Source of the DNA: an uncultured Cryomorphaceae bacterium
GTDB lineage: Bacteria; Bacteroidota; Bacteroidia; Flavobacteriales; Schleiferiaceae
Length of the DNA: 40,534 bases
NCBI GenBank assembly: GCA_905182675.1
Contig: CAJJCK010000085.1
Coordinates: 1 to 40,534, forward strand
Direction: 5' to 3'
In this document: piece by piece, positions 1 to 40,534 of the stretch
Position numbering within the stretch: position 1 is the first letter of the stretch
Layout of the letters: every line of letters begins with the position of its first letter
The notes under the pieces: model-generated
Database searches by the model: none
The model's input: only the letters and a program-made list of their open reading frames with translations
What the model was told of the DNA's origin: nothing
Translations under genes and position numbers: made by a program

Positions 1-2379
1 GCTCCTACTTTTGGCGCAGACGATGCCAAAGTTGCTGCAGAAGCAGGCGTTCCTCCACTTTTAGTAGAAGACGAGAATGGAAATCTTGTACCGTTAGTAG
101 ATCTTCGCGGAAAATTCCGTTCTGAACTTAAGGACGAAATGTTTGGTTTCGGAGAAGAATACATCAAAGCTGAATATCTGACAGAGGAGGAAAAATCCAT
201 CGAATTTGAACTTCAGAAAGAACGGTTGCAATCTATAATACCAGACCTTAAAGCTTATTTAAGCGTTGATGAGCGTATCGCTTTAAAGCTAAAGCTGGAA
301 AACAAAGCCTTTAAAATTGAGAAATACGAGCACAGCTATCCACATTGTTGGAGAACAGATAAGCCTGTATTGTATTACCCATTAGATAGCTGGTTTATTA
401 AGTCTACGGCAAAGAAAGACCGTATGATCGCTTTGAACAAAACCATCAACTGGAAGCCTGCTTCAACCGGAAGCGGAAGATTCGGGAATTGGCTAGAGAA
501 CTTGAATGACTGGAACCTCAGCCGTTCACGTTTCTGGGGTGTTCCACTGCCCATCTGGAGCAATGAAGAAGGTGATGAACGCTTGTGTATAGGGAGTGTC
601 GCCCAGCTTCAAGCCGAGATTGAAAAATCAGTTGCAGCTGGAATTATGGCCCATAATCCCATCGCAAGCTTTACTCCTGGAGACATGAGTAAAGAAAACT
701 ACGCAGAGATTGACCTCCACCGTCATTTAATGGATAAAGTCGTGTTGGTTAGTCCTAGTGGTAAACCGATGAATCGAGAGAGCGATCTTATTGATGTTTG
801 GTTCGACAGTGGCGCCATGCCTTATGCGCAATGGCATTACCCTTTTGAAAATAAAGAAAAAGTAGAACAAGAAGGCGCCTATCCTGCTGATTTCATAGCT
901 GAAGGTGTAGATCAAACTCGTGGGTGGTTCTTTACATTACACGCTATATCCTCGATGGTTTTTGATAAGGTGGCCTTTAAAAATGTCATCTCTAACGGCC
1001 TGGTTTTAGACAAGAAAGGGCAAAAGATGTCCAAAAGACTTGGCAATGCTGTTGATCCATTTACAACCATGGATCAATATGGTGCTGATGTTTTAAGATG
1101 GTACTTGCTCACCAATGCCTCTCCTTGGGACAACCTTAGGTTCGATATGGATGGATTGGACGAGGTTCGACGTAAATTCTTTGGAACACTACACAATACT
1201 TACGCCTTTTTTGCCTTGTATGCCAACGTGGATGGCTTCAAATATGAAGAAGACGAAATAGCCCTTGATCAGCGTCCTGAAATGGACCAATGGATTCTGT
1301 CAGAACTCCATACGCTCATTGCTCAAGTAGAGGATGGAATGGAGTCATTCGAACCTACCCGAGCCTTTCGCCCAGTACAAGAATTTACCACAGAAAAACT
1401 CTCGAACTGGTATGTAAGACTTGGCCGCCGCAGATTCTGGAAGGGTGACTACGCTCAAGATAAAATTTCCGCCTATCAAACGCTGTGGACCTGCCTTGAA
1501 ACATTGAGTAGACTCATGGCTCCACTTGCCCCTTTCTATGGTGACCAATTATACTCCGATCTATACGACGGGGTGACTGTAAAAGGGAAAGGCAGCGTGC
1601 ACCTCACTGATTTTCCAGTGAGTGACGCATCATTCATCAATACCGATCTAGAGGTGAAGATCAACACCGCCAGAAAGCTTACCTCACTGGTGCTTTCAAT
1701 CCGAAAAAAGGAAACCTTAAAAGTGCGACAACCACTCTCTAGAATTCTAGTCCCCGTGCTAAACGCAAAGGATGGCGAAATATTAGAAAGCATAAAAGAC
1801 CTCCTTCTTGCGGAGGTTAACGTAAAGGAACTTGAAATTATTTCCCCAAATTCTGGAGTCTTTGTAAAAAAGGTACGTCCTAATTTCAAAGCTCTGGGGC
1901 CAAAAGTAGGCCGTCACATGAAAGTCGTCAAAACCTTCGTGGAATCTATGGATGCTGCAGCTATAGATTTATTTGAAACAAAAGGGATGTTATCCTTTGA
2001 AGATCAGGGACAGGTCATTACCATTGATCTCGGAGACTGCGAAATCGTGACGGAAGATATTCCTGGAATGCTTGTGGCCACAAATGATGGACTTACGGTT
2101 GCACTAGACGCTGAACTGACAGAAGAACTAAGGAACGAGGGTCTCGCAAGGGAATTAGTCAATCGCCTTCAGAGCTTACGAAAGTCATCGGGCTTGGATG
2201 TTGTTGATCGTATTAACGTCATACTGTCCGCAAATGAGGCGTTTGCCTCAAGGCTAGAAAGTTTCATCCCATATGTTGCTGATGAAGTTTTAGCTCATGA
2301 CATTTTCTTTGGTGAGACCACGGAAAATGAAACGGATGTCGAAGGGCAACTCATTTACATTTCAATTTCGCGAATTTGA
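1..2379 (+). CDS. ileS: Isoleucine--tRNA ligase, C-terminal two thirds (5' end outside window)
   Basis: Class I aminoacyl-tRNA synthetase that charges tRNA-Ile in the cytoplasm. The frame is open from base 1, so the gene begins upstream of the window; the first in-frame ATG (139) is internal. About 792 residues are visible. Family motifs include the WFDSG segment near 799-813, the KMSKR ATP-binding loop at 1024-1038 and the 'FIKST' editing/Rossmann region near 391-405. These are followed by the helical anticodon-binding domain and a C-terminal extension ending at 2379. There is no C-terminal cysteine zinc finger, which fits the long type of IleS found in Bacteroidota. A DksA-like gene follows 45 bases later on the same strand and lspA after that, so the three probably share a transcript. 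Identity is secure; only the N-terminus is missing. Confidence 0.97.
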   Translation, partial: APTFGADDAKVAAEAGVPPLLVEDENGNLVPLVDLRGKFRSELKDEMFGFGEEYIKAEYLTEEEKSIEFELQKERLQSIIPDLKAYLSVDERIALKLKLENKAFKIEKYEHSYPHCWRTDKPVLYYPLDSWFIKSTAKKDRMIALNKTINWKPASTGSGRFGNWLENLNDWNLSRSRFWGVPLPIWSNEEGDERLCIGSVAQLQAEIEKSVAAGIMAHNPIASFTPGDMSKENYAEIDLHRHLMDKVVLVSPSGKPMNRESDLIDVWFDSGAMPYAQWHYPFENKEKVEQEGAYPADFIAEGVDQTRGWFFTLHAISSMVFDKVAFKNVISNGLVLDKKGQKMSKRLGNAVDPFTTMDQYGADVLRWYLLTNASPWDNLRFDMDGLDEVRRKFFGTLHNTYAFFALYANVDGFKYEEDEIALDQRPEMDQWILSELHTLIAQVEDGMESFEPTRAFRPVQEFTTEKLSNWYVRLGRRRFWKGDYAQDKISAYQTLWTCLETLSRLMAPLAPFYGDQLYSDLYDGVTVKGKGSVHLTDFPVSDASFINTDLEVKINTARKLTSLVLSIRKKETLKVRQPLSRILVPVLNAKDGEILESIKDLLLAEVNVKELEIISPNSGVFVKKVRPNFKALGPKVGRHMKVVKTFVESMDAAAIDLFETKGMLSFEDQGQVITIDLGDCEIVTEDIPGMLVATNDGLTVALDAELTEELRNEGLARELVNRLQSLRKSSGLDVVDRINVILSANEAFASRLESFIPYVADEVLAHDIFFGETTENETDVEGQLIYISISRI

Positions 2380-2424
2380 TTACATTCGCAAATGCCTAAC
2401 CTCTATGGGTTAAAAAAAAACACG

Positions 2425-2808
2425 ATGAACGAGCAGGAAAAAAGCCGCTTTAACGACAAAGAACTCAACGAGTTTAAAGTTATTATTGTTAAAAAAATAG
2501 AAAAAGCTGAGGAAGACCTTTCCCTATTACGTGAGCAATTTGCCAACGATCAAAACAACGGAACAGATGATACTTCTCCTCAGTTCAAGTCTTTTGAAGA
2601 AGGTTCTTCTGTGATGAGTAAGGAGCGTAATTCGCAGCTTGCCTCACGTCAAGAAAAATTCATTCGTGACCTAAAGAGTGCCTTGGTTAGAATTGAAAAC
2701 AAAACGTACGGAATCTGCAGAGACACGGGTAAGCTCATTGATGTTGAACGCCTCAAATTAGTACCTCACGCCACCTTAAGTATGGAGGCAAAACTCAAAC
2801 AGCGTTGA
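2425..2808 (+). CDS. DksA/TraR-family regulator lacking the zinc-finger cysteines
   Basis: 127-residue protein of the TraR/DksA family, whose members bind the RNA polymerase secondary channel. I prefer the ATG at 2425 (MNEQEKSRF) over the in-frame ATG at 2392, because homologues start close to this point and the upstream residues look non-coding. The N-terminal half is charged and helical, consistent with the coiled coil. The C-terminal segment keeps the family layout (YGICRDTGKLI...RL..VPHATLS), but only one cysteine of the canonical four remains, so a C4 zinc finger cannot form. Bacteroidota homologues commonly show this. Its stop overlaps the lspA start, which implies translational coupling. 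The family call is firm; the regulatory target is unknown. Confidence 0.88.
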   Translation: MNEQEKSRFNDKELNEFKVIIVKKIEKAEEDLSLLREQFANDQNNGTDDTSPQFKSFEEGSSVMSKERNSQLASRQEKFIRDLKSALVRIENKTYGICRDTGKLIDVERLKLVPHATLSMEAKLKQR

Positions 2809-3392
2809 GGAAAGCTGTCTTTATAATACTTGGAACACTTCTATTAGATCAAGTACTAAAGCTTTGGGTAAAAAGCACCATGTATCTTGGTCAAAGCCAT
2901 GAAATAACTTCTTGGTTTTTCATCCATTTTACGGAGAATCCTGGCATGGCATTTGGCCTTCAACTGGGTGGTGTCGCTGGAAAACTTGCGTTGACCATCT
3001 TTAGAATTATTGCCATCATGGGCATTATTTACTGGCTGCGTATTACTTTAAAAAAAGGCACAACTAATGTGGCGATTTGGGGCATCAGTTTAATTTTAGC
3101 TGGTGCTATTGGAAATGTTTTAGACAGTCTTTATTACGGTGTAATTTTTTCCGACTCCCTAGGTCGAGTAGCTGAATTTATGCCTGAATCCGGTGGATAT
3201 GCGCCCGTATTGCAAGGGAAAGTAGTAGACATGTTCTACTTCCCGCTATACTCTGGTGAATTACCTCATTGGATTCCAGTTTGGGGTGGAGACTATTTTA
3301 CTTTTTTCAGGCCCATATTTAATCTTGCTGACTTTGCCATCTCAACAGGTGTTGGGTTATTATTTCTGTTTCAACGAAGCGTTTTTAAGTAA
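2805..3392 (+). CDS. lspA: Lipoprotein signal peptidase (signal peptidase II)
   Basis: Inner-membrane aspartic protease that removes the signal peptide of prolipoproteins after lipidation. The 195-residue product has four hydrophobic segments (about residues 3-20, 60-79, 89-105 and 170-190). The two catalytic aspartates are visible in GNVLDS (D107) and FNLADFAI (D176); the N-terminal DQxLK motif is at 15-19. The start is TTG at 2805, overlapping the previous stop by four bases. The next ATG (2880) would remove the first membrane segment, so TTG is preferred. The protein is slightly long because of an insertion of about 30 residues between the two active-site motifs, as in other Bacteroidota LspA proteins. 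Confidence 0.95.
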   Translation: MRKAVFIILGTLLLDQVLKLWVKSTMYLGQSHEITSWFFIHFTENPGMAFGLQLGGVAGKLALTIFRIIAIMGIIYWLRITLKKGTTNVAIWGISLILAGAIGNVLDSLYYGVIFSDSLGRVAEFMPESGGYAPVLQGKVVDMFYFPLYSGELPHWIPVWGGDYFTFFRPIFNLADFAISTGVGLLFLFQRSVFK

Positions 3393-3544
3393 TCGCTGGA
3401 ACGATTCGTGGATTTCCTTTTGAGCGTAGGCTAACTAGACATCTACCTGTTCCATACCTCACACTGTTTATTCCAAACGATCAACCCAGTAAGAATAACG
3501 CTTTCCTAAAAACACTAGACGCGTCACGAAGGATGTTTTTGGTC

Positions 3545-3573
3545 TTGTACATTACATTCAATCTCTATATTTT
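3545..3573 (+). promoter_or_regulatory. Candidate promoter for the Bat operon
   Basis: TTG at 3545-3547 and TATATTTT at 3566-3573 are separated by 18 bases. This approximates the Bacteroidota pattern TTTG-N19-TAnnTTTG, with one mismatch in the -7 box. It lies 66 bases before the moxR ATG. The gap 3393-3638 holds nothing else I can support. The call is weak because the match is imperfect. Confidence 0.3.
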
Positions 3574-3638
3574 TAACCCTCTTTTAACGGCTTATCACAA
3601 GCAGTTTGTTTTCTTTTGCTACACAAAATACATCTAAC

Positions 3639-4634
3639 ATGGAAAGTGCCCCAGACATCATTGCTCTTAACGACGAAATAAAAAACGAAAGCGCCTTTAT
3701 CGACCTCATTAAAAACGAGCTTCAAAAAGTCATCGTAGGTCAAAAAGGGATGGTCGAAGGACTACTTATTGGACTTTTGGCAGATGGGCACATCTTACTA
3801 GAAGGTGTACCTGGATTAGCCAAAACACTTGCGATAAACAGTTTAAGCAAAACCATAGGGGGCTCCTTTTCTAGAGTCCAATTCACTCCGGACCTTTTAC
3901 CGTCAGATGTTGTAGGTACTCAGATTTATAACATGAGTGACCACAAGTTCGAGACCAAAAAAGGACCTATTTTCAGTAATTTCGTGCTCGCTGATGAAAT
4001 CAATCGTGCTCCAGCGAAGGTGCAAAGTGCTTTGCTTGAGGCGATGCAGGAGCGTCAAGTAACTTTAGGTGACGAAAGCTTTCCTTTGCCCGTGCCATTT
4101 CTCGTGATGGCCACGCAAAACCCTATTGAGCAGGAAGGAACATACCCGCTTCCTGAAGCTCAAATGGATCGTTTTTTACTCAAAATTACCCTAGGTTACC
4201 CTCAGAAAGAGGAGGAACGTACCATCATGCGCAAACAGATGACAGGTGCTTTTGAGAAGCTAAATGCCGTCGTAGGTTTAGAACAAATCCTCAAGGCACG
4301 AAATGCAGTTGAGCGTATTTATATGGACGAAAAAATAGAGTCCTACATTTTAGACATCGTATTTGCTACTCGCCAGCCTGAAGATTATAACATTTCAGGT
4401 CTTCGCAATAAAATTAGCTTCGGAGCATCCCCTCGAGGTTCTATCGCGCTGGCCAAGGCAGCTAAATGTCATGCCTTTTTACGCCATCGCGGTTTTGTTA
4501 CACCGGAAGATGTCCGTGCCATAGCACCTGCCGTATTGCGCCATAGAATTGGGTTAACCTATGAGGCTGAGGCGGAAGAAATTACTTCTGAGACTATTAT
4601 TACTGAGATCCTTAACACCTTAATGGTTCCTTAA
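3639..4634 (+). CDS. MoxR-family AAA+ ATPase of the Bat operon
   Basis: 331-residue cytoplasmic AAA+ ATPase of the MoxR/RavA group. These act as chaperones, often with von Willebrand A (vWA) partner proteins. Walker A is GVPGLAKT (residues 56-63), Walker B is FVLADE (115-120), sensor 1 is ATQNP (158-162), and an arginine-rich lid follows. An in-frame TTG at 3606 would add 11 residues, but the ATG at 3639 matches the usual family start. The gene opens a tight operon with DUF58, BatA, BatB-C, BatD and BatE. In this context the ATPase is expected to act on the metal-binding vWA domains of those proteins. The client and the process are inferred. Confidence 0.95.
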   Translation: MESAPDIIALNDEIKNESAFIDLIKNELQKVIVGQKGMVEGLLIGLLADGHILLEGVPGLAKTLAINSLSKTIGGSFSRVQFTPDLLPSDVVGTQIYNMSDHKFETKKGPIFSNFVLADEINRAPAKVQSALLEAMQERQVTLGDESFPLPVPFLVMATQNPIEQEGTYPLPEAQMDRFLLKITLGYPQKEEERTIMRKQMTGAFEKLNAVVGLEQILKARNAVERIYMDEKIESYILDIVFATRQPEDYNISGLRNKISFGASPRGSIALAKAAKCHAFLRHRGFVTPEDVRAIAPAVLRHRIGLTYEAEAEEITSETIITEILNTLMVP

Positions 4635-4642
4635 TTTTCCCT

Positions 4643-5512
4643 GTGGACGCAATAGAACTTCTTAAAAAAGTAAGGCGGATTGAAATAAAAACCCGCAGAT
4701 TGAGTGACCAACTTTTCTCTGGTGAGTATCACAGCTCATTCAAAGGAAGGGGCATGAGCTTTGCAGAGGTGCGTCCATACCAAAGTGGTGATGAAGTTAG
4801 AAGCATAGACTGGAATGTTACCGCGCGAAAACGCACTCCTTACATCAAGGTTTTTGAGGAGGAGCGAGAGCTTACTCTATTTCTCATTCTAGACATCAGT
4901 GCCTCTACAAACTTTGGGACAAAGCACCGTACAAAACAAGACCTTCAAATAGAAATTGCTGCCACCTTGGCGTTTAGCGCCCTAGGTAATAATGATAAAA
5001 TTGGTCTTATTCTTTTCGCTGGAGAAGTTGAGAAAGTAATTCCTCCAAAAAAAGGTAAGAAACATGTGATGCGCATCATCAAGACTATTCTTGAATGGGA
5101 AACATCTACAGAAGGAACTAATATCGAGGGGGCCTTAGAACATCTTCTTAAAATTCAGAAAAGACACAGTAATGTCTTTTTAATGAGTGACTTTTTAGGA
5201 GATCAACCAGATAGAAATTTCCGAATTGCCGCTAAACGATACGATCTTTGTGCCATCAGTACGTTTGACCAAAAAGAGATGGCCTTGCCTAATGTGGGGC
5301 TAATTCCCTTAAAAGATTCGGAATCCGGTGCTGTACAATGGGTAAATAGTCGTGGTAAGGAGTTCGCTAAACATCTTTTAAAGCGCCACTTGGAAACACA
5401 AAAAGCCATTTCTGAGCTCTCTAAACGTTCTGGGTCAGGGTACCTAAAACTTGACAAAGACCAAGATTTCGTTCCTCCGCTATTGAACTATTTAAAGTCT
5501 AAAAGCAGGTAG
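4643..5512 (+). CDS. DUF58 domain protein (vWA-like), Bat operon
   Basis: 289-residue protein starting at GTG 4643, eight bases after the moxR stop; no nearby ATG keeps the N-terminus. The DUF58 signature RPYQSGDEVRSIDWNVTAR is at residues 44-62. A vWA-like metal-site motif DISAS is at 84-88, and later segments fit the Rossmann-like vWA core. There is no signal peptide or membrane segment, so it is probably cytoplasmic. DUF58 proteins are almost always encoded next to a MoxR ATPase, as here, and are thought to be its partner. The biochemical role is unknown. The stop is followed after one base by the next ATG. Confidence 0.93.
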   Translation: MDAIELLKKVRRIEIKTRRLSDQLFSGEYHSSFKGRGMSFAEVRPYQSGDEVRSIDWNVTARKRTPYIKVFEEERELTLFLILDISASTNFGTKHRTKQDLQIEIAATLAFSALGNNDKIGLILFAGEVEKVIPPKKGKKHVMRIIKTILEWETSTEGTNIEGALEHLLKIQKRHSNVFLMSDFLGDQPDRNFRIAAKRYDLCAISTFDQKEMALPNVGLIPLKDSESGAVQWVNSRGKEFAKHLLKRHLETQKAISELSKRSGSGYLKLDKDQDFVPPLLNYLKSKSR

Positions 5513-5513
5513 T

Positions 5514-6407
5514 ATGAAAAAGTTTCTAACCCTTTTACTGCTTTTACTAAACTACTTTGTAGCCAATGCACAAATTTCTGAGGAAGATCCTAAAGTAATA
5601 TGGGCACAAGCGGATACCTCACAGCAAGTTTTAGGTGCACAAGTGAGCATAACAGTAGAATATAGATCCGAGTCCTTATTAATTGAACCTACCGATTCTA
5701 TTTCCGGAGCACTCCTGTTAGAGGGTTCTAATGACACTACAGAGACGCATATTGTTTCTACGCGCACGTACCTACTTTTAGATACCGGTACCGTTGTGTT
5801 CCCACCATGGAAAGTTGATTGGAATGGTCATCGATATGCTACATCTATTATCTATATCAACGTTTCTTTATCACCTTTGAATGAAGACATTCAAAGGGAA
5901 GAGAATAGGGCATTAAAGACCGTAGGATTTAACTTGTGGTGGTGGATTAAACATTATTGGCTATACCTCACCGCAGTACTGGTTTCCATTGTCGCCATTA
6001 TCATCCTTCTACGTAACTATCGTAAGCGCAGTATTAAAGAACTTGTTATACCGGAAATTCCTCGTGATTTATTCGCCGAAGCCATTGCGGGATTGGCCAA
6101 ATTACGGAAGGAAAAAAGTTGGGAGGTAGACGCAAAAGGATACTATGTGAAACTTGGTGATTTAGTCCGGATTTACCTAGGCGCTCAAACGGGTCTTCCG
6201 CTGGCCGAACAAACAACCAACGACAGTATGGATATGCTAAAGAACAAGTGGACAGACGCACAACTTCAAGCATACCAGTATATTCTTACTAGAGCGGATT
6301 ATGTCAAGTTTGCCAAAGGAAGGGTTGATGTATCGGAACATCTAGAGGCCTTAGACCAAGCTGAATCATTGATATTAGAATTTAAACCTGCCGCTCATGA
6401 TTCCTGA
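5514..6407 (+). CDS. Membrane-anchored Bat-operon protein of unknown function
   Basis: 297 residues. The N-terminus is a clear signal peptide (about 1-20, ending VANAQ). A periplasmic beta-rich domain of about 110 residues follows, then a single membrane helix (about 148-167) with a basic stop-transfer sequence, and a cytoplasmic helical domain of about 120 residues. This layout resembles a shortened BatD. Proteins of this type occupy the same slot between DUF58 and BatA in many Bacteroidota Bat operons. The gene starts one base after the DUF58 stop and its 3' end overlaps batA by 11 bases, so the genes are translationally coupled. I do not recognise an enzymatic motif; a scaffolding role across the membrane is inferred. 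Confidence 0.8.
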   Translation: MKKFLTLLLLLLNYFVANAQISEEDPKVIWAQADTSQQVLGAQVSITVEYRSESLLIEPTDSISGALLLEGSNDTTETHIVSTRTYLLLDTGTVVFPPWKVDWNGHRYATSIIYINVSLSPLNEDIQREENRALKTVGFNLWWWIKHYWLYLTAVLVSIVAIIILLRNYRKRSIKELVIPEIPRDLFAEAIAGLAKLRKEKSWEVDAKGYYVKLGDLVRIYLGAQTGLPLAEQTTNDSMDMLKNKWTDAQLQAYQYILTRADYVKFAKGRVDVSEHLEALDQAESLILEFKPAAHDS

Positions 6408-7392
6408 TTGGACCTTTGATCAGCCTCTGTGGTTGCTTGGGTGGGTTCTTATTCCACTCGCGGGGATAGCTTTTGCCGTACTCAAGAAAAGTCGGTTTAA
6501 CGCCTATATATTTTCCAATACCTCATCATTATCTCGTAGTGTTTTAGGAAGGTTAAGAACCAACACCTCCTTACTTTCATGGCTTGCATTAGGATGTATT
6601 TGCATTGCACTAGCAAGACCCCAAACCTCCGAAATCATCCAACAACCCAGTCAAAATTTAGGTATCGACATGATGATGGCATTAGACATTAGTGCCTCAA
6701 TGATGTCTAAAGATCTTAAGCCCAATAGATTAGAGGCACTTAAAGAAGTGGCTACAAATTTTGTAACGGAACGAGGGATGGACCGAATGGGCTTAGTTAT
6801 TTACGCTGGGGAAGCCTACAGCCCTGTTCCACTGACTACAGATCACAGCTTGCTTAATGAGCAAATTAGAAGCTTACAATATGATTTGCTCGAAGGGGGG
6901 ACTGCTATTGGAATGGGCCTGAGTTCAGCTGCGAACAGATTAGCGAATAGCGAGGCAAAAAGTAAGGTGGTCATCTTACTGACTGATGGAGAAAACAACA
7001 CCGGTATGGTCGATCCAATTCAAGCTTCTGAATTGTGCCAAAGCCTAGGTATCAAAGTCTATACGATCGGATTGGGGACCAATGGTGTTGCACCCACGCC
7101 TGTTGCAATGGGAGCTAACGGTAAGCTCATTTATAGCCCTCGGCAGGTGAGTATTGACGAAGAACTGCTAAGACGAATAGCTACAAATACTGGAGGAAAA
7201 TACTTTAGAGCGACAGATAAAGAAAGTCTCATACAGATTTATGACATCATCGACGGTCTCGAGAAAAGTGAAATTGAAGGATTTCAGTTTTATAGATATA
7301 CAGAACATTATGCGGTATTTGTATGGCTCGCAATGGGCCTTATTATGTTGGAATTACTGTTAAATTTTGTTCTTTTAAAAACTGCTTTTTGA
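6397..7392 (+). CDS. batA: BatA: membrane-anchored von Willebrand factor A protein
   Basis: 331-residue inner-membrane vWA protein of the Bacteroides aerotolerance family. Two N-terminal hydrophobic segments (about 12-29 and 57-73) precede the vWA domain, and one C-terminal helix (about 306-328) closes it. The metal-ion-dependent adhesion site is intact: DISAS at 97-101, a threonine in the GGTAIG loop, and LLTDGENN. Overlap with the preceding gene (11 bases) and the TGATG junction with the next gene show coupled translation. Bat proteins are linked to oxidative or envelope stress tolerance in Bacteroidota, but the molecular mechanism is not established. Confidence 0.94.
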   Translation: MIPDWTFDQPLWLLGWVLIPLAGIAFAVLKKSRFNAYIFSNTSSLSRSVLGRLRTNTSLLSWLALGCICIALARPQTSEIIQQPSQNLGIDMMMALDISASMMSKDLKPNRLEALKEVATNFVTERGMDRMGLVIYAGEAYSPVPLTTDHSLLNEQIRSLQYDLLEGGTAIGMGLSSAANRLANSEAKSKVVILLTDGENNTGMVDPIQASELCQSLGIKVYTIGLGTNGVAPTPVAMGANGKLIYSPRQVSIDEELLRRIATNTGGKYFRATDKESLIQIYDIIDGLEKSEIEGFQFYRYTEHYAVFVWLAMGLIMLELLLNFVLLKTAF

Positions 7393-9221
7393 TGGAGTTT
7401 AAGTGGCAACATCCGGAATACCTCCTGCTTGGCCCAGCCCTCTTTATAATGGTGCTCATTGCGTCTGTTTTATTTCATCAGTGGCGTAAGAAAGCATGGA
7501 ATATCTTAGGACTAGATACCAAAACAAAACAGCCGGTTAGTACGCGTTTTGGTAGCATGCGTTTCTTCACAAGGCATGTTTTACTGGCAATGGCCCTTGT
7601 TTTTTTCGGGCTCGCATTAGCGAACCTTCAAATGGGAAGTCAAAAGCAAACCATCAATCGAAAGGGGGCAGATGTAGTCTATGCGCTTGATGTCAGTAGG
7701 TCTATGCTCGCAGAAGATATAGCCCCTTCAAGACTTGAAAAGGCGAAATTATTAATCTCCAAATCTCTAGACGGCTTAGGCGGCGACAGGGTAGGAATCA
7801 TTGCCTATGCGGGGAGCGCATACCCAGCTTTGCCTATTACTACAGATTATGCTGCCGCAAAAACAGCACTGCAAGCAGCTTCACCGGATGCTGTTCCATC
7901 GCAAGGAACCAACTTAGGAGCCGCGCTAGATTATGCCTTTGGGTACTTTAATCCAGCATCACCTGCTGGAAGATTCGTTGTCGTTCTAACCGACGGTGAA
8001 GACCATGAGAACCTAAGCCAATTAAGTCTACCCGATTTTCCAGTGAACATCTTACTTGTTGGTCTAGGAAGCGCTGATGGAGGACCTATTCCAATGACAA
8101 AAGGACGGAATGGAACCACCTATAAAAAGGATAAAAATGGCGAGGTGGTCATCACACGCAGAGATGATGCTTCTCTATTTAGCATTGGCGGTGAAATCAA
8201 TGCTCAATACATAGATGGAAATAGCACAGAACAGGCCGTTTCAAAAATCGCTTCTTTTATTTCGGAAGGCGAAAAAGCAGACATTTCTCAAGAGATAGCA
8301 TTAGACTATGACCACCAATTTACGTGGTTTCTCTTACCGGGGATATTTCTATTGTTCATTTACCTTCTCCTGCCCTCACGAGTTGGTAACCCCTTTAAAA
8401 TTTCTTCCATTGCCGTCTTAATTTGCACCTCGCTTTCCTTTAATTCATATGCCCAAGGACAAGACTCGTTAATCACTACCACGGGAGAAAAGTTAGGTGG
8501 AAGTATGCATGAGTATGGCCAGGTGATGAGAAAGGGGATTGAATTGGCAGGAAAAGAAGATTTGACCGGTGCTGCTACTACCTTCGTTCAAGCTTCCGAA
8601 ATGCAACCTGACGCTTTTGAACCTATGTACAATTTAGGAACTACATTAGGTGGACTTGAAATGTATGAAGAGGCTGAGGGAGCACTGAATCGGGCATTTG
8701 AAAATGCTCAAAATAAAGAACAAAAAAGCGATGCATTGCACAATTTGGGGAACCTGTGGTTTGACCAAGAGCGATATGAAGAGTCCATAAAAGCCTACAA
8801 GCAAAGTTTGATTAATAATCCCAATAAAGATGACGCGATCTATAACCTGAGCAGGGCATTAGAAAAAATGATGGAGCAAAAAGAGCAAGATCAGGAGCAA
8901 AGCGAAGATCAACAGGACAAGGAAGATCAAGAACCCGAAGACAAGAAAGACCAGGACTCCCAGGACCAGGAAGATCAAAACTCGGAAAATGATTCGGAAA
9001 ATACAGATCAAGAGGACGAGTCCGATAAGGGCGGTGAGGATTCGCCAAAAGAGTCCGATGAAAACACGCCTAAGGAAGGTGGAGAATCCAAGGCGACAAT
9101 GACCCCAGAAGAAATTAAAGGGCTATTGGAAGCTATTCAGCGAGCTGAAGAAAAGACAGCCGAAAAAGTAACGGCTAAAAAAGCCAAAGGAAATAAAACG
9201 AGTGGTGAAAAAGACTGGTAA
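7392..9221 (+). CDS. batB: BatB-BatC fusion: vWA domain plus TPR domain and acidic tail
   Basis: 609 residues from the ATG at 7392, which shares its A with the batA stop (TGATG). An upstream in-frame ATG at 7323 lies inside batA and is unlikely. N-terminal half: hydrophobic segments at about 14-28 and 63-78, then a vWA domain with DVSRS (100-104) and LTDGED (199-204), and a membrane helix at about 312-328. After it, residues 338-354 look exactly like a signal peptide ending in SYAQ. Then come about three TPR-type repeats (385-490), an Asp/Glu/Gln-rich stretch (about 495-565) and the conserved BatC C-terminus ending EKDW. BatB and BatC are usually separate proteins; here they form one uninterrupted ORF. 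Confidence 0.93.
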   Translation: MEFKWQHPEYLLLGPALFIMVLIASVLFHQWRKKAWNILGLDTKTKQPVSTRFGSMRFFTRHVLLAMALVFFGLALANLQMGSQKQTINRKGADVVYALDVSRSMLAEDIAPSRLEKAKLLISKSLDGLGGDRVGIIAYAGSAYPALPITTDYAAAKTALQAASPDAVPSQGTNLGAALDYAFGYFNPASPAGRFVVVLTDGEDHENLSQLSLPDFPVNILLVGLGSADGGPIPMTKGRNGTTYKKDKNGEVVITRRDDASLFSIGGEINAQYIDGNSTEQAVSKIASFISEGEKADISQEIALDYDHQFTWFLLPGIFLLFIYLLLPSRVGNPFKISSIAVLICTSLSFNSYAQGQDSLITTTGEKLGGSMHEYGQVMRKGIELAGKEDLTGAATTFVQASEMQPDAFEPMYNLGTTLGGLEMYEEAEGALNRAFENAQNKEQKSDALHNLGNLWFDQERYEESIKAYKQSLINNPNKDDAIYNLSRALEKMMEQKEQDQEQSEDQQDKEDQEPEDKKDQDSQDQEDQNSENDSENTDQEDESDKGGEDSPKESDENTPKEGGESKATMTPEEIKGLLEAIQRAEEKTAEKVTAKKAKGNKTSGEKDW

Positions 9222-10890
9222 ATATATACTTCTCGTGTGCGCTTTATTATGGTGCTCTTTGAGTTTTGGTCAAAAAGCAGCGATCAATGCCAGCAGTTCC
9301 CGCACGACCGTAGGGTTAAATGAGCCTTTCAGAGTGACCTACAGCACATCCGAAGCCAATGGGCAATTCCAAGCCCCTCAATTCAAAAACTTTCAAGTTG
9401 TCAGCGGTCCTTACACCTCGCAACAAACGCAGTTCATTAATGGGTCTAGAAGTTTTTCGAAAAAGATGACCTACGATATTGTGGCAACTAAGCAGGGCGT
9501 TTTCAACTTAGCGCCAGCCACAATGATCTTGGATGGAAGGGTCATGAAAAGTAATTCTTTAAAGATTGAGGTCATAACAGGAGCCTCTAGAGGAAATAAT
9601 TCAGCAAAAAAATCTAAGGCAAGTTTTGAAGTTGAAATCCTCACTTCTAAAAAGTCAGTCTATGTTGGGGAGCCCTTAGTTCTTTTGTTTAGAGCAGTAC
9701 TTTTTGACCAGGTGAGAGACTTGACTATTTTGCAACAACCCAACTTCGAAAATGTGCTACAGCAGCAATTGGACTTTAAACAAGCGTCAAAAAGAGAGTC
9801 AGTTGGCAATAGAACTGCGACCCTCTTGGACTTTGATAAACGTCTCATCATTCCAAATAAACCAGGGACATTAAAAGGACAAGCCTTGCAAATTTCAGCT
9901 AAAGTACAAGTGCCATCTGGACGTAGAGATTTCTTTGGAATGCCCCTGAATAACTTTATTTCCCAAGTGGCGACTGGCCAAATACCAAGCGTTAAAATTA
10001 AACCTCTACCCAGTCCAAAACCAAAAGGTTACAGCGGCGGAATTGGTGATTTAAATTTTATTCGTGAATTAAGCCGCAAAGAGGTAAACGGAAACGAATC
10101 TATTACCCTTAAAATAAGAATTGAAGGAACGGGTAATTTTAATACCCTAAGCGTTCCTGACCTTATTGAACCTCAAGGTTTCGATGTTTACGACCCTAAA
10201 TTCAATGAAAATATTCGTTACACAGAACGCGGTGTAAGAGGTTATAAAGAATTTGAATACCTATTAGTCCCACAATTAAAAGGAACTTTCATTTTACCTG
10301 AAATGTCCTGGGTTTACTTCAATACAGGTAAAGAACGATACGAAACTGTTACAGCTGCTGCTGATACTTTAGTGGTCGCTGGTGATGCAACTGCGAGAAT
10401 GACTCTGACGGATGATTCGGGACTTACTTTGACAAAAAGAGAGGTCAATGCGATTGGTGACGACATTCGCTATTTACTCCATGGTGAACATACTTTACAT
10501 CAAGCATATGACTTCAAGTTATGGGTTTGGAGCGTTTTAGGACTCGTACTTTTAGGATGGGGAGTACAAATAATCCCGAGAAGAAAGGTTAAAAACGGTA
10601 GTGCTTCAAGAAAAAAAGAACTTCAAAAACTTGTCGAGAAGGCTTTTGATTCTGACCACGAGAATAGGTTTGGAATTATGTTAAATTCTCTAGAAGAACG
10701 ATTTTTAGAGCTTGGTATCTCGAAGGAGGATACCTCACTAATAGAAATCACCCAGCTTCTGGGAGATGTACATGGGCCTGCTGTTCATCAATTGATCGAG
10801 CGCTGTCAAATAGCACAATACGCACCAAATGCTTTCTCTGGGGATCGCGAATTATTGACTGAATTTAAAAGGCTATGGAACAACATATAA
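9202..10890 (+). CDS. batD: BatD: oxygen-tolerance membrane protein
   Basis: 562-residue BatD family protein. The start is GTG 9202 (GTG 9205 is equally possible), overlapping the batB-C end by 20 bases. Signal peptide at about residues 1-23 (ending SFGQ), then a long periplasmic region of beta-sandwich domains to about residue 430. A single membrane helix lies at about 438-458, followed by a basic stop-transfer and a cytoplasmic helical tail of about 100 residues. It is thought to work with the vWA proteins BatA and BatB in the inner membrane. The 3' end overlaps batE by 16 bases. The family call rests on architecture, position and length; no catalytic motif is seen. Confidence 0.92.
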   Translation: MVKKTGKYILLVCALLWCSLSFGQKAAINASSSRTTVGLNEPFRVTYSTSEANGQFQAPQFKNFQVVSGPYTSQQTQFINGSRSFSKKMTYDIVATKQGVFNLAPATMILDGRVMKSNSLKIEVITGASRGNNSAKKSKASFEVEILTSKKSVYVGEPLVLLFRAVLFDQVRDLTILQQPNFENVLQQQLDFKQASKRESVGNRTATLLDFDKRLIIPNKPGTLKGQALQISAKVQVPSGRRDFFGMPLNNFISQVATGQIPSVKIKPLPSPKPKGYSGGIGDLNFIRELSRKEVNGNESITLKIRIEGTGNFNTLSVPDLIEPQGFDVYDPKFNENIRYTERGVRGYKEFEYLLVPQLKGTFILPEMSWVYFNTGKERYETVTAAADTLVVAGDATARMTLTDDSGLTLTKREVNAIGDDIRYLLHGEHTLHQAYDFKLWVWSVLGLVLLGWGVQIIPRRKVKNGSASRKKELQKLVEKAFDSDHENRFGIMLNSLEERFLELGISKEDTSLIEITQLLGDVHGPAVHQLIERCQIAQYAPNAFSGDRELLTEFKRLWNNI

Positions 10891-11579
10891 CCGATTTAAG
10901 TACTGCGGCTAAGGAGCTTTACGATCAAGGGTTGTATCAAAAAGCACTTGATCAGTATGAAGAAATAGTCTCTGTTGGGGTTAAAGACACAGAGTTGTTT
11001 TACAACATAGGCAACTGTTATGTCCGGTTAGGAGAATACGGAGAAGCAAAACTTTACTTCGAGCGTGCGTTAGTTTTTGACCCGAGTAACACCGATGCCC
11101 TACATAATTTAGATTGGATCAACTTACGACTGGCAGACGCACTAATCGAACCTAGCCAAGAGCTTATCGAATGGTTAAGTGAATTGTTTCGTGGAACTCT
11201 CAGTGAACAAGAATGGGTGATATTAGGATCCATTGTTTTACTGTCCTCCTCCCTGTTACTTTTATGGAAAAGGCTCTCAAATAGGAATATAAATTGGCGA
11301 ATACCTTTTAGCACGACACTGATAGGAATCATTCTGTTAACCGTTGGTGCTATTAGCCATCCTAAAAACACCAAGTGTATTGTTGTTGAACCTAACTCCT
11401 ACGGGTACAGCGAGCCCTCAGTAGGTGGCAAACGAATTATACTCCTCAGCGAAGGCAGTGCTGGTAAAATAACGAGGACCCAGGAAGGTTGGAGCTTGAT
11501 TGCAATCGGAGATGGGCGCAGTGCATGGTTTGAGTCCAGGCAATGGAAACGCGTTTATCCTGAGTATCAACTAAAGTAG
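10875..11579 (+). CDS. batE: BatE: TPR and SH3-like membrane protein
   Basis: 234 residues. Two TPR units at about 8-74 (including NIGNCYVRLGEYGEAKLYFERAL), two membrane helices (about 114-130 and 146-162), then a C-terminal domain of about 65 residues resembling a bacterial SH3 fold. It is the last gene of the Bat operon. Many BatE proteins carry an N-terminal signal peptide, but this one has none. An in-frame stop at 10866-10868 shows that the start cannot be moved upstream. With two helices and no signal, the TPR and SH3-like parts would lie on the same side of the membrane, probably cytoplasmic. The gene faces thiL, with six bases between their stops. Confidence 0.88.
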   Translation: MEQHITDLSTAAKELYDQGLYQKALDQYEEIVSVGVKDTELFYNIGNCYVRLGEYGEAKLYFERALVFDPSNTDALHNLDWINLRLADALIEPSQELIEWLSELFRGTLSEQEWVILGSIVLLSSSLLLLWKRLSNRNINWRIPFSTTLIGIILLTVGAISHPKNTKCIVVEPNSYGYSEPSVGGKRIILLSEGSAGKITRTQEGWSLIAIGDGRSAWFESRQWKRVYPEYQLK

Positions 11580-11585
11580 CTTAAC

Positions 11586-12629
11586 CTATTCCTCCATATG
11601 CTTAAAGCCTTGGGCTTTGAGCTCAACGACTTTTTCATCTCGAGTAATCAAATGGGCGCCTGACCCTTCCTTCACATAACCAATAATCGTTAGGTTAGGA
11701 TTCGCTTTTATTTTATCATGGTCCTCCAAAGCAATGGTAAAGAGTAGTTCGTAGTCCTCTCCTCCACTCAATGCAACCGTGGTCGTATTCATATTGAACT
11801 CCTCGCACAAAGTGAATATTGAAGGATCAATAGGTATTTTATTCTCGTAAATATTGAACTGAACGCTTGAAGATTTAGCCAAATGCAAAACTTCTGAACT
11901 CAAACCATCACTGATGTCAATCATTGAAGTTGGAACCACTTCTAAGCCTTCTAAAAGTTCTATAATGTCCTTGCGTGACTCAGGCTTTAACTGGCGCTCA
12001 AGAATATATTCATGGCCGTTAAGCTCAGGCTGCATGTCTGGGTTTTCTATAAATACTTGTTTCTCACGTTCTAAGATTTGTAGACCCATGTAAGCACCTC
12101 CTAAGTCACCAGAAACCACAACAAGGTCATTGTTTTTAGCACCTGATCTTTTGGCTAATTTTAGCTTCTCTACTCTACCTACAGCAGTGATTGACAGGAT
12201 CAATCCAGAGTGAGATGCCGTGGTATCGCCACCAATAAGATCAATATTGTAGCGGGCACAGGCTAAATTTATTCCTTCATAAATTTCCTCCACTGCTTCC
12301 ACGGGAAATCTATTTGAAACGGCAATTCCAACAGTAATGTGCTGTGCCATTCCATTCATAGCATAAATATCGCTGAGGTTTACCATGACACTTTTGTACC
12401 CTAAATGCTTCAACGGCATATAACTCAAATCAAAGTGAATGCCTTCTACAAGCATGTCCGTTGAAATGGCGGTATAGTACTCGCCTTGGTCAATGAGGGC
12501 GGCATCATCACCGATACCTAAAGCGGTAGATGCATGCTTTAAAGTGGTGTTTTTCGTAAGGTGCTCTATGAGACCAAACTCTCCAAGACTAGAGATGGGT
12601 GTACGCTGTGGGTTTTTCGAATCAAACAT
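11586..12629 (-). CDS. thiL: Thiamine-monophosphate kinase
   Basis: 347-residue cytoplasmic kinase that phosphorylates thiamine monophosphate to thiamine diphosphate with ATP, the last step of cofactor synthesis. ThiL motifs are present in order: GIGDDAALI (38-46), the IGGDTTASHSG magnesium/ATP segment, DISDGLSSE, and SGGEDYELLFT near the C-terminus. Length is normal. It is transcribed alone on the minus strand, convergent with the Bat operon and divergent from the suf operon. An imperfect promoter match (TTG, 21 bases, TAACTTCG) lies directly before the start. Confidence 0.97.
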   Translation of the reverse strand: MFDSKNPQRTPISSLGEFGLIEHLTKNTTLKHASTALGIGDDAALIDQGEYYTAISTDMLVEGIHFDLSYMPLKHLGYKSVMVNLSDIYAMNGMAQHITVGIAVSNRFPVEAVEEIYEGINLACARYNIDLIGGDTTASHSGLILSITAVGRVEKLKLAKRSGAKNNDLVVVSGDLGGAYMGLQILEREKQVFIENPDMQPELNGHEYILERQLKPESRKDIIELLEGLEVVPTSMIDISDGLSSEVLHLAKSSSVQFNIYENKIPIDPSIFTLCEEFNMNTTTVALSGGEDYELLFTIALEDHDKIKANPNLTIIGYVKEGSGAHLITRDEKVVELKAQGFKHMEE

Positions 12630-12633
12630 AGAG

Positions 12634-12665
12634 CGAAGTTATCGTGTTATAGTACATGAAAGCAA
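12634..12665 (-). promoter_or_regulatory. Candidate thiL promoter
   Basis: Read on the minus strand, TTG (12665-12663) is followed after 21 bases by TAACTTCG (12641-12634), one mismatch from TAnnTTTG. The box ends only four bases before the thiL ATG, which would make the transcript leaderless or nearly so. This lowers confidence. Confidence 0.3.
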
Positions 12666-12686
12666 CTAAATACGAGTGTTATTTAT

Positions 12687-12694
12687 TAACTTTG
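12687..12694 (+). promoter_or_regulatory. -7 box of the suf operon promoter
   Basis: TAACTTTG at 12687-12694 is a perfect match to the Bacteroidota -7 consensus TAnnTTTG. It lies 31 bases before the first suf ATG, giving a leader of roughly 25 bases. No convincing TTG -33 element is seen at the usual distance. I see no Rrf2/IscR-like palindrome in the short thiL-suf gap. Confidence 0.55.
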
Positions 12695-12725
12695 CGGCGC
12701 AACCTTAGAATGAATCTAAATAATT

Positions 12726-13055
12726 ATGATAAAAGTATCTGACAAAGCGAAAGTGAAGCTTGATGCTCTCATGCGAGAAGAAGGCAAGAGCTTGGGCGCC
12801 ACCTACATTAGTGTAGGAGTGGAAAGCGGCGGTTGTTCTGGCCTTTCATATAAAATGGATTTCACAACCGAGCAGCCTGAAATAGGCGAACTCTATGAAG
12901 ACAACGGTGTTAAAGTTGTCGTAGAGAAAAAAAGCCTCCTTTACTTGATTGGGACTACCCTGGAATACAGTGGTGGCCTAAATGGTAGCGGATTCAATTT
13001 TAATAACCCAAACGCGACACGCACCTGCGGGTGTGGTGAAAGTTTCGCAGTATAA
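12726..13055 (+). CDS. sufA: A-type iron-sulfur carrier (IscA/SufA family)
   Basis: 109-residue A-type carrier that accepts Fe-S clusters from the SufBCD scaffold and passes them to client apoproteins. The three conserved cluster-binding cysteines are present: C37 in GGCSGLSYKM, and C101 and C103 in the C-terminal CGCGESF. Length is typical. It is the first gene of the suf operon and follows a perfect -7 box. sufB begins nine bases after its stop. The operon position supports the SufA name, though IscA and ErpA are nearly indistinguishable by sequence. Confidence 0.92.
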   Translation: MIKVSDKAKVKLDALMREEGKSLGATYISVGVESGGCSGLSYKMDFTTEQPEIGELYEDNGVKVVVEKKSLLYLIGTTLEYSGGLNGSGFNFNNPNATRTCGCGESFAV

Positions 13056-13064
13056 TTTAAGTCT

Positions 13065-14501
13065 ATGAGTGATGAGATTCTAGACGAAGTAACAGCTTCA
13101 GAATATAAATACGGTTTTGTAACTGATATCGAAAGTGATACCGTAGCGCCCGGATTGAATGAGGATGTTATTCGTATGATTAGCGCTAAAAAAAACGAAC
13201 CTTCTTGGATGTTGGAATGGCGCTTAGATGCCTTCAAAATCTGGCTGGACATGAAAGAGCCTGAGTGGTCAAATGTCACTTATAAGAAACCAGATTTTCA
13301 GGCAATTTCTTACTATAGCGCTCCTAAGCAAAAGAAAACATTAGATAGTTTAGATGAAGTAGATCCTGAGTTACTCAAGACTTTTGAAAAGTTAGGTATT
13401 AGCCTAAACGAGCAGAAGCGTTTGAGTGGTGTCGCCATGGATATTGTGGTGGATTCTGTTTCTGTAGCAACAACTTTTAAGAAAACACTGGGAGAGAAAG
13501 GAATTATTTTCTGTTCCATGAGTGAGGCTATAGCTGAACACCCGGAATTGGTTAGAAAGCACATCGGTACGGTAGTTCCAAAGAGAGATAACTTTTATGC
13601 TGCCCTGAACAGTGCTGTCTTTACGGACGGATCGTTCTGTTACATTCCAAAAGGCGTAAGATGTCCTATGGAATTAAGTACTTATTTCCGTATTAATGAG
13701 TCTGGTACTGGTCAATTCGAGCGTACTCTGCTTGTAGCGGATGAAGGCTCGTTTGTCAGTTACCTTGAAGGGTGTACAGCACCATCACGCGATGAGAATC
13801 AGTTGCACGCGGCAGTGGTTGAACTGGTTGCTATGGACGGAGCTGAGATTAAGTATAGCACCGTACAGAATTGGTATCCAGGGGATGCTCAAGGCAAAGG
13901 AGGGGTATTCAATTTTGTGACCAAGCGCGGTATTTGTGAACGCAACGCTAAAATTAGCTGGACTCAAGTAGAAACCGGATCAGCAGTAACCTGGAAATAT
14001 CCGTCGTGTATCCTCAAAGGAGACAATAGTATAGGCGAATTCTACAGTGTTGCTGTTACCAATAATTATCAGCAGGCAGATACCGGTACGAAGATGATTC
14101 ACTTGGGGAAAAACACCAAGAGCACCATTATTTCGAAAGGAATCAGCGCAGGACACAGCCACAACAGCTATCGTGGTCTTGTGCGTATAGGTGCCCGTGC
14201 TGAAAACGCTCGAAACTTTAGCCAATGTGATTCTCTGTTAATGGGAGATCAATGTGGCGCACACACCTTCCCTTATATCGAAGCGCAGCATCCTACTGCT
14301 CAAATAGAGCATGAGGCGACTACTTCGAAAATTGGAGAAGACCAACTTTTCTACTGCAACCAGCGTGGAATCCAAACAGAACAGGCCATCGCATTGATCG
14401 TCAACGGATATTGTAAAGATGTACTCAACCAGCTTCCTATGGAATTTGCCGTAGAAGCACAAAAACTATTGGAGATCTCGTTAGAGGGTTCCGTAGGATA
14501 A
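13065..14501 (+). CDS. sufB: Fe-S cluster assembly scaffold SufB
   Basis: 478-residue core subunit of the SufBC2D complex, on which nascent Fe-S clusters are assembled in the cytoplasm. The N-terminal helical part is followed by the long beta-helix domain. Typical SufB segments are the [19 protein letters not shown] stretch, EGCTAP, and the C-terminal [23 protein letters not shown] block. Length agrees with other SufB proteins. It lies second in the operon, with three bases before sufC. Confidence 0.98.
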
Positions 14502-14504
14502 GTC

Positions 14505-15254
14505 ATGATTAAAATCAACAACCTACACGCCAGAGTTGAGGAAAAGGAAATCCTTAAAGGCATAAATTTAGAGATCAAACCAGGTGAAGTTCACGCTATC
14601 ATGGGACCTAACGGATCTGGGAAATCAACATTGAGTAATGTCATTGCTGGTCGAGAAGACTATGAAGTAACTGGCGGCACTATCGATTTTGAAGACGAAG
14701 ATCTGTTAGATCTAGATCCTGAAGAACGTGCGCACAAAGGTATTTTCCTGAGTTTCCAATACCCTATTGAAATTCCCGGAGTGACGGTGAGCAATTTCAT
14801 AAAGACAGCCATCAATGAAACTCGCAAGGGACGTGGTGAAGAACCTATGGATGCTAGAGAAATGTTGTCTAAAATGCGAGAGAAATCAGCGCTTTTAGAG
14901 ATGGATAAGAGTTATCTCAGTAGAAGTCTGAACGAAGGGTTCTCTGGAGGTGAAAAAAAGCGGAATGAGATTTTTCAAATGGCCATGTTAGAGCCAAAAC
15001 TAGCCATCCTAGATGAGACTGATTCTGGTTTAGATATTGACGCACTTCGTATTGTTGCAAACGGTGTAAACAAGCTCAGAAGCGCTGATAACGCTGTACT
15101 TGTCATCACTCACTACCAGAGATTACTGGACTACATTGAGCCTGACTTCGTACATGTGCTGTATAATGGTAAAATCGTGAAGAGCGGTGACAAAAACCTA
15201 GCGATAGAGCTCGAAGCTAAAGGATACGACTGGATCAAGGAGGAAAACGCATGA
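14505..15254 (+). CDS. sufC: Fe-S cluster assembly ATPase SufC
   Basis: 249-residue soluble ABC-type ATPase of the SufBC2D complex; ATP hydrolysis drives rearrangement of the scaffold. Walker A is GPNGSGKST (34-42), the ABC signature is FSGGEKKR (146-153), and Walker B is LAILDETDSGLD (166-177), with the H-motif in VLVITHYQRLL. There are no membrane segments. Its stop overlaps the sufD start by four bases (ATGA), so translation is coupled. Confidence 0.98.
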   Translation: MIKINNLHARVEEKEILKGINLEIKPGEVHAIMGPNGSGKSTLSNVIAGREDYEVTGGTIDFEDEDLLDLDPEERAHKGIFLSFQYPIEIPGVTVSNFIKTAINETRKGRGEEPMDAREMLSKMREKSALLEMDKSYLSRSLNEGFSGGEKKRNEIFQMAMLEPKLAILDETDSGLDIDALRIVANGVNKLRSADNAVLVITHYQRLLDYIEPDFVHVLYNGKIVKSGDKNLAIELEAKGYDWIKEENA

Positions 15255-16570
15255 CAAATTTAGCACAAGACTTACTCTCTTCTTTTGTTGTAGTAGAACC
15301 TCAACTAAACGGTGGTCGAAACCTTCATGTGGCCGGCATGCGAAAAGAGGCGTTAGACCGCTTTGAGCTCACAGGGTTTCCAAGTACAAAAGATGAAGAG
15401 TGGAAGTACACGAATTTAAAGCCGGTACTAAAGCACGACTACAAAATATTATTGAAAAGCGAGGATGCCGTTGCGTTTTCAGACATCAAGCAGTTTCTTC
15501 TCAGTGATCTGGATACTTATAAACTAGTATTCATCAACGGGAAATACAGCTCTTGGCTCAGTGAAACAACGCATAGTGAATTTGACATTTGCACCTTCGC
15601 TTCAGCGTTGAATAAGTATCCTGATACGATCGCTGAATATCTGGGTAAAGCTGCTCCAAAGGGAGAGACTTTTGTTGATCTCAATACTGCATTCGCGGAT
15701 GATGGGGCGTTTATTAGAGTGAAAAATAATCAAACTGTTGACAAGCCTATTGAAGTTCTCTATTTGACCACAGAGGAAAATGGACCTTCTTTTTCTCAAG
15801 TACGTAACTTGATTATAGTGGAGCAGAATGCGGAAGTACAAATTGTCGAGCGCCATCAAAATTTAGGTAGCACTGTTAATTTTACCAATTTTGTAAGCGA
15901 AGTATTTGCTGCACAAGACTCAAGAGTGAGCTATTATAAGGTTCAAAATGACGTCACCCACGCTTCCTTAGTAGACAATACACATGTGATGCAAGAGCGT
16001 CAAAGTAATGTGCACGTGGGTACGTATAGCTTCGGAGGTAAATTGATTAGAAATAACCTGCATTTCTACTCGGCAGGTGAGCATTGCGAAAGTCACATGG
16101 ATGGCGTTACCATCATTGGAGATGGCCAGACAGTCGATCACCACACTTTGGTTGACCATCAAGAACCACATTGTTACAGTCGAGAGCTGTACAAGGGGAT
16201 TTACCTCGGTAAGAGTCACGGGATTTTCAACGGTAAAGTTATTGTACGTCAAAAAGCACAAAAGACAAATGCTTTCCAGCAAAATGATAACATTCTTTTG
16301 AGCGACAAAGCGTATATTGATGCAAAACCCCAGCTAGAAATTTTTGCAGACGATGTTCGTTGTTCTCATGGATGTACGATAGGTCAGTTAGATAAGAACG
16401 CACTATTCTATCTCCGTTCCAGAGGTATTCCGAAAAGCGAAGCACAAGGCCTAATGACCTATGCATTTGCTTCCGATGCCCTTGAATATGTCAAGATCCC
16501 ACAATTAGCAACACGCTTAAACCGTGTTATTGCTGAAAAACTCGGTATTAATCTAGAATTCGCACTCTAA
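15251..16570 (+). CDS. sufD: Fe-S cluster assembly protein SufD
   Basis: 439-residue paralogue of SufB that completes the SufBC2D scaffold and is involved in iron acquisition. The N-terminal DEEWKYTNL motif (about residues 43-51) and the C-terminal beta-helix block (DDVRCSHGCTIGQLD...YLRSRGIP) are characteristic. Its cysteine and histidine near DVRCSHG match the proposed SufB-SufD interface site. It starts inside the last codons of sufC and ends one base before sufS. Confidence 0.97.
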   Translation: MTNLAQDLLSSFVVVEPQLNGGRNLHVAGMRKEALDRFELTGFPSTKDEEWKYTNLKPVLKHDYKILLKSEDAVAFSDIKQFLLSDLDTYKLVFINGKYSSWLSETTHSEFDICTFASALNKYPDTIAEYLGKAAPKGETFVDLNTAFADDGAFIRVKNNQTVDKPIEVLYLTTEENGPSFSQVRNLIIVEQNAEVQIVERHQNLGSTVNFTNFVSEVFAAQDSRVSYYKVQNDVTHASLVDNTHVMQERQSNVHVGTYSFGGKLIRNNLHFYSAGEHCESHMDGVTIIGDGQTVDHHTLVDHQEPHCYSRELYKGIYLGKSHGIFNGKVIVRQKAQKTNAFQQNDNILLSDKAYIDAKPQLEIFADDVRCSHGCTIGQLDKNALFYLRSRGIPKSEAQGLMTYAFASDALEYVKIPQLATRLNRVIAEKLGINLEFAL

Positions 16571-16571
16571 T

Positions 16572-17789
16572 ATGGCCTATAACGTCCACGACATAAGAGC
16601 ACAGTTCCCCATTCTGAATCAAACGATTCACGGGCATCCTCTAGTTTACCTGGACAATGCTGCCACATCACAGAAGCCTCTTGCAGTAATCAATGCGATA
16701 TCTGATTACTACCTGAACTACAATGCCAACGTTCATCGCGGAGTGCACACATTGAGCCAACGCGCAACGGATGGAATGGAGTCTGTTAGAGAGCAAGTGC
16801 GAGCACACATTAATGCAAAGGAAGCTGCAGAAATTATATTTACCCGAGGGATTACGGACAGCATCAATACCATAGCGTTTGGTCTATCAAGTATCGTTAA
16901 GAAGGGGCAGAATGTAGTTATTACGGAAATGGAGCACCATAGCAATATCGTTCCTTGGCAAATGCTTTGTGAACGTACCGGCGCTGAATTGCGATACTTT
17001 CCTGTAAACGCTCAAGGCGAACTTGTCATTAATGATGTAGATACTATTATTGATGAGGATACCGCCGTGGTCTCCTTTAATCATATTTCAAACGCGTTAG
17101 GTACCATTAACCCGGTCCAACTGCTGCTCAAAAAAGCGCAATCTGTTGGGGCGTGGACACTCGTAGATGGTGCACAAAGTGGACCACATGCCATGGTGGA
17201 TGTTCAGGATTGGGGCGTAGATTTTTTCACCCTTTCTTCACATAAAATGTATGGACCTACGGGTCTAGGTATTCTCTACGGCAAACGAGAACGGTTAGAA
17301 GCTTTACCGCCCTATCAAGGTGGAGGTGAAATGATCGAGACGGTAACCATGGAAAAAAGTTCATACGCCGGTATTCCTCATAAGTTTGAAGCAGGTACGC
17401 CTCATATTGAGGGAATCATTGGTTTCGGAGCAGCATTAACTTTTGTTAATGAACTTGGCATTGAAAACATTGCGGCGCATGAGGCTGAACTACTCGCGTA
17501 TGCTGTAGAACAATGCAGCCCTATTGAAGGGTTTAGAATCATAGGGGACTCAATGCATAAAGCGAGTGTCTTGAGTTTTGTTGTGGATGGCACACACCCA
17601 TATGATTTGGGGGTGTTGTTAGATCAGCAAGGCGTGGCAATCCGCACTGGACAGCACTGCACTCAACCCATTATGGATGCCTTTTGCGTAACTGGTACTG
17701 CACGTGCAAGTTTCGCACTGTACAATACGAAAGAAGAGGTAGACCTATTTAAAGCGGCTCTTGAAAAAGCGGTTAACATGTTGAAATAA
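16572..17789 (+). CDS. sufS: Cysteine desulfurase SufS
   Basis: 405-residue PLP-dependent group II cysteine desulfurase that releases sulfur from L-cysteine as an enzyme persulfide for Fe-S assembly. The Schiff-base lysine is K225 in SSHKMYGPTG, and the catalytic cysteine is C363 in RTGQHCTQP. Both stand at positions equivalent to E. coli SufS K226 and C364. Length is normal. It is followed after three bases by sufE, its sulfur acceptor. Confidence 0.97.
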   Translation: MAYNVHDIRAQFPILNQTIHGHPLVYLDNAATSQKPLAVINAISDYYLNYNANVHRGVHTLSQRATDGMESVREQVRAHINAKEAAEIIFTRGITDSINTIAFGLSSIVKKGQNVVITEMEHHSNIVPWQMLCERTGAELRYFPVNAQGELVINDVDTIIDEDTAVVSFNHISNALGTINPVQLLLKKAQSVGAWTLVDGAQSGPHAMVDVQDWGVDFFTLSSHKMYGPTGLGILYGKRERLEALPPYQGGGEMIETVTMEKSSYAGIPHKFEAGTPHIEGIIGFGAALTFVNELGIENIAAHEAELLAYAVEQCSPIEGFRIIGDSMHKASVLSFVVDGTHPYDLGVLLDQQGVAIRTGQHCTQPIMDAFCVTGTARASFALYNTKEEVDLFKAALEKAVNMLK

Positions 17790-17792
17790 GCC

Positions 17793-18209
17793 ATGAGTAG
17801 TATCCAAGAAAAGCAGCAAGTTCTGATCGATGATTTCGACTTCATAGAGGAGTGGATGGATAAGTACAACCACATTATTGAGATGGGGAAATCTATGACG
17901 ACGCTTTCCGAAGAAGAAAAAGAAGAGGATTTACTGGTTAAGGGATGTCAAAGCAAGGTCTGGCTAAAAGCTGAAAAGAAAGGTGACAATGTTGTCTTTA
18001 AAGCGGACGCAGATGCGATCATTGCCAAAGGTATCGTAGCCATGTTGATCGATGTATTTAGCGACCAGCCAGCAAAAGAAGTCGCTCATGCAGACCTGAG
18101 TTTTTTAGAGAAAATGGGATTAAAGGACCATTTAAGTCCGACCAGAGCAAACGGACTAATGAGTATGATTACTCAAATGAAATATTACGCACTGGTATTT
18201 GCCGGTTAA
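17793..18209 (+). CDS. sufE: Sulfur acceptor protein SufE
   Basis: 138-residue protein that takes the persulfide sulfur from SufS and hands it to SufB, stimulating desulfurase activity. The acceptor cysteine is C52 in VKGCQSKVW, the family's signature loop. Length and fold pattern match SufE. It lies between sufS and a DUF59 gene in one operon. Confidence 0.96.
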   Translation: MSSIQEKQQVLIDDFDFIEEWMDKYNHIIEMGKSMTTLSEEEKEEDLLVKGCQSKVWLKAEKKGDNVVFKADADAIIAKGIVAMLIDVFSDQPAKEVAHADLSFLEKMGLKDHLSPTRANGLMSMITQMKYYALVFAG

Positions 18210-18220
18210 CAGAAAACGAG

Positions 18221-18553
18221 ATGAGCGAGGAACTTACACATAGTGAAATGCAGAAAATTGGAGAAGAAGTGGTCGCTGTATTGTGTACTATTTTTGATCC
18301 CGAAATTCCTGTGGATATCTATCAACTAGGTTTGATTTATGATGTCAAAGTGAGCACAGAGAGAGATGTCCATATTCTGATGACCTTGACTTCACCCAAC
18401 TGCCCTGTTGCAGAGAGTATGCCGCAGGAAGTCAAAGAAAAGGCTAGGGCCATAGACAGCGTACGTGATGCTGAGGTTGAGATTACATTTGAACCAACTT
18501 GGGACAAGAGTATGATGAGCGAAGAAGCCATGCTTGAGCTTGGAATGCTGTAA
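18221..18553 (+). CDS. DUF59/MIP18-family Fe-S assembly protein (SufT-like)
   Basis: 110-residue single-domain DUF59 (MIP18/PaaD-like) protein. The family motif DPEIPVDIYQLGLIYDV is at about 27-43, and LTSPNCPVAESMP carries the conserved cysteine. Homologues at the end of suf operons are called SufT or 'SUF system Fe-S cluster assembly protein' and assist Fe-S maturation, while the PaaD branch acts in phenylacetate oxidation. The suf context supports the former. It is the last gene of the operon, 11 bases after sufE. Confidence 0.92.
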   Translation: MSEELTHSEMQKIGEEVVAVLCTIFDPEIPVDIYQLGLIYDVKVSTERDVHILMTLTSPNCPVAESMPQEVKEKARAIDSVRDAEVEITFEPTWDKSMMSEEAMLELGML

Positions 18554-18569
18554 ATCAACAGTCTAATGG

Positions 18570-18687
18570 TTGAAAATTGTCATAAATAAAGAACCTTTAA
18601 CCACTAATGTCGTTAAAGTTGTCATTATTGAGCCGCTCACTTATTGAAAATTGATGCTATCCCCTACCAAATTGTTAAACTTTAACA
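18570..18687. promoter_or_regulatory. Intergenic region before mvaS with repeated half-sites
   Basis: The 142-base gap between the suf operon and mvaS holds an inverted repeat, TGTTAAA-C-TTTAACA, at 18673-18687, eight bases before the mvaS ATG. A second, looser inverted repeat CTTTAAC-N10-GTTAAAG lies at 18595-18618. The ten-base word TTGAAAATTG occurs twice, at 18570-18579 and 18644-18653. Four GTTAAA/TTTAAC half-sites in so short a space suggest a regulator-binding region. There is no clear TAnnTTTG box and no U-tract, so a terminator is less likely. Confidence 0.4.
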
Positions 18688-18695
18688 TCCGCTAG

Positions 18696-20134
18696 ATGAA
18701 AATCGGTATAGATGCTCTTTCCTATTACGTTCCTCACCATTATTTGCCTATTGAAACCCTGGCTAACGCTAGAAAAATAGAATATGCCAAGTTGAATAAA
18801 GGCCTAGGCTTGACCTCTATGTCTTTTCCTGATATAGATGAAGATGCTGCCTCTATGGGAGCCAATGCATGTCTTGAGTTGTTCACGAACGAAAAATTAG
18901 ACCCTTCAAAAGTGGGAAGGTTATATCTAGGAACAGAAAGTGCACTTGACAGTGCGAAGCCCACAGCTACCTATATTCTAGATCTTTTGGAGCATACTTT
19001 AGAAGAGCAGCACGGACCAAGATCATTGCGAAACACTGATGTTGTTGACATGACCTTTGCTTGTATAGGTGCTATAGATGCATTAGAGAATGCCTGTCTT
19101 TACGTAAAACAACATCCGGAAATGAAGGCCATTGTAGTGGCATCGGATTTAGCGAAATATGAACTGAATTCTTCCGGTGAATACACCCAAGGAGCGGGGG
19201 CTGTAGCTCTGCTTGTTTGTGCTGACCCGGAGATCATAAGTCTCAGCGAAGAGATCGGTGTCGCTACGAAGGCGAACGTGATTTCTTTAAACCAAGAAGA
19301 ACCCACACAAAGGCAGCTGTTTTAGTAGAGGCCGCACAGTTATTGGGGTTGTCGTTGTCCACAGAGGACGCAGAAGAACGCTTATCCAAGGCGAATGGTT
19401 TCTGGGGTGGCAACACAATGCTTAGGACCTATCATGAAGAACCTGTTTTCGATGGTCAATACAGTAACAGCGCCTACGTAGGGCGTGTTAAAGAAGCTCT
19501 AGCGCACTTTGGCACGAAAATCAATGTGAACCCTGCTCTAGAGTGGGATCGCGTCGTCATGCACCTTCCCTACGCTTTTCACGGTAGACGAATGCTGGTC
19601 AATTTCTACCTAGATTGGATGAAAGAGAACGGAAGATGGGCGGAGATAGTTGCTGCTATGGATGGCGAAAAGCCGGAAGATAAAGAAGAAGCGAAGACAT
19701 GGGTAAGGGCCTTTAGCAAGAGTTCGTACTACAAAAATTATGTATCGAAGGCACTAGAGCCTGCAGAACGAGCGTCAAGCTTGATTGGGAATATGTATAC
19801 CGCATCCATTTTCATGGGTTTAATTAGTACGCTATGCGATGCCGCCCAGCGTAAGGAATCCTTGACAGGGAAAGTCATAGGTTTCATGGGATATGGATCA
19901 GGTAGCAAGGCAAAGGTATTCCAAGGCACTGTGCAATCCGGTTGGAATAAAGTTGCTAAGCTTAGGTTATTTGAACGTCTTGAAGATCGCGTAGCCGTAG
20001 ATTTCACGACCTATGAAAATTGGCACAACGAAAAACTTCAGACACCAATAGTTCCAAATAAATCAGCATTTATCTTTGAAGGGCTTAGAACACAAGAGAA
20101 TCAAGAGTACTTTAGAGATTACACTAGACAATAG
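18696..20134 (+). pseudogene. mvaS: Hydroxymethylglutaryl-CoA synthase, interrupted by a -1 frameshift
   Basis: HMG-CoA synthase condenses acetyl-CoA with acetoacetyl-CoA in the mevalonate pathway. The N-terminal part (18696-19325, 209 residues) carries the catalytic glutamate E81 (GTESALD) and nucleophile C123 (FACIGA). It then leaves the correct frame and stops. The remainder is open one base back, from about 19280 to 20134, beginning DFFKPRRT and including MHLPYAFHG with the catalytic histidine region. Joined, the parts give a full-length enzyme of about 479 residues. The shift needs one missing base near 19278-19283, or -1 slippage at T TTA AAC (19286-19292). Both parts look well conserved with no other lesion, so the break is recent, artefactual or recoded. 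Confidence 0.88.
19286..19292 (+). other. mvaS: Slippery heptamer TTTAAAC at the mvaS frameshift
   Basis: The heptamer reads T TTA AAC in the frame of the N-terminal mvaS segment, the exact X XXY YYZ phase for -1 ribosomal slippage. A slip here would give ...VISLN-PRRT..., the same length as the expected ...VDFFK-PRRT.... However, TTT AAA C also simply encodes the conserved F-K-P in the other frame, so the match may be inherited rather than functional. Only a weak six-base stem (19315-19320 with 19336-19341, one GU pair) lies downstream. Confidence 0.35.
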
Positions 20135-20138
20135 AACC

Positions 20139-20639
20139 ATGGCCGAAGGAGAGATTTTAAATAAAGTAGCTAATAGCCCCCTCATCACATTTAATCTAGA
20201 GGATTTTATGCCCGCTGGAGTCTGTGATTTGGACATCTCTCAGTTTCTTGAAGGTGGCTATGTGTTGCGAGAAAAAAACTTTCGTGACACTCTTAAAATC
20301 TTTGACTACAGCCCTTTTCAAGGAAAATTTGTTCGCGTTTTCTGTAGTACAGACGCTATCCTACCCGCTTGGGCAGCACTATTAGTTGCCTCAAAACTTT
20401 GTGATCACCAAGCGCGGAGCTACTGGGCGAGTAGTGAAGAATCCTTTTATAGTCAATATTATAGAGAGCATTTGTCTCAATTAAATTGGGATGATTTCAC
20501 AGGTAAGCCAGTGATCATAAAAGGATGTGGCGATCCTAGAGTTCCTCAAGACGCCTACGTGTTTGCAACCAGTAAAATGAAGCAGGTCGCTAAAAAAATC
20601 AGTTATGGTGAAGCATGTTCAGCGGTCCCTCTGAAATAA
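20139..20639 (+). CDS. DUF2480 family protein
   Basis: 166 residues from the ATG at 20139, four bases after the mvaS stop. An in-frame upstream ATG (20076) lies within mvaS and is not used in homologues. The protein matches the DUF2480 family, found mainly in Bacteroidota, with no signal peptide or membrane segment, so it is probably cytoplasmic. Function is unknown. From memory, DUF2480 genes in flavobacteria often sit just downstream of the suf genes; here mvaS lies between. It ends two bases before a convergent minus-strand gene. Confidence 0.88.
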   Translation: MAEGEILNKVANSPLITFNLEDFMPAGVCDLDISQFLEGGYVLREKNFRDTLKIFDYSPFQGKFVRVFCSTDAILPAWAALLVASKLCDHQARSYWASSEESFYSQYYREHLSQLNWDDFTGKPVIIKGCGDPRVPQDAYVFATSKMKQVAKKISYGEACSAVPLK

Positions 20640-20641
20640 AC

Positions 20642-21316
20642 TTAAAGTGTAATACTCAAGCCTATGTTTTGGCTTGTTGCGTTTGACCAGTCAGGTAGCA
20701 TAGGGCCGGAGGTAACTATAGGGCTTAACCCATAGAAATAAAAGAGGTTGAATTGTCCTCTACCAACCTTCGCGTATAAGCCGTATCGCAACGTATTAAA
20801 TCCATCTACATTATAAAACTTCACACGATAGGAGTCTGAATTCTGATAAGAATAGGCATCTACTTTATATCCTAAAACACCACCCACATAAACCCGGTTA
20901 TACCTGCCGTTTTTGTTGGTTTTACCACGATAACGAAGCTCTATTAAACCGTCTATATATTCTGTTGCAAACCTGTTGCTTTTATAAGGTTGTCCGGTAA
21001 GGTCTCTAACGGATTGTGTACCATTTTCGTCCACATGAATATGTAGGTTTCCATGATAAAAGTGACCGCTATAACCTAATCCATAAGCAACTCCAAAGTG
21101 GGACAAACCTATGTGATTCTCTCTGATCAATTGGAATTCCTGAGAATTTGCGATTAGCCCTGGTGCATAACCGTCGGGGACTCCTGCTATCATGAGGAAG
21201 GACGTATTAAAACTAAACCCCTCTCCTGGCTCCGGAATATGTACATCCTGCGCATAGCTACAATTGGGGTTGAGAAAAGACGCTGAAAAGATCAGCGCAA
21301 AATAGACTTGTTTCAT
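20642..21316 (-). CDS. Probable outer-membrane or secreted protein, unknown function
   Basis: 224 residues with an N-terminal signal peptide (about 1-22, ending SYAQ). The mature part is rich in Tyr, Gly and Asn with alternating hydrophobic residues, and has a terminal strand ending in hydrophobic Leu (SLTL). This suggests a small beta-barrel or beta-rich surface protein. I do not recognise a family. It is transcribed alone on the minus strand, 107 bases downstream of the deoxyhypusine-synthase-like gene, in a gap with no clear promoter. The localisation is inferred from composition. Confidence 0.7.
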   Translation of the reverse strand: MKQVYFALIFSASFLNPNCSYAQDVHIPEPGEGFSFNTSFLMIAGVPDGYAPGLIANSQEFQLIRENHIGLSHFGVAYGLGYSGHFYHGNLHIHVDENGTQSVRDLTGQPYKSNRFATEYIDGLIELRYRGKTNKNGRYNRVYVGGVLGYKVDAYSYQNSDSYRVKFYNVDGFNTLRYGLYAKVGRGQFNLFYFYGLSPIVTSGPMLPDWSNATSQNIGLSITL

Positions 21317-21423
21317 CCCTACAAATTAAGCAATGCCTTTACTCCCCCGAGGTTTAAGGTTGGATATTATTAAACGCTTTTCACGAGGACTTTTCGTTCA
21401 GACACCTGTGGCGTTTACAAACG

Positions 21424-22407
21424 TTACTTACCTAAAATCCATGCAAACATGAGTGGCGCGACAATAGTAGCATCACTTTCTACAATAAACTTAGGAGTAT
21501 CTGCATCTAGTTTGCCCCAAGTGATTTTTTCGTTCGGCACTGCGCCGGAATAAGAGCCGTACGACGTAGTACTATCAGATATTTGACAAAAATATCCCCA
21601 GAAAGGAGTTTCCTCTAGTTCTAGGTCTTGGTATAACATGGGGACTACACAGATTGGGAAATCACCAGCGATACCTCCACCAATTTGGAAGAAACCTATA
21701 GAGGCTTCTTTTGAAGTATCTGTGTACCAATCAGCCAGCCACATCATGTATTCAATTCCCGACTTTACAATACTTGGCTGAAGCTCGCCCTTAATACAGT
21801 ATGAAGCAAATATGTTCCCCATAGTACTGTCTTCCCAACCTGGAACTACTATAGGAAGGTTACACTCTGCAGCAGCGATCATCCATGAATCCTTAGGATC
21901 AATTTCATAATACTGTTCTAGAACTCCCGAAAGAATCATTTTGTACATGTACTCATGTGGAAAGAAACGCTCGCCCTTAGCTTGGGCATTCTTCCATATA
22001 TCTTCTACATGGCATTGAAGTCTTCGAAAAGCCTCTTCCTCCGGGATACAGGTATCTGTTACACGATTCAAACCACGATCAAGTAAGCCTCTTTCTTGCT
22101 CAGGAGTCAGGTCACGATAATCGGGTACACGTTCGTAATGACTATGCGCAACAAGGTTCATTAAATCCTCTTCGAGATTAGCCCCGGTACAGGATATAAT
22201 ATCCACTTTACCCTGTCTAATCATTTCCGCTAACGAGATGCCCAGTTCTGCAGTAGACATCGCTCCAGCTAAAGTGATCATCATTTTTCCACCTGAAGTT
22301 AAATGTGTCTCATAACCCTTCGCGGCATCTATCATTGCCGCAGAATTAAAATGGCGATAATGGCGAGCCATGAACTTTGAGATGGGCCCTTTGGTCGTTT
22401 TATTCAT
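21424..22407 (-). CDS. Deoxyhypusine synthase-like protein
   Basis: 327 residues of the deoxyhypusine synthase family. The true enzyme transfers an aminobutyl group from spermidine to eIF5A; bacteria lack eIF5A, and some bacterial members have been shown to be homospermidine synthases. The lysine that forms the enzyme-imine intermediate is present (K299 in TWGKLDADTP), as are NAD-site segments such as SCTGANLEEDL and PGWEDSTMGNIFAS. It overlaps the upstream arginine-decarboxylase-like gene by eight bases, so the two are co-translated and likely share a polyamine pathway. The exact substrate cannot be read from sequence. Confidence 0.88.
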   Translation of the reverse strand: MNKTTKGPISKFMARHYRHFNSAAMIDAAKGYETHLTSGGKMMITLAGAMSTAELGISLAEMIRQGKVDIISCTGANLEEDLMNLVAHSHYERVPDYRDLTPEQERGLLDRGLNRVTDTCIPEEEAFRRLQCHVEDIWKNAQAKGERFFPHEYMYKMILSGVLEQYYEIDPKDSWMIAAAECNLPIVVPGWEDSTMGNIFASYCIKGELQPSIVKSGIEYMMWLADWYTDTSKEASIGFFQIGGGIAGDFPICVVPMLYQDLELEETPFWGYFCQISDSTTSYGSYSGAVPNEKITWGKLDADTPKFIVESDATIVAPLMFAWILGK

Positions 22408-23803
22408 ATCCTAAAATACTTAGCATGTCTTTAGATGATTGCTCCGGTGCAAATAGTTGGGTTGATATATTTCCTTCATCGTCCATATTCAATACCACAT
22501 GTTTGGGAGATGGAATAAGGCAATGTTTGATTCCGCCATAGCCTGCCAATGATTCTTGGTAAGCACCGGTATTAAAAAACCCGATGTACAACGGCTCCTC
22601 ATCCGTCTTTTTTATCTGGGGTAAGAAGATGGCATTCACGTGTTGTTCCGAATTATAGTAATCATCTGAATCGCACGTCAATCCACCTAACAAAACCCTT
22701 TCGTAAGGCTTGTCCCATTTGTTCACCGGAAGCATAATAAATCTCTTATTAATAGCCCAACTATCTGGTAGTGTAGTCATGAAGGAACTGTCTATCATGT
22801 ACCAAAGTTCTCGGTCATTCTGCATTTTCTGTCCTAAAACGCTGTAAAAATTAGCACCACTTTCACCTACAGTGAATGATCCAAACTCGCTAAAAATATG
22901 AGGTTCAGGAACACCAGCGTCTCCGCACATGATCTTGATTTGGTTGATGATTTCTTCGGCAAGGTATTCGTAGTCAAAGTCCATACCCAGGCTGGTTTTC
23001 ACAGGAAAACCCCCGCCAATATTTAAGCTGTCTAGTGTAGGGCATAAGCGCTTTAGGTCTATGTATAGGTTTACACATTTTCTAAGCTCGTTCCAATAGT
23101 ATGCGGTATCCTTAATCCCCGTATTGATAAAGAAGTGAAGCATCTTGAGCTCCGCTTTATCATTATCCGCAATTTTCGTTTTATAGAATTCCAAGATATC
23201 GCGATAACCTATACCCAGTCTTGAAGTGTAAAATTCAAACTTAGGCTCTTCCTCAGAGGCGATTCTTATACCAACTTTTGCCTTTTTTTCTATTCTTGAA
23301 GTTAATTGATCAAGCTCTTCCACATGATCAATTATATTAATCACATTATCATGCCCATGATTAACTAACGCAGCAATATTATCAAGATATCCCTCCGTTT
23401 TATATCCATTGCAAACCACATGACGGTCTTTTGGGATCATTCCCTTTGCAGCCATCTTTTGGACAATATCAATATCAAATGCACTCGAGGTTTCTAAATG
23501 AACGTCATTGGACAAAACCCGCTCCATGATAAAACTGAAATGATTACTTTTTGTGCAGTAGCAATAATGATATTCTGCATTATAGTCCACCTTCGCCATA
23601 GCCACATGAAACATGCGTCGTGCGCGTTGAATATTCTCATCAATGCTAGGAAGGTAGGTAAGCCTTAAGGGTGTGCCGTATTGCTTTAAAATGGGCTTAA
23701 GATCAAGGCCATTCCACTCAAGAGTATGGTCTTCTGTCATCTTAAACTCTTGGCTAGGCCAGTCAAAGGTCTGCTCAACGAGATCTGAATATTTGTTTTT
23801 CAT
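22400..23803 (-). CDS. speA: PLP-dependent arginine decarboxylase (alanine-racemase fold)
   Basis: 467-residue fold-III PLP decarboxylase. The cofactor lysine is K85 in YCTKSNHFS, the glycine-rich phosphate site GGGFPV is at 263-268, and the second-subunit cysteine C377 sits in LTCDSDD. It resembles the short Bacteroidota proteins annotated as arginine decarboxylase rather than the 630-residue E. coli type, and would make agmatine from arginine. Ornithine or diaminopimelate as substrate is the main alternative. A consensus promoter lies directly upstream, and the gene is coupled to the DHS-like gene. No agmatinase or agmatine deiminase is nearby. Confidence 0.82.
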   Translation of the reverse strand: MKNKYSDLVEQTFDWPSQEFKMTEDHTLEWNGLDLKPILKQYGTPLRLTYLPSIDENIQRARRMFHVAMAKVDYNAEYHYCYCTKSNHFSFIMERVLSNDVHLETSSAFDIDIVQKMAAKGMIPKDRHVVCNGYKTEGYLDNIAALVNHGHDNVINIIDHVEELDQLTSRIEKKAKVGIRIASEEEPKFEFYTSRLGIGYRDILEFYKTKIADNDKAELKMLHFFINTGIKDTAYYWNELRKCVNLYIDLKRLCPTLDSLNIGGGFPVKTSLGMDFDYEYLAEEIINQIKIMCGDAGVPEPHIFSEFGSFTVGESGANFYSVLGQKMQNDRELWYMIDSSFMTTLPDSWAINKRFIMLPVNKWDKPYERVLLGGLTCDSDDYYNSEQHVNAIFLPQIKKTDEEPLYIGFFNTGAYQESLAGYGGIKHCLIPSPKHVVLNMDDEGNISTQLFAPEQSSKDMLSILGYE

Positions 23804-23819
23804 CGCTAAAAAAAGTGTG

Positions 23820-23849
23820 CAAATGTAACTTAATTGTTGGTTTTAGCAA
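23820..23849 (-). promoter_or_regulatory. Promoter of the arginine decarboxylase operon
   Basis: On the minus strand TTG (23849-23847) is followed after exactly 19 bases by TACATTTG (23827-23820). This is the best full match in the window to the Bacteroidota TTG-N19-TAnnTTTG promoter. It ends 16 bases before the ATG, so the leader is very short, about ten bases. Confidence 0.65.
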
Positions 23850-23953
23850 CAGCCGTTTACAGTAATGAAAATACAACTTCTTCGAAGGTTTGCTTTAATT
23901 ATTTCATCTATAGCAGTAGGAAATTCAAGCACTTATAAAAAGAACTGATTTAA

Positions 23954-24727
23954 CTAGCGTACAGAGAGTTGAAGGTCTTTAAATCCATCTAGGGTCATGG
24001 TTAATTCATCCCCTGAAGAAACAGGAACCATAGGTCCTAATGCACCGCTAAGTAAGATCTCTCCTTTGAGTAATGGGCTCCCTTGATTTTTCATGATTTG
24101 AGCCAACCAAAGGGCCGCGTTTAATGGGTCACCCATACATGCAGCTCCTGAGCCCTCACTAACGAGTTCATCGTTCTTGTAAAGCTTCATTTCAATTGAG
24201 GATGTCTTTACATTTTCAAGTGCAATACGTTCTGGACCTAGAATAAAATGTGAGCCAGAAGCATTGTCCGCGATGGTATCAGAAATTCCTATTTTCCAAT
24301 TTTCAACTCGTGAGTCTACAACCTCGATAGCGATGACCACGGCCCCAATGGCATTCTTTATATTTTCTAAAGTGAGATCTTCTTTATCGAGGTCTTCCTT
24401 TAAAATAAAAGCCAATTCCCCTTCTGCCTTTGGCATGATTAAATTAGAGACCTCCAATACCCCTCCAGTAGAAAGGTCCATCGTGTGGAAAAGCATTCCA
24501 TAATCTGGCTGGTCAACGCCCAGCTGTTTCTGAACAGCAGGAGAAGTCAAGCCGATTTTCTTACCTATGATTCGTTCGCCTGCCTCTAACCTATGACGCA
24601 CAAGATGCTCCTGTACCTGATAGGCTAGGCGGATATCATTGTTTATCTCCTCTCGAAGTGGTGGAATTGGGATGCCTGATTCAAGGGCATTGAACAAATC
24701 TTGGGCAAGTCTTTCTACAACGGACAT
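23954..24727 (-). CDS. 2-keto-4-pentenoate hydratase-like protein (FAH superfamily)
   Basis: 257 residues of the MhpD/HpaH/XylJ group, which hydrate 2-hydroxypenta-2,4-dienoates or decarboxylate 4-oxalocrotonate in aromatic meta-cleavage. The metal-binding acids are visible as E102 and E104 (AEGELAF) and E135 (IEVVD), with K57 in the GKKIGLTS loop. Length is standard. It is divergent from the homogentisate genes, with only 72 bases between its start and the hmgA start, which suggests shared control. No ring-cleavage partner for a meta pathway is in the window. The family call is firm; the substrate is not known. Confidence 0.85.
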   Translation of the reverse strand: MSVVERLAQDLFNALESGIPIPPLREEINNDIRLAYQVQEHLVRHRLEAGERIIGKKIGLTSPAVQKQLGVDQPDYGMLFHTMDLSTGGVLEVSNLIMPKAEGELAFILKEDLDKEDLTLENIKNAIGAVVIAIEVVDSRVENWKIGISDTIADNASGSHFILGPERIALENVKTSSIEMKLYKNDELVSEGSGAACMGDPLNAALWLAQIMKNQGSPLLKGEILLSGALGPMVPVSSGDELTMTLDGFKDLQLSVR

Positions 24728-24757
24728 TTCTGAAATTTTAGCTCTTCGAAAGTAATG

Positions 24758-24765
24758 TATATTTG
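24758..24765 (+). promoter_or_regulatory. -7 box of the hmgA promoter
   Basis: TATATTTG matches TAnnTTTG perfectly and lies 34 bases before the preferred hmgA ATG (24800). It overlaps the alternative in-frame ATG at 24755, which argues against that start. No good -33 TTG is present at 19 bases. Confidence 0.5.
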
Positions 24766-24799
24766 TGTGGAACCTATACTACCCAAACAGCAGAATTCT

Positions 24800-25963
24800 A
24801 TGCCATTTTATCAAAAGAAAGGGCTCTTCCCACACAAACGTCACACTCAATTCCGCAAGGAGAGCGGCGAACTTTACCACGAAGAACTTTTTGGGACTAT
24901 TGGCTTTGACGGTATGTCCTCTCTCCTATATCACTGTCACCCACCTACCATGGTGAAAGAAGTGAACGGAAGCGTGGATGTTTCACCTAAGATTGCGGTG
25001 GAAAAAAACATGAAAGCCTACCGATTAAAAGGGTTTGATGTCCCCCCAACAGATGATTATTTAGAAAGTAGAGTACCCGTATTGACGAACAGTGATTGTA
25101 CCATCACCTTAGCGGCACCCAGAAAAAGTACTACGACTTACTTTTATAAGAATGCACAGAATGACGAGTTGGTCTTTGTCCATGAGGGATCAGGAAAGCT
25201 ACTCACGCAGTTTGGGTCGCTCAGCTTTAGTCCGGGCGATTACGTATTGATCCCGCGTGGCATGATTCAACAGTTTCACTTTGATACCGAAGACAATCGG
25301 TTGTTTATTGTGGAAAGTGCACACCCTATATACTCGCCCAAACGATACCGGAATTGGTTCGGTCAACTACTAGAACACAGTCCTTATTGCGAACGCGACC
25401 TTAGAGCTCCGGAGCACATGGCTCCCATAGACCAATTAGGAGATTTTGAGATCAAAGTTAAGAAAGAAGGCATGTTGCACAGCTACACCTATGGAGCACA
25501 TCCTTTTGGTGTGGTAGGCTGGGACGGATTTAATTATCCTTACGCCTTCAGCATCCATGATTTTGAACCCATTACAGGACGTGTTCACCAGCCTCCTCCG
25601 GTACACCAAACTTTTGAGACCTCGGCATTTGTGGTTTGTTCTTTTGTGCCACGGCTCTATGACTACCACCCACTAAGTATACCTTCTCCATATAACCACA
25701 GCAATATAGATTCGGATGAAGTATTGTATTATGTGGAAGGTGATTTCATGTCTAGAAACAACATAGGTCGAGGACAAATCACACTGCATCCTTCAGGTAT
25801 TCCACATGGACCACACCCGGGAACCTATGAGGGAAGTATCGGAAAGAAAGAAACATTAGAATTGGCCGTAATGGTAGACACCTTTAAACCACTCAAGGTG
25901 ACCGAGCAAGCCCTGGCATTAGACGCCGGGGATTATCATAAAAGCTGGATACATCATACATAA
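24800..25963 (+). CDS. hmgA: Homogentisate 1,2-dioxygenase
   Basis: 387-residue non-haem iron dioxygenase that opens the ring of homogentisate to 4-maleylacetoacetate. I chose the ATG at 24800 (MPFYQKKG...) because homologues begin this way and the 15 extra residues from 24755 overlap the promoter box. Family segments are KRHTQFRK, GMSSLLYHCHPPT, the cupin region FVHEGSG...FSPGDYVLIPRG, and the iron-site region from PYNHSN to HPSGIPHGPHPG. It opens a plus-strand unit with a PLP enzyme and hppD. Confidence 0.96.
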   Translation: MPFYQKKGLFPHKRHTQFRKESGELYHEELFGTIGFDGMSSLLYHCHPPTMVKEVNGSVDVSPKIAVEKNMKAYRLKGFDVPPTDDYLESRVPVLTNSDCTITLAAPRKSTTTYFYKNAQNDELVFVHEGSGKLLTQFGSLSFSPGDYVLIPRGMIQQFHFDTEDNRLFIVESAHPIYSPKRYRNWFGQLLEHSPYCERDLRAPEHMAPIDQLGDFEIKVKKEGMLHSYTYGAHPFGVVGWDGFNYPYAFSIHDFEPITGRVHQPPPVHQTFETSAFVVCSFVPRLYDYHPLSIPSPYNHSNIDSDEVLYYVEGDFMSRNNIGRGQITLHPSGIPHGPHPGTYEGSIGKKETLELAVMVDTFKPLKVTEQALALDAGDYHKSWIHHT

Positions 25964-26020
25964 CTAGAGTAGTAAGAGTGGGCATGAACATGCAACCTCT
26001 ATGACTTAGAACCTATCACC

Positions 26021-27271
26021 ATGAAAAAAACCAATGAAACCGCGATGTTATCGCACGGTTATCACGCGAGTGAATACCAGGGAAGCATGAAGCAGCCTAT
26101 CTTCCAAACCTCTACTTACGAATTTGAAAATGCACAACAAGGGCGTAATTTTTTCGCTTGGGCAACAGGTGCAGAAGAAATGCCAGAGGGAGAACAACTA
26201 GGTGGGATATACACTCGCTTAGGCACACCAAACACCCAACTTTTAGAGGCAAGACTTGCCGTGCTAGATGGTACTGAGCAAGCCGTTGTTTTTGGCTCCG
26301 GAATGGCAGCCATCACCTCTACTCTTTTTGAGCTTTGCGCACCGGGAGAGGTCCTTCTTTATACCACGCCTGTCTACGGGGGAACGGACATGTTCATCCA
26401 CCACTACCTTCAACAGTATAAGGTAAACACCCATCTAGTACTCCGCGGTCAAACCGCCGACGAAGTAATGGCAGAGGTTGGCGCAAAATATCCTGGAGCT
26501 AAAGTGTGCGCTATGTATACCGAAACTCCATCTAATCCAACGATGGACCTTTTCTCTATCAAAGAAGCAAGGTCCATCGCAGATGCGTTTAGCACGGTCG
26601 AGTTTTCTGTTCCTCTGATCGTAGACAATACCTACATGGGGCCACTTTTCTGTAAAGCACACGAGCTTGGTGCTGATATTGTCGTCTATTCTGCAACAAA
26701 ATATCTTGCAGGTCATAGTGATGTGATCGCTGGAGCAGCAACAGGATCAGCAGAATGGATGGGACGTGTTAGAATGGCAAGAACCTTTATGGGAGGCATT
26801 CTTGGACCCATGGACAGCTGGCTCATTCTACGCAGTTTAGAAACCCTACACCTTAGGCTTAGGGCTCAGGCAGAAAACGCGGGAAAAGTAGCGACGTCAC
26901 TGCGTAGTCATCCAGCCGTTTCTAGTGTTCGATACTTAGGTAATATTGAAGAATGGGCCCCTGAGCAAGCCGCTATTTTCAAACAAGAATATAGCAGCAA
27001 TGGATCCATGATTGCCCTCTATATCAAAGGAGGTCAAGAAGAGTCGTTCAAGGTGCTAGATCACCTACAAGTTATAAAACTTGGGGTCTCCTTAGGTTCT
27101 ACGGAATCCTTAGCAGAACATCCAGCGACCATGACCCATAGTAAAGTCGCGGAAGAGCACAAAGAAGCTTTGGGGATTACACCGTCGTTGATCCGCCTCA
27201 GTATAGGTGTTGAAAGTGCCGAAGATTTGATTACTGATCTTTCTCAAGCATTAGACCTTATCCTTCCTTAA
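26021..27271 (+). CDS. Cys/Met-metabolism PLP enzyme (cystathionine gamma-synthase/lyase type)
   Basis: 416-residue fold-I PLP enzyme of the cystathionine gamma-synthase, gamma-lyase and methionine gamma-lyase group. The PLP lysine is K227 in YSATKYLAGHSDV, the tetramer-contact tyrosine is in IYTRLGTPN (63-71), and SGMAAI (93-98) is the cofactor-phosphate loop. The cysteine that marks methionine gamma-lyases is replaced by glycine (VYGGTDMF), which leans away from that activity. It sits between hmgA and hppD, 57 bases after the former and 26 before the latter, so it is co-transcribed with tyrosine degradation, although its chemistry is not part of that route. Substrate undetermined. Confidence 0.87.
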   Translation: MKKTNETAMLSHGYHASEYQGSMKQPIFQTSTYEFENAQQGRNFFAWATGAEEMPEGEQLGGIYTRLGTPNTQLLEARLAVLDGTEQAVVFGSGMAAITSTLFELCAPGEVLLYTTPVYGGTDMFIHHYLQQYKVNTHLVLRGQTADEVMAEVGAKYPGAKVCAMYTETPSNPTMDLFSIKEARSIADAFSTVEFSVPLIVDNTYMGPLFCKAHELGADIVVYSATKYLAGHSDVIAGAATGSAEWMGRVRMARTFMGGILGPMDSWLILRSLETLHLRLRAQAENAGKVATSLRSHPAVSSVRYLGNIEEWAPEQAAIFKQEYSSNGSMIALYIKGGQEESFKVLDHLQVIKLGVSLGSTESLAEHPATMTHSKVAEEHKEALGITPSLIRLSIGVESAEDLITDLSQALDLILP

Positions 27272-27297
27272 CTTTAACCGCTCAAAGCGAATATTAC

Positions 27298-28422
27298 ATG
27301 GACCATACTTTACCCAAACAGTTTGAAAACGCGCAGGATTTTCTACAACTTTTAGGAACCGATTACATAGAAATGTATGTAGGTAACGCCAAGCAAAGCG
27401 CATATTATTTCAAAACTGCCTTCGGTTTTCAAGAAGTTGCCTATGCCGGACTAGAAACTGGTGTTTCAGACCGTACTTCTTACGTATTGCAACAAGACAA
27501 AATCAGGCTGGTGATCACCTCATCGATGGAGAAAGACAGCGACATTAATCGCCACTTTCTCGAACATGGCGACGGAGTGAAAATTGTAGCCCTTTGGGTA
27601 GATGACGCGGAAAGTGCCTATGAGGAAACGACCAAACGCGGCGCAAAGTCTTACCAGAAGCCCACCACCCACTCGGATGACAACGGAAGCGTTGTTACTG
27701 CCGGCATCTATACATACGGGGAAACGGTGCACTTATTCGTAGAGCGAAAAAATTATACAGGAGCATTCCTTCCTGGCTATGTTCCACGTACACCCACTTA
27801 CGCTCCTGAGCCTGTGGGGCTTAAATACATCGACCATATTGTCGGAAATGTCGATTGGGGACAAATGAATGTTTGGGTCAAATTTTACGCAGAGGTGATG
27901 GGCTTTACGCAGATCATTTCTTTTGACGACGACGACATCTCCACGGAATATACCGCCCTAATGTCGAAGGTAATGTCGAACGGAAACGGTAGAATCAAGT
28001 TTCCAATCAACGAACCTGCTGAAGGAAAGAAGCGCAGTCAAATCGAAGAGTACATTAAATTTTACAATGGCTCAGGTGTTCAGCACCTTGCCCTTGCCAC
28101 GGACAATATCATTCGTACCATTCACGAACTCCGTGAAAGAGGTGTAGAATTCCTGAATGTGCCTGATAGTTACTATACAGATCTTAAGGATCGGGTGGGT
28201 GCTATAGATGAGGATATGGAAGTGCTTAAACGCTACAAAATCTTGGTAGATCGCGATGACGAAGGGTACCTACTTCAACTTTTTACCAAGCCCCTGATGG
28301 ATCGTCCTACAGTATTCATTGAAATCATACAACGCAAAGGTGCGACGAGCTTTGGAAAAGGGAACTTTAAAGCCCTTTTTGAGGCTATAGAACGCGAACA
28401 AGAGCAAAGAGGTACGCTTTAG
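27298..28422 (+). CDS. hppD: 4-hydroxyphenylpyruvate dioxygenase
   Basis: 374-residue Fe(II) dioxygenase of the vicinal-oxygen-chelate fold that converts 4-hydroxyphenylpyruvate to homogentisate. The iron ligands are H180 (KYIDHIVGN), H263 (GVQHLALAT) and E342 (VFIEIIQRKG). The C-terminal FGKGNFKALFEAIE segment is diagnostic. It supplies the substrate of the upstream hmgA product. A clear hairpin terminator lies 39 bases past the stop. Confidence 0.97.
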   Translation: MDHTLPKQFENAQDFLQLLGTDYIEMYVGNAKQSAYYFKTAFGFQEVAYAGLETGVSDRTSYVLQQDKIRLVITSSMEKDSDINRHFLEHGDGVKIVALWVDDAESAYEETTKRGAKSYQKPTTHSDDNGSVVTAGIYTYGETVHLFVERKNYTGAFLPGYVPRTPTYAPEPVGLKYIDHIVGNVDWGQMNVWVKFYAEVMGFTQIISFDDDDISTEYTALMSKVMSNGNGRIKFPINEPAEGKKRSQIEEYIKFYNGSGVQHLALATDNIIRTIHELRERGVEFLNVPDSYYTDLKDRVGAIDEDMEVLKRYKILVDRDDEGYLLQLFTKPLMDRPTVFIEIIQRKGATSFGKGNFKALFEAIEREQEQRGTL

Positions 28423-28460
28423 GTAGACCACTTCGCTGATTAGAATATTTTTAAAGGTAG

Positions 28461-28490
28461 ACCCACGTTAGAAATAGCGTGGGTTTTCTT
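28461..28490 (+). terminator. Rho-independent terminator after hppD
   Basis: Perfect seven-base stem ACCCACG (28461-28467) and CGTGGGT (28478-28484) around a ten-base loop, followed by TTTTCTT. It separates the hmgA-hppD unit from fahA, which would then need its own promoter. No convincing -7 box was found there; TATTTTAG at 28524-28531 has one mismatch. Confidence 0.8.
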
Positions 28491-28560
28491 CATACTAAGC
28501 TCTGAAATTCAACGTACCTATTGTATTTTAGACCTAACAAGAACCAAAATCACAACCCTG

Positions 28561-29844
28561 ATGGCGCAACTATTAGCCAATGATCCCAAGCGTTCCTCTT
28601 GGATTCCAGTTTCAAATCAAAGCGATTTCCCCATACAGAATCTTCCTTTTGGCGTATTCATCGGTGAAGATGACATCATCACTACAGGAACGCGTATTGG
28701 AGATACGGTGATTGACCTCAGTGTTTTACAGCAACTGGGTTACTTCAAAGGAATCGATCTGCCGGATGATGTGTTTTTACAAGACACCCTAAACGACTTT
28801 ATTGCATTAGGGCGTCCCACGTGGAGAGCTGTTCGCAATAGGTTGGCAGAGCTCTTTGACGAAAATAACGAAACCCTAAAAAGCAATTCCAAGCATCAAA
28901 ATAAGGCGCTGTTCTTAATAGAACAGGTGCAAATGTTGATGCCCGTGTTCGTTTCCGATTATACTGACTTTTATAGCTCCATAGAGCACGCGACTAACGT
29001 TGGGAAAATGTTTCGCGACCCTGATAACGCGTTGCTTCCGAACTGGAAACATATTCCCGTGGGATACCACGGACGTAGCTCATCGATCGTTATTAGTGGC
29101 GTAGATCTGCACCGTCCAAAAGGACAACGCATGGCACCAGGAGCAGATGCACCAACTTTTGGACCCTCTGTTCGAATGGACTTTGAATTAGAAATGGCAT
29201 TCATTACAGGAGAGGGAAAAGCACTTGGACATCGCATTAAAGCAGAAGAAGCGGATGAATACATCTTTGGGATGGTTGTCTTTAATGACTGGAGTGCGCG
29301 CGATATTCAAAAGTGGGAATACGTACCGCTTGGACCTTTCTTGGGTAAGAACTTTGGCTCAAGTATGAGTCCTTGGATCGTGACCATGGATGCTCTAGAA
29401 CCTTACAAGGTCGCTGGACCTATTCAGGATGTAAAAGTGCTGCCGTATCTAGAAACTACTGGGGAAAACAACTACGATATTAAATTGGAAGTGGAATTGA
29501 CTCCAGAGGGGAAATCTGGTACTGTCATTTCTCGATCAAACTATAAATATATGTATTGGAACCAGAGACAACAATTGGCACATCATACGGTCAATGGTTG
29601 TAACATCAATGCTGGAGACATGATGGCCTCAGGTACTATATCAGGTCATACTAAAGATAGCTATGGGTCTATGCTAGAGTTAAGTTGGTCTGGAAAAGAG
29701 CCTATCACACTTGATACCGGTGATACTCGCACCTTTATCGAGGATAATGATAGGGTAACGATGCGCGGTTGGTGTGACAACGGTACGATACGAATCGGTT
29801 TTGGTGAAGTAAGCACAAAAATTCTTCCTGCCATACAGGATTAA
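28561..29844 (+). CDS. fahA: Fumarylacetoacetase
   Basis: 427-residue metal-dependent hydrolase that splits fumarylacetoacetate into fumarate and acetoacetate, the last step of tyrosine degradation. Clear family segments: DYTDFYSSIEHATNVGKMFR with the metal-binding aspartate and catalytic histidine, GYHGRSSS, MDFELEMAF with two metal-binding glutamates, and FNDWSARDIQ with the next aspartate. Length matches the two-domain eukaryotic-type enzyme. It lies downstream of a terminator and 84 bases before scoA. Confidence 0.97.
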   Translation: MAQLLANDPKRSSWIPVSNQSDFPIQNLPFGVFIGEDDIITTGTRIGDTVIDLSVLQQLGYFKGIDLPDDVFLQDTLNDFIALGRPTWRAVRNRLAELFDENNETLKSNSKHQNKALFLIEQVQMLMPVFVSDYTDFYSSIEHATNVGKMFRDPDNALLPNWKHIPVGYHGRSSSIVISGVDLHRPKGQRMAPGADAPTFGPSVRMDFELEMAFITGEGKALGHRIKAEEADEYIFGMVVFNDWSARDIQKWEYVPLGPFLGKNFGSSMSPWIVTMDALEPYKVAGPIQDVKVLPYLETTGENNYDIKLEVELTPEGKSGTVISRSNYKYMYWNQRQQLAHHTVNGCNINAGDMMASGTISGHTKDSYGSMLELSWSGKEPITLDTGDTRTFIEDNDRVTMRGWCDNGTIRIGFGEVSTKILPAIQD

Positions 29845-29928
29845 AAATTAGATAGAATTGACACGACTCGTTAAGGAGACACGTGGCTTTTTCATACCTT
29901 GATAAGCAACCTAATTAGATGATTTTTT

Positions 29929-30651
29929 ATGTCACAGAAACACAACTATATCTCTAAAGTAGTCACTGATGCTGATGCTGCAGTTGAAGGTTTAGAGAAT
30001 GATATGACCGTGATGTTTGGCGGGTTTGGATTGTGCGGAATCCCGGAGAACGCGATCCTGGCCATCAGAGATAGAGGCACCACCGGTATTACCTGTATTT
30101 CCAATAATGCTGGAGTAGATGGGTTTGGTTTAGGTACTCTTTTGAACACGCGACAAATCAAAAAAATGATTGCTTCTTACGTAGGTGAGAATGATGAATT
30201 TGAGCGTCAAATGCTTTCGGGAGAATTAGAAGTCGATCTTGTACCTCAGGGAACTTTAGCCGAACGATGCAGAGCTGCAGGAGCTGGTATACCAGCTTTC
30301 TACACACCAGCAGGGTATGGAACAGAGGTCGCTGAGGGCAAAGAAGTACGCGTGTTTAATGGTAAGCCTCATATTTTGGAGCATGCCTTTGACGCACCCT
30401 TTGCTTTTATAAAAGCCTGGAAAGGTGATAAGGCTGGTAACCTCATATTCAAGGGTACCGCCAGAAATTTCAACCCCATGATGGCTATGGCCGGGAAAAT
30501 AACAGTGGTTGAAGTAGAGGAATTGGTCGAGGTTGGCGAGCTGGATCCAAATAGCATTCATTTGCCAGGAATTTTCGTGCAACGCATCTTCCAAGGGGTC
30601 CGTTACGAAAAACGTATTGAACAACGCACCGTGCGTGCAAAAGCAGAATAA
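29929..30651 (+). CDS. scoA: 3-oxoacid CoA-transferase subunit A
   Basis: 240-residue alpha subunit of succinyl-CoA:3-ketoacid CoA-transferase, which activates acetoacetate to acetoacetyl-CoA. The family motif [15 protein letters not shown] is at about 28-42, and ISNNAG at about 56-61. It is two bases upstream of scoB, making a standard two-subunit pair. Its position directly after fahA fits the use of the acetoacetate that FahA releases. The 84-base gap upstream has no clear promoter box. Confidence 0.95.
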
Positions 30652-30653
30652 TT

Positions 30654-31313
30654 ATGGGATTGAGTAAAGATCAAATCGCACAACGCATCGCACAGGAGTT
30701 ACAAGACAGGTGGTATGTAAATTTAGGTATTGGCATTCCCACGCTTGTTGCAAACCATATTCCAGATGGTATTAATGTGGAATTCCAAAGTGAAAACGGC
30801 ATTTTAGGTATGGGTCCATTCCCTTTAGAAGGTGAAGAAGATGCTGACCTGATTAATGCTGGGAAGCAAACTATTACGGCTTTACCGGGTGCAAGCTTTT
30901 TCTCAAGCGCCACAAGCTTTGCTATGATACGTGGTCAACACGTACAACTAACCGTGCTTGGCGCCATGGAGGTGAGTGATAGTGGAGACATTGCAAACTG
31001 GAAAATACCAGGTAAAATGGTCAAAGGGATGGGCGGAGCTATGGATTTAGTTGCCTCTGCTGACAACATCATTGTAGCGATGCAACACACCAATAGAAAA
31101 GGAGAAAGCAAACTGTTATCTGCTTGCTCATTACCCCTAACCGGGGTTGGATGTGTAAAGAAAATTGTTACCGATCTAGCTGTCCTAGAAGTCGATGCAA
31201 ATCGTGGTTTTATCCTTCTTGAACGCGCACCCGGAGTGAGTGTAGAAGAAATTATAGAAAAGACCGCTGGTCGATTAATTGTTGAAGGCGACGTGCCTGA
31301 AATGACGTTTTAA
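30654..31313 (+). CDS. scoB: 3-oxoacid CoA-transferase subunit B
   Basis: 219-residue beta subunit carrying the catalytic glutamate, E47 in the [10 protein letters not shown] motif, which forms the enzyme-CoA thioester. The N-terminal [13 protein letters not shown] and the C-terminal DLAVLEVD blocks are typical. It completes the tyrosine-to-acetoacetyl-CoA route with scoA. It ends three bases before the convergent TolC-type gene, leaving no room for a separate terminator. Confidence 0.96.
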
Positions 31314-31316
31314 GAA

Positions 31317-32648
31317 TTAGTCGTTTGCCCCAACAGATACGGCTCCATCACTCGTGATCGAACCCATAAGTTGGAACAGTGCTATTTGTGCATTCACAGC
31401 TTGAAACTGTGCACTCGACTTGCCGTTCTCCGCTGCAAGCCACGCCAATTGCGCTTCGCGCAACTCTAAGCTGCTGGCTTTACCTAATTCGAAGAGTTCA
31501 TCCATCTTTTGAAATCGCTGCCTAGAAACCTCCGCATTCTCAGACTCTAATCTTGCTACAGAAGTGGCGTTATCAAACATACGTATTGCGTTTTTCACCG
31601 CATTTTCCGTGGTTTCACGTACCTGATCTAATCTTCTTTCCGCCTTAAGTGTTTCGATTTGCGTGTTCTGTCGCTGCGTTTGGCTCTGAAACCCTGAAAA
31701 CAAATTGTAGTTGAAATTCATTCCTGCATTTAAACCTGTTTGCTGAGAAGCACTGAGAAATCCCGCTTCAGCCTGACTTTGATTTACACCATATGATACT
31801 TGCGCACTAATGGTTGGAAACAGTGTGGCTTGTTGCATTTTCTCTTGTAACTCAGCTGTCTCTGCAGAAATTTTAGCCAGCTCAAGCACCGCGTTGTTCG
31901 ACAACATCTTTGTCATCACCTGTTTTACGTCAAACCCCGACAGCACAGTTAGGTTAGCGCCATCTCCCACCGCATAATCACTGTTGTCCCATCCAATGAA
32001 TGTCGCAAAGGTGTTGCGGGCAGATTCTAATTGTGTTTCTATATTCATCAAACTCACCTTATCACGGTTTAAGTCTACTCGTGCAGAAAGTAAATCGGTG
32101 GTATTTGAACCTCCTAATTCGTTCGTGAGCTGGGCTTTCGTAAAGCGCTCGTTAGAGATCATCATACTTTCAGAAGCGGTTGATACGCTACGCTGAAGTA
32201 ATGACAAGGCCATATATTGAGACCACACTTGGGCAATGGTATTTTCCATCGCCTGACGCTGTACGACGTTAGCGGCACGCTCCGTACTTTTCAATAAGGC
32301 GTAACTACGTTGCATGCGACCACCTGCGAATAATACCTGGCTTAGCCCTACTGATGCGTTCTGAGATAGCGACTGTGCTCCTTTTACATCCTGAGTCTGT
32401 CCGGTAGCAAACTCAAGATTAGAATTTTGGTTGCTGTAGTTACTACCTGCAGCTGCTGTGATGCTAGGAAGCATCCCTGCATTGCCATAGGTAGCTGAAT
32501 TCGAGGCTTTTTCAGCATCTAGACCCGCAATGAATAGATCATGATTGTGCTCTAATGCAGCACTGATCGCTTGATCTAAAGTAAGCATCACTTGTGCAGA
32601 TACACTAAAACTGGCGGTTGCGAATAGGATCGTGATTAGTCTATTCAT
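31317..32648 (-). CDS. TolC-family outer-membrane efflux protein
   Basis: 443 residues from the ATG at 32648 (MNRLITILFA...); a longer in-frame start would add 13 residues ahead of the signal peptide and is unlikely. Signal peptide at about 1-18 (ending VSAQ), then two long helical repeats typical of outer-membrane factor proteins, rich in Ala, Gln, Asn and Ser. It would form the trimeric outer-membrane channel of the efflux pump. It overlaps the RND permease stop by eight bases and is the last gene of the operon. Confidence 0.92.
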   Translation of the reverse strand: MNRLITILFATASFSVSAQVMLTLDQAISAALEHNHDLFIAGLDAEKASNSATYGNAGMLPSITAAAGSNYSNQNSNLEFATGQTQDVKGAQSLSQNASVGLSQVLFAGGRMQRSYALLKSTERAANVVQRQAMENTIAQVWSQYMALSLLQRSVSTASESMMISNERFTKAQLTNELGGSNTTDLLSARVDLNRDKVSLMNIETQLESARNTFATFIGWDNSDYAVGDGANLTVLSGFDVKQVMTKMLSNNAVLELAKISAETAELQEKMQQATLFPTISAQVSYGVNQSQAEAGFLSASQQTGLNAGMNFNYNLFSGFQSQTQRQNTQIETLKAERRLDQVRETTENAVKNAIRMFDNATSVARLESENAEVSRQRFQKMDELFELGKASSLELREAQLAWLAAENGKSSAQFQAVNAQIALFQLMGSITSDGAVSVGAND

Positions 32649-35600
32649 TTTCCTTGGCTTTATTGATTTCATTAAAATATTGTTCACTTTTCATCTCAAT
32701 GATCGCTGGCTCTACTTCTTCTCTAGTAGGTTTTTCATTGGTCCAAATGTGCTTGACCAAAACCCGAGCATCATTTACAAGGGCCATCATAGAGGGTAGG
32801 ACAACAAGTGTGAGCGTCGTAGCAAAACCAATTCCGTAGGCGATTGCAACTGCCATTGGAATAAGAAACTGTGCTTGAAAAGACGTTTCCAAAATCAACG
32901 GTGCAAGTCCTGCTATGGTTGTAATGGTGGTTAGGAAGATGGCACGGAATCTACTAATCCCTGCATTATAAATAGCATCATAAACCCCTTGACCTGATTT
33001 TATATTGATGTTGTACTTACTCACCAAGACTAAGGAATCATTTACTATGATACCGATCAATGCTACAATACCTAAGAAACTTAAGATAGACATGGGCATG
33101 CCATGGATATAGTGGCCCCAGGCAACACCTGTTAAACTCAACGGTATGAGCAACATAATCAGGATGGTTTGAACCAATGAGCGGAAGGTAAATGTAATGG
33201 TCAATATGATCAAAAAGAGAATCAAAGGCATCACTGTTTGTGAGCTTTTCTGGGTCTTCTGACTTTCCTTTTGCTGGCCTTCATAGCGCGCGTTTACAGA
33301 TGGATATTTCGCTAAGATATCAGGTAGGATATCCTGTTGAATCTGTGTTAAAATGGCTGGTGCTGATCCGTTCGGACTGGACAAGTCGCTTTCCACGCGG
33401 AATTCTCTTTGGCCATCCAAGTGGTTGATGTTAACCGTTCCACGCTCGATAGTGTAGGAAGCTAATTCTCGCAAGGGCACAGTGCCTTGGGGCGTAGTGA
33501 TTTCTAACTCTTCTAGGTCCCACAATTGCTTCCGATCCTTTTCATCTAATCGAACCCAGACCTTAACCTCATCCTCTCCCCGTTGTAGCCTCTGGATCTG
33601 GGCACCGAAAAAAGTTTCACGCACTTGACTCATGATACCACCTGGCGTAAGTCCCAAATAGCGAGCCTTATCTGTAAGATGTAAAGTAACCTCACGAATG
33701 CCCTTTTGGTCGTTATCAACAACATCTGCCAGCGATTCCATGCCTTTGAGTTTCAGCTTGAGGGCGTCCTTAGCTCCTTTTAACTCCTCTAAATCATACG
33801 AAACTAAACTGATCGAAACCGGTTTACCAAAAGCTTGAACGCCGCCAAAACTCACGTTATCTGCGCCTGGGATTTCACCAGATGCTTCACGAATATCATT
33901 CTGAATCAAGTAGGACGCTGTTAACCGTGTTTCTGAGTCTAAGAGAATCACATTCAACCGGGCTTTTGAAGAGCTTGGTCCAATATTTTTCTGAATAGCT
34001 TTTACCACATCCAAGCCATCTTCGCGCTCAGATTTATACTGCTCGTTGACAAGCCAAACCTTAGATTCAATATGATCAATCCACTTCTGGGTTACCGATT
34101 CATTCGTTCCGGACGGCATGTCTAAGCTAATATTCAAATTATCACGTTCAATAAACGGGAAAAACTGAGTTCTTATAATACCGCCGCCCATGGCACCAAA
34201 AGTGACAATCATAATAGCTACAAAAAAGCTGATCGTGATGATTTTATTTTCTAATGACCATCTCAAAAAGGGTGCATACACCTTATCACGAAAACGGAAC
34301 AACACCTTAGTAGCCGCATTCTGAACCGGGTTCATCTTAGCATTGCGTTCTAACTTTGAATGACTCAAGTGAGCAGGTAAAAAGATCAAGCCTTCTATCA
34401 AAGAGATCGCCAACGTAGCAATCACAATAAAGGCCATTTCAGAGAAAAAATCTCCAGCTCGACCGTCCAAGAAAAAGAAACTAGAAAAAGCTATAATGGT
34501 AGTCAAAACAGCAGAAACCACTGACGGAAGTACTTCAATAGTGCCGTCTAATGCCGCCTTCATTAATGGTTTCCCTCCCTCAAAATGAGAGAATATATTT
34601 TCGGCAATGACAATACCATCATCCACTAGAATACCAACAACAACGATCATTCCAAATAAAGAGATCACGTTAATAGTGATTCCGAAGTAGCTGGCTAAAA
34701 CAAACATTCCCGCAAACGATACAGGAATACCAATAGCTACCCAAAATGCGAGGCGCAAGTTCAAAAACAACGCCAATAATATCAGAACCAAGAAAAAGCC
34801 TAATAGTCCGTTTTCAAACAGTAAATCTTTACGCTGTTGGAGCGTGACTGAAAAATCAGTGATGATTTCCAGTTGCATATGATCCGTGTTTGCCGTGTAT
34901 TCTGCAATGTATTCTTTGAGGTACTCACAGGTTTGTAAGAGGTCCTCTTGATCTGTATTGTTAACGGTTATCTCAATAGATGAAATCCCATTATAAGATG
35001 CACGTGTGGGTGTATCCTCCCACCTGTTTCGAACCGTTCCAACGTCTTTCAATCGAATTGTTTGTCCGTTGGGTCTGGTCAAGACAATTACATTCTGCAG
35101 ATCTTGTGCGTCGTACTTCTTATTGCGTGACCGAATCAACATCTCTTCTTGACTCCCTTTAATCGTACCGCCCGTGATGTCTATGTTCGTTGATCTCAGC
35201 GCTGTAGCGATCTGATTTAATGAAATGTCATACTTCCGAAGTGTGCTTTTGTCTAATGCTATTTCTATTTCCTCATTAGGAAAACCCGATAGGGATACTT
35301 TTGAAATACCCTCTCTAAGCCTTAGTTCGCGTTCTATTTTACGTGCCTCTTTTTTTAAACTAATCAAGTCTACTCCTTCACCTGTCAATGCCATACTCAT
35401 GGCTAAGGTCAAGTTCTCGCGCTTGGATACCCTCACAGGCTCAAGCCCTGTTGGGAAGGATGCTACATTTTGCACGGCATTCTTTACATCTTCTAAAACT
35501 AAGTCTGTATCGTAACCTTTTAAAACTTGAACATCAATTGAGGCGCTGTTTTCGTTAGAGGTTGATGTGTATTGCTCGACTCCTGTTAAGCCTTTAAGAT

Positions 35601-35811
35601 TTTGCTCAATTTTATTTACAACACCTTCCTCGATTTCCTGAGGAGAAGCCCCGGGATATATCATAGTGATGGTCACATTACGTGACTCTACCAGCGGGAA
35701 AAAGGTAGTGTTAAGATTGTTGTAGCTGATGTATCCAAAAAGGAAGAATCCAATCAGTAACGCATCTACCCCAACTGGATATTTAATGAAAAATTCTATG
35801 AGTTTCTTCAT
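32641..35811 (-). CDS. RND-family efflux permease (AcrB-like)
   Basis: 1056-residue inner-membrane proton-driven exporter of the hydrophobe/amphiphile efflux type. It has an N-terminal helix, a first large periplasmic loop beginning near residue 35 (NLNTTFFPLVESRNVTI, YPGASPQEIEEGVV), six helices, a second periplasmic loop and six more helices. The proton-relay aspartate pair is present in VGILVDDGIVIAENI on the fourth helix. The short cytoplasmic tail is charged. It lies 13 bases after the adaptor gene and is coupled to the TolC gene. Substrates cannot be predicted; control by the adjacent TetR suggests a small toxic compound. Confidence 0.96.
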   Translation of the reverse strand: MKKLIEFFIKYPVGVDALLIGFFLFGYISYNNLNTTFFPLVESRNVTITMIYPGASPQEIEEGVVNKIEQNLKGLTGVEQYTSTSNENSASIDVQVLKGYDTDLVLEDVKNAVQNVASFPTGLEPVRVSKRENLTLAMSMALTGEGVDLISLKKEARKIERELRLREGISKVSLSGFPNEEIEIALDKSTLRKYDISLNQIATALRSTNIDITGGTIKGSQEEMLIRSRNKKYDAQDLQNVIVLTRPNGQTIRLKDVGTVRNRWEDTPTRASYNGISSIEITVNNTDQEDLLQTCEYLKEYIAEYTANTDHMQLEIITDFSVTLQQRKDLLFENGLLGFFLVLILLALFLNLRLAFWVAIGIPVSFAGMFVLASYFGITINVISLFGMIVVVGILVDDGIVIAENIFSHFEGGKPLMKAALDGTIEVLPSVVSAVLTTIIAFSSFFFLDGRAGDFFSEMAFIVIATLAISLIEGLIFLPAHLSHSKLERNAKMNPVQNAATKVLFRFRDKVYAPFLRWSLENKIITISFFVAIMIVTFGAMGGGIIRTQFFPFIERDNLNISLDMPSGTNESVTQKWIDHIESKVWLVNEQYKSEREDGLDVVKAIQKNIGPSSSKARLNVILLDSETRLTASYLIQNDIREASGEIPGADNVSFGGVQAFGKPVSISLVSYDLEELKGAKDALKLKLKGMESLADVVDNDQKGIREVTLHLTDKARYLGLTPGGIMSQVRETFFGAQIQRLQRGEDEVKVWVRLDEKDRKQLWDLEELEITTPQGTVPLRELASYTIERGTVNINHLDGQREFRVESDLSSPNGSAPAILTQIQQDILPDILAKYPSVNARYEGQQKESQKTQKSSQTVMPLILFLIILTITFTFRSLVQTILIMLLIPLSLTGVAWGHYIHGMPMSILSFLGIVALIGIIVNDSLVLVSKYNINIKSGQGVYDAIYNAGISRFRAIFLTTITTIAGLAPLILETSFQAQFLIPMAVAIAYGIGFATTLTLVVLPSMMALVNDARVLVKHIWTNEKPTREEVEPAIIEMKSEQYFNEINKAKENE

Positions 35812-35824
35812 GAGGTGTGTCTCG

Positions 35825-36934
35825 TTATTTCACAGGTACTACAACTAATCCTGCAGCAGCCTTAAGGGTTGGTTCGTTGACTAGAAGTGCACCTTGTTCC
35901 ACCCCTTTCACAATGATTTCATTGTCGAGCCACTCCACAACAGTGACTAGTTTTTTAACTAAGACACTGTCTTGCTCTACCATATAGATGTACTCATTAT
36001 CTACCACCATTGATGCCGGAATTTTCAAGGCATTATCAACCTGTAATCCATCAACCGTACCTGTTAAATACATTCCTTCACGAAGCGTAGAGCCATCCAC
36101 GTTAACGATAATATTAATACTCTGGGTAGCCGCGTCCACTATTGGCGCTATTCTAGCGATACTACCCTCCCAGGTCCCTGCTATATCAGGAGAAGTGAAA
36201 TCTACCTTTTGACCAACAACAAGCTGATCCGCATAAGCCAGTGTAACAGCCGTCATAAGTTCATAAGAGCGAGTACTCACAAAAGTCCCTAACGCTCTTC
36301 CAGGACTAACCAGGTTACCAAGCTTAACACCGGCCATAGCAACAACACCGTCAAAAGGTGCGCAAATACTGAATTTATCTAGACGTACTTCCGAGCTTTT
36401 CGCCTGGTAGTAGGCCGTCTGAATGCCACGTGCAATCAAGAATTTTTCCAGCTTACCCTCTACTTTTGGCATGTGAGATAAGGGGGTATTTAAGCTTAAC
36501 TCATTATAGTATAATTCAAATGCCTTATACTGACCGCTGTAATCCTGATTGATATCAGGCAACACGCCCAACAAGGCATTAATAAAGTTCCCTTTAACAC
36601 TCATTGCATTTGCTTTAGCTTCTGCATTATCAAGTTGAATCAACACTTCACCCGCCTTAAAGGTGCGCCCTTCTAAAAATGGATGATCACCACCTTTGAA
36701 CGTACCGTTTACCTCAGCGAGTAAATCCGTTCTCTGGGCAGCATTCAATTTTCCATAGACAGTTATAGGCAGTTCAATACTCTGGAGATTTGCGGTCATC
36801 ACTTTAACCTCTAGTTTACGTCGGTCTACTTTGATTTCTTCCTTTGTCGCCATCGACTTAAGCCGGCCAGATATCATAATTCCTACTACGAGAATTGCGA
36901 TGGCTATGATCGCGTTTTTAACCCATTTCATCAT
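35825..36934 (-). CDS. Efflux RND periplasmic adaptor (membrane-fusion protein)
   Basis: 369 residues. An N-terminal membrane anchor (about 6-23) is followed by a split lipoyl domain: the first half at about 58-105 ends in VLIQLDNAEAKA and the second half carries ICAPFDGVVAMAGVKLGNLV. Between them is a helical hairpin of about 80 residues, then beta-barrel and membrane-proximal domains. It bridges the permease and the TolC channel. It is the first structural gene of the efflux operon, 183 bases downstream of tetR, with a palindromic operator and -7 box in that gap. Confidence 0.92.
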   Translation of the reverse strand: MMKWVKNAIIAIAILVVGIMISGRLKSMATKEEIKVDRRKLEVKVMTANLQSIELPITVYGKLNAAQRTDLLAEVNGTFKGGDHPFLEGRTFKAGEVLIQLDNAEAKANAMSVKGNFINALLGVLPDINQDYSGQYKAFELYYNELSLNTPLSHMPKVEGKLEKFLIARGIQTAYYQAKSSEVRLDKFSICAPFDGVVAMAGVKLGNLVSPGRALGTFVSTRSYELMTAVTLAYADQLVVGQKVDFTSPDIAGTWEGSIARIAPIVDAATQSINIIVNVDGSTLREGMYLTGTVDGLQVDNALKIPASMVVDNEYIYMVEQDSVLVKKLVTVVEWLDNEIIVKGVEQGALLVNEPTLKAAAGLVVVPVK

Positions 36935-37097
36935 TCGTTGTTATTCAGGTTGTTATTGATTTTCTTTAATGTCTCTAGTGTTATTAGTCTTTCTTCAGCC
37001 GTACAACAATTTTTGTGCCGTTGAGCATGGTACTTAAAAAATCACAAAGTCTCTATAAGTAGAAAGTGACAAAGTATTCGAGAAAAGCGCGAGTCCG

Positions 37098-37105
37098 CAA
37101 AAATA
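37098..37105 (-). promoter_or_regulatory. -7 box of the efflux operon promoter
   Basis: TATTTTTG on the minus strand is a perfect TAnnTTTG match, one base downstream of the palindrome at 37107-37120. It predicts transcription starting near 37092 and a leader of about 157 bases before the adaptor ATG. I see nothing I can support in that leader. Confidence 0.55.
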
Positions 37106-37106
37106 A

Positions 37107-37120
37107 TAAGTAATTACTTA
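37107..37120. promoter_or_regulatory. Palindromic TetR operator O1 (efflux operon)
   Basis: TAAGTAATTACTTA is a perfect 14-base palindrome directly upstream of a -7 box, where a bound repressor would block the promoter. It overlaps the tetR stop codon (37118-37120). The same word, with one change, lies before tetR itself (O2). Confidence 0.75.
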
Positions 37121-37648
37121 CTCATTTATAACCAACTCTAATAATCCAACCACCACAGCGTACATCTTGTCTATATCACCAAGATGTATGGCACTAATGG
37201 CTCCTTCATGAGCGGAGATAATGGCTCGTATTACTGACTTTGGCTTACCATGACCCACTTCTGCAATGGCCCACGAAAATTGATCGCAAATATCGTCGTA
37301 TATCTGTTCACGATTGATGCCCAATTCCAACTGAATTTTTGAGGCAGCGAGATAGTATTCAAAGTCCGCAGGCTCATCAATTACTGCCATAGGCAGCTTA
37401 ATAAAGAACCTCAAAAGATCTATTGGATCACGGTGTGATGCTGCCTCTTCTATATAGTCTAAATACTGTTCATTTCCCTTGGACACCAGAACGTTCAGAA
37501 GTCCCGTCTTATTAGTGAAATGTCGAAATATCAACCCTTCACTTACCCCTGCTTCTCTTGCTATTTTCGCTGTTGATACCGCTGCAAAACCCTGACTCCC
37601 AAAGAGTGTTATGGCAGATTTTACGATATCTATTTGCTTCTGAGTCAT
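37118..37648 (-). CDS. TetR/AcrR-family transcriptional regulator
   Basis: 176-residue one-component regulator. The N-terminal helix-turn-helix is at about 24-45 (STAKIAREAGVSEGLIFRHF), with the conserved phenylalanine and histidine of TetR DNA-recognition helices. The C-terminal helical domain (about 55-176) would bind the inducer and form the dimer. It lies upstream of, and in the same direction as, the efflux genes. Matching palindromes flank it: one over its own transcription start, one between it and the efflux genes. This indicates autorepression and repression of the pump. The ligand is unknown. Confidence 0.93.
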   Translation of the reverse strand: MTQKQIDIVKSAITLFGSQGFAAVSTAKIAREAGVSEGLIFRHFTNKTGLLNVLVSKGNEQYLDYIEEAASHRDPIDLLRFFIKLPMAVIDEPADFEYYLAASKIQLELGINREQIYDDICDQFSWAIAEVGHGKPKSVIRAIISAHEGAISAIHLGDIDKMYAVVVGLLELVINE

Positions 37649-37649
37649 A

Positions 37650-37665
37650 GTAAGTAATCACTTAC
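37650..37665. promoter_or_regulatory. Palindromic TetR operator O2 (tetR promoter)
   Basis: GTAAGT-AATC-ACTTAC is an inverted repeat with six-base arms. Its core TAAGTAATCACTTA matches O1 at 13 of 14 positions and both are followed by C. It starts one base before the tetR ATG and covers the predicted transcription start. Confidence 0.75.
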
Positions 37666-37672
37666 AAAGTTA
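37665..37672 (-). promoter_or_regulatory. -7 box of the tetR promoter
   Basis: TAACTTTG on the minus strand is a perfect TAnnTTTG match, overlapping the edge of operator O2 by one base. It ends 16 bases before the tetR ATG. No good -33 TTG is seen upstream. Confidence 0.55.
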
Positions 37673-37704
37673 CATGAAATTATTTAACTCAGAATGTGAT
37701 GGGT

Positions 37705-40534
37705 TTAATGTGCTTCCAACCAGCTGGATCCTGTTCCAACCTCAGCGATCATCGGGATTTCAAGACTTACCGCAGCCTCCATTTTTTCCACTACCAATGC
37801 CTTTAAATCATCAAGCTCCTCCTTAACAGCGTCAAAAACCAATTCATCATGAACCTGCAGAAGCATTCTTGACTTCATGCCTGATGACCGCATGGCACGG
37901 TCTACTTCAATCATGGCCAGCTTAATGACATCTGCTGCAGAGCCTTGAATAGGAGCGTTTACCGCATTACGTTCACTGTGACCACGCACAACTCCATTGC
38001 GACTCTCTATGTCTTTAAGATAACGGCGGCGGCCAGTTATGGTCTCAACATAACCATGTTCACGTGCAAAAGCAACCTGGTCATCCATATATTGCTTAAT
38101 GCCTGGATAGGTCCTGAAGTATCCGTCTATCGCCTCCTTAGCTTCTTTTCTGCTCATGTCAGTTTGTTGACTCAATCCAAAAGCGCTAACGCCATATACT
38201 ATTCCAAAGTTGACTGTTTTCGCGTTAGAACGCTGCGCTCTTGTGACCTCTTCTAAAGGCACTTCGAAAACTTTAGCTGCAGTAGCTTTATGGATATCCT
38301 CTCCATTTCGGAAAGCTTCGATCATCGACTCATCCTTAGCTAAGGCAGCTATTATTCGCAATTCAATCTGACTGTAATCTGCTGCGAGTAGTGTGTGATT
38401 GTCGTTATCTGGGATAAACATGGCCCGCACTTTACGGCCGTTTTCAGTTCGAATAGGAATGTTTTGGAGGTTTGGATTCGTCGAACTCAAGCGCCCAGTT
38501 GCCGCTACGGTTTGATTGAAACTGGTATGGATACGTCCTGTCTTTGCATGCACTAATGCAGGCAACGCATCTACATAGGTGCTTTTTAATTTCTTAAGCT
38601 CTCTAAATTCCAAAATCTTATCTACGATCGGGTGAACCTTTCGCAAGCCCTCAAGTATATCTTCGGAAGTGGCATACTGACCTGTCTTTGTTCTTTTAGG
38701 CTTCTCGGAAAGCTTAAGATCGTCAAACAGTACTTCACCTAGTTGTCTAGGCGATCCCACATTAAATGGTTTGCCGGCGATCTCTAAAATCTCTCCCTCT
38801 AGCCTCACTATAATTTCACCCAACTCTAGACTGTAAGAATTTAAGGCTTCCACATCCACACGGATTCCTTCACGCTCCATTCTAGCTAGCACAGGAACAA
38901 GCGGCATTTCGATGGTAGAAAACACTTTATCTACGCCAGTCTCTTTTAGTTTCGGCTCGAAAACTTGTTTTAATCTGAAGGAGATATCTGCATCTTCAGC
39001 AGCGTAGTCTAAGAGATCGGCCGAGGCGATATCTCTCATATTTTTCTGAGTTTTGCCTTTTTTACCCAATACTTGCTCTATAGAAATGGTCTCATAGTTC
39101 AAATAAGTCTCGGCAAGAATATCCATATTATGGCGCATATCCGGTTGGATCAAATAATGAGCGATCATTGTGTCAAACAATGGACCTCGTACTTCCACTC
39201 CGTAGTTCATCAATACAGATAAATCGTATTTGATGTTTTGACCAATTTTCTCAACGGATGTACTCGACCAGAATGGCTCAAAAGCATTGATGATTTCTTC
39301 TGCTGCAGCTCTTTCTTGAGGTACGGTAACAAAGTATGCCTTGCCCTCAGCGTAACTAAAGCTCATACCTACAATCTCCGCGTCCAACACCTCTAATGAC
39401 GTGGTCTCTGTATCAAAGGCCACCGATGATTTCTGGGTCAACAAACGTGCAAGCTCTCTCGCTTCAGGAAGGGTTTCTACCAGTTGGTATAAGTGATCCG
39501 TAGTCGCAACAGAATCCCTACCTGAGGCGCTAATTAAGGTAGCCGTCGTATCAGGTTCTGGCCCACCGAACAAACTCATTTGATCGTTAGAAACAAGCCT
39601 AATTTCTTTGACCTGTTTTTTAGTCGCTTCACTTGATGTTGCAACAGCCTCAGTTCCTCTTTTTAACCCTAACCTTCGGCCTAATGTCCTAAATTCTAGC
39701 TCCTCAAAAATGGTCATCAGCGCATCTTGGTCCCACTCGTCTCTCGTTAGTGTTTCTGGCTCAAGCTCCACAGGTACCTCGAGAATAATTCGAGCCAATT
39801 TTTTAGACAAGATTCCTAGTTCTGCATTGTCACGGATTTTCTCGCCTAATTTTCCTTTGATTTCACCTGCATGCGCTAAGGTCTCTTCTAGGCTTCCATA
39901 CTGCATCAGTAGCTTAGCGGCAGTTTTTGCACCTACTCCCGGTAACCCAGGAATATTATCCACCGCATCACCCATCATGCCTAAATAGTCGATGACTTGA
40001 TCTGCATTAGAGAGTCCAAAACGCTCACAGACCTCTGGTACTCCCCATACTTCAGGAGGGTTTCCTCCACGGCCTGGTCGATACATGAAAATTTTATCGC
40101 TCACTAATTGTGCGAAATCTTTGTCAGGCGTCATCATATAGGTGGTGAATCCTTCCTTCTCCGCCTTTTTAGCCAACGTACCGATCACGTCATCTGCTTC
40201 GTAACCAGGAACACCTATTGCAGGTATTTTAAATGCCTCTAGAATTCGATGTATATAGGGCACTGCTGATTTTATAGCCTCGGGAGTTGCTTCTCTATTG
40301 GCTTTATACTCTGGGAAAATCTCATGTCGTTCCGTGGGCTGAGGAAGATCAAAACAAACGGCGATATGCGTTGGGTTTTCCTTAGAGAGTAGGTCTAACA
40401 ACGCGCTGGTAAAACCATAAATTGCCGAAGTATCCAGGCCACCGGAAGTGATTCTTGGGTTTTTTGCAAACGCGAAATAAGCCCTGAAAATAAGGGCATA
40501 CGCGTCTAAAAGGAATAGTTTTTTATCTGTATCT
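37705..40534 (-). CDS. polA: DNA polymerase I (N-terminal few residues outside window)
   Basis: Replication and repair polymerase. The frame stays open to the window edge. The visible product of about 942 residues starts DTDKKLFLLDAYALIFRAYF, so probably only a handful of residues are missing; the first internal ATG (40401) is not the start. Domains in order: 5'-3' flap nuclease with its aspartate clusters (DYLGMMGDAVDNIPG); 3'-5' proofreading exonuclease with an intact FDTETTSL motif, so proofreading is likely active; family A polymerase with LLAADYSQIELRI (motif A), the KTVNFGIVYG finger helix (motif B) and QVHDELVFD (motif C). It is followed by tetR in the same direction after 56 bases, which contain the tetR promoter. 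Confidence 0.97.
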   Translation of the reverse strand, partial: DTDKKLFLLDAYALIFRAYFAFAKNPRITSGGLDTSAIYGFTSALLDLLSKENPTHIAVCFDLPQPTERHEIFPEYKANREATPEAIKSAVPYIHRILEAFKIPAIGVPGYEADDVIGTLAKKAEKEGFTTYMMTPDKDFAQLVSDKIFMYRPGRGGNPPEVWGVPEVCERFGLSNADQVIDYLGMMGDAVDNIPGLPGVGAKTAAKLLMQYGSLEETLAHAGEIKGKLGEKIRDNAELGILSKKLARIILEVPVELEPETLTRDEWDQDALMTIFEELEFRTLGRRLGLKRGTEAVATSSEATKKQVKEIRLVSNDQMSLFGGPEPDTTATLISASGRDSVATTDHLYQLVETLPEARELARLLTQKSSVAFDTETTSLEVLDAEIVGMSFSYAEGKAYFVTVPQERAAAEEIINAFEPFWSSTSVEKIGQNIKYDLSVLMNYGVEVRGPLFDTMIAHYLIQPDMRHNMDILAETYLNYETISIEQVLGKKGKTQKNMRDIASADLLDYAAEDADISFRLKQVFEPKLKETGVDKVFSTIEMPLVPVLARMEREGIRVDVEALNSYSLELGEIIVRLEGEILEIAGKPFNVGSPRQLGEVLFDDLKLSEKPKRTKTGQYATSEDILEGLRKVHPIVDKILEFRELKKLKSTYVDALPALVHAKTGRIHTSFNQTVAATGRLSSTNPNLQNIPIRTENGRKVRAMFIPDNDNHTLLAADYSQIELRIIAALAKDESMIEAFRNGEDIHKATAAKVFEVPLEEVTRAQRSNAKTVNFGIVYGVSAFGLSQQTDMSRKEAKEAIDGYFRTYPGIKQYMDDQVAFAREHGYVETITGRRRYLKDIESRNGVVRGHSERNAVNAPIQGSAADVIKLAMIEVDRAMRSSGMKSRMLLQVHDELVFDAVKEELDDLKALVVEKMEAAVSLEIPMIAEVGTGSSWLEAH

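Follow-up and report, generated by a model that had tools for sequence, protein, structure and literature searches.

Results

In the window, the whole stretch of 40,534 nucleotides analyzed here, the HMG-CoA synthase gene mvaS is broken by one missing base, and this break is probably a single-base sequencing or assembly error, or a minor variant that was assembled, in a gene that is intact in nature.

Layout of the mvaS locus

The ORF list and the sequence of the window placed mvaS in two frames, -1 apart. The N-terminal frame runs from the ATG at 18696 to a stop at 19323-19325 (209 aa) and matched the Pfam domain HMG_CoA_synt_N with an E value of 8.8e-21. The C-terminal part lies in the -1 frame, which is open from 19226 to a stop at 20132-20134, and matched HMG_CoA_synt_C with an E value of 2.5e-17. 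Both domains scored above the cut-off, and E81, C123 and the His region MHLPYAFH, which mark membership in the MvaS family, were present across the two frames. A previous inspection of the same DNA, referred to here as the sequence-only reading, had described mvaS as split by a -1 shift, with E81 and C123 in the first half and the catalytic His region in the second, and each of these elements was found. The nearest relative was genome G011, with 88% DNA identity; compared with it, the N-terminal part was 94% identical at the amino acid level (residues 1-193) and the C-terminal part 89%. Directly 5' of mvaS lies a complete-looking suf iron-sulphur cluster operon (12726-18553) with SufB/SufD family members, a SufS-like aminotransferase, SufE and an FeS assembly protein, and a DUF2480 gene (20076-20639) overlaps the end of mvaS.

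Table 1. Features of the mvaS region, with positions counted from the first nucleotide of the window
Feature	Position	Strand	Evidence
mvaS (HMG-CoA synthase), N-terminal part, out of frame past 19268	18696..19325	+	ORF list; Pfam; E81, C123; identity to G011
mvaS, C-terminal part, -1 frame	19268..20134	+	Pfam; identity to G011; shares the frame of the N-terminal part in all relatives
Site of the missing base, AA versus AAA (Lys codon) in same-genus relatives	19269..19270	+	DNA alignment A1; codon table of the relatives
TTTAAAC, codons TTT AAA C of the family F-K-P motif and no dedicated slip signal	19286..19292	+	Codons of the relatives; folding

Site of the missing base

In the DNA alignment the window had AA at 19269-19270, in place of the AAA seen in every same-genus relative that covers the site. 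This AAA is the Lys codon of the sequence VATKGE(R/H)DFFKPRRT, and the missing base sits 16 nt upstream of the TTTAAAC heptamer. G011, with AAA and an open frame, reads ACG AAA GGC GAG CGC GAT TTT TTC AAA CCA AGA AGA, and the window reads ACG AA GGC GAA CGT GAT TTC TTT AAA CCA AGA AGA. All 86 distinct relatives that contain the site lacked a stop across the junction, and mvaS was read through in every relative recovered. The interval 19278-19292, previously given for the frame change, was therefore slightly off, as the alignment puts the lost base in the A run at 19269-19270. The alternative considered at the time, one lost base with the other frame reading DFFKP, was borne out, and DFFKP was kept in 83 of the 86 relatives. 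As a separate observation, the same-genus bin G002 carried two mvaS loci that differ from each other and lie on separate contigs, C58 and C72 (L123, L011, L135), perhaps because two strains were binned together or through duplication.

Selection on the gene and the isoprenoid route

The dN/dS values against G011 were 0.062 for the N-terminal part and 0.075 for the C-terminal part of mvaS, and 0.010-0.057 for the neighbouring suf genes. These ratios indicate strong purifying selection on both halves of mvaS. Polarised amino acid changes were not in excess on the branch of the window (2 vs 4 in the N-terminal part and 2 vs 3 in the C-terminal part), and one of the two changes of the window in the C-terminal part was the broken Lys codon itself. 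Neither relaxed selection nor further lesions of the kind expected in a pseudogene were seen, mvaS containing no additional stops or shifts. Gene decay was ruled out by the dN/dS values and the polarised changes, but a very recent null would be compatible with the same data.

A search for a second mvaS and for MEP pathway genes, as proposed in the sequence-only reading, gave no second mvaS in the draft genome, which is 88% complete, and neither IspG (GcpE) nor IspH (LytB) was found in the bin. GcpE/IspG was present in 0 of the 25 genus genomes searched. HMG-CoA reductase was intact in the genome, and GHMP kinases were retained. The mevalonate route appears to be the sole isoprenoid route in this genome, judged from the gene content of an 88% complete bin, and mvaS is probably essential. 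The MEP pathway was rejected as a backup because both GcpE and LytB were absent from the bin. With no MEP ispG/ispH and no second mvaS, a fixed loss of mvaS function should be lethal or cause auxotrophy.

Frameshift background in the assemblies

The assembly is a draft metagenome bin of 248 contigs and 1.64 Mb, and the frameshift rate was derived from a comparison of about 377 kb of it with about 1.5 Mb of G011. Across about 78,000 aligned residues of this genome, no convincing frameshift other than that of mvaS was seen, and G011 had one in about 75,000. The latter was a lone 1-nt shift at about 1724-1729 of L251, near an ATATAT run, in a small gene unrelated to mvaS, the counterpart of which was intact in the genome of the window (L258 ORF, 147 aa). 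Three other frameshift candidates were rejected, as they were placed in non-coding extensions upstream of gene starts, and the low count likewise led to rejection of a generally error-ridden assembly. With one convincing shift in each genome, both assemblies have a low background of isolated one-base breaks, and the lone missing base of mvaS falls within that of its assembly. A search of the literature on indel errors in metagenome-assembled genomes returned nothing directly on point.

The TTTAAAC heptamer

T TTA AAC at 19286-19292 was the sole in-phase X XXY YYZ heptamer in the overlap of the two frames (19226-19325). Its presence in phase had been claimed in the sequence-only reading and was confirmed; it has the zero-frame phase of a slippery heptamer for programmed -1 ribosomal frameshifting and lies inside the 100-nt overlap. 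In a control in which single bases were deleted along 33 intact window genes, some in-phase slippery heptamer was left in the overlap in 7.2% of cases, and TTTAAAC itself in 0.2%. The nucleotide comparison with relatives, also proposed earlier for the missing base and the heptamer, showed the missing base to be shared by none and the heptamer by some: 34 of the 86 distinct intact relatives had TTTAAAC in the normal frame, but only 2 of the 23 distinct same-genus sequences did, the other 21 lacking it. G011 had TTTTTCAAAC at this position, and its gene was intact.

Where TTT AAA C stands in an intact frame, the loss of one base upstream automatically yields an in-phase T TTA AAC, and the coincidence of heptamer and break is only modest because the FKP motif is conserved. 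Judged from the codons of the relatives, TTTAAAC is how mvaS spells Phe-Lys-Pro and thus a by-product of the FKP codons. The conservation expected of programmed -1 frameshifting was not seen, as no relative was disrupted and the slip site was not kept across the same genus. A conserved recoding signal was rejected, since the heptamer is ordinary FKP coding sequence in undisrupted relatives. Simple folding against shuffles, which leaves out pseudoknots and upstream anti-SD elements, detected no stimulatory downstream RNA structure (z = -0.22, 0.57 and -0.44). A slip at the heptamer would give ATK-ANVISLN-PRRT instead of ATK-GERDFFK-PRRT; the product would have the right length, as had been expected, but the conserved DFFK would be lost.

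Discussion

The best explanation is that the consensus lacks one A of the AAA Lys codon at 19269-19270 in an otherwise ordinary mvaS. In a fragmented metagenome bin this would reflect a sequencing or assembly error, or a minor variant kept by the assembler, and in the living population mvaS would be intact and translated conventionally. We infer that the base loss is not in the cells. The lost base itself is shown by the alignment, and the intact relatives, the purifying selection and the failure to find MEP ispG/ispH in the bin argue for an error; the low genome-wide rate argues against it, the assembly not being broadly indel-ridden. A 3-base homopolymer is also an atypical error hotspot for short reads, which counts in the same direction. 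The sequence-only reading had put sequencing or assembly error first, and the single missing A, the intact relatives, the purifying selection and the lack of an alternative isoprenoid route support this choice. Its order of recoding second and pseudogene third was reversed, a genuine recent null or strain variant being placed above recoding.

It is unlikely that mvaS was truly inactivated by a very recent one-base deletion, whether in the sampled strain or in part of the population. A carrier of this deletion would live on scavenged mevalonate or isoprenoids, or be on its way out. Loss of one base from a short homonucleotide run is a common kind of mutation (PMC3812077), which favors such an event, and the low dN/dS would be compatible with it if it was recent. 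However, ispG, ispH and a second mvaS were all unfound in the bin, so that a fixed null should not be viable without a supply of isoprenoids; HMG-CoA reductase and the GHMP kinases have been kept, and there is no other mark of decay.

It is considerably less probable that a real deletion is bypassed, with a -1 ribosomal slip at T TTA AAC or transcriptional slippage giving enough full-length enzyme. The heptamer has the right phase and is alone in the 100-nt overlap, and a slip there restores the original length. There are also precedents: a laboratory drift experiment measured bypass of frameshifting indels at 3-8 base repeats (PMC3812077), and endosymbionts are known to show corrective slippage (PMC5009743). 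Against this, the heptamer is FKP coding sequence that stands in the normal frame of many intact relatives, G011 has an intact gene with a different sequence at this position, and the downstream structure is unremarkable (z from -0.4 to 0.6). The slip product would lose DFFK, which belongs to a motif that nearly all relatives retain. Moreover, the natural slip site of E. coli dnaX is A AAA AAG, whereas U UUA AAC is highly shifty on mammalian ribosomes (PMC5009743, a review). For transcriptional slippage the remaining A run of two bases would be a poor substrate. The specific case of a fixed one-base deletion in the sole gene for an essential isoprenoid step, survived by ribosomal slippage on a TTTAAAC that arose by chance from FKP codons, is more doubtful still. 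The recoding suggested in the title of the sequence-only reading is thus not upheld: the heptamer is an FKP by-product, the signal is not conserved, a stimulator was not detected and the slip loses DFFK.

A split HMG-CoA synthase made from two separately translated halves is extremely improbable; each half is open and conserved, but no relative is split, and the first start that the ORF list gives for the second half, TTG at 19343, lies within the conserved region, past DFFKP.

The case shows that ordinary codons can produce a slippery-looking heptamer beside a frameshift, and scans for recoding should check for the TTT AAA C phase effect before recoding is proposed. Should the cells really carry the deletion and bypass it, an essential gene would be rescued in a way that is unusual outside endosymbionts and mitochondria, and trans-frame peptides would span ATKANVISLNPRRT.

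Like bacterial -1 programmed frameshifting of the dnaX type, the mvaS locus has two open frames whose overlap contains an X XXY YYZ heptamer in phase. In contrast to dnaX, its heptamer is not conserved as a signal, is not A AAA AAG and has no stimulator that was found, and on its own the N-terminal product would be half an enzyme without activity. The rescue of an important gene with an indel would be shared with corrective slippage in reduced endosymbiont genomes, but that acts at long poly(A) runs (PMC5009743), whereas mvaS has a run of AA and lies in a 1.6 Mb bin with few other frameshifts. The third comparison is with isolated frameshift or indel artefacts in metagenome-assembled genomes, from which mvaS differs in that its artefact status is deduced here from the consensus sequence. 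It resembles them in that a strongly conserved single-copy gene has a lone deletion of 1 nt, in a short A run, and the related bin G011 has a comparable lone 1-nt shift in L251.
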